NCBI RefSeq assembly: GCF_001467895.1
Contig: NZ_LNYO01000013.1
Coordinates: 476,686 to 540,685, forward strand
Length of the DNA stretch: 64,000 nucleotides
Direction: 5' to 3'
Source of the DNA: Legionella nautarum
Lineage (GTDB): Bacteria > Pseudomonadota > Gammaproteobacteria > Legionellales > Legionellaceae
Shown: one piece after another, positions 1-64,000 of the stretch
Numbering within the stretch: position 1 is the first letter of the stretch
Layout of the letters: the number at the start of each line of letters is the position of its first letter
Program-made: the position numbers and the translations under genes
Notes under the pieces: model-generated
What the model saw: the letters and a program-made list of their open reading frames with translations, nothing else
Told to the model about the DNA's origin: nothing
Database searches by the model: none

Positions 1-303
1 TTTAATCACAGTAATATCAATGTTAATAATGTCGCCTTCTTTGAGCGCTTTTTTGCCTGGAATACCATGACAAACGACGTGGTTTATGGAGGTGCAGATC
101 GATTTAGGAAAACCATTGTAGTTCAAAGGAGCAGGAATAGCCTGTTGTTCATTGACGATATAGTTATGACAGATGGTATTCAATTCATCCGTTGTTACAC
201 CTTCGCGTACGTAGGGGCCAATCATTTCTAAAACATCCGCTGCAAGCCTTCCGGCTACACGCATTTTTTCAATTTCATCCGGGGTTTTAATGGTTACTGA
301 CAT
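1..303 (-). CDS. map: Methionine aminopeptidase type I, N-terminal part (cut by window edge)
   Basis: Cytosolic metalloprotease that removes the initiator methionine from nascent proteins. The ATG is the CAT at 301-303, and about 101 codons are visible; the C-terminal metal-binding half lies beyond base 1. The visible part reads as a standard MetAP-I N-terminus (MSVTIKTPDEIEKMRVAGRL) and includes the conserved stretch NHVVCHGIP, whose last His is the substrate-contacting active-site histidine of the family. In many Gammaproteobacteria map lies directly divergent from rpsB. Here an antiporter gene and a repeat element lie between them. Partial gene, no sign of damage. Confidence 0.95.
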   Translation of the reverse strand, partial: MSVTIKTPDEIEKMRVAGRLAADVLEMIGPYVREGVTTDELNTICHNYIVNEQQAIPAPLNYNGFPKSICTSINHVVCHGIPGKKALKEGDIINIDITVIK

Positions 304-359
304 GATTTGGGAATCCACAAAATTATAAATACTAGCATAAGTGATTATAGCGATAAAAA

Positions 360-1565
360 TTAGATGCTGTCGCGAATTTGTTTTGATTTGAAGCGATTAA
401 TTGCAGCAAATAGTACTGGATTGATAATAATAGAAATGATTGCTGCGGCAAGTATCAGATCTTTCGCTTGTTCAGTTAACATATCTAACTTATACCCAAG
501 TTGCGCAAGAATGAATGAAAATTCTCCAATTTGTGCGAGACTTACGGAGATAGTGAGTGCTGTGAATAAAGGATAGCGAAATAGACGCACGATAATAAAA
601 GCAACAAGTGATTTGCCAAGAACGATTATTAATACACTGATGAGTACCAATAATGGCTGGGAAATCAAAATTTCCGGCCGTAAAAGCATCCCAACCGAAA
701 TAAAAAACAGTACCGCGAAGGCATCTCGTAAAGGCAAGGTTTCCTCAGCGGCACGATGGCTAAATTTTGATTCCCTTAAAAACATACCCGCAAAAAATGC
801 TCCTAGGGCTAGAGAAACACCGAATAAATTCGCGGCGATAAAGGCAACCACTAGAGCAATAGCAAGTACAGCTAGTCGGAATAATTCATTTGAGCCATTT
901 TTTGCAACAGCAGTAAGGATGAGCGGAAGGTAGCGTCGGCCAAAAAACCACATAATAGTAAAGAAAGTAATTGCCTTAAGTGTCGTTATGCCCACTAGAA
1001 AAAAGGGGTTGGCATTTACCGTAGACGTTTGCTGCGTTGCCGTCGTGTCGGCAAGGGAAGGTAGAAAAATAAGAATAACTATAATGGCAAGATCCTCAAC
1101 AATTAACCAACCAATAGCAATGCGGCCATTTCTTGTCTTAAGTATCTTCCATTCTTCTAAAGCACGAATTAACACCACAGTACTTGCTACAGAAAGGGAC
1201 AAGCCAAACACGATGCCTGTATTGATGGGCCAGCCTATTCCATAAGCGAAACTGAAGCCTAGCAGAGTCGCGATGATCATTTGAGCGATCGCCCCTGGGA
1301 TGGCGACTTTTTTAACTGATTGTAAGTCAGCAAGAGAGAAATGAAGTCCAACACCAAACATTAATAGAATAACACCAATCTCAGCTAGTTCAGCAGTGAG
1401 GTTATGATCAGCAATATAACCCGGTGTTGAAGGGCCAATAAGGACACCTGCGAAAATATAACCAACAATAGGGGAAATACGTAAACGATGAGCTAGATAG
1501 CCAAAGATAAAAGCTAATCCAAACCCAATAACTAAGATAGTAATGAGCGGAGTGTAATGCGTCAT
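360..1565 (-). CDS. CPA2-family cation:proton antiporter (Kef/YbaL-like), membrane domain only
   Basis: Inner-membrane monovalent cation/proton antiporter. The 401 residues are almost entirely hydrophobic helices of the Na_H_Exchanger fold, with family signatures such as GYIFAGVLIGP near residue 35, LLMFGVGLHFSL near 68 and GALFAGMFLRES-like text near 260. Kef and YbaL proteins usually carry a C-terminal TrkA-N/RCK nucleotide-binding domain and run to about 550-600 residues. This protein stops after the transmembrane part (NRFKSKQIRDSI), so ligand gating through RCK is absent or supplied in trans. An AGGAGGAG ribosome binding site lies just before the ATG at 1565. It is upstream of map on the same strand with a 56 bp gap, so the two may be cotranscribed. 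The transported ion cannot be read from sequence. Confidence 0.88.
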   Translation of the reverse strand: MTHYTPLITILVIGFGLAFIFGYLAHRLRISPIVGYIFAGVLIGPSTPGYIADHNLTAELAEIGVILLMFGVGLHFSLADLQSVKKVAIPGAIAQMIIATLLGFSFAYGIGWPINTGIVFGLSLSVASTVVLIRALEEWKILKTRNGRIAIGWLIVEDLAIIVILIFLPSLADTTATQQTSTVNANPFFLVGITTLKAITFFTIMWFFGRRYLPLILTAVAKNGSNELFRLAVLAIALVVAFIAANLFGVSLALGAFFAGMFLRESKFSHRAAEETLPLRDAFAVLFFISVGMLLRPEILISQPLLVLISVLIIVLGKSLVAFIIVRLFRYPLFTALTISVSLAQIGEFSFILAQLGYKLDMLTEQAKDLILAAAIISIIINPVLFAAINRFKSKQIRDSI

Positions 1566-1658
1566 ACTCCTCCTAATCTAGCATTCAACACGGCCTGACT
1601 GCCTCCTCAGCCCGAATGGTTTGCAAGTTATCCAAGGCCCAAATCTATAGGTTCACAT

Positions 1659-1929
1659 CCATTCGGGCTCTGAGGTATCCCCACAAAATTAAATAGACCA
1701 GACCGTTTAGTTCTCATCGATCGTTTTGTTTATCCCGTACGCACTGAGGGAGCGCGCAGCGCTGTCGCCAAGTGCCGGGAAAGCCCCCCTTCGAGAGCCT
1801 CAGGACATGCCTTCGAAAACCTCAAGCCTTCGAGACGCACGTCATTCGTGCTTCTCAGGCTGAACGGAATAAAATGAATACGAATTCCTTAGATCCTCAT
1901 TTCATGAGGATATACTTCAGTTTGGACTG
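1659..1929 (+). repeat. Palindromic MITE-like intergenic element, copy A
   Basis: About 270 bp with imperfect terminal inverted repeats. The left end reads ATTCGGGCTCTGAGGTATCC and the right end is a degraded complement (GAGGATATACTTCAG...GGACT). The interior has the same landmarks in the same order as copies at 33315 and 36837: AAATTAAATAGAC, a GCACTGAGGGAGCGCGCAG block, a CCTTCGAGAGCCTCAGGAC block, and GGAATAAAATGAATAC. It has no coding capacity. It sits between the antiporter and the rpsB promoter. This is the most diverged of the three copies at its right end. Bases 1590-1615 hold a further short fragment (CTCAGCCCGAATGG) resembling the interior of the element. Confidence 0.75.
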
Positions 1930-2089
1930 TGCCGTCTTGAAGCCTCACCTTAGCCCGCCTGAGTACTGCAAGCCCTCAACCAGCCGAGAAAATTATCTCA
2001 ATTTGAAGGGATTATAGACTTAGAATTGAGTTTTTGCTTAAAAATGCACCGTAACATCAGGATTTATAAGCTTTTGAGAGTGAAGGTCA

Positions 2090-2118
2090 TTGATGATTAA
2101 AGCCTATTATGGTATAAA
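2090..2118 (+). promoter_or_regulatory. Predicted sigma-70 promoter of rpsB-tsf-pyrH-frr
   Basis: TTGATG at 2090-2095, a 17 bp spacer, then TATAAA at 2113-2118. Transcription is expected to start near 2125, leaving a leader of about 90 nt before the rpsB ATG. It is the best -35/-10 pair in the gap. Confidence 0.65.
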
Positions 2119-2124
2119 TATCGC

Positions 2125-2215
2125 GCTTTAAATACACACACGTTTCGTCACATACGGCTGGGTCCCATGAGGGTGCTGTATGGGGGACGTGGAGGCCTAA
2201 CCCTGGAGAAATAAA
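2125..2215 (+). promoter_or_regulatory. Structured 5' leader of rpsB (probable S2 autoregulatory leader)
   Basis: The leader is GC-richer than its surroundings and can fold: GTCCCAT (2161-2167) pairs with ATGGGGGAC (2179-2187) with two bulged G, flanked by GGC/GCC and GGGT/ACCC pairing ending at the GGAG ribosome binding site (2205-2208). In E. coli and relatives, protein S2 represses rpsB-tsf translation through a conserved leader structure. Position and folding fit that model. Identity with the family motif is inferred from position, not aligned. Confidence 0.5.
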
Positions 2216-2974
2216 ATGAATGTTAGTATGCGTGAACTGCTTGAAGCGGGTGCTCATTTTGGGCATAGAACCCGTTTTTGGAACCCTAAAATGGCTGAAT
2301 ATATTTTTGGGGCGAGAAATAAAATTCATATTATCAACTTAGAAAAAACAATGCCTATGCTGAGTGATGTCGTTAATTACGTCGGTCGTTTAGCGTCTAA
2401 CAAGGCAAAAATCCTATTTGTTGGTACAAAAAGAGCGGCACAAGACAGTATTCGTGAACATGCTAAGCGTTGCGGCATGCCTTATGTCGATCACCGTTGG
2501 TTAGGTGGTATGTTGACCAACTACAAAACTGTACGTCAATCTATTTTCCGTTTAAAAGAATTGAAGGAAATGCGCGAGAAGGGTGCCTTTAATTCGATGA
2601 TCAAGAAAGAAGCGTTAATGCTTACTCGAGAGCTTGAAAAATTAGAGCGCGGATTAGGTGGTATCGAAGACATGGGTGGTTTACCTGATGCCTTGTTTGT
2701 TGTCGATGTTGGCTTTGAGCATATTGCTGTCGAAGAAGCTCGTCGATTAAAAATACCTGTTATTGGTGTTGTAGATACAAATAACAGTCCAGATAATATC
2801 GATTACGTTATTCCAGGGAATGATGATTCAATGCGCGCTGTCGATATTTATGTACGTTGCGTAGCAGACGCTATACTTGATGCTAAGCGTGGAAACACTG
2901 TAGGTGGTGTTGCTTCTGATGCTGAGTTCGTAGAAATTGCCGCTGATAAAGAATCAGAAAAAGCGGGTGAATAA
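2216..2974 (+). CDS. rpsB: 30S ribosomal protein S2
   Basis: Component of the small ribosomal subunit, bound at the head-body junction. 252 residues, close to the usual bacterial 240-260. It opens with the diagnostic [17 protein letters not shown] and carries [10 protein letters not shown] near residue 95 and [12 protein letters not shown] near 180. The ATG at 2216 is preceded by GGAG at 8 nt spacing. First gene of the conserved rpsB-tsf-pyrH-frr order. The downstream hairpin before tsf suggests partial transcriptional polarity. Confidence 0.98.
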
Positions 2975-2985
2975 TATTTTTAAAG

Positions 2986-3027
2986 GGGTAGGCATCATTG
3001 CAATTTGATAATGGACCTACCCTTTTT
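2986..3027 (+). terminator. Hairpin with T-run between rpsB and tsf (partial terminator)
   Basis: GGGTAGG (2986-2992) pairs with CCTACCC (3016-3022), followed directly by TTTTT (3023-3027). It lies inside an otherwise continuous operon, so it probably attenuates rather than ends transcription, letting S2 exceed EF-Ts. Confidence 0.6.
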
Positions 3028-3047
3028 GCTATGTGGAGGATTCAATT

Positions 3048-3929
3048 ATGTCAATTAGTGCTTCGTTAGTTATGCAACTTAGAGAACGTACTGGCGCTGG
3101 TATGATGGAATGCAAGAAATTCCTAATCGCTACGAATGGTGATATTGAGCAAGCGATTTTAGAAATGCGTAAAGCAGGACAAGCTAAAGCCGATAAGAAA
3201 GCTGATCGCGTTGCTGCTGAAGGTGTTGTAGTACTCGCCCGTTCTGCTGATGGTCGTTCTGCAGTAATGCTCGAAATCAACAGCGAAACTGATTTCGTCG
3301 CACGTGATGAGAATTTCACTGATTTTGCTGGCAAAGCAGTCGAAACAGCACTGCAAAGTTCTGTGGCCGATGTTAACGCCTTAGCAAACGAAACCTTAGT
3401 GGGTGCTAACATCACTGTTGAGCAAGCAAGACAAGAATTGATTGCTAAAATCGGTGAAAACATTAAGTTACGTCGCATGGTTCGTATAAGTTGCGATGGG
3501 GTCGTTGGTTCTTACTTGCATGGTGCGCGAATCGGTGTAATGGTTGCGTTAAAGAATGGTGATGAAGCCTTGGCTAAGGATATTGCTATGCATATCGCTG
3601 CTAGCCGTCCTATGGTCATAAACAACGACCAAGTTCCCGCTGAAGCGATTGAAAATGAGCGTGATATTTTCACTGCCCAAGCTCGTGAAAGCGGTAAGCC
3701 TCAAGAAATTATTGATAAAATGATTGAGGGCCGTATTAACAAGTTCCTTGATGAAGTTAGCTTGATGGGACAGCCTTTTGTTAAAGATCCTAATAAGAAA
3801 GTTAGCCAATTATTAAAAGAAAAAAATGCTGAAGTTGTTTCTTTCATTCGCTTTGAGGTTGGTGAAGGTATTGAGAAAAAAGAAGATAACTTCGTAGAAG
3901 AAGTAATGGCTCAGGTTCGTGATCAATGA
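3048..3929 (+). CDS. tsf: Elongation factor Ts
   Basis: Guanine-nucleotide exchange factor that recycles EF-Tu from GDP to GTP in the cytosol. 293 residues from the ATG at 3048, as expected for the long bacterial form. The UBA-like N-terminus has [16 protein letters not shown] (residues about 12-27), and the core has [12 protein letters not shown] near 80, the EF-Tu-contacting TDFVAR signature. A GTG at 3033 is in frame but overlaps the GGAGGA ribosome binding site (3035-3040) that correctly serves the ATG at 3048. The stop overlaps the start of pyrH (ATGA). Confidence 0.98.
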
Positions 3930-4669
3930 TGGACGAGAATCATCCAAAGCTAAAGTACAAACGCATTTTATTAAAATGCAGTGGTGAAGCGTTGATGGGT
4001 CAATCTCAATTTGGGATTGATCCATCTGTTCTCGACCGAATCGCCAAAGATGTTGCAGAACTTATCCGTATGGAAGTAGAGGTCGGTTTAGTTATTGGTG
4101 GTGGCAATTTATTCCGCGGAAAAGCTTTATCTGAAGCGGGTCTCGGGAGGGTAACTGGCGATCATATGGGTATGTTGGCTACGGTGATGAATGCTTTAGC
4201 CATGCGGGATGCTTTAGAGCGAATTGATTTACCATCTCGAATCATGTCTGCGATTCCTATTTTAGGAATTGTTGATCCTTATCATCGCCGTAAAGCCATA
4301 ACTCATTTACGTAATGGACATGTCGTTATTTTTGCTGCGGGTACAGGGAATCCTTTCTTTACTACCGATACGGCTGCCTGTTTACGTGCGATTGAAGTAG
4401 GTGCGGATGTAGTTTTAAAAGCCACTAAAGTGGATGGAATTTATTCAGATGATCCGGTCAAGAATGCTAACGCGACACGTTATGATTTTTTAACTTATCA
4501 GCAGGTACTGCAGGATGGGTTGGAAGTAATGGATGCTACGGCTATCTGCTTATGTCGAGACCAGGGCATGCCTTTACAAGTATTTGACCTAGCCGCACCA
4601 GAAGCCCTAAAGAAAATTGTTTTGGGTGAAAGGGTTGGAACCATAGTAGGAGCAAACCATGATCAATGA
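3926..4669 (+). CDS. pyrH: Uridylate kinase (UMP kinase)
   Basis: Phosphorylates UMP to UDP with ATP. It is a hexameric amino-acid-kinase-fold enzyme, usually regulated by GTP and UTP. 247 residues with [14 protein letters not shown] near residue 12, the GGGNLFRG phosphate loop near 60, [11 protein letters not shown] near 140 and the C-terminal GTIVG. The start overlaps the tsf stop by four bases; a second ATG follows immediately, so the exact first codon is uncertain by one position. The 3' end overlaps frr by 11 bp, indicating translational coupling. Confidence 0.98.
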
Positions 4670-5216
4670 TATTAAGCAAGATGCTGAAAAGCGGATGAAA
4701 AAGGCAGTTGAAAGTCTACGTAATGATTTAACTAAAGTCCGCACAGGACGAGCAAACGTCGGTCTTTTAGATCATGTTATCGTGGATTATTACGGTAACC
4801 CAACACCAATCAATCAGGTCGCTAACATTACCAGCAGTGATGCACGTACTTTATTAGTAACACCTTGGGAAAAAGCGATGGTGGCTGCTATTGAGAAAGC
4901 CATTTTGACTTCTGATCTGGGTTTAAACCCTGCAACCTCAGGCAATGCAATTCGTGTCCCCATGCCGCCCTTAACTGAGGAGCGCCGAAAAGAATTAATT
5001 AAGGTAGTTCGAGGTGAAGGGGAGCAGTCTCGTGTTGCTATTCGCAATATTCGTCGTGATGCGAACTCTCATTTAAAAGATTTGGTTAAAGATAAATCGA
5101 TTTCCGAAGATGATGAACGTCGTGCGACTGAAGTGATTCAGAAAATTACTGATAAATACATCGCTGATGTAGATGTTGCGCTTCAAGAGAAAGAAAAGGA
5201 TTTGATGGAAATTTGA
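4659..5216 (+). CDS. frr: Ribosome recycling factor
   Basis: Splits post-termination ribosomes together with EF-G. 185 residues, the exact family length. Landmarks are [15 protein letters not shown] near residue 26, [11 protein letters not shown] near 47, the [13 protein letters not shown] block near 105, and the [14 protein letters not shown] helix near 130. The AGGAG ribosome binding site lies inside the end of pyrH. Last gene of the operon, closed by a strong terminator 15 bp downstream. Confidence 0.98.
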
Positions 5217-5230
5217 TAAATAACTCTTTA

Positions 5231-5262
5231 AAAAAACGCATTCTAGGATGCGTTTTTTTTTT
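5231..5262 (+). terminator. Rho-independent terminator of the rpsB-frr operon
   Basis: AAAAAACGCAT, a six-base loop (TCTAGG) and ATGCGTTTTTTTT form a stem with a long T-run directly after frr. Confidence 0.92.
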
Positions 5263-5754
5263 GCTAATAGAAATTTTGATCTAAGTCACTCCTCTCCTTC
5301 GTTAGGCCTCAATTAGCAGCTGATGGACATCCATTGGGAGCATTGAATCAAATCAAAATTGCGAAAAAGGATTGTATTGATGATCAGATTATCCTGTTTG
5401 GCATGTTGGTAATTCAATAGTAGTACTTATTAATAAAAAAGGGGAAATTTCATTACACAGTAGTGAAAAAGCTAAAAGTGGAGATTTCAACTCGCCCCGT
5501 AGCCTGGTTGCTTGCAACTGTCTCTTGATTACATTTTTGCCTACGGCCCGCGGCTTGTCCAACGGTGTTGAAAATTTTAGCCCTCCTGCCTATGTACCTA
5601 CGTACCGTGGCTTGTCCATCGTATCCAAGCGATCTCTTCCGATGTTCAGATCTCTGGATCCCACGAACAAGCTTCGGGTCGTAGGCGGAAGGGAGCAGAG
5701 CCATTAGGCCAAGACCCAACCTAGGCGTCAACTCGCAAATTTCCTGTAAAACAG
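5263..5754. repeat. Intergenic stretch holding a second inverted-repeat family (core 5540-5685)
   Basis: No gene recognised. The core is an imperfect hairpin: the arm at 5597-5627 (CCTACGTACCG...GTATCCA) faces the arm at 5655-5685 (TGGATCCCACG...CGTAGG). A partial extra left arm lies at 5540-5567 (CCTACGGCCCGCGGCTTGTC). A 31-base half copy at 26566-26599 matches the left arm at 24 of 31 positions when reverse complemented. It looks like a non-coding dispersed repeat. Bases 5319-5420 read open in one frame but have no start codon. Confidence 0.6.
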
Positions 5755-6486
5755 TTAGCGAATTTTAGCGACATGACCCCATTTATTGTTCCAAGTTAGC
5801 TGTTTCAATTGCTTATGTTTTTTAAGAAACTCTAAAAAAGGAGTAATTGAATCGCTATTTTGCGCAAGGATTATCATATTGGGAGAATCTAAAACAGGTA
5901 GGGCGAGGGTTGAAAGTCGAAACTGTTTTTGGATGAGTTGGAAAATAGGCCATTGCTCATGTCTGTTGGCTAGGTTTACCGCAAGAATACCATCGGGTTT
6001 TAATAGTCGTTTGCATTGAGCAAAAAAAGCTTCGTTATTGCAATCGGCAGGAAAGACATTCGCATCAAATAAATCAACTAAAAGATGCTGAAATTGATGA
6101 GTACATTGATGCACGAAAGAGTTTGCATCTTGATGCACAATACTAAGGTTGTCTAACTGATTTATCATAAAAAAACGAGAGGCGATGTCTATCACCTCAT
6201 CATTATTTTCTACAATTAGAAGTTTATCGGGACTAAGCAAGGGGGAAAGTGCATGCGCTGCACCGCCTCCTCCAAGGCCAAGCATGCAACATTGGGCTGG
6301 CTGCAATCGCACCGCAAAAATCAGAGTCTTTATATAACTTAATCCGGGTCGATGAGGGAAATAACGATTAATTAAGGTTTGTATAGCTCTACTTTCAAAT
6401 TGCAGCCAACGAAAGAGGGGATTTTGGAAAACGCGTATGCCGGTAGGTGATTGATAAATGCAGTGTCTAGCAAAAGTTTTCCACAT
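5755..6486 (-). CDS. Spermidine-synthase-like methyltransferase-fold protein
   Basis: 243 residues of the spermine/spermidine synthase superfamily (Rossmann fold). The nucleotide-binding glycine loop is CMLGLGGGGAAHAL near residue 70, the acidic strand end is LLIVENNDEVIDIA near 90, and HLLVDLFDANVFP near 135 matches the D-x-(F/Y)-D position of the family. The N-terminal beta domain typical of SpeE is very short, and many such proteins act on other or unknown substrates, so polyamine synthesis is not assured. It lies 3 bp downstream of astB on the same strand and may be transcribed with the ast genes. Confidence 0.75.
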   Translation of the reverse strand: MWKTFARHCIYQSPTGIRVFQNPLFRWLQFESRAIQTLINRYFPHRPGLSYIKTLIFAVRLQPAQCCMLGLGGGGAAHALSPLLSPDKLLIVENNDEVIDIASRFFMINQLDNLSIVHQDANSFVHQCTHQFQHLLVDLFDANVFPADCNNEAFFAQCKRLLKPDGILAVNLANRHEQWPIFQLIQKQFRLSTLALPVLDSPNMIILAQNSDSITPFLEFLKKHKQLKQLTWNNKWGHVAKIR

Positions 6487-6489
6487 AAA

Positions 6490-7848
6490 TTAGCCATTGA
6501 TTTCGCATTGAAAGGGATAAATCGCACCTAGCTTAAGCACTTTACTGAGCTCATCTAAGGCAGATAAGCATTCATCAATTAAATTAGGATCAGCCAAATC
6601 AGCGGCATTCAATTGACTACGATAGTGGCGCATGACCCAAGTTTCTAAGCGATCCAATAATAAATCCGTCACCAAAATGTTTTGATGCATTGCCATTAAC
6701 TCTTCTTCCGTTAAAGCTATTCTTAACCGAAGGCAGGCAGGACCACCGCCATTTCGCATGCTTTGTTTGAGATCAAGATAATGCACGCAGGAGATAGGAT
6801 TGTCCTGGTTCTCAATGATTTCATCAAGCAAGTTTTTGACTTTAGAGTTAGTTTGGCACTCCACCGGCGCAATAAAGGCCATTTTTTGAGGTTCCTTGGG
6901 TAGGGTAATGACCTGAGAGTTAAACAAATAAGTTGCCACTGCTTCTGTCAAATTAATCCGCTGACTATCAACGCTAATCACTTGCACAGGAAAATCTGCT
7001 TTGAGTTGGATTTCTTTAAGCACGTCGGCTTGGAGAACAAAGGCTTCCTCATGGAGGAATAAAAGAGATTCATTGGCAACAGCAATGACATCATTATGAA
7101 AAACTCCTTGGTCGATTGCTTTGGGATTTTGCCGCGCAAAAACAACTTTATCGGGATTTAATCGATGAGCACGGGCGATTGCTTGTGAAGCTTCTAAGGT
7201 TTGGCGAGCGGGATATTTAAACGGGCCTTCAATCGCCGAAGTTTTTAAGCTTTCTTTGCCATAAACGAATAGATGAATTCCTGGCGTATTGTGAGAGCGG
7301 CATAAACGACTATGATTAGCCGCTCCTTCATCACTGGTTGTAAAACTTCTGGGAAGAGGCTGATGATGGCTAAAAAATTTCTCGTTGTTGAATATTTTTT
7401 TCAGCAATGTATAAGAGAAATCAGCTTCTTGATGACGATGTAGATTGGAAATAAGATTAGCTGCAGTAAAATGCAGCCGATGATCTACGGTATCTAAACT
7501 AGGAGAAACGGTGGCCGCATTAGCGGTCCACATCGCAGAAGCGGAATAACAAGCCGCTAGAAGCTCAGGGGCTGTACGATAAGCTTTTTCAACCTGTTGT
7601 GTTGGTGAGCCGGTAAAACCCAATTGATAGAGTAACTCTAAGTTAGGGCGCTGCTGAGGGGGTAATAAACCTTGTTTTAGTCCCATGCGGTGCAGTAAGC
7701 GCATTTTAGCAATCCCTTGTAAGGCTGCTGCCTGCGGATTTGAAGCGCTGAGCGCATTACACGCGGAGGCAAGATTGCCTGCCGACAAGCCGGCATAATT
7801 GTGATTAGGGCCGACTAGACCATCTAGATTTAACTCATAAACCTGCAT
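6490..7848 (-). CDS. astB: N-succinylarginine dihydrolase
   Basis: Second step of the arginine succinyltransferase pathway: N2-succinylarginine to N2-succinylornithine, CO2 and two NH3. 452 residues from the ATG at 7848; an upstream in-frame start at 7932 would lie inside astD. The N-terminus [18 protein letters not shown] is the family signature, [13 protein letters not shown] near residue 248 carries a catalytic His, and [13 protein letters not shown] near 365 includes the nucleophilic Cys. It begins 2 bp after astD ends, which implies coupling. Confidence 0.95.
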
Positions 7849-7850
7849 TA

Positions 7851-9341
7851 TTATTCCAAGTGTATGCCAGGCAATAATTCTTCTGGCGTCGATAATTGAG
7901 CTTGTTCCAAGCTGGCAATAGGATAGGAACAATAATCCGCCGCAAAATAGGCACTAGGGCGGTGATTTCCGCTACAGCCCACTCCGCCAAAAGGTAGATT
8001 ACTGACTGCTCCGGTGGTTGGCCTGTTCCAATTAATTAAACCGGCACGGATATGCTTATAGAATTGTTGATAGCGCTCTGGGCTATCGGACAATAAGCCG
8101 GCCGATAAACCATAGCGTGTTTGATTCGCTAGGGCGATCGCGTCATCAAAATCATTGTAGCGATAGATTTGCACAAAGGGAGCAAAGATTTCTTCATCTG
8201 GAGCTTTGGATGCCTCGGTCATGTCGATAATCCCCGGAGTCAGGAAGCCCGTATTTTCTGCCAATGATGTCATCATTAATAGCGATTTACCTCCTAGGTG
8301 AATAAGTTTTTGCTGAGCCTGCAGATGTGCTTTTGCATGTTCAAAGTTAATAACTGGCCCCATAAACGGCTCTGGTTGGTCATTAAATTTGCCCACGCGC
8401 AGTGCTTGGCAACTTTTAATAAACTGTTTTAAAAATCGCTCCCCCTTGGGGGTGTTGGGCACAAAAAGCCGCCTGGCACAACTGCAACGCTGTCCTGCAG
8501 TTATCATGGATGAGAGTATGCTGTGGTAAACGGCGGCATTGAGGTTTTTAACTTCATCAATAATGAGTGGATTATTCCCTCCCATTTCCAACGCGAGGAT
8601 CACCTCGGGTTTAGCACTAAAATGTTGATGAATTTGCTGACCTGTTTTATAACTTCCTGTGAAATAAACGGCTTGTACATCGGAAGCTAAGAGTGCTTTT
8701 CCGCAAGCGCCATCGCCCTGTACACAATTAAGAACCCCTTTAGGAAGGCCACTTTCATGCCAGCATTGCATAATAAATTGCGCGACAGCGGGAGCAAGTT
8801 CACTAGGTTTGTAAATGACCGTGTTACCCGCTAAAAGGGCGGGCACAATATGCCCATTACTGAGGTGAGCAGGAAAATTAAAAGCGCCAAGTACTGCTGC
8901 AACGCCATGGGGCTTGTAACGTAAACAGGCGTTGACTTCTTGAAGGTTAGCTTGCTTTTCTGCATTCCGCTCTTGATAGGCTTGGATTGATAAAGTCACT
9001 TTACTAATGACAGCACTCACTTCGGTCTGGGCTTCCCATAAAGGTTTGCCTGTTTCTAGGGCGATGAGAAAGGCTAACTCTTTGCGTCTCGCTTCGACTT
9101 CTTGTGCAAAATGTTGCAAGTATTGAGTACGCGCTTCGAGCTTAAGCGAAGACCAGTAAGGAAGGGCTAAATGAGCAGCCTCGCGGGCTAAGGCTACTTC
9201 TTCGCTGGTTGCATTGCGGCCTCGCCATAGAATAGAACTATCCGCGGGATTTTTAGAAATAAAATTTTCACCTTGACCGTTAATCCACTGGCCATCGATA
9301 TAATGATCCGCTGTTTTGCTCGGTTGTTGAGGAATGTTCAT
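7851..9341 (-). CDS. astD: N-succinylglutamate 5-semialdehyde dehydrogenase
   Basis: NAD-dependent aldehyde dehydrogenase that oxidises succinylglutamate semialdehyde to succinylglutamate. 496 residues with the ALDH motifs [16 protein letters not shown] near residue 155, [12 protein letters not shown] near 220, the general-base Glu in [11 protein letters not shown] near 250 and the catalytic Cys in [13 protein letters not shown] near 285. It sits 3 bp after astA and 2 bp before astB. The preceding enzyme, succinylornithine transaminase AstC, is not in this window. Confidence 0.95.
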
Positions 9342-9344
9342 GTT

Positions 9345-10397
9345 TTACTCACTTGGTCGCTGATGTTCGAGATGCTCAACTTGTAGAGGGGCTACTCGTA
9401 AGCAATCGCCTGGCTTAACCTCTAAAAGCTGTGCGGTTTTTTTAGAGATAATACAAGAGCCTTGCAACTCATTAAAAATGACTTGACTGATAGTGGCACG
9501 GTAATTGAGTTGAGTATTCGCAAGCAAATATCGTTTGGAGCTCACCTCGTCACTGATATTCTTGATGGTCATAATGCGACTTGCCGAGATTGTTTTTATT
9601 TGTGAACGCTGAGCTTCGATGGTAGGTCCGGCATCAAAAATATCAACGTAGCCATTATGACGAAACCCTTCATGGAGTAAGATGTTCATTGCCGGTGCAG
9701 TGGATTGATGGGGTTTAGCAATCACAGCTTGCGCAGAAGGATCTAGCAATTTTATATAAAGAGAATTCCTTGGCATTAAATCAGCAATGAATTGTTTATT
9801 AGTAGAAATGGTTAAACGATCCGCGTCAGGAAAAGGCATGTGAAAAAAATGTCGCCCCACATTGTCCCAAAATGGAGAATGGCCCGAATCATCAGATACA
9901 CCGCGCATTTCTGCTATGACTGTTGAGGCAAAACGTGTTGGATAATTTGCCATGAATAAAAAACGAGCACGTGATAACAGCAATCCATTATGGCAGTGGC
10001 GGAAGTTAGGTTCTAAAAAGAGGGTACAGATTTCACTGACACCTTGATAATCGTTTACTAGCGTTAGGATTTCATAATCGCTACGAATATTGAGCGCGTG
10101 AGAGATGCGGGTGCGTTTTGAGAGTTTATAAGAATAAAAGGGCACTTCATAACCTATTGCCGATTCAATGGCAGAGGTACCAACCACTTTGTTTGATTCG
10201 GGCTCTTCTAAAACAAATAAGTAGTATTCATGGACTGGCGAATTCACAACTTTCTTAAACGATTTGCAAGCCCAGTCAAGGCGAGCAGCTAGTAATTCTT
10301 TGTCTTTAGGTAGGGTTGTCATCCCAATACCGCAGTGCTCGGCTAAATGAAAAATAGCATCTAAATCCGACTTTCGAGCGCTGCGTAGGAGCATCAT
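9345..10397 (-). CDS. astA: Arginine N-succinyltransferase
   Basis: First committed step of the pathway: succinyl-CoA plus L-arginine. 350 residues, the AstA length. It opens MLLRSARKSDLDAIFHLAE, has CTLFLEPNFRHCHNGLLLSRARFLF-type GNAT-like core text near residue 125 and FAFPDADR-like PFPDADRLTISTNKQF near 190. The ATG overlaps the stop of the upstream hydrolase by four bases (10394-10397), indicating translational coupling. Single-subunit type. A second ATG directly follows, so the start is ambiguous by one codon. Confidence 0.95.
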   Translation of the reverse strand: MMLLRSARKSDLDAIFHLAEHCGIGMTTLPKDKELLAARLDWACKSFKKVVNSPVHEYYLFVLEEPESNKVVGTSAIESAIGYEVPFYSYKLSKRTRISHALNIRSDYEILTLVNDYQGVSEICTLFLEPNFRHCHNGLLLSRARFLFMANYPTRFASTVIAEMRGVSDDSGHSPFWDNVGRHFFHMPFPDADRLTISTNKQFIADLMPRNSLYIKLLDPSAQAVIAKPHQSTAPAMNILLHEGFRHNGYVDIFDAGPTIEAQRSQIKTISASRIMTIKNISDEVSSKRYLLANTQLNYRATISQVIFNELQGSCIISKKTAQLLEVKPGDCLRVAPLQVEHLEHQRPSE

Positions 10398-11614
10398 TTT
10401 TTGAGATCCTCAAGACCACCAGCGGCTAAATCCATAAGTAAAAGTGCAGTGAGTGCTGAGCGCTCGACTAGACTATCTAGCAAAATAAACTCATTTGCAC
10501 TGTGGATATGACCGCCACGAACGCCCAGAGTATCAAGGACAGGGAGACCATGACGGGCTAGATTATTGCCATCACAACAGCCGCCACTATCTTGCCAATC
10601 AATGGAGAGTCCTAAGACCTGTCCTAACTTTTGAATGCGTGAGAATAAGCGTTCGGTAGCCGGGCAAACCCGTTTAACAGGTCGGCCGAAATGACCATGA
10701 ATAGTTAAAGTATAACCTTCGCGTTTCATACTATTGAGGATTTTATTAAGTTGTTCCCTCACCCAATGTTCATCTTCAGTTTTAGAGACGCGCACATCTA
10801 TTTTGACCACCGCTTTATCAGGAACCATATTGATGGCGTCACCGCCTGCAATTTTACCTACGTTGATTGTAATACCCTGGCTATGGCTGTACTGATTGAG
10901 TGCATGAATTGCGGTAATGACTTCGGCTAAATAGCAGATTGCATTGCGGCCTTCGCTGAAATCTCGTCCTACATGCGCCGATTTGCCTGTTGCTACCAGG
11001 GTAAATTTGCCGCTGCCGCGCCGATTTTTAGCTAAGATACCACTGGCAGTCATTGCAGGCTCATAAACCAAAGCCGCTTGGTAAAGATTCGCAAATTCGT
11101 CAAAAAGCGAACTAGATGCTAGAGAGCCAATTTCCTCATCAGCATTGATTAATACATCCCAGCCAAGGTTTTTTACCTGTTGGGTTTCTTCAAAAGCGGA
11201 GAGCGCATGCAGTATAACGAGCAAGCCACCTTTCATATCCGCAACACCGGGTCCATTAATCTGATTATCATTAATATAAGTCAGAGTTTGAAAAGGGTGA
11301 TTAACGCCATAAACAGTATCCATATGGCCAGAGAGTAGAATACGTCGCTTCAACTCAGGACGTTTGCGAATAAAAAGCGCATCGCCACATTGTTGTATAC
11401 TGATTTCACCTGCCATATTCATCGTGGTGATGGAGGGAAGTTGCAGTGTTTCAACCTGATCAGCAAGAGGGGTGAATACCTCTTTTAAATGTTGGTGCAT
11501 TAGGGCTAGGCCCAGTAAATTTTCAGTGCCAGAGTTAATTTCGCAGAATTGGTGTAATTGCTCCACCATGGTTTGTTTACGGGGATTTAAAAAATGCAGA
11601 ACGTCCTTTGTCAT
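10394..11614 (-). CDS. M20-family zinc metallohydrolase heading the ast operon
   Basis: 406-residue M20 peptidase of carboxypeptidase-G2/ArgE/DapE type. Metal ligands and catalytic residues are visible: LLSGHMDTVYG (His and Asp, near residue 95), GPGVADMKGG (bridging Asp, near 125), INADEEIGS (catalytic Glu pair, near 160), and GGHIHSANEF (C-terminal His, near 380). The lid domain spans about residues 195-310. It lies first in the operon and overlaps astA by four bases. Canonical ast operons use AstE, an M14-type zinc hydrolase, for the last step (succinylglutamate to succinate and glutamate). No astE is seen here, so this protein may fill that role, but the substrate is inferred only from context. 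Confidence 0.85.
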   Translation of the reverse strand: MTKDVLHFLNPRKQTMVEQLHQFCEINSGTENLLGLALMHQHLKEVFTPLADQVETLQLPSITTMNMAGEISIQQCGDALFIRKRPELKRRILLSGHMDTVYGVNHPFQTLTYINDNQINGPGVADMKGGLLVILHALSAFEETQQVKNLGWDVLINADEEIGSLASSSLFDEFANLYQAALVYEPAMTASGILAKNRRGSGKFTLVATGKSAHVGRDFSEGRNAICYLAEVITAIHALNQYSHSQGITINVGKIAGGDAINMVPDKAVVKIDVRVSKTEDEHWVREQLNKILNSMKREGYTLTIHGHFGRPVKRVCPATERLFSRIQKLGQVLGLSIDWQDSGGCCDGNNLARHGLPVLDTLGVRGGHIHSANEFILLDSLVERSALTALLLMDLAAGGLEDLKK

Positions 11615-11707
11615 AGCGGATCACTTTTACTCAAAAACTATCTATGACATTAGCGGAAATTAGCGGCATACGCAACTTTGGTTGTTAGATTAGTTCAAGT
11701 TGTGATC

Positions 11708-12169
11708 TCAAGCCGTTAACTTTGAATCGAAAACAGAAAAAATAAATTGATTTAATTGCGCAAGCTGTTGGTGAATTTCTTGTTCGTATTCAGGGGTCGA
11801 ATGCTCATCGGCATCTTTCAGGAATAACAAGTATTCTGGGTTTTCTTTATTTTTCCTGACAAAATTTTTACGGCCATTAATGCTTGCGAGTTCTTTGAGA
11901 AGTTCGGCTCTTCGTTTGTCAAAAATTCTATCGATATTATCATTAACAACTGAAAAAAATTGGTCATAGAGTTCGATATAACTAAAATGGGGATTGTAAT
12001 TTTTCTGCAGTTTCAAATGGTTTAACTGATAAGCAAGAGAGGGGGCTAGCATATCAAAATTCTCAAATACTGAAGCTGGTATTTTCAGCATGTTTAAATA
12101 AGTGTAGCAAGAGTAATTATAGATACCTTTAGTTCTTGGTTTTGCTATTTTATAGGTATTCATCAGCAT
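11708..12169 (-). CDS. Hypothetical protein
   Basis: 153 residues, not recognised. Soluble and predicted helical, rich in Asn, Leu and charged residues, with no signal peptide or membrane segment. The middle (residues 60-110) has a heptad-like run through DNIDRIFDKRRAELLKEL that could be a short coiled coil. A second in-frame ATG lies two codons in and no strong ribosome binding site distinguishes them. It stands alone between the ast block and the divergent UDG-like gene. Could be a secreted or lineage-specific protein; no function is proposed. Confidence 0.6.
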   Translation of the reverse strand: MLMNTYKIAKPRTKGIYNYSCYTYLNMLKIPASVFENFDMLAPSLAYQLNHLKLQKNYNPHFSYIELYDQFFSVVNDNIDRIFDKRRAELLKELASINGRKNFVRKNKENPEYLLFLKDADEHSTPEYEQEIHQQLAQLNQFIFSVFDSKLTA

Positions 12170-12334
12170 AATTTAAGCCCGTTGAATAGGTTAAATAAAT
12201 TATTCTATCGAAGAAGGCTTAAGAAAATATGAAGTTGAATTATAAACGACCAAAAACAAATGTTTTTAACCAACTAGGATGCCTGGCCTTTATCAGTTAT
12301 GATGCTTAGCTCATTTAGATTTAAGGGAGAGTTT

Positions 12335-13048
12335 GTGCATCATCTTATTGAGAATACTCATCCAGAATGGCATGAATTACTTAATCAAGCGTTGTTGCAT
12401 GTGGAACAGGAATATTTGCGGCAATTAAAAAATAGTCAACACTGGCTGCCAGGCTATTCTGCTTTATTTGCTGCATTTAGCCAGCCATTAAGTAAAACGA
12501 AATATATCTTACTTGGCGAATCACCTTACCCACGGCCAGAATCCGCCAATGGTTATGCGTTTTGGGATGAAGCTGTTCATGCCTTGTGGAGTAATACTGG
12601 ACTTAGTAAGCAAGTCAATCGTGCGACTTCTTTGCGCAATATAATAAAAATGCTGCTTATTGCTCGGGGGGATTTACAACAAGATTGTTCCCAACCAGCA
12701 ATCGCTGCTCTCGATAAATCTCAATATTGGCAGACTTCTGAGCAATTGTTTGGCAACATAATTAATAAAGGGTTTTTACTTTTAAATGCGTCGCTAGTCT
12801 ATGCTGAAGACAAGGTGCGGTTTCACGCACGCCAATGGCAGCCTTTTATGCATAGTCTACTTTGTCAATTAGCTAAGAGAGAGCAAAAGGTAGAGTTGAT
12901 TTTATTTGGACGAATTGCAGAACAAATTCCTGAATCTATCTTTTTTCCTTGCTTAATTGCCGAGCACCCTTACAATTTAAGTTTTATTACTAATCCTAAA
13001 GTGTTGGAATTTTTCAAACCTTTAGATTTATTGAGTTGCCATGAATAA
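12335..13048 (+). CDS. Uracil-DNA-glycosylase-fold protein with altered catalytic motif
   Basis: 237 residues from a GTG at 12335 preceded by AAGGGAGA with 5 nt spacing; an in-frame ATG at 12299 lacks a good site. The fold follows family 1 UDG. ILLGESPYPRPESANGYAF near residue 58 aligns with the ILGQDPYHGPGQAHGLAF region, GFLLLNASLVYAEDK near 146 aligns with the uracil-binding GVLLLNTVLTV block, and EHPYNLSF near 210 aligns with HPSPLS. The uracil-reading Asn and the motif His are kept, but the water-activating Asp of GQDPYH is Ser here. It may bind DNA without classic excision, or use other chemistry. It overlaps ubiG by 8 bp. Confidence 0.75.
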   Translation: MHHLIENTHPEWHELLNQALLHVEQEYLRQLKNSQHWLPGYSALFAAFSQPLSKTKYILLGESPYPRPESANGYAFWDEAVHALWSNTGLSKQVNRATSLRNIIKMLLIARGDLQQDCSQPAIAALDKSQYWQTSEQLFGNIINKGFLLLNASLVYAEDKVRFHARQWQPFMHSLLCQLAKREQKVELILFGRIAEQIPESIFFPCLIAEHPYNLSFITNPKVLEFFKPLDLLSCHE

Positions 13049-13745
13049 ATCAACAGTAGATCCTCAAGAAGTTGCTAAATTTGCTCAACATGCTAGTCAT
13101 TGGTGGAATAAAGAAGGCCCTTTAAAAACTTTGCATGATATTAATCCTGCTCGTCTTGAATTTATTAAAAATCACCTTAAGCTTGAACAGAAAACCGTTC
13201 TCGATGTGGGTTGTGGCGGAGGTATTTTATGCGAGGGAATGGCAGCAGAAAAAGCGCAAGTCACAGGTTTAGATGTTGAAATGGATGCACTAGAAGCTGC
13301 GAAAGCGCATGCAAATCTCAGCAAACTCAGTATCAATTATGTTTGTTCACCTGTGGAAGACTATGAGGCAAATGCTTTTGATGTCCTAACCTGCATGGAA
13401 ATGCTAGAGCATGTTAATAATCCCCAATTGGTAATTAATCATTGTGCGCGTTTGTTAAAACCAGGCGGCTATCTTTTCTTATCGACAATCAATAGAACTT
13501 TAAAAGCCTATGCAACCGCGATTGTTGCAGCAGAATACGTATTGGGAATCTTGCCAAGGCAAACTCATGATTTTGCAAAATTTATTAAACCCAGTGAGTT
13601 AGCAGCCATGATCAGAGAAGCGGGGCTTGAATTCAAAGATATCGCAGGGATAGCTTACAATCCTTTAAGCCGTACAGCTAGGCTTAAAGAGTCGGTGGAT
13701 GTCAATTATTTGCTTGCTTGTTTTAAACCCGTCTCATGCGATTGA
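13041..13745 (+). CDS. ubiG: 3-demethylubiquinol O-methyltransferase
   Basis: SAM-dependent methyltransferase that performs both O-methylations of the ubiquinone ring. 234 residues, typical length. Landmarks are FAQHASHWWNKEGPLKTLHDINP near residue 13-35, the SAM loop VLDVGCGGGILCE near 53, TCMEMLEHVNNP near 115 and FLSTINRTLKAY near 145. It acts at the inner face of the cytoplasmic membrane in the Ubi complex. The start lies inside the end of the UDG-like gene, so the two are coexpressed. Confidence 0.97.
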   Translation: MNKSTVDPQEVAKFAQHASHWWNKEGPLKTLHDINPARLEFIKNHLKLEQKTVLDVGCGGGILCEGMAAEKAQVTGLDVEMDALEAAKAHANLSKLSINYVCSPVEDYEANAFDVLTCMEMLEHVNNPQLVINHCARLLKPGGYLFLSTINRTLKAYATAIVAAEYVLGILPRQTHDFAKFIKPSELAAMIREAGLEFKDIAGIAYNPLSRTARLKESVDVNYLLACFKPVSCD

Positions 13746-13751
13746 GTTGTC

Positions 13752-13786
13752 ATCCTTGCAAAGCCTGATAGCAAAATTGCAAGGAT
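13752..13786. terminator. Inverted repeat between convergent ubiG and proQ-like gene
   Basis: ATCCTTGCAA (13752-13761) and TTGCAAGGAT (13777-13786) are perfect 10-base complements around a 15-base loop. No clear T-run follows on either strand, so it may be a weak bidirectional terminator or an RNA 3'-end stabiliser. Confidence 0.5.
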
Positions 13787-13807
13787 AACAACAGTGTCTG
13801 AGAGGTA

Positions 13808-14167
13808 TTACTCTTGATTTTTCTTTTCAACATAACGTTGCTGATAGCGTTGATGAGCGTATTTTGCTTGCTCTTCTGTCACTACATCCACTTCATTACC
13901 AAAAAGATCAACACGAGCGGTGTTGGCTTTCTGACAATTTAAATAAGCAGGGGATGAGCTATAGTAACTCAGTGCTTCTCGTAATGCTTTTTTACTAAAA
14001 GGTGGGCTATCTAAGCGTTCATAAAAATCAATAATTTCGTCAAATATACCGATCTGTAATGGCTTAACCTGGCTTCCTTTTTTAAAAAAAGCACAAGGAA
14101 AATGCTCAATTAACCAATCGATAATTTGGAGCTTATCTTTTTTGACGATTTCACTCTGCTGGGTCAT
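13808..14167 (-). CDS. Minimal ProQ/FinO-domain RNA chaperone
   Basis: 119 residues consisting almost solely of a ProQ/FinO domain, which binds structured 3' ends of RNAs and aids sRNA-mRNA pairing. Family text includes WLIEHFPCAFFKKGSQVKPLQIGIFDEI (about residues 19-46), KKALREALSYYSSSPAYL (74-91) and the C-terminal ARVDLFGN. The long linker and Tudor-like C-terminus of E. coli ProQ are absent. The ATG at 14167 has GGAG at 7 nt; an upstream TTG at 14185 overlaps that site. L. pneumophila has several FinO-domain proteins, including the competence regulator RocC, which is longer. This one resembles the short class. Confidence 0.88.
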   Translation of the reverse strand: MTQQSEIVKKDKLQIIDWLIEHFPCAFFKKGSQVKPLQIGIFDEIIDFYERLDSPPFSKKALREALSYYSSSPAYLNCQKANTARVDLFGNEVDVVTEEQAKYAHQRYQQRYVEKKNQE

Positions 14168-14343
14168 GCTTGTACTCCATAGCAATGAATGTTGTTAAAC
14201 TACCACAATCAATATGTTTATCAAGGGCTGGTTTACCCTAGTTGGTGACAATTTTGCTACGAATTATATGATTAATTGTTGTATAAACCATAGTATTTAT
14301 TTTTCAATCTAGCTTTTTTCGATCTTCGTGTCTTAGTTTAGTC

Positions 14344-14357
14344 CAAGAGATTTCTCA
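14344..14357 (+). promoter_or_regulatory. LetA/GacA-type activator box upstream of the CsrA-sponge RNA
   Basis: CAAGAGATTTCTCA matches the reported Legionella LetA-binding consensus TNAGAAATTTCTNA at 10 of its 12 defined positions and is partly palindromic (GAGA-TT-TCTC). Its centre lies about 170 bp before the predicted RNA start, a distance comparable to GacA upstream activating sites of rsm genes in Pseudomonas. Confidence 0.65.
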
Positions 14358-14484
14358 AATTACCTCAAGAAATCAGTAGTTATAGCTTGGTAATTATTCT
14401 TTTAGAATAACTAACCTATTGAATTATATTGATTAAGCTATTTTATAAGAAAAAGACATTTCGTCTTAACCGTGACATACTGTC

Positions 14485-14513
14485 TTGCAAAGCAGCACTC
14501 TAGTTGCTAAATT
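14485..14513 (+). promoter_or_regulatory. Predicted core promoter of the CsrA-sponge RNA
   Basis: TTGCAA at 14485-14490, a 17 bp spacer and TAAATT at 14508-14513. This places the transcript start near 14520, immediately before the first GGA hairpin. Confidence 0.55.
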
Positions 14514-14519
14514 TTAGAC

Positions 14520-14656
14520 ATGGCTTCAAGGGATTTGAGGCTTTTTAAAAGGATTTTTAATCATAGGGATATGATAGTCAAGGATGATGTCGGAACAGGA
14601 TGTTCTGACGGAAGACTGCGAAAAGCCAGGTTTAATACCCTGGCTTTACTTTTTTA
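14520..14656 (+). ncRNA. RsmY/RsmZ-family small RNA sequestering CsrA/RsmA
   Basis: About 135 nt holding seven GGA motifs (14531, 14551, 14567, 14582, 14592, 14598, 14610). Three hairpins present GGA in the loop: GCTTCAA-GGGAT-TTGAGGC (14523-14541, 7 bp stem), TCATA-GGGA-TATGA (14561-14574), and GTCGGAACA-GGA-TGTTCTGAC (14589-14609, 9 bp stem with one G-T pair). The 3' end is a terminator hairpin. Multiple GGA loops are the hallmark of RNAs that titrate CsrA. With the upstream LetA-like box this matches the LetA/S-RsmYZ-CsrA circuit that switches Legionella between replication and transmission. Which of RsmY or RsmZ it is cannot be decided here. Confidence 0.82.
14622..14656 (+). terminator. 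Terminator of the CsrA-sponge RNA
   Basis: AAAGCCAGG (14622-14630) pairs with CCTGGCTTT (14639-14647), followed by TTTACTTTTTTA. Confidence 0.75.
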
Positions 14657-14881
14657 TAGTATAGCCCAGCGCGAGTCAAAGCAGGGATGACAATAACTTC
14701 GTGGAGATGCCTCAGATTTCGAGCACAGAGAAGAAGGTCCCAATATTGCCGAAGATCCTTCGCCATACTTGGATGACTTAGGCTCAGGAAGCCGGGGTGC
14801 TGAGATAGTGTTTACGTTGACAATGAGATAGTTTCTCAAGAAGAACAAAGAGGATGCAAATCATCCTCTCTCCGTCAGGAT
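14657..14881. other. Intergenic stretch without a recognised gene
   Basis: No convincing coding frame. Together with 14168-14343 it makes up the rest of the long gap around the small RNA. The GC-richer part near 14665-14830 looks like degraded dispersed-repeat material, but no second copy was identified in this window. Confidence 0.4.
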
Positions 14882-15556
14882 TTATACAGTGGCAAAGCCG
14901 GAATGGGATAGGTAATAACTGTCAGGATAATAAGCAAAAACTACAGAGCCGCCTTTTAACGTATTAATCACAGGCTTAGCTAGGGTTTTAGCAATTGAAG
15001 GACAGCCCCAACTGCGGCCAGCGCGGCCAGCTTTTTTAATAAAATCAGGCTCTACATACCAGGCACCATGGATAACCACACGTCTGCTGTAAGCGTTGTC
15101 ATTAAATCCTCGCTCCAGGCCTTGTAAATTTAATGAATAGCCTTTAGAACCTATATAAGTATCGCTGGTAACATAGGTACCGAGACTTGTTGCTTTACTG
15201 GAGGGGGCGTTTGAGAAATGAGTAGGAGTGTCCATTCCTGAATTTCTGCCATGAGCAACATAGGTATTGTATAAAAGTCGCTCGCTATTGACATCAAAAA
15301 CCCACATACGTTGCTTATTAGAAGGCAGGGAATAATCAATAACAGTGAGAACGGGTTTTTTTACAGCCCCTTTGTCGGCTGCTTTTTTATAGGCTGTTAA
15401 TGCGAGCTTAAGAACTTGTTTGTTAAGCTGTGGCGCTATTTGACTCAGGTGCTGAACATGTTGGTTAACATCAAAGCCCGTTTTAGTGGGAATTGCATTG
15501 TGTGAAAGACCTGTCGAAAAAAACGCTGCAGAAAGTATGCTTAATATTGTACTCAT
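14882..15556 (-). CDS. Murein L,D-transpeptidase catalytic-domain protein (YkuD_2 type)
   Basis: Periplasmic enzyme expected to form or remodel L,D-crosslinks or attach proteins to peptidoglycan. 224 residues. The first ~20 are hydrophobic and look like a signal peptide or anchor (MSTILSILSAAFFSTGLS). The catalytic signature is complete: VVIHGAWYVEP with His about 163 and GRSWGCPSI with the nucleophilic Cys about 185. The region TVIDYSLPSNKQRMWVFD near 71 is the first strand of the YkuD_2 fold. It stands alone, divergent from putA across a 414 bp AT-rich gap. Confidence 0.87.
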   Translation of the reverse strand: MSTILSILSAAFFSTGLSHNAIPTKTGFDVNQHVQHLSQIAPQLNKQVLKLALTAYKKAADKGAVKKPVLTVIDYSLPSNKQRMWVFDVNSERLLYNTYVAHGRNSGMDTPTHFSNAPSSKATSLGTYVTSDTYIGSKGYSLNLQGLERGFNDNAYSRRVVIHGAWYVEPDFIKKAGRAGRSWGCPSIAKTLAKPVINTLKGGSVVFAYYPDSYYLSHSGFATV

Positions 15557-15970
15557 AACACTCCTTTTTTCTTGTTAAACGTCGGAAATAAGGTATACAT
15601 ACGGATGGTGATTATATTTACAAGTAACACAAATGTAAAATTACAAGAGAAGTGATTGCCCATTAGGGTGAAATATTATCCAATTCAGAAAGTTAGAAAA
15701 AGATAAGCTTATAATCTCAGAATAAATATTACACAAAAAGTTTGTAAAAAAATCTATCTAGTCTTAATTCCACCGATTTAACAGTATTAAAAAAGTGCAA
15801 TATTAACACAAATAGATCTGTTTTGGCTATAAATTGATCATTTATTCTGCGAGAATAGGCGACATAAGGGCTATAGATTTGGTAAAATACTTACCGGTAC
15901 ATTTCAATTAGAGATGTTCTGAATTATTATCGCCTGATATTTTTTGACCTGTTGGATTGGAGATTACACC
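15557..15970. other. AT-rich divergent promoter region between the L,D-transpeptidase gene and putA
   Basis: 414 bp with no open frame of note and no repeat seen. It must hold both divergent promoters and any proline-responsive control of putA, but no specific site is distinctive enough to call. Confidence 0.4.
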
Positions 15971-18900
15971 ATGCTTGAGCGATACTCAGCACAACTTCCG
16001 CAAGGTGCTCGCGCACTAATAAATAATGCTTACCGTGTTGATGAACTAACCGTACTTACCGAACTAATAAAAAATGCTGAGTTAGATAGTGAACAGATCA
16101 ATGCTACTCGCAATCAAGCAACAATTCTCGTTGAACAGGTACGCGCAGAGCGTAAAAAAAGCACGGGTATCGATTCTTTTCTTACCGAGTACTCTTTATC
16201 AAGCGATGAAGGGATTGCATTAATGTGTTTGGCAGAAGCGTTGCTGCGCGTACCTGACAATGCAACCATCGATAGTTTAATAAAAGATAAATTGACAACT
16301 GCTGATTGGAAATCGCATCGGGGTCAGAGTGATTCTTTTTTTGTGAATGCAACAACCTGGGCTTTAATGTTAACAGGAAAAGTGCTCACGCCAGAAAAAG
16401 CAGATTCCATGTTATCAAAAACCTTATTTAAATTGCTCAACCGTAGTGGTGAATCCGTCGTACGTAAGGCAGTAGACAAGGCAATGCGCATCATGAGTAA
16501 ACAATTCGTGACTGGGCGAACAATTGGCGAAGCTTTATCGCGCGCAAAGAAAAAAGAAGCTATAGGTTACCGTTATTCCTACGATATGCTTGGCGAAGCA
16601 GCCCTCACGATGATTGACGCCGACCGTTATTTTGATGCTTATAAAGAAGCAATCAAAGCAATCGGCGCCAGCGTTGATAAAAATATCCATATCTACCAAC
16701 GTGCTGGTATTTCCATCAAACTTTCTGCTTTGCATCCTCGTTATCAAGAAGCACAGCGTGTGAGAGTTATGGAGGAGTTGCCCCCTAAATTATTGGAGTT
16801 GTCTCAATTAGCTAAAGAATATGATATTGCTCTTACTATCGATGCAGAAGAATCCGAACGACTTGAGCTCTCGCTCGATATTATAGAACGCGTATTCAAC
16901 GATGATAGCTTGCATGGTTGGCAAGGCTTTGGAATGGCAGTGCAATCTTACCAAAAACGAGCATTCTATTTGTTAGATTGGATTGCTGATTTGGCGAGAG
17001 GAAAACAGCGCCGTATGATGGTGCGCTTAATTAAAGGAGCCTATTGGGATAGCGAGATTAAAAAAACGCAAATGCAGGGATTTTCTGAATACCCTGTATT
17101 TACGAGAAAAGTATTTACCGACGTCTCGTTTCAGGCTTGCGCTAAAAAGCTGCTGACGATGACTGATGCGATTTATCCTCAATTTGCTACCCACAATGCT
17201 TATTCTGTGGCAATGATTCTCAATATCGTTGGTAATTATCGCGATTTTGAGTTTCAGTGTTTACACGGTATGGGTAATGAACTTTATGAGCAAATTGTAC
17301 CTGCGAATCGTTTAGGAATCCCTTGCCGGATTTATGCACCAGTTGGCTCTCATGAAGATTTATTACCTTACTTAGTTCGCCGTTTATTAGAAAATGGCGC
17401 GAATTCTTCTTTTGTAAACCGAATTGTCGACGAAAAAGCACCCATCTCTACATTGGTAGAAGATCCGGTAAGCAAAGCGAGTCATTTATTGGGTAAAATC
17501 AATCAAAATATTCCTTTACCTGCATCTATTTTTGTCCCAGGGAGAAAAAATTCGAGTGGTATTGATTTTACTGATCGGGAGGTAGTTGCCAAATTACAGC
17601 AACGCTATATTGATATGGATCTTTCTCATTGGTTTGCTAAACCACTTTTAGCCGGTGGAAAGCAAGGTGGAGAAGTGGAGCGCTCAGTCTTATCACCACA
17701 AAACCCTGAGCGGCCAATAGGTCGGGTGAGTGATTCCACTCAACAGGATATTGATTGGGCTTTATCCCATGCTGAACGCGCTTTCCCAAGCTGGTGTCAA
17801 ACCCCAGTCATTGAGCGAATAGCTTGTATTGAACGTTTTGCCAATCTTTTAGAAGAAAAGATGCCTGAATTACTGGCGATGGCTTGTTTAGAAGCAGGTA
17901 AAACCTGGAGTGATGGTGTTGCAGAAATTCGCGAGGCCGTCGATTTTTGCCGTTATTATGCAATGATGGCAGAAAAATTAATGGCCAAGCCTATGAAACT
18001 TCATGGTTATACCGGTGAATTAAATGAACTTAGTTTACATGGTCGTGGAGTCGTTCTCTGTATTAGTCCATGGAATTTTCCTTTAGCTATTTTCACGGGG
18101 CAAGTGGCTGCAGCTTTAGTAACAGGGAATTGTGTGATTGCTAAACCTGCTGAGCAAACCTCTTTAATCGCTTGTTTTGCTGTGCAGTTAATGCATCAAG
18201 CGGGGATCCCTACAGAGGTGGTGCAATTATTACCTGGAAATGGTGAAACCGTAGGTGCTGCATTGGTCGCTGATCCGCGTATTAAAGCAGTGATCTTTAC
18301 TGGCTCAACGCAAACGGCTGCTCATATTAACAAAACACTGGCGACTCGCGGAGGAGAAATTATTCCTCTTATCGCGGAAACTGGTGGGCAAAATGCAATG
18401 TTAGTTGATTCTTCTGCTTTATTAGAGCAAGTTGCGATTGATACAATTACTTCTGCCTTTGGTAGTGCTGGTCAACGATGCTCTGCTTTACGGGTTTTAT
18501 TTGTACAAGAAGAAATCTACCCGCGCATGATTCATTTATTAAAAGGGGCAATGGCTGAATTACAAGTCGGAGATCCTCGTTGGCTTTCTACTGATATTGG
18601 GCCAGTTATTGATAATGAAGCTTTATCAGGGTTGAAAGCGCATGTAAACGCGATGAAACAAAAATACGAAATTATTTATCAATGTAAACTGTCGGAGGAG
18701 TGTGAATCTGGGTATTTCATGCCTCCTACTGCAATTGCGATAGATAATATGGCTGCCCTGGAAAAGGAAGTTTTTGGTCCTGTTCTACATGTTATTAGTT
18801 ATAAACGTAAAAATCTTGATGACGTTATTGAGCAGATCAATAATACAGGTTATGGTTTGACCTTGGGGATCCACAGCCGAATTAACCATACTGTAGAATA

Positions 18901-19123
18901 TATTAGAAAACGAATTCATGCAGGAAATTGCTATGTAAATCGTAATATGATTGGTGCTGTTGTTGGTTTACAGCCTTTTGGTGGAGAAGGCTTATCGGGC
19001 ACAGGACCAAAGGCAGGAGGACCCTATTATCTCCTGCGCTTATGTCATGAACGAACTTATACTGTTGATACCACGGCAGCAGGAGGTAACGCGAGTTTAA
19101 TGTCGTTGCCAGAGGGATATTAG
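15971..19123 (+). CDS. putA: Bifunctional proline dehydrogenase / P5C dehydrogenase (short PutA)
   Basis: Converts proline to glutamate through FAD-linked oxidation and NAD-linked oxidation of glutamate semialdehyde. 1050 residues from the ATG at 15971, with GGAG 8 nt upstream. The PRODH barrel covers roughly 190-480 (ISIKLSALHPRY, MVRLIKGAYWDSEI, FATHNAYSV, YAPVGSHEDLLPYLVRRLLENG). The aldehyde dehydrogenase covers about 560-1035, with SPWNFPLAIFTGQ, the Glu of IAETGGQNAML and the Cys of GSAGQRCSALRVLF. The N-terminal ribbon-helix-helix repressor of E. coli PutA (about 1320 residues) and the C-terminal extension are absent, so it cannot autoregulate by DNA binding. Confidence 0.96.
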   Translation: MLERYSAQLPQGARALINNAYRVDELTVLTELIKNAELDSEQINATRNQATILVEQVRAERKKSTGIDSFLTEYSLSSDEGIALMCLAEALLRVPDNATIDSLIKDKLTTADWKSHRGQSDSFFVNATTWALMLTGKVLTPEKADSMLSKTLFKLLNRSGESVVRKAVDKAMRIMSKQFVTGRTIGEALSRAKKKEAIGYRYSYDMLGEAALTMIDADRYFDAYKEAIKAIGASVDKNIHIYQRAGISIKLSALHPRYQEAQRVRVMEELPPKLLELSQLAKEYDIALTIDAEESERLELSLDIIERVFNDDSLHGWQGFGMAVQSYQKRAFYLLDWIADLARGKQRRMMVRLIKGAYWDSEIKKTQMQGFSEYPVFTRKVFTDVSFQACAKKLLTMTDAIYPQFATHNAYSVAMILNIVGNYRDFEFQCLHGMGNELYEQIVPANRLGIPCRIYAPVGSHEDLLPYLVRRLLENGANSSFVNRIVDEKAPISTLVEDPVSKASHLLGKINQNIPLPASIFVPGRKNSSGIDFTDREVVAKLQQRYIDMDLSHWFAKPLLAGGKQGGEVERSVLSPQNPERPIGRVSDSTQQDIDWALSHAERAFPSWCQTPVIERIACIERFANLLEEKMPELLAMACLEAGKTWSDGVAEIREAVDFCRYYAMMAEKLMAKPMKLHGYTGELNELSLHGRGVVLCISPWNFPLAIFTGQVAAALVTGNCVIAKPAEQTSLIACFAVQLMHQAGIPTEVVQLLPGNGETVGAALVADPRIKAVIFTGSTQTAAHINKTLATRGGEIIPLIAETGGQNAMLVDSSALLEQVAIDTITSAFGSAGQRCSALRVLFVQEEIYPRMIHLLKGAMAELQVGDPRWLSTDIGPVIDNEALSGLKAHVNAMKQKYEIIYQCKLSEECESGYFMPPTAIAIDNMAALEKEVFGPVLHVISYKRKNLDDVIEQINNTGYGLTLGIHSRINHTVEYIRKRIHAGNCYVNRNMIGAVVGLQPFGGEGLSGTGPKAGGPYYLLRLCHERTYTVDTTAAGGNASLMSLPEGY

Positions 19124-19126
19124 AAG

Positions 19127-19144
19127 GTTGGGCTTTGGCCCAAC
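19127..19144 (+). terminator. Hairpin after putA
   Basis: GTTGGGC-TTTG-GCCCAAC begins just after the putA stop and is followed by a T-rich but interrupted stretch (ATTCATTTTTATTTTATT). Probable terminator. Confidence 0.6.
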
Positions 19145-19321
19145 AAATTCATTTTTATTTTATTCACAAATCTTCCCAATAAAGCCTATTATTATAATAA
19201 TTAACAAAATCTCCCGTATGTCATCCCGAATGTGGGATGAGGTATGAGAATAGTTTATAGGTTCAAGAAGTAGGTAGTAGGGCAGTTAATACACGGAGCT
19301 AACAACAAAAGGCCGAATAAA

Positions 19322-20317
19322 ATGAAAGCATTCTTTTTGAACTCCTTGGCGTACCTCGTCAGTTTCCTAAGAATATGTATACTTCTTTTCGTTTTTCTTT
19401 TACTTATTGCTTTTATCTCTCAATTCGTAGAAAACATCGGGCAATATCCCACTTTAGTAAAAATAAATAATCTAGAGCAACAATTAAGTAAGCCATTCAC
19501 CGACCAAATTAAAATGGCAATGCCCTATCGTTATAAAGAGGCGGATTACAGTGAGATTATCCTTATATTCCTGATGCTTATCTTGGCTCATATTTGTGTA
19601 GTGCTGCGATCAAAATTACAGGGAAAGTTGCGACGTATCCATGAAAAAGAAACCTATTACAAATGGCGTAACCAGGTCAGTCGCGTTGTATCAAAGGATA
19701 AAATGAAGGAGATCGATAGCAAATTTGAAGCTTTAAACACAAGCAAAGCTAGCGATAGGAAAAAAATACTTCGCGAGTTTGCTATTTTAAAAACGAAGCT
19801 TGATAGTATGGGACAGCAACTTGCGTTTCTTGCCATTGATGTTGTTGACTCTACAGGTATGAAGCGGGATGAAGACAAATATATTGCTGCTTACGATTTT
19901 GATCGTTACAACCACCTTGTTAATGAAAGCCTTAATGAAAGTGGGGTGTTGAAATTTGCAATGACTCCTGATGGAATTATGAGTTGTTTTCGCACCGTTG
20001 ATGATGCGGTCAAGGCAGCAATCACTCTACTTGATAAGTTAAAAATATTTAATGCTAGTGAAAAAAAAATCAAGAGGGAATTTCAAATTCGTTGTGGTAT
20101 AAACGCCGGTTTTGTTTATTTTGATGAAGAGATGCCACTTGAGCAAGTCAGCGATCGGGTTATTGATATAGCCGGACATATGCAAAAATATGCTAAACCT
20201 AATAGTATTAATATTGCTGCTTCAGCAATAGAGCCCCTAAAAAATCGCGGTGGATTTAGTGAAACAAATGATGTAATTGACGAGCAAAAAGTGTTTGAAT
20301 GGATAGCTAATAAGTAA
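19322..20317 (+). CDS. Membrane-anchored class III nucleotide cyclase homologue, divergent catalytic motif
   Basis: 331 residues. Two membrane segments (about 10-32 and 76-96) bracket a ~45-residue periplasmic loop, followed by a helical linker and a class III cyclase domain from about 165. The metal-binding aspartates are present in FLAIDVVDST (D173) and AMTPDGIMSCF (D217), and IRCGINAGFVYFD matches the central strand. The position normally reading NxAAR(L) reads DIAGHM (282-287), so the transition-state Asn and Arg are not obvious. It may be inactive, a pseudo-cyclase, or a subgroup with different chemistry. First gene of a probable five-gene cluster, 25 bp before the bufferin-like gene. 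Confidence 0.75.
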   Translation: MKAFFLNSLAYLVSFLRICILLFVFLLLIAFISQFVENIGQYPTLVKINNLEQQLSKPFTDQIKMAMPYRYKEADYSEIILIFLMLILAHICVVLRSKLQGKLRRIHEKETYYKWRNQVSRVVSKDKMKEIDSKFEALNTSKASDRKKILREFAILKTKLDSMGQQLAFLAIDVVDSTGMKRDEDKYIAAYDFDRYNHLVNESLNESGVLKFAMTPDGIMSCFRTVDDAVKAAITLLDKLKIFNASEKKIKREFQIRCGINAGFVYFDEEMPLEQVSDRVIDIAGHMQKYAKPNSINIAASAIEPLKNRGGFSETNDVIDEQKVFEWIANK

Positions 20318-20342
20318 TTAAACAGAAAATAAGGATATTATC

Positions 20343-20630
20343 ATGAAGAATAGGGATAAAATAATCAAAGCTGCTGTAAGCGCTTTTCTCGCGATGGCAG
20401 CTACTCAAGTCGTCGCTGATACAAATGCTCAAAATCAGGGAGCACAGAATTCGGTAAAATGCTACGGAGTAGTTAAAGCAGGTATGAATGATTGTGCTAC
20501 TGCAACTGCTTCTTGTGCCGGCTCTTCAACAAAAGACAATCAAGCTGATGCTTTTGTGTTCGTTCCTGCAGGTTTATGTGAAAAACTAGTAGGGGGCAGT
20601 TTAACTGCGGGAACAGAAAAGAAATCTTAG
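20343..20630 (+). CDS. BufA1-like (DUF2282) exported bufferin-type peptide
   Basis: 95 residues: a cleavable signal peptide of about 25 residues ending near TQVVAD, then a short mature part with four cysteines in the contexts VKCYGVVKAGMNDC, ATASCAG and PAGLCEKLVGG. This pattern is that of DUF2282/BufA1 proteins, whose members are metal-responsive precursors in which cysteines are modified by an MNIO enzyme (BufB, DUF692) with partner BufC. No DUF692 or BufC gene is visible in the window, so this is an orphan precursor, or one modified in trans or not at all. It is tightly packed between the first cyclase and two YceI genes. Confidence 0.8.
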   Translation: MKNRDKIIKAAVSAFLAMAATQVVADTNAQNQGAQNSVKCYGVVKAGMNDCATATASCAGSSTKDNQADAFVFVPAGLCEKLVGGSLTAGTEKKS

Positions 20631-20670
20631 TTTAGCCTTTTAAAATTCATATACTTACATGGAGTACTAC

Positions 20671-21249
20671 ATGATTAGGACTATAGCGCGTTTTTTGATA
20701 GCATTATTATTCATTCTACCAGTCTCTTTTCTGCATGCTGCAGTTGAAACCTTAACTCTTGATCCACAACATAGTTATGTTTTGTGGGAAATTGAGCATC
20801 TGGGATTTTCAACACAAGTCGGTAAGTGGTATGTCACTGGGACCGTCACTTTAGATCAGGATCAACCACAAAACAGCAAGGTCGAAGCGACTATTAAAGT
20901 ATCTAATGTAATCACAGGTATACCGGAGCTTGATAAGCATTTGCAAGGACCGCTTTTTTTCGACACTGCAAAATACCCTACAGCGACTTTTGTTTCTAAC
21001 AAAGTCGATGTGCTGAGCAAAACGAAAGCAAAAGTCGAGGGTATGTTAACTCTACGTGGAGTGACCAAACCAGTTACTTTGAATGTGACTCTGAATAAAG
21101 TGGGTAAAAGTCCAATTACTGACAAAATGACAGTCGGTTTTACTGCGACGACTACCCTTAAACGCTCTGATTTTGGAATGAAAACCTTGATACCTGATGT
21201 TGGGGATGAAGTTAAAATTCAAATTGGTGCCGAAGCATACAAATCATAA
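20671..21249 (+). CDS. YceI-family periplasmic lipocalin-like protein (first copy)
   Basis: 192 residues from the ATG at 20671 (GGAG at 20661-20664); an ATG at 20659 overlaps that site. A signal peptide (MIRTIARFLIALLFILPVS) ends near HAAVE. The YceI barrel follows: LDPQHSYVLWEIEHLGFS near 28, GPLFFDTAKYPTATFVS near 92, GMLTLRGVTKPVTLNV near 122, and FGMKTLIPDVGDEVKI at the end. Structurally known members bind long polyisoprenoids such as ubiquinone. It is paralogous to the next gene. Confidence 0.9.
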   Translation: MIRTIARFLIALLFILPVSFLHAAVETLTLDPQHSYVLWEIEHLGFSTQVGKWYVTGTVTLDQDQPQNSKVEATIKVSNVITGIPELDKHLQGPLFFDTAKYPTATFVSNKVDVLSKTKAKVEGMLTLRGVTKPVTLNVTLNKVGKSPITDKMTVGFTATTTLKRSDFGMKTLIPDVGDEVKIQIGAEAYKS

Positions 21250-21273
21250 AAAGGGTTAAAGGAGACTTAGGCC

Positions 21274-21849
21274 ATGAAAATAAATGCCAATAAGGGATTA
21301 GTCTGTTTGCTATTTATACTCGTACCACTCCTAGGGCGAGCTGCACCACCAGAATGGCAAATCGAGCCGAATCAAAGCAGTCTTTCTTTTACTGCCACTC
21401 AAAATGGTGCGCCGGTTACTGGTCAATTTAAGACTTTTACAGGAGAAATTTTTGTTGATCCTGCTAATTATAAAGCGAGCTCGGTACATATTGTCATTGA
21501 TATGAATTCGATTTCTACCGATTATGCTGATGTTAAAAATACGCTGCTTACAGCGGATTGGTTTGATGTGAAAATGTTTCCAAAAGCGGAGTTTAAGTCC
21601 ACTGATTTTAATAAAACAGGGGACAACAGTTATCAGGCTATCGGAAATCTCACAATTCGTGATAAAACAGTACCAGTCACTTTGACCTTTACTACAGAGC
21701 AACCTTCTGCCGATACTGGGGTAGTCATTGGTAATACCATATTGAAACGAGAGGCCTTTGGTGTTGGGCAAGGGGAGTGGTCGAGTACTGATCAAATAAA
21801 AGATGATGTGAAAGTTGATTTTAAAATTACTGCAAAAAGAAAAAATTAA
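21274..21849 (+). CDS. YceI-family periplasmic lipocalin-like protein (second copy)
   Basis: 191 residues, with a signal peptide ending around LLGRAAPP. The same fold as the neighbour but clearly diverged: IEPNQSSLSFTATQNGAPV near 30, ADWFDVKMFPKAEFKS near 92, GNLTIRDKTVPVTL near 121, and an IKDDVKVDFKIT ending. The GGAG site lies 24 bp after the first copy. The divergence from copy one argues for distinct ligands or partners rather than a recent duplication. Confidence 0.9.
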   Translation: MKINANKGLVCLLFILVPLLGRAAPPEWQIEPNQSSLSFTATQNGAPVTGQFKTFTGEIFVDPANYKASSVHIVIDMNSISTDYADVKNTLLTADWFDVKMFPKAEFKSTDFNKTGDNSYQAIGNLTIRDKTVPVTLTFTTEQPSADTGVVIGNTILKREAFGVGQGEWSSTDQIKDDVKVDFKITAKRKN

Positions 21850-21955
21850 ACTTCATTGCTACCGAGGCAGGAAGATTAGAATCTGTAACAACGCTGGTTT
21901 GATTGAACAGGGCTTAAATCATCTTTGTTAGGAGAAGATAGCAAAAGGACATATA

Positions 21956-23242
21956 GTGATTAGGCGCTCAAACTTATATTTATTTATTTTCCTTGGCATT
22001 TTTTCCAGCTTAGTTTTGGTAGGGGGTATACTTTCCCCTCTACTGCTTCATTATATTCGTGCAACCTATCTTTCTATGAGCACCATGGTTCATCAGCATG
22101 AAGCAGAAATGTTTGGTCGCTTCATATCCAAATTAATTGAAGAAGGCGAGCCGAAAGAAAAGGTTATCGATGCCTTTCAACATTCGCTCAATAATACGGA
22201 AATGTATCGCGGCTATCTTTATTTAGTGAATGAAAATACGGGCGTGTTTCTTGCCCATCCCGATAGAAATGTTGTGGGAAGAAATGCCGGCGAGCTTGAT
22301 GCAGATTTTTTACCGATTAATGATCATAAAACCATGAAATGGTCTACTGCCATGAAAGAAAAGAAATTAGCCCAGGGAGGCATGCTCAAAATGCCTACTG
22401 GCCGCGTAGAGATTTTCAATTCTTTTCTCGTTCCTTCCACTGATTTTCGTGTTTTCTCTCATGAAAATTTAAAACGCTTAAACAGAGAAATAGCTAAATT
22501 ACAGCGAATTACCATCTTAATTTTCATATTACTGGGATTTTTAATTGCCCTACCTGCTTCCTATGCGGCTTTGAAAGTAAGTCGTCGTTATGAAAGAACA
22601 ATTGAAGAAGAGCAAGACAAGTCCGAACGATTATTATTGAATATCTTACCTTTAAGTATTGCTAAACGATTAAAAGCACAGGAAACAAATATTGCTAACC
22701 GTTATGAAGACGTTTCAATATTATTTGTTGATATAGTCGATTTTACCTCTCTTGCGGCACAGATGAGCCCAGAACGATTGGTTGAAATACTGAGTTATGT
22801 CTTTTCTCAGTTCGATGCAATTTCAGTGAGACATGGTTTAGAAAAGATTAAAACAATGGGAGACGCTTACATGGTGGCCGGAGGCGTTCCTGAGTTTAAA
22901 GAAAATCATTTAAAATGCTGCATAGAAGCGGGGTTTCAAATGATGGAACTAATTACTAAAGAATTTAATGCGGATATTCAATTACATGTTCGCATGGGTT
23001 TACATGTGGGGCCGGTTGTTGCGGGAGTAATTGGTACTCATAAGTTTACTTATGATCTATGGGGTGAAACGGTGAACATTGCTTCTCGACTTGAAAGTAT
23101 GGGTAGCCCGGGCTATATCCATTGTTCTGAAATGGTTTATGAGCGCATGAAGGACGAGTACAAATTTCTACCTAGGAAAAAAATGGTATTAAAAGGAATG
23201 GGTGAAGTTTCTACCTATTTTTTAGTTCCCCGAGGGGCATAA
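21956..23242 (+). CDS. Class III adenylate cyclase with extracytoplasmic Cache-like sensor
   Basis: 428 residues starting at GTG 21956 (AAAAGGA upstream). TM1 is about 8-32; the periplasmic region 33-180 contains GYLYLVNENTGVFLAHPDRN, typical of a single Cache sensor; TM2 is about 184-206; a signalling helix precedes the cyclase domain (245-410). All catalytic residues are visible: metal Asp D259 in FVDIVDFT and D303 in KTMGDAYM, adenine-selecting K299 and D367 (TYDLWG), and transition-state N374 and R378 (VNIASRLES). It should therefore make cAMP in response to a periplasmic ligand. It ends the cyclase-bufferin-YceI cluster, with a 106 bp gap before it. Confidence 0.92.
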   Translation: MIRRSNLYLFIFLGIFSSLVLVGGILSPLLLHYIRATYLSMSTMVHQHEAEMFGRFISKLIEEGEPKEKVIDAFQHSLNNTEMYRGYLYLVNENTGVFLAHPDRNVVGRNAGELDADFLPINDHKTMKWSTAMKEKKLAQGGMLKMPTGRVEIFNSFLVPSTDFRVFSHENLKRLNREIAKLQRITILIFILLGFLIALPASYAALKVSRRYERTIEEEQDKSERLLLNILPLSIAKRLKAQETNIANRYEDVSILFVDIVDFTSLAAQMSPERLVEILSYVFSQFDAISVRHGLEKIKTMGDAYMVAGGVPEFKENHLKCCIEAGFQMMELITKEFNADIQLHVRMGLHVGPVVAGVIGTHKFTYDLWGETVNIASRLESMGSPGYIHCSEMVYERMKDEYKFLPRKKMVLKGMGEVSTYFLVPRGA

Positions 23243-23330
23243 AAAACTATTTTCTTAACTTTGCAGAATCTCTTTTCCTTGCCTATGCTTTAAAGAATTT
23301 AATAATTTTAAAAATAGGGAAGAGGGCACC

Positions 23331-23480
23331 ATGGATCGATCAAGCCTATTTAAAATTATCCTTGCTGTTACATTCTGCTGCTTAGTCGTAGTGGGTTTTG
23401 CGCATACTAAGGATATTTTTGCACAAGCGGTTATTGCCAATAAATTTGGAAATTTTAGTCAAGCTAAGCCGATGCAGTAA
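23331..23480 (+). CDS. Small 49-residue exported or membrane peptide
   Basis: The ATG at 23331 follows an AGAGGG site. Residues 7-25 form one hydrophobic segment (LFKIILAVTFCCLVVVGFA), then a short polar tail ending SQAKPMQ. It could be a single-span membrane protein or a signal peptide with a ~25-residue mature product. It lies 88 bp downstream of the adenylate cyclase on the same strand and directly before a strong terminator, which supports its being the last gene of that transcript. No family recognised. Confidence 0.5.
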   Translation: MDRSSLFKIILAVTFCCLVVVGFAHTKDIFAQAVIANKFGNFSQAKPMQ

Positions 23481-23511
23481 ATGCATAATAGCTTCATCCC
23501 CTTTATTACAT

Positions 23512-23536
23512 AAATGCCCAGGATAGCTGGGCATTT
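23512..23536. terminator. Bidirectional hairpin terminator
   Basis: AAATGCCCAG-GATAG-CTGGGCATTT, a perfect 10 bp stem with A/T ends, between the plus-strand cyclase cluster and the minus-strand gene ending at 23560. Confidence 0.8.
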
Positions 23537-23559
23537 ACTGACACCCAATTGGCTAATTA

Positions 23560-24183
23560 TTACTGGAAAGAAGGAGCATCTGGCTCTGGCTCCATTCCGT
23601 TAGCTAAGGTTTTATGGTAGATAGCTGCTGCAATAAATAAAATAGCTGCAATAGCCATAATAGCGGCAATAGTTGGTGTGACAAAACCCAAGATTATACA
23701 GGCTACACCTGCAGTGGCTCCTAATACGAACTCTGCTTTAGCTAGCTTATTGTATTGATGTTTAGTAAACAGAGTATTTGTGCCATTCAAATGGGATTGT
23801 ACCCCCCCAGCGAATACTTTGGCAGATGGAACGAGATGGTTTTTAAAACCATCTGTTAGCGTATGCCACATACCGGCTAGTAATTCACTGGACTGAAATT
23901 GTTCATTAGATGTTATCTGCTCTTGAATATGCGCAGTGTGTGAAGCAACATAGTCATTGAGCTCTTTCCTTTCATCCTCTATCCTTTCCTCAAAATAATA
24001 GTGAAACTCAATCTCAGCGTCTTTAATACTAACAAGAGGGCGATCTCGTGGTGGAATGAATACACTTGCTGTAGTAATGTGTAGTTCATGTTCTCCATCA
24101 GGTAGCGGATGAGCGGTGAGTAATTCTTTAAGTGCAATTCTTTTCGTTTTAGAAGAGCCTGATAAAACGAGATTTATACGCAT
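23560..24183 (-). CDS. Uncharacterised protein with C-terminal two-helix membrane hairpin
   Basis: 207 residues, not recognised. Residues 1-75 look like a beta-rich soluble domain (MRINLVLSGSSKTKRIALKE, VFIPPRDRPLVS), followed by a helical stretch and a hydrophobic hairpin at about 148-190 (two segments rich in Ala, Ile and Gly). The tail is short and acidic (NGMEPEPDAPSFQ). AAGGAAAAACT precedes the ATG. The layout is the same as that of the next gene and of 29471-30136: soluble domain, helical linker, then two adjacent helices near the C-terminus. Possibly secreted into host membranes, but this is speculation. Confidence 0.65.
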   Translation of the reverse strand: MRINLVLSGSSKTKRIALKELLTAHPLPDGEHELHITTASVFIPPRDRPLVSIKDAEIEFHYYFEERIEDERKELNDYVASHTAHIQEQITSNEQFQSSELLAGMWHTLTDGFKNHLVPSAKVFAGGVQSHLNGTNTLFTKHQYNKLAKAEFVLGATAGVACIILGFVTPTIAAIMAIAAILFIAAAIYHKTLANGMEPEPDAPSFQ

Positions 24184-24221
24184 AGTTTTTCCTTAGATAA
24201 ATAAAGTGAGTGAAAAAATTG

Positions 24222-24920
24222 CTAAATAATAATGGTGACCTCAGATTGATTAGCCTGTGCCTTTTCAAGTAAACCAGCCGCAAGAAAAAGAGCTGCTGCT
24301 AAAAGAAGAAAGCTAGCGGTAATCGGTTCTATAAAAAAAATAGGTATGCTGAGCAATGACAACGCAATTGCCGTTCCAAATTCAGCCCTAGCTTTTCTTT
24401 GATGATAATCATCATATTGAGGTCTGAAAAGAACAGCCCTACGCGGGTAACCATAAGTTGAATGAGGGTTCTGGTATTGTTGATTGCTCCATTTGTCTTT
24501 TTCTCTTTTTATAAAGCGGTTCAGTTCACTTTGATGATGACGAATAGCACGGAGACCAGATTCAGAAACTCTATCCATGTAATCTGCAGAGCTTCCTAAA
24601 CAATGACGGACAAATTGCTCGTAGGACTGAGCAAACTCTTCAAGGTTATTAAGATCACTTAACTCATTTGAGGGAGAGTTGTTTGCAAAGCTGTAACTCA
24701 GATTAAGATTAAAGGCTGGCTGCTGCGGATAATAGGGACTGGTTGTGGAGCGGCTGTCATGATGAAATTGACTCGGCTCTTGAGGGATTAAATGGAGCTG
24801 ATAATGTCGATATTTGGGATAGCTGCGCAAAAAATTTTCTAGATTTGATTCGAATAACTCTGCTAATTCATGACTGGCATCAAGGTTTTCTGCTTGTACC
24901 CTAATATTTAGTTGGCGCAT
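24222..24920 (-). CDS. Uncharacterised protein with C-terminal two-helix membrane hairpin
   Basis: 232 residues. The start MRQLNIRVQAENLDASHEL is a strand-helix pattern like that of the gene downstream (MRINLVLSG). The middle is rich in Tyr, Pro, His and Gln (residues 50-80 and 145-170). A hydrophobic hairpin spans about 180-222 and the protein ends in SEVTIII. AAGGAAAGATC precedes the ATG. It is 38 bp upstream of the related gene and probably cotranscribed. No known domain recognised. The pair look like old paralogues by architecture more than by residue identity. Confidence 0.65.
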   Translation of the reverse strand: MRQLNIRVQAENLDASHELAELFESNLENFLRSYPKYRHYQLHLIPQEPSQFHHDSRSTTSPYYPQQPAFNLNLSYSFANNSPSNELSDLNNLEEFAQSYEQFVRHCLGSSADYMDRVSESGLRAIRHHQSELNRFIKREKDKWSNQQYQNPHSTYGYPRRAVLFRPQYDDYHQRKARAEFGTAIALSLLSIPIFFIEPITASFLLLAAALFLAAGLLEKAQANQSEVTIII

Positions 24921-24972
24921 GATCTTTCCTTAAATTTAAACAATAAATCAAAATCAGGGGAGCTGAATGAGT

Positions 24973-26406
24973 TTATTGACTACCGTGAATATCAAACTCC
25001 TCTGAAACAATCCCATGTTCACGATCAAACATTTCTTCATGCTTTTTAGCAAAAAGCCATGGAAGAACAACAAAGAGCAATAATCCACCAATCAAAAAGC
25101 TTTCAAAAAAGAACAGGTTCCCTACTGGAATTTGAGTTGGTGGAACAAAACCAATAAACATTGCAGAAAGGCAGCAAAGAATGCCTAGCCCAGCAACTAG
25201 CCACATCACTGGCTTTCCTCCGGGAATGGTATAGCTTCGAGGTGTATTAGGCTGGCTGTAGCGTAATTTTATCGCTGCAGAAAACATGAAAACATAAACT
25301 AATAGAGCCATTTGTGCGCATAGGTCACTTAAAAGCCAATAGGCAGCATTAATTGAATCAAGCAGGATAAAAACTGAACTTAAAAGCGTGAAGATTATAC
25401 CCTGGGTGATTAAGATGGCAACGGGTGCGCCGTGGCGATTAACTCTAGCGAAACATTCGGGCAGCGAACCATCGCGTGCAGCAACCAATAACCCTTTTGT
25501 TGGGCCAATAATCCATGCAGAAACACCGCTGACACCACCGAGAATAATTAAAATGGCAATGAGCTTAGTCATCCAAGGAAGATGGTAGCTATTAAAAAAT
25601 ATAGCGTAGGCATCAATTAAGCCTGAGACAACGCTTAAGTCCTTGTTGGGTACAACAAGGACAATGGCTAATGAACCTAAAACCAAGGTAGAAAAAATAA
25701 GGATCGTTGAGTATAAAATGGCACGAGGGTAATCTCTTTGTGGATTTTTAACTTCCTCAGCGTGCACGGCTGACATTTCCATGCCGAGTAGACCAAATAG
25801 AACTGCGGCGAAAAGCGATAAGTTACCAATAGAATTAAAATCAGGTACCCAAGATCTGGACAGATCAGCAGGAAGAGGTTTTCCTTGAAAAAGCCAGATA
25901 GCTCCTAAGATGCTGATTAAGAGCATCGGTAAGATGGTGCCTAAGCTGGCGCCAATAATACTCACAATACTTGAGACCCTCATTCCAAAACAATTGAGGA
26001 AGGTAAAAAGCCAAAATAGCCCAAGGATGGTAGTCAGTAAATAAAATTTATCGTTAGCAAGCTGTGGTGCAAATAGATAAGAAAGCGTCGCTGCAATAAA
26101 CGCTAAAATAGTAGGGTACCACACCACATTATAAATCCATTGTAACCAGATGGTAATAAATCCAGCACGTCGGCCAAAAGCTTCACGTACCCAGACATAG
26201 AGGCCGCCCGTATTGGGAAAAGCAGTCGCTAATTCAGCAGCGACTAGCGCAATGGGTATAAAAAAGGTTAGCGCAGCAATCAGATAATAAGAAATTAGAG
26301 GGAGACCCAGCTTTGCGCTAATTGGTAAAGTTCGCAGACTATCAACAGCAATGACATTGATCATAACCAATGAAAAGACTGACAATACTTTTTTAGAGGG
26401 ATGCAT
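24973..26406 (-). CDS. APC-superfamily amino-acid permease/antiporter
   Basis: Inner-membrane transporter of 477 residues with about 12 helices. The N-terminal signature NVIAVDSLRTLPISAKLG followed by AAELATAFPNTGGLYVWV near residue 57 is that of the glutamate:GABA antiporter (GadC/YjeM-like) branch. VHAEEVKNPQRDYPRA near 215 is the conserved APC loop, and RDGSLPECFARVNRHGAPV near 312 is the second. The acidic C-terminal tail (EEMFDREHGIVSEEFDIHGSQ-like) is cytoplasmic. The substrate is not decidable; amino-acid exchange would suit Legionella carbon metabolism. Confidence 0.88.
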   Translation of the reverse strand: MHPSKKVLSVFSLVMINVIAVDSLRTLPISAKLGLPLISYYLIAALTFFIPIALVAAELATAFPNTGGLYVWVREAFGRRAGFITIWLQWIYNVVWYPTILAFIAATLSYLFAPQLANDKFYLLTTILGLFWLFTFLNCFGMRVSSIVSIIGASLGTILPMLLISILGAIWLFQGKPLPADLSRSWVPDFNSIGNLSLFAAVLFGLLGMEMSAVHAEEVKNPQRDYPRAILYSTILIFSTLVLGSLAIVLVVPNKDLSVVSGLIDAYAIFFNSYHLPWMTKLIAILIILGGVSGVSAWIIGPTKGLLVAARDGSLPECFARVNRHGAPVAILITQGIIFTLLSSVFILLDSINAAYWLLSDLCAQMALLVYVFMFSAAIKLRYSQPNTPRSYTIPGGKPVMWLVAGLGILCCLSAMFIGFVPPTQIPVGNLFFFESFLIGGLLLFVVLPWLFAKKHEEMFDREHGIVSEEFDIHGSQ

Positions 26407-26565
26407 GCAAACTAGTCCTTATTAATGAGAGGGTTACCAATGATAAAATTGGTGATAGATAAGTGAGAACCATGCATCTAAGTTATTAATTTATCAAGCG
26501 GCAAAATTTAGCAGTTTAGCTGAATAAAATCAATCAATGGATTAGCAAAATGAAATGAGATCGCA

Positions 26566-26599
26566 TGGATACCGCGAACAAGTCGCGGTAGGTAGGCAC
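26566..26599 (-). repeat. Half copy of the second inverted-repeat family
   Basis: TGGATACCGCGAACAAGTCG and the following bases, when reverse complemented, match the arm at 5597-5627 at 24 of 31 positions with no gap. It sits in the gap between acnA and the permease gene; the rest of 26407-26693 shows no gene. Confidence 0.55.
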
Positions 26600-26693
26600 G
26601 AAAACAAGATCTGCAAAAGGATGACATTTTTATAAAAACTGTCGTAGTGGATCCCTGCAGATCTAGGTTGGGCCTTGACTCAACATTAATTCT

Positions 26694-29366
26694 CTACAGC
26701 AAATTACGTAATACATACTGTAAAATCCCGCCATGGCGATAATATTCCAGCTCATCTGCTGTATCGATACGACAAATTACCTGGATTTTATCTTCCTTGC
26801 CATTGGAACGAAGAATGCTAAGGTTTAGCTTGGCACCTGGTTTTAGAGAATCATCCACAGCGATGCTTATTTGCTCACTGCCATCTAAATTTAAGGTTTT
26901 TCGAGTAGTTCCTTCTTGAAACTGTAAAGGTAATACACCCATACCAATCAGATTAGAACGATGAATACGCTCAAAGCTCTCAGTAATGACAGCTTTAACG
27001 CCTAAGAGGTTTGTGCCTTTAGCAGCCCAATCACGAGAGGAACCCGTTCCATATTCTTTACCAGCAATAACAACGAGCTGATGATTTTCCTTTTGGTAAA
27101 GCATTGATGCGTCATAAATTGACATTACTTTACCAGTTGGAATGTGACGAGTTACTCCGCCTTCGATATCAGGAGTCATTTCATTACGAATACGAATATT
27201 GGCAAAAGTTCCTCTCATCATTACTTCATGATTACCGCGTCTTGAGCCGTAGGAGTTAAAGTCAGCTTCAGCAACCCCTTTGGATTTAAGATACAAGCCA
27301 GCAGGGGAGTTTGCTTTAATAGAACCTGCTGGTGAGATATGATCGGTCGTAATGGAATCGCCTAAAAGGGCTAAAACATAAGCTTTAGTCACCGGTTGTA
27401 TACTCTGTGGTTTGATAGACAGATTTTCAAAGTAGGGTGGGTGTTGAATATAAGTAGAATCGGCATTCCAATTATAAGTCGAACTACTGCTTGTTTTTAT
27501 GCCTTGCCAATGGCTATCGCCGAGGAAGACTTCAGCATATTCTTTACGGAACATAGAGCCCTTGACTTTGGCTACTTCACTAGCAATTTCCTCGTTGCTT
27601 GGCCAAATATCCTTCAGATAAATATCTTTGCCATCAGCGCCTTTTCCAAGCGGTTCTTTTGTTAAATCAACTCGAACAGTTCCTACTAACGCAAACGCCA
27701 CAACAAGTGGGGGAGAAGCTAACCAATTAGCACGGACTTGGGGATGTACACGTCCCTCAAAGTTACGGTTACCTGAAAGCACAGAGCAAACAACCAGATC
27801 GTTATCATTGACGCTGTGAGCAATCGGGTCAGGCAATGGACCAGAGTTGCCGATGCAGGTGGTGCATCCATAACCCACTAAATTAAAGCCTAGCTGATCT
27901 AAATAAGTTTGTAATCCAGCATGTTTTAAATAATCAGTCACTACTTTTGAACCGGGAGCTAGTGAGGATTTAACCCAAGGTTTACGCTTTAATCCTTTTT
28001 CCACTGCTTTTTTAGCAACTAAACCCGCTGCCATTAAAACACTTGGATTGGAGGTGTTGGTGCAACTAGTGATTGCGGCGATAACCACAGCTCCGTGCTG
28101 CAGTTCGTAAGATTCATTGTTTACAGAAAAGGTTTTATCCATTTCATCGATTTTGTTTACCTCTTGCATAAAGTGAGTAAATTCTTGCGAGAGGGTATGT
28201 AAGTTAACTTTGTCTTGAGGGCGTTTGGGTCCTGCAAGGGAGGGTTCAACTGTGGACAAGTCGAGTGTTAGAGTATCGGTAAATACAGGTTCTTCTGCTT
28301 GAGAGTCATACCATAAACCTTGTTCTTTTGTATAAGCTTCAACTAGGGCAATCGTGTGTGCATCGCGGCCTGTCAATTCCATATAATGTAAAGTTTCTTT
28401 ATCGACAGGGAAAAAGCCGCAGGTTGCACCGTATTCTGGGGCCATATTTGAAATGGTTGCGCGATCAGCTAGTGGAAGTTCAGCAAGTCCTGGGCCGTAG
28501 AACTCAACAAATTTACCCACAACTCCCTTTTTACGCAACATTTGTGTGACGGTTAACACTAAGTCGGTTGCGGTAATCCCTTCTTTCATTTTGCCAGTCA
28601 GTTTAAAACCAACTACTTCAGGAATTAACATGGAAACCGGTTGGCCAAGCATGGCTGCTTCTGCTTCGATACCACCAACGCCCCAGCCTAGAACACCTAG
28701 ACCGTTGATCATTGTTGTGTGTGAGTCAGTGCCTACCAGTGTATCAGGGTAGGCATAGAGGGTTCCATTTTGCTGATTAGACCAGACCGTTTTACCTAAA
28801 TACTCTAAGTTGACCTGATGGCAAATCCCTGTTCCTGGCGGCACTACTTGGAAATTAGCAAAGGCTTTTTGTCCCCAACGTAAAAATTCATAGCGCTCGA
28901 TGTTACGTTCTAATTCAATTTCGGTATTGACTTTAAGTGCATCCGGGGTAGCGAATTTATCAACCATTACGGAGTGATCAATAACTAAATCGACGGGTGA
29001 AAGGGGCGAAATTTTTTCTGCCTTCCCGCCCATTTTTTCAAGTGCTGCGCGCATTGCTGCTAAATCGACCACTGCAGGCACCCCTGTAAAGTCTTGCATT
29101 AATACGCGAGCAGGGCGATAAGCAATTTCATGCTGAGAAGTTTTTGTGTTAAGCCAGTCAGCGACTGCTTTAATGTCCTCCGTGGTAACTGTACTGCCGT
29201 CTTCAAAACGCAATAAGTTTTCTAAAAGGACTTTAAGTGAATAGGGTAAGCGATTGATGCCCTTGAAATGTTTTTTCTCTACTTCCTTGAGACTATAGTA
29301 ATGGTAATTTTTACCATCAACTTGTAATTGGCATTCAGTTGAGAGACTGTCTTGACCCACTTTCAT
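26694..29366 (-). CDS. acnA: Aconitate hydratase A
   Basis: Citrate to isocitrate isomerase of the TCA cycle, a cytosolic [4Fe-4S] enzyme; family members can double as RNA-binding iron sensors. 890 residues, the AcnA length. Cluster cysteines are in [12 protein letters not shown] (near 430) and [14 protein letters not shown] (near 497). Substrate loops include [15 protein letters not shown] near 247, [17 protein letters not shown] near 800 and [14 protein letters not shown] near 770. Monocistronic by spacing: 104 bp from the upstream gene and no close downstream partner. Confidence 0.97.
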
Positions 29367-29470
29367 ATACCGACTCCATTGAGTTCAAAAGAGTTATGAT
29401 AGCTCAAATAAATGAAGTTTTCATGGGTCAAAGACAGCTTTGCTCGTTTTTTTCAGAAAGCCGTTGATCT

Positions 29471-30136
29471 CTATTGCAGGCTTGCACTTTCTCTATGATC
29501 ACCATCTTCGTTAGCAGCCACGGAATCTGTTGCAACTAATGCTTTAGCTGCAGTAAACAATTTCTCTTCTTCTGCGTAAACTGCGTTTTCATTAGGACGC
29601 GTGATTACGGCAGAGTAATAGGCGCTAGGGGCTAGCATGGTTATACCAACGCCGATGGTGATTAGTGCTGCAGGTAAATTGACTGGAATAAGGAACAGCC
29701 CTAATAGCGTTACCAGAACACCTGCGTAAAAGGTTGCTTTTGATTTGCTATCTGCAGAACTATAGGAATGGTCTGGATCCGCACCTACATAACAATAATA
29801 GGGAGAGTTAGTGTAAACGCTTAATGGATTTGGCATGGTCTGTGGCGCTTCGAAGTAATCCTTTAAAGTTTTAGCAAAAACATAAAAACTATCAACATAG
29901 GGTTGCTGAGCTTTTTCAGTGGCCTGCCTATTGCTGTTCCTTGATGCATTAGGAGAGGCTACTTTTTGTGAGACAATTTGCGTCTGGAAAGCGAGCTCTC
30001 TAGCGCTAATTAAGTCTAATAGTGTTCTACTGTTTTCCTCATCATACTTTTCTGCGATTATCCTTTTTGCCTCTGCTAAAGTATCTTCAGCCTGTTTTTG
30101 AGTATAGTGGGGAGTTGACTTAAAGAAAAAGGTCAT
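29471..30136 (-). CDS. Uncharacterised protein with C-terminal membrane hairpin
   Basis: 221 residues from the ATG at 30136; an in-frame start at 30184 is possible but less well placed. N-terminal helices (residues 1-70) contain a QKQAEDTLAEAKRIIAEKYD amphipathic run. Then comes a Pro/Tyr-rich stretch, a hydrophobic hairpin about 137-180, and an acidic tail ending DGDHRESASLQ. No family recognised. The architecture echoes the two genes at 23560-24920. Divergent from fliK across about 190 bp that holds a sigma-54-type promoter for the other strand. Confidence 0.6.
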   Translation of the reverse strand: MTFFFKSTPHYTQKQAEDTLAEAKRIIAEKYDEENSRTLLDLISARELAFQTQIVSQKVASPNASRNSNRQATEKAQQPYVDSFYVFAKTLKDYFEAPQTMPNPLSVYTNSPYYCYVGADPDHSYSSADSKSKATFYAGVLVTLLGLFLIPVNLPAALITIGVGITMLAPSAYYSAVITRPNENAVYAEEEKLFTAAKALVATDSVAANEDGDHRESASLQ

Positions 30137-30261
30137 AGTTTTCTCTCGCAATAGTTTTAATTGCGCTGAGACTATCATGTTCAAACCGAGGCCAAAAGAA
30201 TCAATTGTTAATCTTTACGAGCAGGAAATAATTATTAACAAAATATTATGAATGAGTTAAG

Positions 30262-30278
30262 TTGGTATGTATTTTGCT
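30262..30278 (+). promoter_or_regulatory. Sigma-54 (RpoN) type promoter upstream of fliK
   Basis: TTGGTATGTATTTTGCT against the consensus TTGGCACG-N4-TTGCT. The GG (30264-30265) and GC (30276-30277) pairs are separated by exactly 10 bp, and only the two C positions of the -24 block differ. The start is expected near 30289, 42 bp before fliK. RpoN with FleQ drives flagellar genes in Legionella. Confidence 0.6.
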
Positions 30279-30330
30279 TAGACTTTTCCTTTGAGTTAGT
30301 GAAGTGAATTAATAAGGAGTTTTCTTAGGG

Positions 30331-31671
30331 ATGATGAATTTAATTCAACTTTTATTTTCTCAGCCAATGTCAATGGACACCTTGAGTTCAGAAGAGCAAA
30401 TTGATAATGGTGAAGCTGAAGGTTCTGCTTTTTTAGCACTCATAGAACATTTTTTTGCTGAGGTTGATTTGACTCCGAGTGAGCAAAGTTTAGCTGTAAA
30501 AGAAGACGATCAACTTATTGATATTGAAGATAAAAATAGAGGGGTTATAGATCCTGCGGTGACCCTAATGACTAATCCGGAGCTTCCTAAAAAGGAGAGT
30601 TCAGAAGAGGAAAGCGCTTATCCGCTAGTCGATAAAAATCAAGATGAATCATTAACAATTAATAATAGCCAATTGGCTTGGTTTGATGCTGATTTCTTCA
30701 TACCGCCATCTGAAAAAATGAGACAAGAATTAAATCAGACCGATAAAAATTTGGAGCATATTTTGCTTCCAACGACGCTTGATAATAAAGAATCTTCTGT
30801 TTCTCAAGAAATTATAAAAAATGCTAATGAAATTGCGGAAATTGATGAGCAAAATAAAATTGAGCAAGAATCAGAATGTCAATTTGAAGCTCTGCCTAAG
30901 GTCAATGAAAATTTATTAGCGCTAAAGATGCCGGAGTTAGTGCAGGATAGCTCTTTTCAGAATCAAATTGCACAAGCAATTTCGCATAATTTAACTCAAA
31001 AAATCACCAGCAAATCGGAGATAGTTAAACCAAACGAGAACCCGGAAAAAGTTGAAAATACTCAAGTTCAAGCTATTTTTAACAGTAATGAAAGTCCTGT
31101 AACGCCAAAAATAGAATTATTAGGCGATTTTGGGCAAAGCGATAAGGAATTAGAACCAGAGATTGAAAATAAGCTAACAAACGATCCCGCTTTTCCCCTA
31201 CAAAACAATCCTAAATTTGCTTTAGAGGAGCAGCAGCTAATAACAGCAAAAACGATAGAGTTGCCTCAACATTTGGAGCATCCTGACTGGAGTGAGCACT
31301 TTAATCAACAGATTGTTTGGCTAGGACAGCAAAACATTAAGACGGCAATTATTAAATTAAATCCACAAGAATTAGGTCCGATTGAAATCAATATTAACGT
31401 TAAACAAGAGGATGCATCAGTCAATATTACCCTTCATCGATCTCAGGTCCATGAGATCATTGAAAATGCAATACCACGGTTACGAGAAATGATGGCTGAA
31501 CAAGGATTAAATTTGACTCAAGTAAGCATCGAATCCCATCATCAGCGACAGAATCCACAATCTCGGCAATATGAGCATTCAATAGAAAAAAAACAAGCTA
31601 ATAGTGAGCTGTTTGAAGAGCAACCTTTGGAAATGAAAGTAAAGAATGGCTTGATCGATTATTTTGCTTGA
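30331..31671 (+). CDS. fliK: Flagellar hook-length control protein FliK
   Basis: Molecular ruler secreted by the flagellar type III apparatus, which sets hook length and switches export to filament substrates. 446 residues. The N-terminal ~300 are acidic, low in order and rich in Glu, Asn and Ser, as usual. The conserved C-terminal Flg_hook domain lies about 320-420 (WSEHFNQQIVWLGQQNIKTA, LNPQELGPIEININVKQEDA, HEIIENAIPRLREMMAEQG). No other flagellar gene is in the window, so fliK stands apart from the main flagellar clusters. AAGGAG lies upstream; a second ATG follows the first. Confidence 0.88.
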   Translation: MMNLIQLLFSQPMSMDTLSSEEQIDNGEAEGSAFLALIEHFFAEVDLTPSEQSLAVKEDDQLIDIEDKNRGVIDPAVTLMTNPELPKKESSEEESAYPLVDKNQDESLTINNSQLAWFDADFFIPPSEKMRQELNQTDKNLEHILLPTTLDNKESSVSQEIIKNANEIAEIDEQNKIEQESECQFEALPKVNENLLALKMPELVQDSSFQNQIAQAISHNLTQKITSKSEIVKPNENPEKVENTQVQAIFNSNESPVTPKIELLGDFGQSDKELEPEIENKLTNDPAFPLQNNPKFALEEQQLITAKTIELPQHLEHPDWSEHFNQQIVWLGQQNIKTAIIKLNPQELGPIEININVKQEDASVNITLHRSQVHEIIENAIPRLREMMAEQGLNLTQVSIESHHQRQNPQSRQYEHSIEKKQANSELFEEQPLEMKVKNGLIDYFA

Positions 31672-31726
31672 CTAAAGGAAAAATTTTATTGAGTATTGTA
31701 ATAATGATGAACAATAAGGTTATAAC

Positions 31727-32941
31727 ATGGCTCTCGATTTCCTTACTTGGTTTAAACAAAATCAAACTTTCCTAAAAGAATCAACAGCTTCCACCTTTTG
31801 GGATGAGCAAATTACCGAGCCTCGCATACAAAAAGCAATTGTAAAAAAGCAAAAAAATCGGATGTTTTACGCTCATATTGAAGCAAAAATTGCATCGGAT
31901 CATGCACAACTCATCAACTACTATTTAAAAGATGCCTTTAAAAAGCTTAATTCTTCTGATTTTGAGAAGCCAGAGGGTTTTGCTAATAAAGAAAAGGCGA
32001 GCTTTGTCTTGCAAAATTTTCATGAAACGAGAGATAAATTAGCATTTTTAATTAAGACTGATATTAGTCAACATAGGAATAGAGATTCACAAATTAATGC
32101 TTTTCGTCGATGGATAACCACAGCGGAAATTCTTCTAAAGCATAGGTCCTATGAGGGTTATTTTTTGGTAATCACCCTATTAATGCAAATCGACACAGAG
32201 CAGAAACTTAGTATTGAAACGCCAGTGGTTTGCCAAGAAATTTTTAATAAATTATGCAACCTAACTGATCCTTCATTAAATTTTAAAGCCCTTCGCGATA
32301 AGATTAAGAACAATAAAGCACCTCAGGATTTTACCCCGATTTTTATATGGTCAAGAGATTTGACTGCCTTAAACTCTGCCATAGAACAGGCACGGGATAC
32401 TACCAACACTCTTGTACAGCAGATTAGGAGAGAAACTGGAAACAATGAGGGATTTAGTTCAGAGGAAAAAAAAGACAAGATTTTAGGGGAAATTCGCTGT
32501 GAGCAGCAAGTTCCGCTCTCACCTATCCCTACTCATCTTATAGCCAAATATAGAACCAGTGAAGAAAAATATTTTGATAATAACTTAGCTACTCTCCGTG
32601 AGTTAGCTATAAGAGAGCAGCATCAAAACTTAGCTATGGAGCAAACAGATGATGCTGAATCTTCAACTCTAGAAATACCAGAGACAACTGAAGAAATTCT
32701 GAGTAGTATGGAAATACCAACTTCTTGCGAGTTAAATGAAATAGATCAAAATTTAGGGTTAATTACTACAGAAGCAACAAATTTAGATGAAATGCAACTT
32801 AGAACAGATTCATCTAAGCAACCAGCTGCACCCTCTAAATTATATGCGCAACTACTTCCGAATTTTTGGAAACGGGGATGTAGCAGTGAAAAGGCTCACT
32901 GGGAAAGCCTTTTTTCTTTATCAACCGAATGCAGCATCTAG
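31727..32941 (+). CDS. RasGEF-domain-like protein, candidate secreted effector
   Basis: 404 residues. Residues about 95-250 follow the Ras guanine-nucleotide-exchange (Cdc25) pattern: INAFRRWITTAEILLKHRSY then EGYFLVITLLMQID (the NF-x-S-hsAIhsgL helix pair), CNLTDPSLNFKALRDKI near 177-193 (family: ...NFxxYRxxL), and DFTPIFIWSRDLTALN near 201-216 (family: PxxPxxGxYLxDLTxh). RasGEF domains are eukaryotic, and Legionella is known to encode a few as Dot/Icm effectors. The C-terminal ~150 residues are acidic and disordered. It lies 55 bp after fliK and its stop overlaps the stop of the convergent small gene. The domain call rests on pattern reading; catalytic residues were not checked by alignment. 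Confidence 0.6.
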   Translation: MALDFLTWFKQNQTFLKESTASTFWDEQITEPRIQKAIVKKQKNRMFYAHIEAKIASDHAQLINYYLKDAFKKLNSSDFEKPEGFANKEKASFVLQNFHETRDKLAFLIKTDISQHRNRDSQINAFRRWITTAEILLKHRSYEGYFLVITLLMQIDTEQKLSIETPVVCQEIFNKLCNLTDPSLNFKALRDKIKNNKAPQDFTPIFIWSRDLTALNSAIEQARDTTNTLVQQIRRETGNNEGFSSEEKKDKILGEIRCEQQVPLSPIPTHLIAKYRTSEEKYFDNNLATLRELAIREQHQNLAMEQTDDAESSTLEIPETTEEILSSMEIPTSCELNEIDQNLGLITTEATNLDEMQLRTDSSKQPAAPSKLYAQLLPNFWKRGCSSEKAHWESLFSLSTECSI

Positions 32942-33225
32942 TAGCAACCGGTTTTACAACCTAGAACAGTGCCGTATTGGTTAACAATACATCGTCTAGT
33001 GCAAACAGGCCCACCCCAAGTGTTTGCTCTAGGCTGAGGCCCATACCACCAACCTGGTTTAAGACGATAAACACGAAAATAAGCTAATTCAGTATTTTTT
33101 GCTGTAATTATTGTTGATGAGGGAGTTTCATTGGCTTGAGGAAAAGCAAGAGTCCCCCAAAAAAATAATGAAATGAATAAGATAAAAGCGGAATAAGTAG
33201 TTTTTTTCATCTTGTTATTATACAT
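32938..33225 (-). CDS. Small exported cysteine-rich protein
   Basis: 95 residues starting at 33225 with AGGAAG 4 nt upstream; a second ATG at 33210 is less well placed. Residues 6-28 form a signal peptide (AFILFISLFFWGTLAFPQA). The mature part ends in a compact motif with four cysteines (PVCTRRCIVNQYGTVLGC then KTGCY), suggesting two disulfides or a metal site. Aromatic and Gly/Pro-rich RLKPGWWYGPQPRANTWGG precedes it. No family recognised. Convergent with, and overlapping by four bases, the RasGEF-like gene. Confidence 0.65.
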   Translation of the reverse strand: MYNNKMKKTTYSAFILFISLFFWGTLAFPQANETPSSTIITAKNTELAYFRVYRLKPGWWYGPQPRANTWGGPVCTRRCIVNQYGTVLGCKTGCY

Positions 33226-33314
33226 AGAGCTTCCTTGTTCTCCCCCGCATGCTTAAAATTATAGACAGGTGATTTATATTTAGCCACATTTGGTTCCACG
33301 TATTTTATATCGCT

Positions 33315-33591
33315 CCGTTCGGACTCTGAGATATCCCACGAAATTAAATAGACTATTTAGTTCATTGATTTTTTTTAGTTTATTCCGTTCGCACTGAGGA
33401 AGCGCGTAGCGCTGTCTCGCAAAATGCCTCCTTCGAGAACCTCAGGGCGCAGCTTGAAGTACAAGCCCCCTTCGAGAACCTCAGGACAGGCTTCGAGACG
33501 CACACTATGCCTGCTCCTCGGGCTGAACGGCATAAAATGAATACAAATTCCTTAGTACCCAATTTCGTGGGGATACTTAAGAGTCCGAACG
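33315..33591 (+). repeat. Palindromic MITE-like intergenic element, copy B
   Basis: 277 bp with the clearest ends of the three copies: left CCGTTCGGACTCTGAGATAT and right ATACTTAAGAGTCCGAACG are near-perfect inverted repeats of about 22 bp. The similarity between the two halves continues inward (CCCACGAAATT at both ends, CCGTTC near 60 bp from each end), so the whole element can fold into one long hairpin. Same orientation as copies A and C. The flanks show no clear target duplication. It occupies most of the gap between the cysteine-rich gene and roxA. Confidence 0.8.
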
Positions 33592-33706
33592 TATATTTAT
33601 TAGCCAAATAAAGCTTGGGTTGACTGCTATAGGCCTACGTTCAACCTACATTAATTTTCCCAGATCGCGTATTATTCTCCACTTTGCTTACGAGGAAATC
33701 CAAGCA

Positions 33707-34882
33707 ATGGTTCATTTTGCAGATCTTAATCAAGAAACTTTTTTATCCCATTATTGGCAAAAAAAACCTCTCGTTATTCGCAATGCTTTGCCTGGCTTTG
33801 TCAATGTAATCGTTCCTGACGAATTGGCAGGTTTAGCTATGGAAGAGGAAGTAGAAAGCCGCATTGTTTTTGAAACTCCCGATAAAGCGCCGTATTGGCA
33901 TTTAAAACGAGGGCCTTTTTTAGCGAAAGATTTTAAAAAATTACCCTCAAGTCATTGGACCTTGCTTGTACAGGGAGTAGATCGTTTTGTACCAGAGGTG
34001 AGTGCCATGCTCGACTATTTTAATTTTATTCCTCAATGGCGAATTGATGATGTCATGATCAGTTATGCGGCAGATGAGGGTAGTGTAGGTCCGCATTATG
34101 ATAATTATGATGTATTTCTATACCAGGCTAAGGGACGGCGTAAATGGTCATTAACAACTAAGCATTGCCATGAAAATAATTACTTAGCCAATGTTGAATT
34201 GCGTATAATGAAGGAGTTCCAGATAGAGGAAGAATATATCCTTGAGGAAGGCGATATGCTTTATCTTCCACCTCATGTTGGCCATTACGGAATCGCTAAA
34301 TCTGGGGAATGCATGACCTATTCCTTTGGTTATCGTAGTTATGAAGGACGTGAGTTATGGGATAGTTTTGCTGAATATCTAGCGGAGAAAGGACAAGCTA
34401 GCTATTACCGCGATCCCAACTGGTCAAATATCACAGGAACTTCAGAATTACCTCAACAAGCCTGGCAAAATGCAAGGGATTTAATGCAGCAAATTCTCGA
34501 GGATGACAGTTTGTTTAAGTCTTGGTTTGGTTGTTTTGTTACCGATTTAGACCAGCAAGCGCAAACTTTATTACCAGATATTACTGAAGAGGACAGAGAT
34601 TTCAGCGATTTCATCAATGAACTGCTTCATTGTCAAAAACTTATTCGTAACCCAGTCTGCCGTTTTGCTTACCAAGAACAGCAGGAGGAGCCTTTTATTT
34701 CTTTGTATATTAATGGCAGTGTCTGGAACGTCAACCAGGTTTCTAAGGATCTAGTAAAATTAGTTGCCAATTCGCGAGTATTAACTAGCCATGAGTTGAC
34801 TCCTTTTATTCATACAAAACCTAATCAGCATTTTCTTTTTCAATTATGGAGTCAGCAGTGGTTAGAGTTTCTTGAGCCTTAG
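33707..34882 (+). CDS. roxA: Ribosomal protein uL16 arginine 3-hydroxylase (JmjC/cupin oxygenase)
   Basis: Fe(II)/2-oxoglutarate oxygenase of the YcfD/RoxA type, which hydroxylates an arginine of ribosomal protein L16. 391 residues from the ATG at 33707 with GAGGAAA upstream; an earlier in-frame start would add 29 unlikely residues from the repeat side. Iron ligands lie in VGPHYDNYDVFLYQ (H130, D132) and LPPHVGHYG (H193 likely). The 2OG-binding region RRKWSLTTK and the C-terminal winged-helix domain (about 280-390) are present. Monocistronic. Confidence 0.85.
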   Translation: MVHFADLNQETFLSHYWQKKPLVIRNALPGFVNVIVPDELAGLAMEEEVESRIVFETPDKAPYWHLKRGPFLAKDFKKLPSSHWTLLVQGVDRFVPEVSAMLDYFNFIPQWRIDDVMISYAADEGSVGPHYDNYDVFLYQAKGRRKWSLTTKHCHENNYLANVELRIMKEFQIEEEYILEEGDMLYLPPHVGHYGIAKSGECMTYSFGYRSYEGRELWDSFAEYLAEKGQASYYRDPNWSNITGTSELPQQAWQNARDLMQQILEDDSLFKSWFGCFVTDLDQQAQTLLPDITEEDRDFSDFINELLHCQKLIRNPVCRFAYQEQQEEPFISLYINGSVWNVNQVSKDLVKLVANSRVLTSHELTPFIHTKPNQHFLFQLWSQQWLEFLEP

Positions 34883-35094
34883 CTCTGGCAAAATTGTGCG
34901 GGCAGACCTAAACAAACCCTGGTTTAACTTTCAACAAAGTGGTTGTAATTCAGCTCTATGCAGATGAGCATGATCTAAAAAAATTCTCTATGACCAATAT
35001 CTAACCTAATGTTTTAAATGAAAATCCCTCATTTTATCTGGTATAAATTATGCAATCAATAGGTATTCAATTAAATGGTAATGAGGGATAGGCA

Positions 35095-36000
35095 ATGAGC
35101 AAAAAATTCATTTTAAGTCTTGTTTTCTTTGGATTTACTCTGGTTAACTCTGCGTTTGCTTTTGAAAAAGAAGTTGCTATCACTGTTGATGATTTACCTT
35201 TTGTCGGTTTTGCTGGTAATGATCCCAAAATATTAAAACGCGAGGAAGAGCAAATTTGGAATATTTTCCAAGCCCTTCTTGATAATAACATTCCTGCCAC
35301 CGGCTTTGTTATTGCAGGGAATATTGAAAATGGTCAGTGGGAATTATTAGAACGTTTCCAACAAGCAGGGTTTATTATAGGTAATCATACTTATGATCAT
35401 GCCAATTTAAACGCAATGAATTATAAAAAATACATCGCTAACGTTGATAAGGCAGATAAAATTTTATCGCCACTTATGTCATCACCAAAATATTTTCGCT
35501 ATCCTTTCTTGGCTGAGGGTAGAGGGGAGAAAAGGACGCTGGTTCAAGATTATCTGACTGCTAATAATTATGTTGTGGCGCCAGTAACTATCGATAGTAA
35601 GGATTTTGTTTTTAATGCTAAATTATATACGATGTCTTCGAAGGTTCGTGCAAGAAATCTAGATCGCATTAAGCAACAGTATCTATCTTATCTTAACAGC
35701 CAGATCCAGAAAGCAGACAGAATTGCTAAAAATAAGAATCGCCCCGTAAAAGAGATTTTGCTAATTCATTCCAATTTACTGAATAGCTATTGTATGAGGG
35801 ATGTGATTGCCTTGTTTAAAAAGAATGGATATCACTTCATTAGTTTGCCAGAAGCGTTACAACAATCAACAGATACTACCATTATAGGATCTAGTGCTAA
35901 AAATGGCTCAATAGCTGAGTCATCTTTAGCAGCTGGAGTAGAAAGTATAATAGAAAATACTGAACCATCAGGCTCGGATGAACAGCAATGGATGTTTTAA
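35095..36000 (+). CDS. Exported polysaccharide deacetylase (NodB/CE4 domain)
   Basis: 301 residues with a signal peptide cleaved near SAFAF-EKE. The CE4 motifs are intact: motif 1 AITVDDLPF (D32, D33), motif 2 GNHTYDHANL (metal His 98 and 102), motif 3 FRYPF near 137, and late motif EILLIHSN near 220. It should deacetylate a glycan in the periplasm or outside, perhaps peptidoglycan or a host polymer. The last ~45 residues are Ser-rich and variable. GAGGGATAG precedes the ATG. The neighbouring cpdA-like gene is 49 bp downstream on the same strand. Confidence 0.85.
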   Translation: MSKKFILSLVFFGFTLVNSAFAFEKEVAITVDDLPFVGFAGNDPKILKREEEQIWNIFQALLDNNIPATGFVIAGNIENGQWELLERFQQAGFIIGNHTYDHANLNAMNYKKYIANVDKADKILSPLMSSPKYFRYPFLAEGRGEKRTLVQDYLTANNYVVAPVTIDSKDFVFNAKLYTMSSKVRARNLDRIKQQYLSYLNSQIQKADRIAKNKNRPVKEILLIHSNLLNSYCMRDVIALFKKNGYHFISLPEALQQSTDTTIIGSSAKNGSIAESSLAAGVESIIENTEPSGSDEQQWMF

Positions 36001-36049
36001 GTAATTCATATTAGTATGCGGTTTTTATGTTTTGTCGAGTCAAACTAAT

Positions 36050-36820
36050 ATGGAAAACGATTTTTCTACAAAAGAAAAGCTAAAAATCTTACAAATTACA
36101 GATATGCATCTTTTTTCTACAAACCCTTGTTTATTTGGTATCAATCCTAATAAAAATTTTAATGAGGTAATGAGAGCGGTCTTTAATCAAGAAATTAAAG
36201 ATACAGATTTCATTTTATTAACTGGCGATCTGTCCCAGGATGAGACAGCGGATTCCTATCAATATTTAGTAGAATCATTTAAGCACTGTGAAAAACCTGT
36301 TTTTTGGATTTCAGGTAATCACGATAACGAAAAGCTTATGACAGAGGTTTTTAGCCAACTAGCTTCATTTAAACGAGGAAAATTTTTAGAGTTAAACGAT
36401 TGGATCTTTTTATTTATCAATTCAAAACTTGAAGGTTCTGAAAACGGCTATCTTAGCCAAGATGAGTTAAAGGAATTAGAAAAAAAACTGAAGCTTTGTC
36501 ATAAAAACGTTGCGCTAATCATGCATCATCATCCCACTCCTGTTAATACGCCATTAATTGATAAGTATATTTTGAATAATCGTGAAGAGTTGTGGGAAAT
36601 AATTTCTAACACCAAAGTCAAATTGATTATTACAGGCCATGTCCATGGAGATTATACTCTTGCTAAAAATGACATTAAAATAGAGTGCTCGCCAGCAACC
36701 TGTTATCAACTCAAAAAGGGTACTTCCACCCTAGAAATTGACCATGCAGTCGGCTATAAAATTCATTATTTTGATAAGAGTGAGTATTATTCTAAGGCTG
36801 TGGTATGGGAGTTTTCTTGA
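36050..36820 (+). CDS. cpdA: CpdA-like cyclic nucleotide phosphodiesterase (calcineurin-like)
   Basis: 256-residue cytosolic metallophosphoesterase of the CpdA branch, which hydrolyses 3',5'-cAMP. Metal-site motifs are in order: QITDMHLF (D18, H20), LTGDLSQDE, FWISGNHDNE, IMHHHPTPVNT and ITGHVHGDYTL. SPATCYQLKKGTS near the end matches the CpdA family's C-terminal SPSTCxQ block. Start chosen at the ATG 36050; an in-frame TTG lies at 36032. It shares the window with two class III cyclases, so cAMP turnover is a local theme, but substrate specificity is by homology. Confidence 0.82.
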   Translation: MENDFSTKEKLKILQITDMHLFSTNPCLFGINPNKNFNEVMRAVFNQEIKDTDFILLTGDLSQDETADSYQYLVESFKHCEKPVFWISGNHDNEKLMTEVFSQLASFKRGKFLELNDWIFLFINSKLEGSENGYLSQDELKELEKKLKLCHKNVALIMHHHPTPVNTPLIDKYILNNREELWEIISNTKVKLIITGHVHGDYTLAKNDIKIECSPATCYQLKKGTSTLEIDHAVGYKIHYFDKSEYYSKAVVWEFS

Positions 36821-36836
36821 ATTATTGGGATTTGCC

Positions 36837-37104
36837 TGTTTGGACTCCAAGGTATCCCCAGGAAATTAAATAGACTATTTAGTTCATTGATCGTTTTGTT
36901 TATCCCGTTCGCACTGAGGAAGCGCGCAGCGCCGTCTCGAAGTGTCGCAAAAGGCCCCCCTTCGAGAGGGCCTCAGGACAGGCCTTTCGAGAGCCTCAGG
37001 ACAGGCTTCGAGGCGTGCGTCATGCCTGCTCCTCAGCCCGAACGGAATAAAATGAATACAAATGCCTTAGATACTCATTTCGTGGGGATACCTTAGTCCA
37101 ACGG
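36837..37104 (+). repeat. Palindromic MITE-like intergenic element, copy C
   Basis: About 268 bp. Left end CTGTTTGGACTCCAAGGTAT, right end ATACCTTAGTCCAACGG: inverted repeats of about 20 bp. The interior closely follows copy B, with a tandem enlargement of the CTTCGAGAGxxCTCAGGACAGG block near 36960-37010 (three iterations against two in B). It fills the gap between cpdA and mltA. Confidence 0.8.
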
Positions 37105-37155
37105 AAGCAGGTAAATAAGGAAAACTTATCTTGGTTCAACCTATCAGGTCTATTT

Positions 37156-38361
37156 TTAAGTAAACTCTTTCTTCAATCTTTCAACAGTATGGTTAGGTAA
37201 TAATAGCCAATAATGTCCCGGGTTTTTCATATGACCTGCGATGAAAGTTGCTTTTTCTCCACCACCCCAAAAGACATCCCCGCGTACTAAACCTTTAATA
37301 GCTCCTCCAGTATCCTGGGCGATCATTAATCGTTGGAATGCTTTGTCTTGATCAGGATTAATTTCCGCTGGTCTTGTGGTATTGAGCCACAAAGGAGCTC
37401 CCATAGGAATCCATTTTTTATCAATTGCTAAGGAGTAACCTGGTGTTAAGGCAACACCTTGAGAACCTAGTGCAGAATCATCTTTAAGATAATGGAAGAA
37501 AACGAAGGATTTATTTTTATTTAAGACCTTATGCATCTGATCAGGATTTGCTTCAAGGTAACGCTTAATATGCTGCATAGAAGCATTATCTCTAGTCATG
37601 ACACCCTGATCAATAAGAATACGTGCAACAGAAGTATAGGGGGCACCGTTTTCTGCCGCATACCCAAGATGGACACGTGAACCATCATCAAGCACGACCG
37701 TACCTGAACCTTGTATTTCTAAAAAGAGTCTATCAATATCACTATTTACCCATAGCAACACAGGTGCTTTTTGATTAATTGCCCCATTATTTATTTCAGC
37801 TCGGGTATAATAAGGAAGGATCTGGTTACCCTCTACTCTGCCAACCATTCGACGATTTTTTAGAGAAGGATCAAAAAGCCCTAAATTAATCGACACGAGG
37901 TTTGTTGGCATACCATAAATAGGCACATTATATTCTTTGCTTTTGGTGCGGCTGCCATGTAATTCCGCCATATAATAACCAGTAAACAAACCTCGAACAG
38001 GTTGGTTATCGTTAAATTCAACAGGAGTAAACCATTTTTGGAAAAATTTTCTTGCGGCTGTTTCCGTAATTGGATTTATTGCTAATGCAGCACGGCAAGC
38101 GGGTTGCCAATCTTTCGCTTTTAAAGCGATATGCTGACTACCTACGCGTTGCTCTGGATCTTGATTTAAAAATGCTTTGCAGGAAATTTGAAAGGTCTGT
38201 AAAGATTTCCTTACCTTCGTTGTTTTCCAGCCAGGCAATTGAGCAAATGATCGCTGTTTTAATTGGACTGCTTTTGGTTGTTTAGACCAATACCACCACG
38301 AGAAAACGCCAAGTAGTGTAAGCAGAGGAATAAATGTAAGTAATAGTAATTTTCTTTTCAT
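37156..38361 (-). CDS. mltA: Membrane-bound lytic murein transglycosylase A
   Basis: Cleaves peptidoglycan glycan strands to 1,6-anhydro ends. 401 residues with the MltA core (FTGYYMAELHGSRTKS near 130, IQGSGTVVLDDG near 215, GVALTPGYSLAIDKKWIPMG near 310) and the C-terminal 3D domain with catalytic Asp in AQDTGGAIKGLVRGDVFWG near 350. E. coli MltA is an outer-membrane lipoprotein. Here the N-terminus (MKRKLLLLTFIPLLTLLGVF) has no lipobox cysteine, so this version is probably held by an uncleaved signal anchor or released into the periplasm. Confidence 0.93.
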   Translation of the reverse strand: MKRKLLLLTFIPLLTLLGVFSWWYWSKQPKAVQLKQRSFAQLPGWKTTKVRKSLQTFQISCKAFLNQDPEQRVGSQHIALKAKDWQPACRAALAINPITETAARKFFQKWFTPVEFNDNQPVRGLFTGYYMAELHGSRTKSKEYNVPIYGMPTNLVSINLGLFDPSLKNRRMVGRVEGNQILPYYTRAEINNGAINQKAPVLLWVNSDIDRLFLEIQGSGTVVLDDGSRVHLGYAAENGAPYTSVARILIDQGVMTRDNASMQHIKRYLEANPDQMHKVLNKNKSFVFFHYLKDDSALGSQGVALTPGYSLAIDKKWIPMGAPLWLNTTRPAEINPDQDKAFQRLMIAQDTGGAIKGLVRGDVFWGGGEKATFIAGHMKNPGHYWLLLPNHTVERLKKEFT

Positions 38362-38517
38362 AACTGGGCAAATTTTACACTAATTGAGATTAAGTGCAAC
38401 TCCTTTTTTCCACTTAAAGGATTAACTAATTGTTTTATATGATAAAAAAATTATTGATTCATGATACCAGAAGCTTGGTGAAAAACCATGATAATTCGCT
38501 CTTGCTCCTTCATTATT

Positions 38518-39273
38518 CTAATTAAAGTTAAAACTTTGCCCGCGAACTAGAAAGCCTCGAAACCCGTCTTTTTTAGCATCGGGTAGTGGGCCGCAATTAT
38601 AGTCATAGAGCCACATCTTTCCTCGAGTTTTGCTATCGAGGGTCTTTAGCTCTTTGTAATGGGCATGTTGACCACTCCATTTCTCAGAAGTTTCACAATC
38701 ATGAAAAATGATATCTGCTCGGTCATATATCGGTTGTAAGGAGTCGGGAGAGAAGCGGGTATCGGTTGAAAGAAATATCTTTTGAGACTTAGTGGTGATT
38801 AATAATCCATAACTAGGCATGATTTCTCCATTTGAAATGGAGTGAATTGTTTTAACCAATTGAAAACGATAATTCTCCCAGATAAACCGGTTATGAATTG
38901 TTTTAACATTAAAGAATGAAGCTAGATTAGCTTGTTTATCTTCAATTGAGCACATGCCGCCACTCAATACATTGTTCCATAATCTATCTGCCTGATCGTA
39001 ACTTATTAAAAGTTTGGTTTTTTGACCGTCAATGAAATTCTTAGAAAAACCTAGCCATTCGAGCCCGCCGCAATGATCACTATGTAAATGACTGATATAA
39101 ACTGCATCGATATCACTAAAAGTGTATCCCTCAGCAAACAGCGAATGCCTGGCATCACTTCCACAATCGATAAGCAATTTGTAACCAGAATCGCTTTCAA
39201 TCAACATATTCGATTGAAAGTTGTTGTCACCTACACTAAAGGCAGCTGAAACACCAAGGAATAATAGTTTCAT
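38518..39273 (-). CDS. Metallo-beta-lactamase-fold hydrolase
   Basis: 251 residues. The zinc motif HxHxDH is complete in YISHLHSDHCGGLEW (near residue 62-72), preceded by LLIDCGSDARHSLF. IFLSTDTRFSPDSL near 175 gives the bridging Asp, and IIFHDCE near 195 a further ligand-like acid. The overall order resembles RNase Z and cyclic-phosphodiesterase-like members, but the tail is short (LVRGQSFNFN) and the expected final His motif is not obvious. It is a cytosolic enzyme without a signal peptide. Substrate unknown. Isolated between mltA and an alpha/beta hydrolase. Confidence 0.75.
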   Translation of the reverse strand: MKLLFLGVSAAFSVGDNNFQSNMLIESDSGYKLLIDCGSDARHSLFAEGYTFSDIDAVYISHLHSDHCGGLEWLGFSKNFIDGQKTKLLISYDQADRLWNNVLSGGMCSIEDKQANLASFFNVKTIHNRFIWENYRFQLVKTIHSISNGEIMPSYGLLITTKSQKIFLSTDTRFSPDSLQPIYDRADIIFHDCETSEKWSGQHAHYKELKTLDSKTRGKMWLYDYNCGPLPDAKKDGFRGFLVRGQSFNFN

Positions 39274-39389
39274 TAACTATCCTCTGAGCCATTTGTCTTA
39301 ATTTCCATTAGTTAAGAAATAAGACCTATATATTAAGCATAGTCATGCTTTTATAAATAATATACCAAAGGACGAAGGAAGACAGGTGA

Positions 39390-40307
39390 TTAATGTAAAT
39401 CACTTATCTTTTTTCCATTTAGCCAAGAGCGAATTTTCTTATGCTGATCCAGCTCAAGCAAGGCCGGTGCATGTCCGGCATCTTCTACTTCAAACACCTC
39501 AACTTCCGGGTGCATTCGTTTCATTTTTTTTATATGCTCAGGGAGAAGTAAAGTAGAGCGACTGCCGCGAATGACTAAAACAGGGCAGGTAATTTTTTGC
39601 CAAAAATCCCATAAATCAATGTCAAAAAGAATGCCTTCAAGTGCTCTGTGAGGATGATATAAAAATTCTTTGACCGATTGCCAACTAAGCTTGAAATCAT
39701 GAATGTTTGGATCAAATTTACTAATAAAAACACCTGGAGAAAGTTCTGTCACACTGTGTTCAGTAAAATTAATCCATTGTTTTTCAGTAAGATTACCGAA
39801 TTCAGCGTAAATTTTTTTATAATGTTCTTTTGCTTCTTCCTTACTAGAAAACTGAGGATCTTTGCCTACATATTTTGCCATATGCCATAACGTTTGAATG
39901 GGAACTTGAGGACTTACATCATTGAGAATTAGGCGACGAATAGGCGTATTCGGTAGGGAGGCCATTATAATACCCAATAATCCTCCCATAGAAGTGCCAA
40001 TCCAATCAATTTCTTTTGCACCTGTCCTACTGATTAGATTGCTCAGATCTATAATATAACGCTTAAAGTTATAATCATGAGCGTTTTTGAGCCAGCTACT
40101 ATCCCCGCGTCCAACTACGTCAGGGCAAAAAACATGAGATCCCTGTGTACTTAAATAATCTGCAAGAGCATCAAAATCGCGGCTGTTACGTGTCAGACCG
40201 TGGACACAAATTACAGTAGGCGACTCCGAATTGACCTTACCCCATTCGGTATAGGCAACGCGATGGTAGCCCTCATCAGAGACACAAAGAACATAATCCC
40301 GTTTCAT
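39390..40307 (-). CDS. Alpha/beta hydrolase
   Basis: 305 residues with the canonical fold: VICVHGLTRNSRDFDALADY near 33 (oxyanion-hole HG), VVGRGDSSW near 64, the nucleophile elbow DWIGTSMGGLLG near 100 (Ser), and the histidine in DAGHAPALLELD near 280. The acid is likely in CPVLVIRGSRST near 243 or its neighbourhood. No signal peptide. Esterase-like of the MhpC/haloperoxidase group; the natural substrate cannot be inferred. Single gene with its own promoter space. Confidence 0.85.
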   Translation of the reverse strand: MKRDYVLCVSDEGYHRVAYTEWGKVNSESPTVICVHGLTRNSRDFDALADYLSTQGSHVFCPDVVGRGDSSWLKNAHDYNFKRYIIDLSNLISRTGAKEIDWIGTSMGGLLGIIMASLPNTPIRRLILNDVSPQVPIQTLWHMAKYVGKDPQFSSKEEAKEHYKKIYAEFGNLTEKQWINFTEHSVTELSPGVFISKFDPNIHDFKLSWQSVKEFLYHPHRALEGILFDIDLWDFWQKITCPVLVIRGSRSTLLLPEHIKKMKRMHPEVEVFEVEDAGHAPALLELDQHKKIRSWLNGKKISDLH

Positions 40308-40430
40308 AGATTCACTCTTTGATTAAGTAATTAGAATTAACTTGACTATAGTATAGTCGCTTCCTGCGTCATCTATGATACCTGTCATCCCTGTATGATG
40401 TTGATGTGGTAATTGGCGTATCTGGTTGAT

Positions 40431-40468
40431 TATCTAGCTTGGAGCCATTTGAGGCCCTAAGCTAGATA
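40431..40468 (-). terminator. Hairpin downstream of the SdaC-like gene
   Basis: TATCTAGCTTGGAGCC (40431-40446) and GGCCCTAAGCTAGATA (40453-40468) pair over 16 positions with few mismatches, 11 bp past the transporter stop. No T-run on the minus strand, so it may act as a 3'-end structure rather than a simple terminator. Confidence 0.45.
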
Positions 40469-40478
40469 TTTTCGCGTT

Positions 40479-41774
40479 TTAACCGATTAAGCTATAAAGA
40501 ATTGCTGAAATAGCAACTAAGCCTATAAAGGCAATAAAAGTATTTGCGACTGGCTGGCGGAATTTTTTCATCGCTGGCACTTTTAAGATTGCATACATCG
40601 GCATTAAGAAGAGGATAATTGCAATAACTGGTCCGCCTAAAGTCTCAATCATGGTTAAAATATTGGGATTAATCGTTGCTGCAGCCCAACAACTGATGAT
40701 CATAAATCCCTCAATTAAAGAATATAATTTGAAATTATTTATTGTCTTACCGCGAGAGCGCAACGATTTAACGATTAAACCATGCAGACCTTCACTGGCT
40801 CCAAGATAATGACCAAGAAAGGATTTAGCAATAGCGATAAAAGCAATTATTGGGGCAATATAAGCAATAGTTGGTGTATGAAAATGATTGGCGAGATAAG
40901 ATAAAATTGAAATATTTTGCTTTTTAGCCAAAGCAAGATCTTGTGGAGATAAACTAAGGACACAGCTAAATACAAAAAACATGACGGTGACAACCATCAT
41001 GATATGACTATATTTGAGAATCCATGAGCTTTTTTGATCCGCTTTTTCTCTATAAGTTCGTTTTTGATTAACAGCAAAAGAAGAAATAATTGGAGAGTGG
41101 TTAAATGAAAAGACCATGACAGGAATGATTAGCCACAAAGTCATTAAAAAGCCATTACCACCTGAAGCCTGGCCAAAATTACTTTGTTGGAAAATTGAAT
41201 CATTCCAATGTGGAATCAAATAGATTGATAAAATCGTTAGAATGCTAACAAAGGGATATACCAAGATACTCATTGATTTTACAATGATTTCTTGACCTAA
41301 ACGTACAATCGCCATTAAAGCCATAATCAGTATAATCGCTAGAAGTGCACGTGGCGGGGCTTCTATACCTAATTGATGGACTATAAAACTGTCAGTGGTA
41401 TTCGTTATAGCGACGCTGTACATCAGTAGAATCGGATAAATAGCAAAGAAATAAAGAACAGTAAGCACTTTTCCTGCGATGCTTCCGAAATGTTCTTCAA
41501 CCACTTCGGTAATATCATTATGTCCTGCAGAACCAGAGAGTACAAAGCGACATAAGGCTTGATGGGAAAAATAAGTCATAGGAAAGGCGAGGATGGCCAT
41601 AATGATCAAAGGCCAAATGCCATGTAATCCGGCATTAATAGGTAGAAATAAAGTACCTGCACCGATAGCTGTTCCATACAAGCTTAACATCCAAATAGTG
41701 TCTTGTTTTTGCCAGCTCGATACAGAATGCTGTGCTTCTTCGGCTATTAAGGCCGAAACTCCGTCTTGGGACAT
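40479..41774 (-). CDS. HAAAP-family serine/threonine-type amino-acid transporter (SdaC-like)
   Basis: Inner-membrane proton-amino acid symporter of 431 residues and about 11 helices. YGTAIGAGTLFLPINAG near residue 33 is the family signature shared by SdaC and TdcC, MVFSFNHSPIISSFAVNQ near 220 is the second conserved helix, and AKSFLGHYLGASEGLHG near 310 the third. Start placed at 41774 because GGAG lies 6 nt before it; upstream ATGs at 41792 and 41780 straddle that site. Serine is a key carbon source for Legionella, but the actual substrate is by homology only. Confidence 0.87.
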   Translation of the reverse strand: MSQDGVSALIAEEAQHSVSSWQKQDTIWMLSLYGTAIGAGTLFLPINAGLHGIWPLIIMAILAFPMTYFSHQALCRFVLSGSAGHNDITEVVEEHFGSIAGKVLTVLYFFAIYPILLMYSVAITNTTDSFIVHQLGIEAPPRALLAIILIMALMAIVRLGQEIIVKSMSILVYPFVSILTILSIYLIPHWNDSIFQQSNFGQASGGNGFLMTLWLIIPVMVFSFNHSPIISSFAVNQKRTYREKADQKSSWILKYSHIMMVVTVMFFVFSCVLSLSPQDLALAKKQNISILSYLANHFHTPTIAYIAPIIAFIAIAKSFLGHYLGASEGLHGLIVKSLRSRGKTINNFKLYSLIEGFMIISCWAAATINPNILTMIETLGGPVIAIILFLMPMYAILKVPAMKKFRQPVANTFIAFIGLVAISAILYSLIG

Positions 41775-42089
41775 AAACATCTCCATCTGCAATAAAAATT
41801 AGGTTGACCTACCTTTACAAAGCCATAATTTCCATACTATGACCCTTTTTTAGCAAAATCTGCTTTCATGTTATAGAAAGTCATTTAACAAATCAAGTAT
41901 GCATTCTGTTTATTAATTGATCATTAAGACTAATAAGAGATTAAATAAAAAATTAAAATCGCTTATTACAAAGTTATTTTTAAATTGGTAATTATCAGAA
42001 TTTAATTCTAAATTTCAAGTGGTTAACTGCGTCACTTGTATTAATGAATGTACTATACTTCATTAAAGTACTTCCTTTGGAGAAGAAGC

Positions 42090-43046
42090 ATGTCGCGCTC
42101 AATTAAGTCTAAGAGCCCAGAAAACGCTATAGATATGAATCAATTTTATCTTGATGTGATTGATTGTATGCCAAATATAGTCTACCTATTAGATAAAAAT
42201 TGTTCTTTGATAGGCTGTAATCGTAATTTCCGCAGTTTACTTGGCATGGACCCCAATGAAGAAATTATCGGCAGCAGGCCGTACAAAAAACTCACTTCAC
42301 ACGCTAATTGGTCAGCAGAACGAAGTGAAATGCTTAAGCGTGATGATATCAATACTTTGTTATCTAAAGAGCCAAGCTATGATGTACAAGAATCTCCAGT
42401 TGTTAATAAAAATAGTGACATTGTTTATTATCAGTCCACAAGAATTCCTTTATTTGATAAAAATGAAGAAGTCATCGGCCTAGTATGCATCTTGACGGAT
42501 ATCACCGAAATAAAACGGATGAAAGAGCAGCTAATAAAAGTCAAAAACCAATTGCAAACATATAACGAAAAACCAATTACTGTAACGCCCACTCCAGAGA
42601 ATATAGAGAATTCTCCTGATAAAAAGCCGCCCAGGGTACTCATGGTAGAAGATAATTCAATTGCTCAAAAAGCGGCGCAAGCTTTATTAATGCAGCTTGA
42701 TTGCCATGTTGATGTCGCTGATTCGGGTGATAAAGCAGCCCTATTATTTGAACCAGGAAAATATGACCTCGTGTTTATGGATATCGGCTTAGAAGATACT
42801 TCAGGCTATGTAGTATCTAAAAAAATACGTCAATTGGAGCAGGGTACGGAATATCATGTACCTATTATTGCATTGACTGGTTATCAAGCAGATATTGTCA
42901 AATATGATTGTGATGACTACAGCATGGAAGGTGCACTGACGAAACCCCTCACTACTGAGCAAGCTAAACAAATCATCCAACATTATATCTATCATATTGA
43001 TATACCCATTCACGGATTAAAGAGTATCAAGGGGCAGATGGAGTAA
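42090..43046 (+). CDS. PAS domain plus receiver-domain protein without kinase
   Basis: 318 residues from the ATG at 42090 (GGAG 7 nt upstream). A PAS domain (about 20-140) with DCMPNIVYLLDKNCSLIGC and the PAC end VIGLVCILTDITEIKRM is followed by a short helical linker and a CheY-like receiver (about 180-305). Receiver residues are intact: acidic pair E187/D188 (MVEDN), phospho-acceptor D231 (VFMDIGLED), T263 and K285 (ALTKPL). There is no histidine kinase or output domain, so it probably relays or buffers phosphate from a kinase encoded elsewhere. The layout resembles a hybrid kinase with its catalytic core missing. Confidence 0.82.
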   Translation: MSRSIKSKSPENAIDMNQFYLDVIDCMPNIVYLLDKNCSLIGCNRNFRSLLGMDPNEEIIGSRPYKKLTSHANWSAERSEMLKRDDINTLLSKEPSYDVQESPVVNKNSDIVYYQSTRIPLFDKNEEVIGLVCILTDITEIKRMKEQLIKVKNQLQTYNEKPITVTPTPENIENSPDKKPPRVLMVEDNSIAQKAAQALLMQLDCHVDVADSGDKAALLFEPGKYDLVFMDIGLEDTSGYVVSKKIRQLEQGTEYHVPIIALTGYQADIVKYDCDDYSMEGALTKPLTTEQAKQIIQHYIYHIDIPIHGLKSIKGQME

Positions 43047-43125
43047 TTGATTGCTCATTGATATATTTATCGTTAGTATGTAGCGATTTGATATACCTCC
43101 TGGCAAAGCAAGGGAAGAGAGAATT

Positions 43126-43932
43126 ATGGTTTTAATGAGTGAGGTAATTTTTCAACACTTACAACAGCAAAACTATGTACAAGTTCCATTTCCCATTTCC
43201 TCAGAACTCTTACAACAGGCTATTGAATCTTTTTTCAAATTTTTAGAAGAGCCTGAGGAAATTAAGCGTCATATTGATTTTACAATTGCCCCTCAGCATC
43301 GTAGAGGAGATGTAGGATTTAAACAGCGGCATGCAGAAGATCATATTTACAACGACTCCAAAGATTTTTTTCATTTTCATCCTGCCTTATTTAAAAAATA
43401 TGAACAATTCCTTGAGAAAAATCCGGTCGTTAGTGATTTTATGTTAAAGGCAAAACCCATTTGGGACTTAGTGTATGAAACGGTGTATGCCATTTTGCAA
43501 CTGTTTGAAAAACAATTTTCTGGGATTGTAGACAAAGTTTTTGCTACCGAAAATGTACATATTCTTTTGCGTTTTTTAAAATATGAATGGTCAGAATCAG
43601 GGAAATACCTTGCAAAACCACATTTTGATGCTGGATCCTGCACTTTGGCTGTCGCTGAAAGTTGTCCTGGTTTAAGAATAGGCTCTTCTCCAGATAATTT
43701 AAGGATTGTAAAACATAAACAGAAGCACGCTATTTTTATGCTTTCCTCAAATTACAAGCAAATTATCGATAATAATAAATTTTCAGCCGGCTGGCATGAT
43801 GTAATTCAGCTTGATGAAACACGTATCGGAAAACCCTTCGCCAGATGGGCAATTGTGGCCTTTATTGATGCGCATGGAGTGACTGCTCTGCCGAGAACAG
43901 AAACCCATAAATGGTATGTAGGAACCGCATGA
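43126..43932 (+). CDS. Fe(II)/2-oxoglutarate-dependent oxygenase-like protein
   Basis: 268 residues with an isopenicillin-N-synthase-like jelly roll. The iron triad fits H166 and D168 in LAKPHFDAGSCTLAV and H224 in SAGWHDVIQLD, with R240 in PFARWAIVAFID as the 2-oxoglutarate anchor. The N-terminal ~110 residues are helical and resemble the DIOX_N lobe. Substrate unknown. The gene overlaps the next one by four bases (ATGA), so it is translationally coupled to a membrane acetyltransferase and may act on the same sugar or glycan. An alternative ATG lies three codons in. Confidence 0.75.
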   Translation: MVLMSEVIFQHLQQQNYVQVPFPISSELLQQAIESFFKFLEEPEEIKRHIDFTIAPQHRRGDVGFKQRHAEDHIYNDSKDFFHFHPALFKKYEQFLEKNPVVSDFMLKAKPIWDLVYETVYAILQLFEKQFSGIVDKVFATENVHILLRFLKYEWSESGKYLAKPHFDAGSCTLAVAESCPGLRIGSSPDNLRIVKHKQKHAIFMLSSNYKQIIDNNKFSAGWHDVIQLDETRIGKPFARWAIVAFIDAHGVTALPRTETHKWYVGTA

Positions 43933-45065
43933 GCTTTTCGACCAAAACTACTCAAGAAAATAAATTTTCTCGATTATTATCACTTGATGTTTTCCGCGGC
44001 ATGACGATTGCTTTAATGATTTTAGTTAATAGTCCTGGAAATCGTACGGCTTATGCTTGGCTCGAACATTCCTCATGGAATGGTTGTACTTTAGCTGATC
44101 TTGTGTTTCCTTGGTTTATTTTTATTGTTGGCGTTGCTTCGGTTTTTAGTTTGTCAAAGGCGAGTGAGTTGGATCATTTATCCTCGCAACAACTGTTTGT
44201 AAAAATTTTAAAACGCAGTCTGCTTATTTTTTTTATAGGTTTATTGCTTAATGCGCTTCCTTATTTTCATTTTTCTACCTTACGTATTTATGGTGTCTTG
44301 CAGCGAATTGCCATCTGCTATTTTGTGGGCTCTTTGTTATTTTTAACGACAAGAATGGAAACACAAGCATTGATTATGGCCTTGTTGCTCGTAGTCTATT
44401 GGTTAATCCTGATTCTTGCTAAAGTACCGGGATATGGTGCTGATAATTTAACCATAGAAGGTAATTTTGCTGCTTATGTTGACCGCTTGATTTTCTCTCC
44501 AGCCCATTTATATGGGAAGTTTTATGATCCAGAAGGGCTTTTAAGTACTCTTCCGGCCATTGCTACAGCATTGCTAGGAAATTTGACTGGTTATTGGTTA
44601 CGATCCCGTTATGCACCCCGAAAAAAATTGGAAGGTTTGTGGGTTAGTGGTTTTGTTCTATTAATACTTGGTTGGTATTGGGGCATCTGGTTTCCAATTA
44701 ATAAAACTTTATGGACGAGTTCCTATGTATTATGGACTGGGGGCTGGGCGCTGGTGATATTGGCGTTTTGCTATGGGTTGATTGATATTAAAGGGTGGAA
44801 GACCTGGTCTAAGCCTTTTGAAATCTTTGGCGCCAATGCTCTGGCAGTTTATTTTTTACATATTCTGTTCCTCAAAATACAGGCAATGATTATTGTTCAT
44901 CGTGCAGATGGTCTATCTGAAACGTTAAAAATGGCAATTACTAATACGCTTTTCGATTGGGCATCACCGGAAAATGCTTCTTTACTCTATGCTCTAAGTT
45001 ATACGCTTTTTTGGTTGTTTATTCTTTCAATTCTTTATCGCAAGAAAATTTTTATCAAAATATAA
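43929..45065 (+). CDS. NagX/HGSNAT-like membrane N-acetyltransferase family protein
   Basis: 378-residue inner-membrane protein with about 10 helices. The N-terminal signature LLSLDVFRGMTIALMILVN (residues 17-35) followed by HSSWNGCTLADLVFPWFIFI near 50 is the hallmark of the heparan-alpha-glucosaminide N-acetyltransferase/NagX family, in which the His and Asp/Asn residues near HSSWNG and TLADLVFP are functionally important. NALAVYFLHILFLK near 305 is the conserved late helix. It probably acetylates an amino sugar across the membrane from acetyl-CoA. The start at 43929 overlaps the stop of the 2OG oxygenase gene. Confidence 0.83.
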   Translation: MSFSTKTTQENKFSRLLSLDVFRGMTIALMILVNSPGNRTAYAWLEHSSWNGCTLADLVFPWFIFIVGVASVFSLSKASELDHLSSQQLFVKILKRSLLIFFIGLLLNALPYFHFSTLRIYGVLQRIAICYFVGSLLFLTTRMETQALIMALLLVVYWLILILAKVPGYGADNLTIEGNFAAYVDRLIFSPAHLYGKFYDPEGLLSTLPAIATALLGNLTGYWLRSRYAPRKKLEGLWVSGFVLLILGWYWGIWFPINKTLWTSSYVLWTGGWALVILAFCYGLIDIKGWKTWSKPFEIFGANALAVYFLHILFLKIQAMIIVHRADGLSETLKMAITNTLFDWASPENASLLYALSYTLFWLFILSILYRKKIFIKI

Positions 45066-45172
45066 GAGGTCAAAGTCTCCTTTTGAGTATCAAATATTGC
45101 ACTATACTTAGGTTGTAGTAAGGCTAGTCAAGCGACAAGCTAAGTCTTAGTGAGCTATATAGGGAGGCAATT

Positions 45173-45367
45173 ATGAGCTTGCGAAGAGAATATGATGATC
45201 ACCATTCTTTTTCCGAATATTCCTATGAAGATGAAGAGGATCAAGAAAAATTAAGCCATAAAAGGCAAGTACGAAAGGCGCTTGAAGAAAAACTTGAGCG
45301 TAAACGCTTAAAAGAAGAATTCGATGAATTAGATGGTGAATTTGATTGGGATGAGCTTGATCGCTAG
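45173..45367 (+). CDS. Small acidic/basic charged protein (PA3496-like)
   Basis: 64 residues after a GGAGG site. Entirely charged: an N-terminal acidic stretch (YSYEDEEDQEK), a basic coiled segment (HKRQVRKALEEKLERKRLKEE) and an acidic end (DELDGEFDWDELDR). This resembles the small gammaproteobacterial proteins annotated as PA3496-family putative envelope integrity proteins; the match is from recall of the pattern. Cytosolic by composition, function unknown. Convergent with folD, with a short inverted repeat (CTTGATC/GATCAAG) over its stop codon. Confidence 0.7.
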   Translation: MSLRREYDDHHSFSEYSYEDEEDQEKLSHKRQVRKALEEKLERKRLKEEFDELDGEFDWDELDR

Positions 45368-45390
45368 TTAAGATCAAGTCAGTCCTCAAA

Positions 45391-46251
45391 TTAGCTAGGT
45401 GGCAAGTGATAATTCGCAGCTAAAAGCGTATTTTGTAATAAAGTAGCAATTGTCATTGGGCCTACACCGCCGGGCACTGGGGTTATCCAGGCAACAATAT
45501 CCTTAGCCCTTTCGAAATCCACATCCCCACGTAATTTTCCGTCAGCTAAACGGTGCATGCCTACATCGACGATAATTTGTTTCTCGCTTAACCAATTAAC
45601 ATCCAGAACATCTTGAACCCCAGTAGCAACGACAATGATCTCAGCAGCACGTACATATTTTTCCAAGTTTGAGGTAAACCGATGACAAATACTCACTGTT
45701 GATGCGGCCAATAAAAATTCCATTGCCATGGGGCGGCCAACAATATTTGAGGCACCAATAACTAAGGTGCTTACACCAACTAGAGGTATTTGGTAGTAGG
45801 ATAATAAATGAATGATTCCATAGGGAGTGCAAGGTCTGAGTAGAGGATTTCGTTGTACGAGACGGCCGATGTTATAAGGATGAAACCCATCCACATCCTT
45901 TGTTGGGCTGATGCACTCAATTATTTTGTTGGAATCAATGGAATCAGGTAAAGGTAATTGAACGAGAATGCCGTCTACTTCCTCTGAATGGTTTAATTGG
46001 TCAATTAACTCAAGTAATTCGTTCTCAGAAGTGCTTTCCGGTAAATCATAGTCATAGGAATTAAAGCCAACCTCAAAGCAGGCTTTACGTTTGTTAGCGA
46101 CATAAATGTTCGAGGCCGGATCACTTCCCACTAAAATGACTGCTAAGCCGGGTGCTTTTTTCCCTTGTTCTAATCGATTGGCTACAGCTTCTTTAATAGC
46201 CTCTTTAAGTTGTGCTGCTGCTTTTTTACCATCTAAGAGTAATGCTGTCAT
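45391..46251 (-). CDS. folD: Bifunctional methylene-THF dehydrogenase/cyclohydrolase
   Basis: One-carbon metabolism: interconverts 5,10-methylene-, methenyl- and 10-formyl-tetrahydrofolate with NADP. 286 residues, usual length. The catalytic region has SNIYVANKRKACFEVGF near 48 (the YxxxK lysine), DGILVQLPLPDSI near 95 and KDVDGFHP near 117. The NADP site is TLVIGASNIVGRPMAMEFLL near 162, and the C-terminus carries ITPVPGGVGPMTIATLL. Monocistronic, convergent with the small charged gene. Confidence 0.97.
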   Translation of the reverse strand: MTALLLDGKKAAAQLKEAIKEAVANRLEQGKKAPGLAVILVGSDPASNIYVANKRKACFEVGFNSYDYDLPESTSENELLELIDQLNHSEEVDGILVQLPLPDSIDSNKIIECISPTKDVDGFHPYNIGRLVQRNPLLRPCTPYGIIHLLSYYQIPLVGVSTLVIGASNIVGRPMAMEFLLAASTVSICHRFTSNLEKYVRAAEIIVVATGVQDVLDVNWLSEKQIIVDVGMHRLADGKLRGDVDFERAKDIVAWITPVPGGVGPMTIATLLQNTLLAANYHLPPS

Positions 46252-46585
46252 TTTTTATATGAAGAAAGATTTTGAGTGTAAAATTATGAAATACTGTGAC
46301 ACGATATGCAATGAAATTCGCATCTCTTTATGGTCATGTCTATATATTAGCCACTTTTGCGCTATAAATAGCGTATGTGCTCGAAGCCCCATTCTAACTA
46401 GCCTCTTTGAAAAAAGATAGTTTAAACCAAAATACCCAGCCCAACGCTGCAATTGTTAGCGGAGACATCGATAGGACGCAGGAGCAAGTCCCAATTGTTT
46501 TATCTAGTACTATGAAATACCAAGAGAAATCTAGACAAAACTATTGGGGTGTTATACATTGGCCATTTTCCAGCAGGAAATGCTA
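46252..46585. other. Divergent promoter region between folD and truA
   Basis: 334 bp with no gene seen. It contains a short palindrome CGCTAT-AA-ATAGCG at 46360-46373. Both divergent promoters must be here. No trp leader peptide or attenuator hairpin is apparent ahead of truA-trpFBA. Confidence 0.45.
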
Positions 46586-47374
46586 ATGCGTATTGCCTTA
46601 GGGGTTGAATACGATGGTAGCCAGTATCATGGCTGGCAAGCGCAGACTGGCCTGCACACGGTTCAGCAAGTTTTAGAGCATGCCTTAACGAAAGTAGCGG
46701 ACTCTGAGACTAGTATTGTCTGTGCTGGCAGGACCGATACAGGTGTTCATGCAACAAACCAGATTATTCATTTTGATTGCGAAAAGGAACGGACTATCCG
46801 TTCATGGATTCATGGGGCTAATTCATTTTTACCTAAGGATGTTTGTGTAAAATGGGGTCGTGAAATGCCAGATAATTTTCACGCGCGCTATTCCGCTTTA
46901 TCACGGCGTTATAGGTACATTATATATAATTCGCCTATTCGTCCGGCGCTGTTGCGATCTAATGTGACTTGGCAATATCGGCAATTGGATCACAAAACAA
47001 TGCAAGAAGCTGGTCAGCATTTAATAGGTGAAAACGACTATACCTCTTTTCGTTCAGTAGAATGTCAGTCAAATACACCAATGCGCAATGTCCATCAACT
47101 ACAGGTGACGCGCACAGGTGATTTGGTAATGATTGATATCACTGCGAATGCTTTCTTACATCATATGGTAAGGAATATTGCAGGTGTATTGATGGCAGTG
47201 GGTTCTGGAAAAAGGACCTCTAGCTGGGTGCAAGAGGTTTTACAGGCAAAAGATAGACGACTTGGCGCGGAAACGGCGCCCCCCTATGGTTTATACTTAG
47301 TAGGGGTTTCCTATCCAAAAGATTTTGGTGTAATACAAACCAATCCAGGGCCTCTATTTCTTTGGGAGCGCTAA
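46586..47374 (+). CDS. truA: tRNA pseudouridine(38-40) synthase
   Basis: Makes pseudouridine at positions 38-40 of the tRNA anticodon arm. 262 residues from the ATG at 46586, with AGGA 7 nt upstream; other in-frame ATGs lie at 46580 and earlier. Landmarks are VEYDGSQYHGWQAQ near 6, the catalytic Asp in CAGRTDTGVHATNQI near 47, FHARYSALSRRYRYII near 97 and NAFLHHMVRNIAGVLM near 192. trpF starts immediately after its stop (TAA then GTG), an arrangement also seen in Pseudomonas relatives. Confidence 0.96.
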   Translation: MRIALGVEYDGSQYHGWQAQTGLHTVQQVLEHALTKVADSETSIVCAGRTDTGVHATNQIIHFDCEKERTIRSWIHGANSFLPKDVCVKWGREMPDNFHARYSALSRRYRYIIYNSPIRPALLRSNVTWQYRQLDHKTMQEAGQHLIGENDYTSFRSVECQSNTPMRNVHQLQVTRTGDLVMIDITANAFLHHMVRNIAGVLMAVGSGKRTSSWVQEVLQAKDRRLGAETAPPYGLYLVGVSYPKDFGVIQTNPGPLFLWER

Positions 47375-48004
47375 GTGACTAATACGCGAATGCGAATCAA
47401 AATGTGTGGGATGACCCGCGAAGAAGATATTGCCTATGCTGCAGAACTTGGAGTTGATGCAGTTGGACTTATTTTTTATCCGCAAAGCCCACGTTGTGTT
47501 TCGCTTACTCAAGCAAAAAAAATATTACGTCAACTCCCTTTATTTGTGGACGCCGTGGCGGTTCTAGTCAATCCTTCATCTTTGCTAGTGGATGAAATTG
47601 TTAACGAATTACCCATTGTTTGGCTACAGTTTCATGGTGAAGAATCCCCAGAGTTTTGCAGCCAATTTAAAAAGCCTTATATCAAAGCGTTACAGGTAAG
47701 TACTGCGGCATCTATTTATAAATGCAGCGCAGACTATACAGAAGCGTCAGCTATTCTTTTAGACACGCCATCCGACCATAGTTATGGTGGCACAGGGAAG
47801 ACCTTTGATTGGGGACTTATTCCACGAAATCTTGATAAGCCCTTTATTTTATCTGGTGGATTGAATCCAACTAACGTTGGCCCAGCTGTCAATAAATGTT
47901 TTCCTTATGCAGTGGATGTCTGCAGTGGGATTGAATCATCTCATGGAATTAAGGATCACGACAAAATGAGTCAATTTGTATCTGCGTTACGGGGGGAAAA
48001 ATGA
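47375..48004 (+). CDS. trpF: Phosphoribosylanthranilate isomerase
   Basis: Third step of tryptophan biosynthesis from anthranilate (PRA to CdRP), a TIM barrel. 209 residues from a GTG at 47375 that follows the truA stop, with GGGAG in the end of truA; an ATG at 47390 is an alternative. The catalytic Cys is in [13 protein letters not shown] and the Asp in [28 protein letters not shown] near 31 and [15 protein letters not shown] near 155 are family blocks. It overlaps trpB by four bases. Confidence 0.96.
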
Positions 48005-49200
48005 CTGAGAAAGAACTTCCTGATGAGCATGGCCATTTTGGGCCTTACGGGGGTATGTTTGTAGCCGATACTTTGGTTCATGCGCTGGAAGAGTTAAAAA
48101 ATGCGTATCAGCATTATAGCAACGATCCAGATTTTTTGGCTGAATTCACTGCCGAGCTATCAGACTATGTTGGTCGTGCTACACCGCTATATCACGCCGA
48201 ACACCTCTCGGCTCGCATAGGTGGTGCGCAAATTTTTTTAAAGCGAGAAGATCTGAATCACACTGGCGCGCACAAAATTAATAACACAGTGGGGCAAGCT
48301 TTACTTGCTAAGCGCATGGGGAAAACTCGAATTATTGCTGAAACTGGCGCAGGGCAGCATGGTGTTGCTTCAGCAACGGTTGCTGCAAAGCTGGGTTTAG
48401 AGTGTGTGGTTTACATGGGTTCTGAAGATATTAAACGGCAATCTTCGAATGTTTATCGAATGAAACTCTTAGGCGCAGAAGTTGTCCCCGTCACTTCAGG
48501 CTCTAAAACCTTGAAAGATGCTTTAAATGAAGCAATGCGTGATTGGGTTGCTCATGTTGACGACACTTTTTATATTATTGGCACAGTAGCCGGTCCGCAT
48601 CCTTATCCGCAAATGGTTCGCGATTTTCAATCAATTATTGGTCGTGAAGCGAGAGCGCAGATTTTGGAAAAAACAGGACAGCTTCCCGATGCCTTGGTGG
48701 CTTGTGTTGGCGGTGGCTCGAATGCTATTGGCTTGTTTTATCCTTTTTTACAAGATAAATCAGTGGCAATTTATGGTGTTGAGGCGTCTGGTAAAGGCTT
48801 GGAAACCGGGCAGCATGCCGCTTCATTAATTGCAGGTAAACCGGGTATTTTACATGGTAATCGTACTTATTTACTCTGCGATGAGCATGGTCAAATTATA
48901 GATACTCACTCCATCTCAGCAGGGCTCGATTATCCTGGTGTGGGACCTGAACATGCTTATCTTAAAGATATTGGCAGAGTAAGTTATGTGCCAATTAATG
49001 ATGAAGAAGCGCTGGATGCTTTTCGTACCCTAACTCGAGTTGAAGGAATTATTCCAGCATTAGAATCTAGCCATGCGGTTGCTTATGCTATGAAGCTTGC
49101 TAAGACGATGGAACCATCGCAACGAATTATCGTCAATTTATCCGGTCGGGGCGATAAAGATATGCATACTGTTGCCAGTATCGATAATTTATCACTGTAG
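48001..49200 (+). CDS. trpB: Tryptophan synthase beta subunit
   Basis: PLP enzyme that condenses indole (channelled from TrpA) with serine. 399 residues. [18 protein letters not shown] opens the protein, the PLP-binding Lys is in [18 protein letters not shown] near 85, [12 protein letters not shown] near 112 holds the catalytic Glu, and the phosphate cup is [14 protein letters not shown] near 235. The ATG overlaps the trpF stop, and trpA follows after 15 bp, so the partner subunits are coexpressed. Confidence 0.98.
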
Positions 49201-49215
49201 TTTAAAGGGTATTCT

Positions 49216-50019
49216 ATGAATCGAATTGATAAAACCTTAGCACAATTGCAGGCGAGTGGTAAAAAGATGTTAAGCCCCTATATTACCGCGGGCGACCCAC
49301 ATCCAGAAATGACTATTTCATTGATGCACGAGCTGGTCGCTGCGGGTGCAGACATTTTGGAAATTGGAATTCCTTTTTCAGACCCTATGGCTGAAGGCAC
49401 AGTAATTCAGGCAGCGATGGAGCGGGCTTTAGCTTATAATGTGAGTTGCGACAATGTATTGGAAATGATTCATAAATTTCGCGAACGCAATCAGGATACT
49501 CCGATTGTATTGATGGGTTATTTAAATCCAATTGAACAATATGGTTATGAAGCCTTTGCCAAACGAGCTAAGCAAGTAGGGGTTGATGGTACAATACTTG
49601 TGGATTTACCTCCAGAAGAAAGCGATGCGATAGCCCCCATTTGGAATGCCTACGATTTACATAGTATCTACTTATGTTCACCGACCACTTCTGATGAACG
49701 CATGGCGATGATTGATCAATATGGAAATGGCTATCTTTATTATGTGTCCTTAAAAGGGGTGACGGGATCAAGTGATATAGATTTAAACAAAGTAAAAGAG
49801 CTGTATCGCTATAGAAAATCTCAAACTCAATTGCCGCTCATGGTGGGTTTTGGGATTAAGACTCCAGCAATGGCTGCAGATGTAGCTGAATTTGCGGATG
49901 GAGTGATTGTGGGAGCAGCCCTGATTAGTCGCATTTTTGAAGCTTATAATGCTTCAGAAAATGCTTTAGCAGCTGGCGCTTCTTTAATACGTGATATGCG
50001 ATCAGCGATGGATAATTAA
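49216..50019 (+). CDS. trpA: Tryptophan synthase alpha subunit
   Basis: Cleaves indole-3-glycerol phosphate to indole and G3P and forms the alpha2-beta2 complex with TrpB. 267 residues, TIM barrel. Catalytic Glu in ILEIGIPFSDPMAEGTVIQ near 50 and Asp in DGTILVDLPPEE near 123; the mobile loop STTSDERM-like text reads SPTTSDERMAMI near 155 and GVTGSSD near 179 follows. The anthranilate-forming genes trpE, G, D and C are not in the window. Confidence 0.98.
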   Translation: MNRIDKTLAQLQASGKKMLSPYITAGDPHPEMTISLMHELVAAGADILEIGIPFSDPMAEGTVIQAAMERALAYNVSCDNVLEMIHKFRERNQDTPIVLMGYLNPIEQYGYEAFAKRAKQVGVDGTILVDLPPEESDAIAPIWNAYDLHSIYLCSPTTSDERMAMIDQYGNGYLYYVSLKGVTGSSDIDLNKVKELYRYRKSQTQLPLMVGFGIKTPAMAADVAEFADGVIVGAALISRIFEAYNASENALAAGASLIRDMRSAMDN

Positions 50020-50030
50020 CGGAAACGATT

Positions 50031-51686
50031 ATGACAGAAAGCAGTGAGAAAAGACCCCATTTTATACGTCAACTAGTCATAGATGAACTCGCAAGTGGTA
50101 AGCATCAAGAGCTAATCACCCGGTTTCCACCCGAACCAAATGGTTATTTACATGTGGGGCATGCAAAATCAATTTGCTTGAATTTTGGCTTGGCAGAAGA
50201 ATTTAAAGGACGTTGCTATTTACGTTTTGATGATACAAACCCAATTAAAGAAGAAGAGGAATACGTCAATGCCATCATCGACGATGTCCGTTGGCTGGGT
50301 TTTGAATGGTGTGAGCTAACCCATTCGTCTGATTATTATCAGCAACTTTATGACTACGCGGTTGATCTGATCAAGCAAGGTAAAGCCTATGTTGATAGTT
50401 TGAGTATGGAGGAAATCCGTGCCTATCGGGGCACTTTGCAAGAGCCTGGGCGTGATAGTCCTTATCGTAACCGTTCGGTAGAGGAAAATCTTGATTTATT
50501 TACTCGTATGAAAGCAGGTGAGTTTGCTGACGGAACGCATGTCTTACGTGCTCGTATCAATATGCAGTCAGCTAATGTGAACCTGCGTGATCCGGTGATT
50601 TATCGTATTCGCCATGCTTATCACCAACGTACAGGTGACGCTTGGTGCATTTATCCTATGTATGATTATGCGCATCCCATATCAGATGCTTTAGAAAAAG
50701 TTACCCACTCGCTTTGTACTCTCGAGTTTCAAGATCATCGACCTCTATATGATTGGTTTGTTGATAATTTAAGGGTACCCGCAAAACCAATCCAAACGGA
50801 ATTTGCACGTCTTAACTTATCACATACAGTTACTTCTAAACGCAAATTGCGAGAACTAGTGGAACAAAAGATTGTTGAGGGTTGGGATGATCCACGCTTA
50901 CCCACTTTGCGTGGCATGCGCAAAAGAGGTTATCCACCAGCAGCAATTAAGCACTTCTGTGAACTAATTGGCATTTCACGCAGTGATTCAGTGATTGATA
51001 TGTCCCTGCTCGAAGATTGTGTTCGTGCTGAATTAAACAATAACGCAAAGCGGGCAATGTGTGTACTTGAGCCTTTAAAAGTGGTTATCGAAAATTATCC
51101 TGAAGGGAAAGTTGAAAATTTAGTGGCACCATTTCATCCCCAGGATCCAAATGCCGGTAGTCGCACGATTCCTTTCAGCCGCGAAATTTATATTGAGCAA
51201 AGCGATTTTATGGAAGATCCACCTAAAAAATACTTCCGTTTATCGCCCGGAGCGGAAGTGCGTTTAAGACATAGCTATGTTATTCGTTGCAATGAAGTAA
51301 TTCGTGATGCGCAAGGTCAAGTGGTTGAGCTTCGTTGTAGCTATGATGAAGAAACTTTAGGAAAAAACCCCAGTGATAGAAAAGTGAAGGGCGTTATTCA
51401 TTGGGTGTCTTGCCAGCATGCTTTTCCAGTAAAAATTTACCAATATGATCGTTTATTTAATGATCCTAATCCGGGGCGTGAAAAAGATTTTCTCCAGTTT
51501 TTGAATCCAGATTCCTTAGCGGTTCAGCAAGGATTTTGTGAACCCTCATTGTTAGCAGAGGCTTTGTATGAAGTGTTTCAATTCGAGCGTCTTGGCTATT
51601 ATGCGGTTAATCAAGTGGATAACAATCAGGTCACTGCTTTTCACCGAGTTGTCGGGCTTAAAGATACCTGGGGAAAAATGAGCTAA
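50031..51686 (+). CDS. glnS: Glutaminyl-tRNA synthetase
   Basis: Class Ib aminoacyl-tRNA synthetase charging tRNA-Gln directly. 551 residues, the E. coli size. The HIGH box is in RFPPEPNGYLHVGHAKSI near 31-45 and the KMSKS-type loop is VTSKRKL near 263. LEDCVRAELNNNAKRAM near 325 starts the anticodon-binding barrels. It starts 11 bp after trpA, and cysS follows 9 bp after it, so the synthetases are likely read from the same transcript as truA-trpFBA. Confidence 0.98.
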   Translation: MTESSEKRPHFIRQLVIDELASGKHQELITRFPPEPNGYLHVGHAKSICLNFGLAEEFKGRCYLRFDDTNPIKEEEEYVNAIIDDVRWLGFEWCELTHSSDYYQQLYDYAVDLIKQGKAYVDSLSMEEIRAYRGTLQEPGRDSPYRNRSVEENLDLFTRMKAGEFADGTHVLRARINMQSANVNLRDPVIYRIRHAYHQRTGDAWCIYPMYDYAHPISDALEKVTHSLCTLEFQDHRPLYDWFVDNLRVPAKPIQTEFARLNLSHTVTSKRKLRELVEQKIVEGWDDPRLPTLRGMRKRGYPPAAIKHFCELIGISRSDSVIDMSLLEDCVRAELNNNAKRAMCVLEPLKVVIENYPEGKVENLVAPFHPQDPNAGSRTIPFSREIYIEQSDFMEDPPKKYFRLSPGAEVRLRHSYVIRCNEVIRDAQGQVVELRCSYDEETLGKNPSDRKVKGVIHWVSCQHAFPVKIYQYDRLFNDPNPGREKDFLQFLNPDSLAVQQGFCEPSLLAEALYEVFQFERLGYYAVNQVDNNQVTAFHRVVGLKDTWGKMS

Positions 51687-51695
51687 GGGGAAGGC

Positions 51696-53066
51696 ATGTT
51701 AAATCTTTATAATTCATTAACTCGATCAAAAGAGGAATTTAAGCCAATCAAACCTGGTAAGATTGGCATCTATGTTTGTGGCATAACAGTCTATGACCGT
51801 TGCCATTTAGGCCATGCACGATCAATGGTTTGTTTTGACGTGATGGTAAGGTTTTTGCGTGCTCAAGGTTATGAGGTAACCTATGTACGTAATATTACCG
51901 ATATCGATGATAAAATTATTATTCGTGCTAATGAGCGAGGGGTCTCGATAGATGAGTTAACGGCTCAATACATCAATGCCATGCATGACGATGCTCGTGC
52001 CTTAAATATTTTGCCTCCTGATATAGAACCTCGTGCAACAGCTCATATTGACTCCATCATTCAACTCATCAAGCGCTTAATTGATAAAGGTTATGCTTAT
52101 CTGAGTGATAATGCTGATGTTTGTTATCAGGTCGACCAGTTTAAAGATTACGGCAAATTAGCCCATAAAGATCTTGATGGATTAATGGCGGGTGCCCGTG
52201 TTGATGTAGTAAAAGAAAAGCGTTCCCCACTTGATTTTGTTTTGTGGAAAAAAGCAAAACCTGGTGAACCCAGTTGGCCTTCGCCCTGGGGCAATGGACG
52301 ACCAGGATGGCATATTGAATGTTCCGCTATGGCTATGCATGAGCTTGGCGAGCAATTTGATATTCATGGCGGTGGCCTAGATTTACAATTTCCTCATCAT
52401 GAAAATGAAATTGCGCAAAGTGAGGCGGCCAGTGGTAAATGCTTCGCGAATTATTGGCTTCATGTCGGTATGTTGCAGGTTAATAATGAAAAAATGGCAA
52501 AATCTGTAGGTAATTTTTTTACAATTGAAGATGTTTTAAAACAACATCATCCAGAAGTAGTACGTTATTTTCTCCTGAGTAGCCACTATCGAAGCCCTCT
52601 GAACTACTCTGAAGAAAATTTACTTAATGCCAATAAAGCACTCACGCGGCTTTATCAATCGATTAAAGATTTTGCTGAGGTGAAAACAGATGCTGAATTA
52701 GCTAGTCCTTGGCTTGAACAATTTAACTCAGCAATGAATGATGATTTCAATACGCCAGTTGCTTTGTCTATTTTGTTTCAGTTAAGTCATGAACTTAATA
52801 AGAGCAATTCCGCGCAACTCGCCTCTACTTTAAAACATCTCGCTGAAACTTTAGGACTACTACAAACCTCGCCCGAGGCTTTTCTACAGGCTGGTTTGCA
52901 TGATGAAGCTAAAAATCAGATAGAAAAATTAATTCAAGAACGGTTAAAAGCGAGAGAAAGCCGAAACTGGACTAGAGCCGATGAAATCAGAAATCTATTG
53001 ACCCAGCAGGGAATTGAATTAGAAGACAGTGCCAGTGGCACGACTTGGCGTCGGCGGGCTGAGTAG
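51696..53066 (+). CDS. cysS: Cysteinyl-tRNA synthetase
   Basis: 456 residues, class Ia synthetase. The zinc/cysteine-sensing Cys and HIGH box are in [18 protein letters not shown] near 27-43, further zinc ligands in [11 protein letters not shown] near 202 and [13 protein letters not shown] near 227, and the KMSKS loop is [13 protein letters not shown] near 263. [15 protein letters not shown] near the end is the conserved tRNA-contacting helix. Last gene of the run. The following 114 bp hold only a short repeat-like fragment (53095-53160). Confidence 0.98.
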
Positions 53067-53180
53067 ATCTGGCTAAGCAGACCCAATAATAAGTTGAAAT
53101 CAACAGAGCATTCAGATTTCCCGCGTAAGCGTCATGCGAGCGCAAGAGAAATCTCAAGCAAAAATCCTGATGGTGTCCAA

Positions 53181-53615
53181 TTATCGATTAAGAAGGATTT
53201 CAATTTCAAAAAACGCCTCTTCTATTTGTTCTTTGGCTTCCGCTGTTATTTTCTGAGAACTAAAAAAATCAGGAGTGACGGTTAAAGAGGCTGCTGATTT
53301 TGCAGCATAATAGCTCAAGGGCTTAACCCCTCGGGGCTTATGTTTTTCATTTTCTTCTAAAATTGTATTTAGAGCTGATTCTGTTAAATAAGTGCACTGG
53401 CCTCGTAGTTCTATAAATTTTTCACGGCTCATAAAAATTTCAGTAAACTGTATGTTCTTAGGTTCACAGTTCACAGTCTTAGCCAAGGATAAAGCTATTT
53501 CTTTAATTTTAGGTAAGGGCAAAACTAGCCCCCCCACAAAATACTCTGCTTTATTAACTTTTTCAGTAGAGGCTTCCTCAAGATGTCGTGGCCATTTAAA
53601 CATATAAATACGCAT
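53181..53615 (-). CDS. Hypothetical protein
   Basis: 144 residues from the ATG at 53615; an in-frame start at 53633 adds six residues. Soluble mixed alpha/beta, with no signal peptide. Residues 25-70 have a strand-helix pattern (KAEYFVGGLVLPLPKIKEIAL) and the tail is an acidic helix (AEAKEQIEEAFFEIEILLNR). Not recognised. Same strand as the TPR gene upstream, with a 67 bp gap. No basis for a function. Confidence 0.6.
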   Translation of the reverse strand: MRIYMFKWPRHLEEASTEKVNKAEYFVGGLVLPLPKIKEIALSLAKTVNCEPKNIQFTEIFMSREKFIELRGQCTYLTESALNTILEENEKHKPRGVKPLSYYAAKSAASLTVTPDFFSSQKITAEAKEQIEEAFFEIEILLNR

Positions 53616-53682
53616 AAGATTCCATTTGCACAAAAAATAAATTACATGTGCAAAATTATAACTAAAACTTCTTAAGAAAATA

Positions 53683-55128
53683 TTAACTCCTTTTCCAATA
53701 GGCTCGTAAATAATCCCCTGCCGGTAAAAAAGACAAAGAGGGGGTCAATTCGGTAGAAATCTGTTTGTCTTGTGCTGATAAGGCTTGTTTTAAGTAAGTC
53801 TTGGCAAGTTTTATCTTGCCTCGCTGTTTCGCATCCTCTGCTTGAATCTCAAATTTAGCAATCTGGCAGGCTTGGTGGATATAAGGATCAGTTAAAGTAG
53901 TCGTATATTCAATTAAAGTATTAAGCCGAGTTAAGGTTTTTTGAATCGATTTTCCTTGATGAATCGCTAAAAAGCTGGCTGCTTGTAAGGCTCCACATTC
54001 CGTATAAGCTGACCAATATAAATTTTCATTCCTCTGGGCAATAGGTTGAATTTGCACAATAGGCATCTGCCAATCTTTAGTTGTGAGAACTTGGCGTGCC
54101 CACATGCGATAGTACCATTCTTTATACTGTAGTGCGGGATCTGACGCACTAATTTCGGCCATTTGTTTCACTAACAGATAGGCTTCCTTATTACGTTGCT
54201 TTTTCAAATAACCTTCTTGTAACCATTCCAAGGAATGATATTTATTTTCAGCATTGCAAGCATACAAAGGTTGATCATTTAAGAGTCGGCATAACTGATC
54301 GGCGGCTTTAACAGAGATTTGGTTTGCCAAAATATAATCATCCCAAAGTTCAAAACGACGATAAATATGTGCAGCCATGTGAGTAACATGAGAAGAAGAG
54401 CGCATTAATTTAAGCGCAATCTGAGCGGCAGGGAAGGCTTCCCTAGCAATCTTGGGAGAAGGGTTATCGTGATAATGTAAGTAGTAATGAACAACTCCCG
54501 GATGAGTAGGATATTTTGTGAATAAAAGATTAATTAGTTTTCTTCCTTTTTCAATGTATTGTTCACTGAGTTCGTAATTAGGAAAATCAGAAGCAATTCC
54601 TAATAAAGACAAGGCATAAAAAGAGGCTACATCAGGATCCCCAGGAAAACGTGCGTAAAATTGTTCCATTGCAAGCATATAGGCCTTATCGCGCTCAAAT
54701 AAGGGATTAGCGCTAAATAATTGCTGAGCAGCCTTTAGATAATATTGCTCTTTCTCGGTGATGGGATAGTGAGTTTTATTCGCAGCATAGCGGGCAAGTG
54801 TTTTTTGAGCGGCAATTAAATTTTCCGAATTCCAAATAGGCTGTTTATAGGCCATTGCTTCGCCCCAGTAACTCATTGCAAATTCAGGGTCGAGTTTTTG
54901 CGCTTGCTGGAATTGCTGGATTGCTAGATCGTACATAAACGAATGTAGGAATGCAGTTCCCAGTAAAAAATGTTCTTTAGCAAGCTCATTCTTGCTAGTC
55001 ACCTGTAAATTAACCTTACCTAGCACAATGGATTGTCTTAGGCTGCGAATATCTTTAAGGGCCTCATTAGCGTGGCCTAAATTATAAAATGCTATAAAAA
55101 ATGTTAGTAACAATAACCAGCGGTGCAT
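53683..55128 (-). CDS. Exported TPR-repeat protein
   Basis: 481 residues with a signal peptide (MHRWLLLLTFFIAFYNLGHA) and a body of tetratricopeptide-like helical pairs. The clearest repeat is near 48-80 (AKEHFLLGTAFLHSFMYDLA then IQQFQQAQKLDPEFAMSYWGEA). A conserved stretch HYYLHYHDNPSPKIAREAF with SHVTHMAAHIYRRFELWDDY near 215-265 is typical of a family of large exported TPR proteins of unknown role. The many His residues there could bind a metal, but this is only a possibility. Periplasmic scaffold is the safest reading. Confidence 0.78.
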   Translation of the reverse strand: MHRWLLLLTFFIAFYNLGHANEALKDIRSLRQSIVLGKVNLQVTSKNELAKEHFLLGTAFLHSFMYDLAIQQFQQAQKLDPEFAMSYWGEAMAYKQPIWNSENLIAAQKTLARYAANKTHYPITEKEQYYLKAAQQLFSANPLFERDKAYMLAMEQFYARFPGDPDVASFYALSLLGIASDFPNYELSEQYIEKGRKLINLLFTKYPTHPGVVHYYLHYHDNPSPKIAREAFPAAQIALKLMRSSSHVTHMAAHIYRRFELWDDYILANQISVKAADQLCRLLNDQPLYACNAENKYHSLEWLQEGYLKKQRNKEAYLLVKQMAEISASDPALQYKEWYYRMWARQVLTTKDWQMPIVQIQPIAQRNENLYWSAYTECGALQAASFLAIHQGKSIQKTLTRLNTLIEYTTTLTDPYIHQACQIAKFEIQAEDAKQRGKIKLAKTYLKQALSAQDKQISTELTPSLSFLPAGDYLRAYWKRS

Positions 55129-55356
55129 TGAATATTCCTATTGATTTAAATATGGTCAAATTGGCAAATTATACTTGTATATAAAGAAGAAGTGCAAATT
55201 ATCTAGATCTCGTAGAAATTTTTTCATCCCTAACTCGTTGATTTTAAAACAATGGCAAAATTTGAGCATAATTTATGCATATTTTAAGTTGTAAAACTCA
55301 GAAATTGAACTAAGTTTAAAATAATGAGGCAAATATTCCAGAAAGGAGCCGTGATA

Positions 55357-56193
55357 ATGGACCCTCTAGGCGAATTAGAAGACTCTCTGGCATACATGTT
55401 TGAGTTGCAGGCCAAAAAAACAGGTGGTTATATTGAGCCCTCGGTTAGTAAACTGAGAGTGGCACTAGACAGTTATCAAAAAAATTCTTCTTCCAATTCG
55501 CTTAAGAATCTAGTTATTGCTATTAGAAATGCTTTTCCCGTCATTGAAAAATACTATATCGATTCCTTTAAAGTAAGACAAAAAATCGAAGCTTTAGCAG
55601 GAACTCAAGGGGAGTCAATCAATTGGTATACCACAAAAGAAACGAATCGTTATCCTTTCTTCCAACCGTCTAAGAATGTAAGAGACTCCAAAACTGATTT
55701 TATCCCCTGGCTTTCCGCACGTACGGGCAAAGATTTTAGTAGTCTTAGCGGTGAAGAGCAGGTACAAATGCTTATTGATGAAAAATCTGATAAGGACTTT
55801 ACTGTAAAACTTAAGTTACATTTACATGCCAAGCCAGATTTTCTCGCTAATTTAGCAATGGAGTCGCCGGAAGCATTTATCAAATTAATGAGTTCTAGTC
55901 TTGGTTTTCAATTAGAGAAATATCAAATTGCCAAAGCGATTTATCATCATGGTAAGACGATCATTAACAAGTCACTCAAACTGGATAAGTCTTCGGAGCC
56001 TATCGAAAAAGTCATGCAGTTGGTAGACTATCTTAATGAACAATTATCTTCCTTGCATTCTATTGAGAAATTATTGCAAGACCCTAAAGCGAAGGCGGTA
56101 TTAGATAAGTCAGAATTATTTCAACTCTACCAAAGCGAAGAATATAAGGAGCGGCATCAGGCACCTGCCGCTCAGACAATTAAGGTCTATTAA
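55357..56193 (+). CDS. Hypothetical helical protein, possible secreted substrate
   Basis: 278 residues from the ATG at 55357 (AAAGGAG 8 nt upstream); an earlier in-frame ATG at 55324 overlaps that site. Mostly amphipathic helices with no signal peptide or membrane span. A central block WLSARTGKDFSSLSGEEQVQ lies near 115-135, and the C-terminus SEEYKERHQAPAAQTIKVY has a Glu-rich patch followed by a small/hydrophobic tail, loosely like Dot/Icm substrates. No family recognised. Its stop codon overlaps the stop of the convergent 628-residue candidate effector by four bases. Confidence 0.6.
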   Translation: MDPLGELEDSLAYMFELQAKKTGGYIEPSVSKLRVALDSYQKNSSSNSLKNLVIAIRNAFPVIEKYYIDSFKVRQKIEALAGTQGESINWYTTKETNRYPFFQPSKNVRDSKTDFIPWLSARTGKDFSSLSGEEQVQMLIDEKSDKDFTVKLKLHLHAKPDFLANLAMESPEAFIKLMSSSLGFQLEKYQIAKAIYHHGKTIINKSLKLDKSSEPIEKVMQLVDYLNEQLSSLHSIEKLLQDPKAKAVLDKSELFQLYQSEEYKERHQAPAAQTIKVY

Positions 56194-58076
56194 ACATTTA
56201 ATCCAATACTTTCTTGTTCTTCACTGGTACTTTGAGGTTGCATTATTTCGCCATTTTTTCTCTTGGTTGCTTGTTTTATAGAGTTTAAGCACCCATTATG
56301 AACCGATTGGTAATCGGTCTCTGTGAGATAATCATTTAACTGTAGAAATACACGCTCTGTAATTTGAGCAACAGAGATTGCATGAAGGTTTGGTTTTTCT
56401 TCATTCCAAAATTCGTTAATTAAATCAAATAAATAGATCTCATTTTTATCATGAGAAGTCGGAAGAAACGGCTTTAACTGCGCAGCATAACGCTTTGAAA
56501 GGTTTTGCAGGCCCAGTGCGAAGCCAGTTTCAGATTGATACGATGGATTGGCTTCTGCCGATTTTACTAATAAATGTACTGCAATAATAATGGCTGGGTT
56601 TGTATTTAAGCCAGACCAATCGCCATTATTTTTTTGTAGCTCACCTGCTTCTAGTAATAAGGCATGTGCTAATTTTTCTAAGGCGCAAGATTTTTTAGCA
56701 GAAGCTCCTGCTTCCTTGTTCTTAAAATATGCCGCTTCCCAGGCTTGTAAAGCTTCTTTAAGATCCTGAGTTCGCGTAGAAACTGTCCAAAATCCTTGAG
56801 GAGAATTTACAGTGGTTGCAGGTGTAGTAATTGTTGGTTCACTCGCTACCCTTTGCTCAATAGAGAAGCTAAGTGAGGTTGATGTTGTAGGAGGTAAATA
56901 GCTTGTTGATGCCATCTCTTCAATGGGGGGTGCCACAAACTGTTGTAAAACAGTTGCTTCTTGCTCTGCATAAGTGGGAGCATCAAAGGTAGTTGACTGT
57001 CCTAGCATGGGGGCCTCAGCAGCAACTGGCAATCTAGCAGCATTTGCTGCATCTGTAGCAAGCGCCTGTAGAAGAGATGTATCTGTATTTAATTCTGTCT
57101 GTGAAGCTTCATCTTTTTCTATGATGATTCTTCTTCTTTTGGCTCTGACCGGCTTTGAAGTTTCTTGGGAGAGTTGTTTTGGTTCAGGTTTTGATGACTT
57201 GGAATGAGTTAAACCTTTGTTTTGCTCCGAAGCTTTCTCCTTTCTAACTCTTTTTCTTTTAGTGTTGACCTGCTTTGAATTTTTTTTGGAGTTTTGTTTT
57301 GTTTCAGATTTTGAGCTTGAAGGAGCTGGTTTTTTGCTTTTTTCCGATTTCGACGCTGATGGATTTGTCTTTGTAGAGGACGTTGAGCAACTAGCTTCAT
57401 CTTGCACAGGTTTTCTTTTTTTCAAAGGCAAGCTTAAGTTCGGTCTTGGTGATTCTGCTGAGCTATCTGTTTGGGGCAGTTGCTGTCTAGCTAACAAGCC
57501 TTTAGCGTTGATTAACGCTTTTTCAATCTGTTTTAAAAGCGCTTTGGTTTTAAATTGTTTCTCGAACTTACGATAACGTTCTTCTAGTTCGAATTTAAAC
57601 GCTTCTAGTGTTTGAATTATATTGTTAAGAGATTCTTCTGAGGCACTAACTTTATTTTTGTTAATAAAATATAAATTAAGTAGAGCGATATGGTATTGGC
57701 TTTTAAGTAAATAGAATTCCCCTTTAAGAGATTGATCAGTAAGCGCTCCAGGTAAATTAAATGGAGGGAAATTTCCAATCGAATCACAAATAAGTTTGTA
57801 ACAAGCAGAGGCTTCTCCTATATAGCTTAAAACATTATTTTCATTTTGGGTGTCTTTTACTGCATAGGCATAGCTGATAAAATTTTGCGCTACTCTGAAA
57901 AGGATTTTGTTAAGCTTAAATAATTCTTCTGGTAAAGCAGAATGAACTTCGTTTTCTAAGTTTGTAACTTTTCTAAATAATTCAATATTTTTATGTAAAA
58001 ATTCGATTTTTTCTGTTTTTGTGCATTTTTTGGGTATACTTATGAGTTTTTTTTCTATTGCAGCAAGTTTAGTCAT
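56190..58076 (-). CDS. Candidate secreted effector with duplicated basic (NLS-like) modules
   Basis: 628 residues from the ATG at 58076 (AGGA 6-7 nt upstream). Residues 1-205 are helical. Residues about 215-330 form a Ser/Lys-rich disordered linker with three basic clusters: LKKRKPV (218-224), KRKRVRKEK (273-281) and RAKRRRIIIEK (311-321). The last two sit in two ~32-residue modules that look duplicated (KSETKQNSKKNSKQVNTKRK versus KPEPKQLSQETSKPVRAKRR). A Pro/Thr/Ala-rich linker (about 330-440) leads to a helical C-terminal domain, and the protein ends SEEQESIGLNV, an E-block-like tail of the kind found in Dot/Icm substrates. No enzyme domain recognised. Nuclear targeting is inference. Confidence 0.65.
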   Translation of the reverse strand: MTKLAAIEKKLISIPKKCTKTEKIEFLHKNIELFRKVTNLENEVHSALPEELFKLNKILFRVAQNFISYAYAVKDTQNENNVLSYIGEASACYKLICDSIGNFPPFNLPGALTDQSLKGEFYLLKSQYHIALLNLYFINKNKVSASEESLNNIIQTLEAFKFELEERYRKFEKQFKTKALLKQIEKALINAKGLLARQQLPQTDSSAESPRPNLSLPLKKRKPVQDEASCSTSSTKTNPSASKSEKSKKPAPSSSKSETKQNSKKNSKQVNTKRKRVRKEKASEQNKGLTHSKSSKPEPKQLSQETSKPVRAKRRRIIIEKDEASQTELNTDTSLLQALATDAANAARLPVAAEAPMLGQSTTFDAPTYAEQEATVLQQFVAPPIEEMASTSYLPPTTSTSLSFSIEQRVASEPTITTPATTVNSPQGFWTVSTRTQDLKEALQAWEAAYFKNKEAGASAKKSCALEKLAHALLLEAGELQKNNGDWSGLNTNPAIIIAVHLLVKSAEANPSYQSETGFALGLQNLSKRYAAQLKPFLPTSHDKNEIYLFDLINEFWNEEKPNLHAISVAQITERVFLQLNDYLTETDYQSVHNGCLNSIKQATKRKNGEIMQPQSTSEEQESIGLNV

Positions 58077-58269
58077 TGAAAATCCTATAAAACAAATTAA
58101 AAATATATTAATAGTCAATTAGTTATAAAACCATGAGAGTTTTAATTCAAATGAGACTGTCTAATTGTGCGCATATATTGGACTAATATGGCTATATTTG
58201 TCCAGTAAATAAAGAAGAATTTTAGGATTAGCTGTATTCCTGATAAGAATACAAACAATTTATCAATAT

Positions 58270-59757
58270 TTAATGCTGGCTGGTTACGCGAAGAATTTCG
58301 GCTAGCGACGTGTCACCAGCTAAGACTCGTTTAAATCCATCTTGGCGAATATTTGGATGGGCGGGGCGCAGATAATTATCAATCACCTGCAGGCTTTCAT
58401 TACGATGAATCATCCCTCGTAAGGTTTCATCGATTGGAATTAATTCGTAAATACCGGTTCGACCACGATAGCCTACTTGATTACAATGCTCACAACCTTT
58501 GGGTTCTCTCACGTTTGAGGTATCAACCTCAGCACCAATACCCATTAACTCGCGTTCATCCTCTCTTAAGTAATGCGGAGTTTTACAATGGTTGCAAAGT
58601 TTTCTCACTAAACGTTGAGCGATTAACCCCACAATACTTGAGGATAATAAAAAGGACTCCACTCCCATATCATGAAGACGAGTTAAAGCCCCCAAGGCAC
58701 TGTTAGTATGTAAAGTTGACAAGACTAAATGACCGGTCAGACTTGCTTGAACGGCGATTTCGGCAGTCTCAAGGTCGCGAATTTCCCCAATCATAACCAC
58801 ATCGGGATCTTGACGTAAAATTGCCCTTAAACCCTTGGCAAAAGTCATTTGTACCTTAGTGTTGACTTGGGTTTGCCCGATTCCAGGTAAATCATACTCA
58901 ATCGGATCTTCGATGGTTAAAATATTGCGACTTACTTGATTGAGTTCGCTAAGCATCGCATATAAGGACGTTGTTTTTCCTGAACCCGTTGGGCCTGTGA
59001 CCAAAATAATCCCATGCGGCTGGGCAATCATTTTACGCATTGCTTTTAAGTTAGCCTTGGGCATTCCTAAAAGGCTTAAATCGAGTTGCGCTGCTTGTTT
59101 GTCTAAAATTCTCAAAACCACACGTTCACCGTGATTAGAGGGAAGGGTAGACACGCGGACGTCGATATTATGGCCACCAATACGCAGTGCTATACGTCCA
59201 TCTTGAGGAACACGTTTTTCCGCAATATCTAGTTTAGCCATAACCTTCACACGAGAGATAACTAAAGGTGCAATGGCGCGTTGGATTTCTAATACTTCGT
59301 GCAGTACGCCATCAATACGATTACGAACTAGTACACGACTTTCATAGGTTTCAATATGAATATCAGAGGCTTTTTGTTTGATAGCTTGAGTAAATAAGGC
59401 ATTAAGCAAGCGGATGATCGGTGCATCATCTTGGTTGTCTAACAAATCTTCACTTGTAGGTAATTGCCTTGCAAGTAAAGAAAGGTCCATATCTTCTTCC
59501 ATGCCCTCTGCTGCATCAAGAATAGAGGATTGTGATTGATAAAGATGGGCGAGTTGTTGTTGAAATTCAGATTCATTCACTTCTTTAAACGTTAATTTTT
59601 CTTGTAATAAACGTTTTACCTCGGTTAAAACAGGCAAGGGAGGGTTGGGCAAATGATAAACAATTAATCCCTCTGTATCAGGCACGGCAACGATACCTTG
59701 GTTTTTAGCGAAGGCATAAGGAAGACGTTTTGATCGGTCATGGTTTTCCATAAGCAT
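58270..59757 (-). CDS. lspE: Type II secretion ATPase GspE/LspE
   Basis: Cytoplasmic hexameric ATPase powering the type II secretion pseudopilus. 495 residues. The N1 domain is short; N2 has [22 protein letters not shown]-type text near 135. The Walker A is [18 protein letters not shown] near 254, the Asp box [19 protein letters not shown] near 283, Walker [12 protein letters not shown] near 314 and the His box [12 protein letters not shown] near 337. The tetracysteine zinc knuckle is CNHCKTPH with CEHCNQVGY near 390-435. It overlaps lspD by one base (TAATG). In L. pneumophila, lspDE form their own operon apart from lspFGHIJK. Confidence 0.95.
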
Positions 59758-62243
59758 TATTTAGTCATCATTATCGGTGGTTTTGCTGCCAGTACCGGTG
59801 GTTTCTGCCGAGTAAAAGGTCTGGGCAATTTTGCCTGACTTAATGGAGGTAAAATCATGTCTTCGTTTTCTTTATTGAAGGGTTGCTCCCGTAACCATTT
59901 CAGCTCGTATTGGCGGATATCATTATATTTACCATTGGTAACTTCTAAGGCATCACGCTCAGTTCTTAATATTATAGGACGAATAAAGACCATAAGCACG
60001 CGTTTTTCATGGTTGTTAATATTGTGTTGAAACGCACGACCCATTCCAGGTATATCGCCAAGGATTGGGATTTTATTGTTGTCATTACCCAGACTATTTT
60101 GGATTAATCCCCCAAGTACAACAATGTCACCGCTCTCGATATGCACAGAAGTTACTATGCTACTTATATCAAAGGTAGGGTTCGTGGAGTTCGTTGTTGA
60201 GGCTGGATCAATCGTGTCATTGCCCTGATCGATTTGCAACTGAATACCTTTGCCTCGTGTAATTTGTGGTCTCACATACAGATGAAGTGCGACGTTGACG
60301 CGATCAAAGGTGACATAGGGACTGGCAGTTGTTGTTCCGCCTGCATTATTGGGATAGGTTGTTGAAGCAACAGAAACTTGCTTACCGACCAAAATTTTCG
60401 CTTGTCGATTATCTAATACGACGACAGAAGGCGTGGACAAAATATTGGCTTTGTGTTGCTGCGCGAGAGCAAAAATTTCTGCCTGGAAATCATCAATTGA
60501 GGTTTTTGAATTAACGATCGCAAAACCAGGTCTGAAATCACTTGGTCTACCAGTTTGCTGATTTGAGCCCCATTCAATGCCTAAACTCTTCACATCTGCT
60601 TCATTGACTTCAGCAACTAGTGCTTCAATCAGTAACTGTGCAGGGCGAATGTCTAATTGACGAATAACGGCTCGTAGAATGCGAATAAGGCTTGCAGGTG
60701 CGTTAATAATGATCGAATTCGTATTAGGTTCGGCGATAATTTGGACAGTGGGTTTAGTCGAGCCTTCATTTTGTGTGCTGGCTGAAGCCGTATTTGGTGC
60801 AGCAGCGGAAGAGTTCGCACTGGCCGGTGGTGTTTGAGCAGCTGTCGAAGAAGAGGAACTATAGCTACTGCTACTACCCGAAGAAGAATTAGTCACTAAG
60901 TTTGAGGCAGGGTTGGTGCTATCTAATTCTGGACGAGTAATGGTGCCAATGGTTGTCCCGACATTACCACTAAAATTAGCCTGGGCAATACCTGCCAAAA
61001 TAGGTACTAAGTCCTCAGCGCGTAAGTAATTAAGGTAAACAACTTGGGTATTGCTATCGTAACCATTGAGATTTGCTCGATCCAACCGATTAATAAGTAA
61101 GCGTAATTTTAGGCGCTCTGTCCGCGTTCCGCTCAAAATGATGGCATTACTGCGGTCATCCACCGCGATCATTGTTTGAGCATGGTTGCCACTTGTTTGT
61201 GATTTCATTAAGTCTTTCAAGGTGCTGGCTACATCCATGGCTAAAGCATGCTTTAAATGAACCATATCAAGTCCGTTAGCAGAAGAGGTATCGACTTGTT
61301 TGATAATGCGCACTAACTGTTTAATATTACTCGCGCGTCCTGACAAGATAAGCATGTTAGAAGGACCATAAGCTGAAACGCTGCTCCATTGTGGCATCAA
61401 TGGGCGTAATACAGGAACAAGTTGTTCCGAAGGCACATAATGTACAGGGATGACTGCAACCATCATCTCGTCACCATGCGGTGGATTTTTCGATAACAGC
61501 GGATCAGGGGAAATAGTTTTAGCATCAATGTTGGGCACGATTTTAATCACATCGCCGCTTGGAATAGCAGCATAACCAGATATTTGGAGCATCGATAAAA
61601 AGACTTGATAAAGTTCATCATCGGACATTGCGGTGCTCGAAGTAATTGAAATTTTCCCTTGAACACGAGGATCAATAATAAAGTTTTTACCTGTTACTCG
61701 CGAAACCTCACCAATGACTGCGCGGATATCCGCATTTTTTAAATTCCATAATTTTTTCTCGTCGCTTGTTTGCTTTGGTGCCTCTTCAGCAACGGTGTCC
61801 TTAGCAGTTTCTTTTAGATTGTCTTGGGCAATTGTTGGTGTATTTTGGTGCTGGGCCGGTGCTGGTGATGTATTTTCGGTAGGCTGGACAGTTGTTGTTT
61901 TCGTTTTAGCTGTGGTCTTTGCCACAGATTTTGTCACTGTTTTGGTTTGTGCATCCACAACTAATTTTCTTTGTAGCGTGATCGCCGTTTTATAGTCATT
62001 GATGGGACCGATATTAACAAAATAGTTTTCTTGATTTGCGGGGTGATCGATAGTTATAGGTTCTTTGATGAAAGATGATAATTTAAATTTTAATTGCAAT
62101 GCATTATTTTCATGTGGAAAGGCGCCAACATAAAGCATATAAACCGGTTTACCATCGACAGTCACTCGCTTAAGGGCGACATCAGCGGCATGGGTATTGA
62201 TTAAAGAAAATAGTGTTAATAGATAAAACGCAATTTTTCGCAT
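59757..62243 (-). CDS. lspD: Type II secretion secretin GspD/LspD with N-terminal SPOR-like domain
   Basis: Outer-membrane channel of type II secretion. 828 residues from the ATG at 62243; an in-frame ATG at 62261 is also possible. Signal peptide [19 protein letters not shown]. Residues about 20-88 read as a SPOR-type domain ([40 protein letters not shown]), then a Thr/Lys/Ala linker. N0 follows near 165-250 ([20 protein letters not shown]), then N1 and N2, and N3 with a Ser/Ala-rich insert of ~60 residues, ending in the secretin domain ([43 protein letters not shown]). The SPOR module suggests peptidoglycan tethering. Confidence 0.93.
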
Positions 62244-62261
62244 TAAACAACCGTTAATCAT

Positions 62262-62857
62262 TTATCAACATTAAAGAGCGTACAACATCATAACTAAATT
62301 TCTGAAGATACCCTAGTGTTTTCTTACCCTCTTATCAGCAAGCCACTTGCAAAGTTTGGGATGAAACCAACCTTTTTTCTACATATCTGATTTAATTATT
62401 CGAAGCCTCTAGAGGCTGCCCAGGTTATTGGCGGGCAAAAGAATTAGAATGCGAGTCACAAGCTTACGTTTTTAAAATCCTCCACCAATCTTATTGATTA
62501 GTGAAAAAGTGAGTTATTGGTAGTAAGCGAAATTGATTGTTTTAGGCCTGAAGAACATACAAAAACAGCCTCTCTGAACTAAATTTTGATAATAAAAATA
62601 TCTATTCGCCTATTAATTTGCGCAATAAAAAACCAATAATAAAATTATTTCTGATGATATTCTATTCGCTTCTTTCCGGTGTTTAACATGCTGAAAATAT
62701 ACTATATTTAAACTGTTGATATTTTAATAGAGTTTTTATCAAGCTTTCATTATTTATTTGGGGAACTTGTTGGTTTAACAGGAGGATGTTTACTTGTTAA
62801 TTGTTATCAATTTAAGTTCTTTGACCATCGGCGGGCATAATTAATCAAGGAGTGATT
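62262..62857. other. Long AT-rich intergenic stretch
   Basis: About 600 bp with no gene recognised. A small palindrome GCCTCTAGAGGC lies near 62405-62416, and a well-formed AGGAGG followed by a four-codon frame (ATG TTT ACT TGT TAA) near 62781-62796. The lspDE promoter must lie at the left end and the promoter of the 51-residue gene at the right. Confidence 0.4.
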
Positions 62858-63013
62858 ATGTTAAGTACCATTCTCATAATACTTTTAATTTTAGTTCTTA
62901 TTGGGGGCCTCCCTAGATGGAGCTACAGTAAAAATTGGGGCTATGGTCCTAGTGGATTAATTGGTTTAATATTAGTAATATTACTCATTTTGATTTTGCT
63001 TGGAAGAGTTTAA
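62858..63013 (+). CDS. DUF3309-family small membrane protein
   Basis: 51 residues after CAAGGAG. Two hydrophobic segments (STILIILLILVLIGGLP and GLIGLILVILLILILLG) flank a conserved polar loop, RWSYSKNWGYGPSG. The pattern matches DUF3309 (loop W-x-x-S-R-x-W-G-Y-x-P-S-G). A two-span inner-membrane protein of unknown function, often seen with stress-related genes in proteobacteria. Confidence 0.85.
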   Translation: MLSTILIILLILVLIGGLPRWSYSKNWGYGPSGLIGLILVILLILILLGRV

Positions 63014-63119
63014 CTTGTATTGTCCTTCAGTATTTGATAGATAATGGACTGTTGTTTATACTATTTCCACCCTAAAGTGATTAATGAAAATATTTGCCAA
63101 AAAGCTCTAAAAATCCTTA

Positions 63120-63165
63120 CAAGTAGAAAACCCATGAAGCTGCAGCTTTATGGGTTTTCTACTTG
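63120..63165. terminator. Long bidirectional terminator hairpin
   Basis: CAAGTAGAAAACCCAT pairs with ATGGGTTTTCTACTTG around an inner self-complementary AAGCTGCAGCTT, a stem of more than 20 bp with one mismatch. It serves the convergent small gene and the 213-residue gene. Confidence 0.85.
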
Positions 63166-63167
63166 TG

Positions 63168-63809
63168 TTATGCGGATGTAGAGCGATTACTGTTTGGCAT
63201 AGCTGTGCATTTTTTCTTGCAAGCCATTCCCCAACAAGCCCCTATACAACAAGATAATGCTCCAATGAAGAAAAGAATAAAGAGTAGCCAGGAGCTTCCT
63301 ATTAAAGTGGTAGGGGTAATTTTTACCTTCGAGTGAGCTTCGGTAGGTTCATTCTTGGAAATAGTGTTGGTATTGGGTTTTATTTCGACTGGTTGAGATA
63401 ATGCGTTTGTAATTTCTACATTAGGGGATAAGGCTTTGACATAAGAAGAGGTATAATGAGAAAAAGGAAGCCACATAATGGCGCTTAATACTAAAGCCAT
63501 GCTCCAGGTTAGAAAGCCATAAATAATACCCCCGTGGCAATGATTGTAGTGAAACCGCCCCAAATAACCAGATACAAAGCCTGCAGCCACAAAAGCAGCA
63601 ATGGTGCCTACCAGGAACCCAAGGAAACCTCCAATTGCAATGGTAGTAACACCAGCAGATGAAGAGTTATAAGCACTTAAACTGATTGCCATGCCATAAA
63701 TCTGCAATAAGAAGCTCAATCCTAATCCAATAAATGCACCGGCAAAAACAGCAGACCAACAGATATGAGAAATAGATTTTGATTTTACTGCATCATATTG
63801 ATTATCCAT
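63168..63809 (-). CDS. Uncharacterised four-helix membrane protein
   Basis: 213 residues after AAGGATCTTAAGT. Hydrophobic segments lie at about 15-38, 55-80, 95-115 and 168-192. The first half is Gly-rich (AGAFIGLGLSFLLQIYG, IAIGGFLGFLVGTIAAFVAAGF), a pattern seen in proteobacterial YrzE-like or DUF-type membrane proteins. The loop at 120-165 is periplasmic-looking, rich in Thr, Pro and Lys. The tail has several cysteines (ALSCCIGACWGMACKKKC). No function assigned. It follows a 25-residue membrane peptide with a 13 bp gap. Confidence 0.68.
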   Translation of the reverse strand: MDNQYDAVKSKSISHICWSAVFAGAFIGLGLSFLLQIYGMAISLSAYNSSSAGVTTIAIGGFLGFLVGTIAAFVAAGFVSGYLGRFHYNHCHGGIIYGFLTWSMALVLSAIMWLPFSHYTSSYVKALSPNVEITNALSQPVEIKPNTNTISKNEPTEAHSKVKITPTTLIGSSWLLFILFFIGALSCCIGACWGMACKKKCTAMPNSNRSTSA

Positions 63810-63822
63810 ACTTAAGATCCTT

Positions 63823-63900
63823 TTAAAGATGAGAAAGCAGCCAGATTAAAACCAAAATACTAATTGGAATTCCTAATAACCATCCAATAATATAGCCCAT
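63823..63900 (-). CDS. 25-residue membrane peptide
   Basis: The ATG at 63900 is preceded by AAGGGGA at 6 nt, one of the best ribosome binding sites in the region. The product is a single hydrophobic helix (GYIIGWLLGIPISILVLIW with a short LLSHL end). It ends 13 bp before the 213-residue membrane protein gene, so the two are likely an operon. Too short for most gene finders. Function unknown; a small regulator or partner of a membrane complex is possible. Confidence 0.55.
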   Translation of the reverse strand: MGYIIGWLLGIPISILVLIWLLSHL

Positions 63901-63940
63901 GATCGTCCCCTTACTTTTTCTTTAAAAACAGAGAGGTCTT

Positions 63941-63979
63941 AAAAAAAAAGAAGAGCTTGCTCACTGGAGCAAGCTCTTT
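63941..63979 (-). terminator. Rho-independent terminator for a gene entering from the right edge
   Basis: AAGAGCTTGCTC-ACTG-GAGCAAGCTCTT with a run of nine A on its left, which reads as a T-run on the minus strand. It ends a minus-strand transcript whose gene lies beyond base 64000. Confidence 0.85.
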
Positions 63980-64000
63980 ATAATTAATTTGAAACTTCAC

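What the first reader, a model, noticed from the sequence alone, without database searches (positions are those of the whole stretch)
14344..14656. Unannotated RsmY/RsmZ-type CsrA-sponge RNA with LetA-like box and promoter
Seen in sequence: seven GGA motifs in about 135 nt, three of them in the loops of perfect or near-perfect hairpins; a 3' terminator; a TTGCAA-17-TAAATT promoter; and an upstream partly palindromic box matching 10 of 12 defined positions of TNAGAAATTTCTNA, about 170 bp before the start. Established: Legionella LetA activates RsmY and RsmZ, which titrate CsrA. The combination strongly predicts a member of that circuit next to a ProQ-domain gene.
Basis: partly seen in the sequence, partly recalled or inferred. 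Interest (0 to 1): 0.72.

Follow-up and report, generated by a model that had tools for sequence, protein, structure and literature searches.

The report
Legionella RsmZ-type RNA that traps CsrA
This is a small regulatory RNA of the known RsmZ type, found beside the same genes in many Legionella relatives, that probably soaks up the protein CsrA to help switch the bacterium into its transmissive state; it is a real but ordinary member of a known circuit.

Summary
Window 14520-14654 holds seven GGA motifs, three in hairpin loops, a strong terminator, a TTGCAA-17-TAAATT promoter, and a LetA-like box about 170 bp upstream. The box alone is no rarer than chance in the window, but 44 of 48 relatives keep its core. 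The RNA lies between a ProQ-domain gene and an L,D-transpeptidase gene. A covariance model from 48 relatives finds it in 37 of 74 genomes (34 firmly) and 55 of 80 named loci. Of 19 modelled base pairs, 10 show two-sided changes. The genome encodes CsrA and a LetA-type regulator. Rfam misses the RNA (RsmY 17.7 bits, cut-off 57). A second, different sponge RNA between gyrB and hfq fits RsmY, so this one is most likely the RsmZ orthologue. Upstream there is also a half-box and an IHF-like block. Expression and CsrA binding are inferred. Side result: a third, dispersed sponge-RNA class, multicopy in the L. feeleii group and often beside a LuxR-type DNA-binding gene.

The parts
14343..14359 (.). 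LetA/Gac-type box (CCAAGAGATTTCTCAAA), centre about -170
   Evidence: core AGANNTNTCT kept in 44 of 48 relatives; 10 of 12 match to TNAGAAATTTCTNA
14367..14376 (.). second half-box (AAGAAATCAG), 22 bp downstream of the first
   Evidence: columns 14368-14370 85-96% and 14372 92% conserved in 48 relatives, 14371 only 50%; nearly full second boxes in L011, L012, L050
14412..14424 (.). conserved TAACCTATTGAAT block, about -105; IHF-like (one mismatch to a consensus recalled from memory)
   Evidence: in the alignment TAAC columns 92-100%, TTG 83-94% of 48 relatives; but the fixed string AAC-N2-5-TGAA was found in only 26 of 48; IHF at Rsm/Csr promoters reported in PMC4273665 and PMC4682653
14485..14490 (+). 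-35 element TTGCAA
   Evidence: CTTGC columns 94-100% conserved, not used for selection
14504..14514 (+). extended -10 TTGCTAAATTT (hexamer TAAATT 14508-14513)
   Evidence: conserved, but a form of this motif was used to pick the 48 rows
14520..14654 (+). RsmZ-type CsrA-sponge RNA, about 135 nt (start inferred from the promoter)
14522..14542 (+). hairpin 1, loop GGGAU
   Evidence: fold; its GGA is present in 48 of 48 rows and in a hairpin loop in 43
14547..14558 (+). GGA site 2 (AAAAGGATTTTT)
   Evidence: GGA kept in 48 of 48; unpaired in 38, in a hairpin loop in 15
14560..14575 (+). hairpin 2, loop GGGA
   Evidence: 4 of 5 modelled pairs have two-sided changes; GGA in 48 of 48, in a hairpin loop in 34
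14580..14584 (+). AAGGA site, unpaired in the window's fold
   Evidence: GGA kept in 48 of 48; unpaired in 38
14588..14610 (+). hairpin 3, loop GGA
   Evidence: 4 of 5 modelled pairs have two-sided changes; loop GGA kept in 32 of 48, in a hairpin loop in all 32
14608..14612 (+). ACGGA site, overlapping the end of hairpin 3
   Evidence: GGA kept in 43 of 48; unpaired in 26
14622..14656 (+). intrinsic terminator
   Evidence: 99.3% of cells paired in 48 relatives
13808..14167 (-). neighbour: ProQ/FinO-domain protein, transcribed away from the RNA
   Evidence: PF04352 100.9 bits
14882..15556 (-). neighbour: L,D-transpeptidase (YkuD_2), convergent with the RNA
   Evidence: PF13645 231.6 bits
13041..13745 (+). 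neighbour: ubiG, part of the conserved gene order
   Evidence: TIGR01983 278.3 bits, cut-off 102.95

Best explanation
The locus makes a small non-coding RNA of about 135 nt, the orthologue of Legionella RsmZ. Inferred working: in nutrient-poor or post-exponential conditions phosphorylated LetA binds the box at 14343-14359 and perhaps the half-box 22 bp downstream; IHF bends the DNA at about -105; RNA polymerase, probably with RpoS, starts near 14520. The RNA folds into hairpins that present five or six GGA motifs, binds several CsrA dimers and withdraws them from mRNA, so transmissive-phase genes are released. Shown here: the sequence parts, their conservation and covariation, the shared locus, and the LetA-type and CsrA genes in the same genome. 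Inferred: transcription, LetA, IHF and RpoS control, and CsrA binding, all carried over from L. pneumophila.
For: Anatomy. Synteny: of 22 relatives' loci L003-L024, 21 show the L,D-transpeptidase gene beside the RNA (not L007, a contig end) and 18 the ProQ-domain gene (not L012, L016, L022, L024). Spread: model R1 hits 22 of 22 genus members (G010 at only 28.4 bits), 14 of 24 other family members (G034 at only 29 bits) and 1 of 28 outside the family (G036, 27 bits, noise level); 23 of those genomes supplied training rows. In 80 named loci 55 have a strong hit, 17 of them neither training rows nor duplicates of them. Covariation: 98.0% of cells paired; 54 cells with two-sided changes against 13.6 shuffled and 3-26 in slid controls. 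Four GGA motifs kept in 48 of 48 rows. Upstream footprint. No conserved reading frame. Partners: a UvrY/SirA/GacA-family regulator over its cut-off (281.9 against 280 bits) and CsrA over its cut-off. RsmZ rather than RsmY.
Against: No RNA data for this genome. L. pneumophila itself was not among the named records returned, so orthology with the studied RsmZ is by elimination. Rfam RsmZ and RsmY models do not pass. The LetA box is not above chance by itself in the window. The 48 rows were selected by -10 motif, terminator string and at least 4 GGA, so those features are partly circular. 25 of 80 named loci gave no strong hit: 2 end at the L,D-transpeptidase gene, 3 have under 360 bases beyond it, 20 have at least 666 bases and still none. 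One infection study saw RsmY and RsmZ fall from replicative to transmissive phase, although RsmZ rose in post-exponential broth (PMC3048289, passages), so the timing is not simple. One review notes that LetA and IHF sites have similar consensus sequences and may compete (PMC4273665, passages).
Confidence: 0.9

Rival explanations
1. It is the orthologue of RsmY, not RsmZ; names would swap but the mechanism would be the same.
For: The best Rfam match by E-value in the stretch is RsmY (17.7 bits, E 0.051).
Against: The gyrB-hfq RNA fits RsmY better. In 6 of 7 relatives with it on a contig over 2.9 Mb it lies within 17 kb of a contig end (G004 is the exception), which fits the label lppnc0001 of RsmY if labels follow gene order (PMC8828724). 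It is about 100-110 nt by my reading, as reported for RsmY (PMC5928044). In L. norrlandica its nt 48-65, from my assumed start, resemble the human microRNA that RsmY nt 48-65 is reported to resemble (microRNA letters recalled). The L. longbeachae copy of the window RNA leans to Rfam RsmZ (25.2 bits, below 44).
Confidence: 0.08
2. It is a short leaderless mRNA: the window copy has an open frame of 56 codons from the ATG at 14520.
For: The open frame exists.
Against: 7 of 48 relatives lack an ATG in the first 12 nt; in the other 41 the frame runs 3 to 66 codons with no common end. Changes preserve base pairs.
Confidence: 0.01
3. It is an untranslated leader or trailer of a neighbouring gene, or only a transcription terminator for the intergenic region.
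For: A terminator is present and the RNA points at the convergent L,D-transpeptidase gene.
Against: It ends in its own terminator before the convergent gene, the sites upstream are conserved, and the next gene on its strand is putA at 15968, beyond the oppositely oriented L,D-transpeptidase gene.
Confidence: 0.03
4. It is a sponge for the accessory CsrA-like proteins of the genome rather than for the main CsrA.
For: Five CsrA-family matches, four over the cut-off, lie in this genome.
Against: A CsrA that passes the equivalog models is present, and the RNA is conserved in many relatives; the conservation of the extra CsrA-like genes was not examined.
Confidence: 0.05

Closest known systems
Legionella pneumophila RsmZ (PMC5338858, PMC5928044, PMC3048289: passages read)
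   Same: GGA-rich small RNA under LetA, CsrA sponge role; unlabelled RsmZ competes CsrA off mRNA in L. pneumophila
Legionella pneumophila RsmY
   Same: Same circuit; an RsmY-type RNA exists in this genome at G000:C13:903724-903831
   Different: Different locus (gyrB-hfq), shorter, box about 75 bp before the start; model R1 does not find it at E up to 10 and R2 gives the window RNA only 10.3 bits
Pseudomonas RsmZ/PrrB (RF00166) and RsmY (RF00195)
   Same: Same kind of architecture; weak matches in one Rfam clan
   Different: All below the gathering scores
Escherichia coli CsrB with UvrY and IHF (PMC4682653: passages read)
   Same: Far-upstream palindromic UvrY site, and a putative IHF site between the two UvrY contact sites
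   Different: No sequence comparison was made; CsrB is recalled to be longer with many more sites

Membership tests
Rsm/Csr-type CsrA-sponge RNA | several GGA motifs in hairpin loops or single strands | tested here: met
   7 GGA, 3 in loops; 4 sites in 48 of 48 rows, others in 43, 32 and 18 of 48 (rows had been picked for at least 4 GGA)
Rsm/Csr-type CsrA-sponge RNA | conserved RNA structure | tested here: met
   10 of 19 pairs with two-sided changes, 98.0% of cells paired
Rsm/Csr-type CsrA-sponge RNA | non-coding, own promoter and terminator | tested here: met
   at sequence level; transcription itself not shown
Rsm/Csr-type CsrA-sponge RNA | GacA/UvrY/LetA-type box upstream | tested here: met
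   core in 44 of 48 relatives; not above chance in the window alone
Rsm/Csr-type CsrA-sponge RNA | CsrA and the response regulator in the genome | tested here: met
Rsm/Csr-type CsrA-sponge RNA | binds and titrates CsrA | not testable with these tools
Rsm/Csr-type CsrA-sponge RNA | expression depends on the response regulator | not testable with these tools
Legionella RsmZ | orthologous locus, distinct from RsmY | tested here: inconclusive
   distinct from the gyrB-hfq RNA that fits RsmY; L. pneumophila locus not compared
Rfam RF00166 PrrB_RsmZ | score at or above gathering (44 bits) | tested here: not met
   no match in the window stretch; L. longbeachae copy 25.2 bits
Rfam RF00195 RsmY | score at or above gathering (57 bits) | tested here: not met
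   17.7 bits

The most novel reading that the evidence does not exclude
Legionella have, beside RsmY and RsmZ, a third class of LetA-box-driven sponge RNAs that spreads as a dispersed unit: a Gac-type box, a GGA-hairpin RNA closed by a long outer stem, and often a convergent gene for a LuxR-type DNA-binding protein whose helix-turn-helix resembles that of LetA/UvrY. Some species carry several copies, so the CsrA-titrating capacity of a genome would be set by copy number of these units. The window's genome holds one RNA of this class besides RsmZ and RsmY.
Probability: 0.35. Interest if true: 0.6.

Novelty: new member of a known kind. Interest (0 to 1): 0.32.

Why it matters
It places an RsmZ-type branch of the CsrA circuit at one shared locus in many Legionella relatives (21 of 22 fetched relatives' loci; 55 of 80 named loci), shows that Rfam models miss it here, and yields a covariance model and an upstream footprint (LetA box and half-box, an IHF-like block, an extended -10) that could be used to annotate it. 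If the parts work as in L. pneumophila, the circuit found there holds well beyond that species.

Tried and rejected
Rfam at gathering and relaxed thresholds: nothing at gathering in the region; only sub-threshold RsmY. Leaderless ORF: rejected. LetA box as evidence on its own: rejected, no better than chance in 64 kb. Finding a paralogue of the window RNA with model R1 in its own genome: nothing credible (next best 20.5 bits, E 0.19); the other RNAs came from LetA-box scanning. Candidate L131 in L. norrlandica (23 bits): judged chance by eye, no array of GGA hairpins seen. The LetA consensus as a literal search term found no paper. The one primary paper on Legionella RsmY and RsmZ that I asked for is not held, so published coordinates could not be compared. 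The 25 named loci without a strong hit were re-searched at E up to 1: only 17.2, 14.9 and 13.3 bits, not counted. A control for R2: it gives weak extra matches (10.3 bits in the window RNA, 8.3 and 7.9 elsewhere in the window), treated as noise.

Full report
WHERE IT IS. The window lies in a 3.65 Mb genome (G000, 27 contigs). Gene order: ubiG (13041-13745 +), a ProQ-domain gene (13808-14167 -), the RNA, an L,D-transpeptidase gene (14882-15556 -), putA (15968-19123 +). Of 22 relatives' loci L003-L024, 21 show the L,D-transpeptidase and 18 the ProQ-domain gene.

THE OBSERVATION. All stated features are there. Seven GGA motifs fall in 14520-14654; one (14592) is in a stem and is kept in only 18 of 48 relatives, so five or six are likely CsrA sites. 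When each of the 48 is folded, the GGA at 14531 lies in a hairpin loop in 43, that at 14567 in 34 and that at 14598 in all 32 that have it, but those at 14551 and 14582 in only 15 and 10, though unpaired in 38 each. GGA density alone is mildly unusual (81 of 2000 shuffles of the intergenic region reach it); the fold is far more stable than shuffles (0 of 200, z -4.14). The LetA-like box matches 10 of 12 positions, yet 7 such matches occur in the window with 9.83 expected. Its weight comes from conservation only.

CONSERVATION. DNA search found the region in 24 of 56 genomes. I extracted RNAs by a script that required a -10 motif, a terminator string and at least 4 GGA: 61 places, 48 distinct sequences, 23 from loci L002-L024 and 25 from named loci. 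These gave alignment A2 and model R1. R1 finds 37 of 74 genomes at E up to 0.01: 22 of 22 in the genus, 14 of 24 elsewhere in the family, 1 of 28 outside it. Three hits (G010, G034, G036) score under 30 bits and I regard them as doubtful, leaving 34, the weakest at 42.9 bits. 23 of these genomes supplied training rows. Among 80 named loci fetched by the L,D-transpeptidase (the best 80 of 125 found), 55 have a strong hit just beyond that gene (65.9-139 bits); 25 are training rows, 13 are duplicates of training rows, 17 are independent. Of the 25 others, 2 end at the gene, 3 have under 360 bases beyond it, and 20 have at least 666 bases and no hit; 19 of those 20 are metagenome bins by their titles.

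STRUCTURE. RNAalifold predicts 19 pairs in three helices, 10 with two-sided changes. Counting on the same alignment: 98.0% of cells paired; 54 cells with two-sided change against 13.6 in shuffles and 3 to 26 in slid controls; covariation score 0.254 against 0.138 in shuffles and 0.036-0.079 when slid. The 5' hairpin is not in this consensus, I think because the aligner placed two registers differently; it folds in the three copies of this RNA folded singly (window, L. norrlandica, L. longbeachae). No reading frame is conserved.

UPSTREAM REGION. Alignment of 48 upstream regions shows islands in otherwise variable sequence: the box at 14343-14359; a half-box at 14368-14372; TAACnnATTG at 14412-14421; CTTGC at the -35; TTGCTAAATTT at the -10 (only the last was a selection criterion). 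In 44 of 48 the core AGANNTNTCT is present, its centre 155-179 nt before the start of the aligned row (row start = 14518 in the window); L007, L024, L064 and L065 lack it. The TAAC block is clear as alignment columns, but a fixed string for it was found in only 26 of 48. A more distant relative, L025, has TGTAAGAAATTTCTTACA, a perfect palindrome equal to the Gac box as I recall it. The TAAC block is one mismatch from the IHF consensus as I recall it. A review reports that IHF cooperates with LetA in inducing RsmY and RsmZ of L. pneumophila, and also that LetA and IHF sites look alike and may compete (PMC4273665, passages). At E. coli csrB a putative IHF site lies between the two UvrY contact sites (PMC4682653, passages). 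The -10 with a preceding C fits RpoS (recalled), and lower RsmY/Z without RpoS is reported (PMC5928044, passages).

PARTNERS. The genome has a UvrY/SirA/GacA-family regulator: 50% identity to E. coli UvrY over residues 1-209, next best of 17 matches 26%; 281.9 bits against a cut-off of 280 with the whole frame, 279.2 with the frame cut short. It has five CsrA-family matches, four over the cut-off; the best also passes the CsrA equivalog models.

RSMY OR RSMZ. Eight places in the genome match AAGARATYTCTYA, with 3 for the reversed control. Besides the window, two have GGA-hairpin RNAs beside them by my reading. One lies between gyrB and hfq (L120, L167; genes named). DNA search finds it in 24 of 39 genomes: 22 of 22 in the genus, 2 of 2 others in the family, 0 of 15 outside. 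Model R2 was built from 19 copies: 18 of the 20 loci (L178 and L184 were not caught by the script; four further matches had no locus) plus L151 of L. norrlandica. R2 finds it in 9 of 9 genomes searched at 97 bits or more; five of these supplied training rows, four (L. longbeachae, L. steelei, L. anisa, L. feeleii) did not. It fits RsmY: within 17 kb of a contig end in 6 of the 7 relatives with it on a contig over 2.9 Mb, G004 being the exception, as the label lppnc0001 suggests if labels follow gene order, which two other labels in that table support (PMC8828724, passages); about 100-110 nt by my reading, with ~110 nt reported (PMC5928044); and in L. norrlandica nt 48-65 from my assumed start read AGTACAGAGGATGTACTT, resembling the human microRNA that RsmY nt 48-65 is said to resemble (microRNA letters recalled). 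RsmY and RsmZ are stated to be conserved in L. longbeachae (PMC2824747, passages). The window RNA is therefore most likely RsmZ. R1 does not find the gyrB-hfq RNA at E up to 10 and R2 gives the window RNA only 10.3 bits, so the two are separate by these models.

HOW IT WORKS (inferred). LetA-P at the far-upstream box, IHF bending, an RpoS-type promoter; then an RNA with five or six GGA sites that binds CsrA dimers and frees their target mRNAs. In L. pneumophila unlabelled RsmZ competes CsrA off target mRNAs (PMC5338858, passages). Timing is not simple: one infection study saw both RNAs fall from replicative to transmissive phase while RsmZ rose in post-exponential broth (PMC3048289, passages), and one study in water found expression little changed without ppGpp (PMC5928044, passages).

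THIRD CLASS, A SIDE RESULT. The other box-linked RNA in the own genome (G000:C13:387914-388134, - strand) has GGA hairpins inside a long outer stem and a box 75 nt before the first GGA. Some matches are short (29-59 bases). All 15 loci show the GGA-GTTGCAAAT start; 14 of 15 have a box by my regular expression, L199 does not. In 9 of 15 a convergent gene for a protein like the 131-residue one of L195 lies beside it (L192 only in part), and none of 43 RsmZ and RsmY loci has it. That protein has a GerE (LuxR-type) domain, 48.8 bits; its best NCBIfam match is UvrY/SirA/GacA over residues 62-128, 29.7 bits, far below the cut-off of 280. Eight copies (L190, L191, L193-L196, L199, L200) share the stretch from about -80 (L199 from about -8, some pairs from -114 or -152) to +700-900, as for a duplicated unit; L187/L188, L189/L201, L196/L200 and L197/L198, from different genomes, also share the upstream flank and look like the same locus. 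No U-run follows the outer stem, and in the own genome a same-strand gene starts 283 nt after the first GGA, so it could instead be a leader or antisense RNA. Whether it equals L. pneumophila RsmX, said to be absent from Philadelphia-1 and L. longbeachae (PMC5928044), was not tested. My paper searches were not aimed at this class, so I make no claim that it is unpublished.

VERDICT. A genuine, conserved RsmZ-type RNA: a new member of a known kind. Confidence 0.9 for the class and mechanism, about 0.85 for the name RsmZ.

Noticed in passing
L118/L187 (G000:C13:387914-388134, - strand); copies L188-L201: A third class of GGA-hairpin RNA with a Gac-type box about 75 nt upstream and a long outer stem; 1 copy here, 6 matches in L. 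feeleii (G014), 4 in each of G015 and G017, 1 in G006.
   Followed up: partly
L190-L196, L199, L200: 9 of 15 third-class loci carry a convergent gene for a LuxR-type helix-turn-helix protein (131 residues in L195, partial in L192), best matched in NCBIfam to the DNA-binding part of UvrY/SirA/GacA; the unit looks duplicated.
   Followed up: partly
L120/L167 (G000:C13:903724-903831, - strand): RsmY-type RNA between gyrB and hfq. In this genome the terminator hairpin lacks the run of T seen in many of the relatives aligned.
   Followed up: partly
L142/L217 (L. longbeachae, G057:C3:162257-162355): A further RsmY-like RNA (36 bits with R2) with a LetA-type box, although PMC5928044 says RsmX is absent from L. 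longbeachae. L. steelei has two similar ones (L139, L152; 26.5 and 25.3 bits).
   Followed up: no
G000: C13:250310, C27:47087, C6:18641, C13:1139507, C27:46915: Five CsrA-family matches in one genome, four over the cut-off, so a sponge could serve more than one CsrA.
   Followed up: no
L118:1501-1705 (+ strand): The same LetA box, read the other way, precedes a TAACCTATTGAC block and a protein-coding gene (187 aa), the same order as upstream of RsmZ: a possible direct LetA target.
   Followed up: no
window 2117-2201 (+): t44 RNA, the only Rfam hit of the window at gathering.
   Followed up: no
window 14520-14690 (+): An open frame of 56 codons runs through the RNA in this genome; it is not kept in relatives and looks like chance.
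   Followed up: yes
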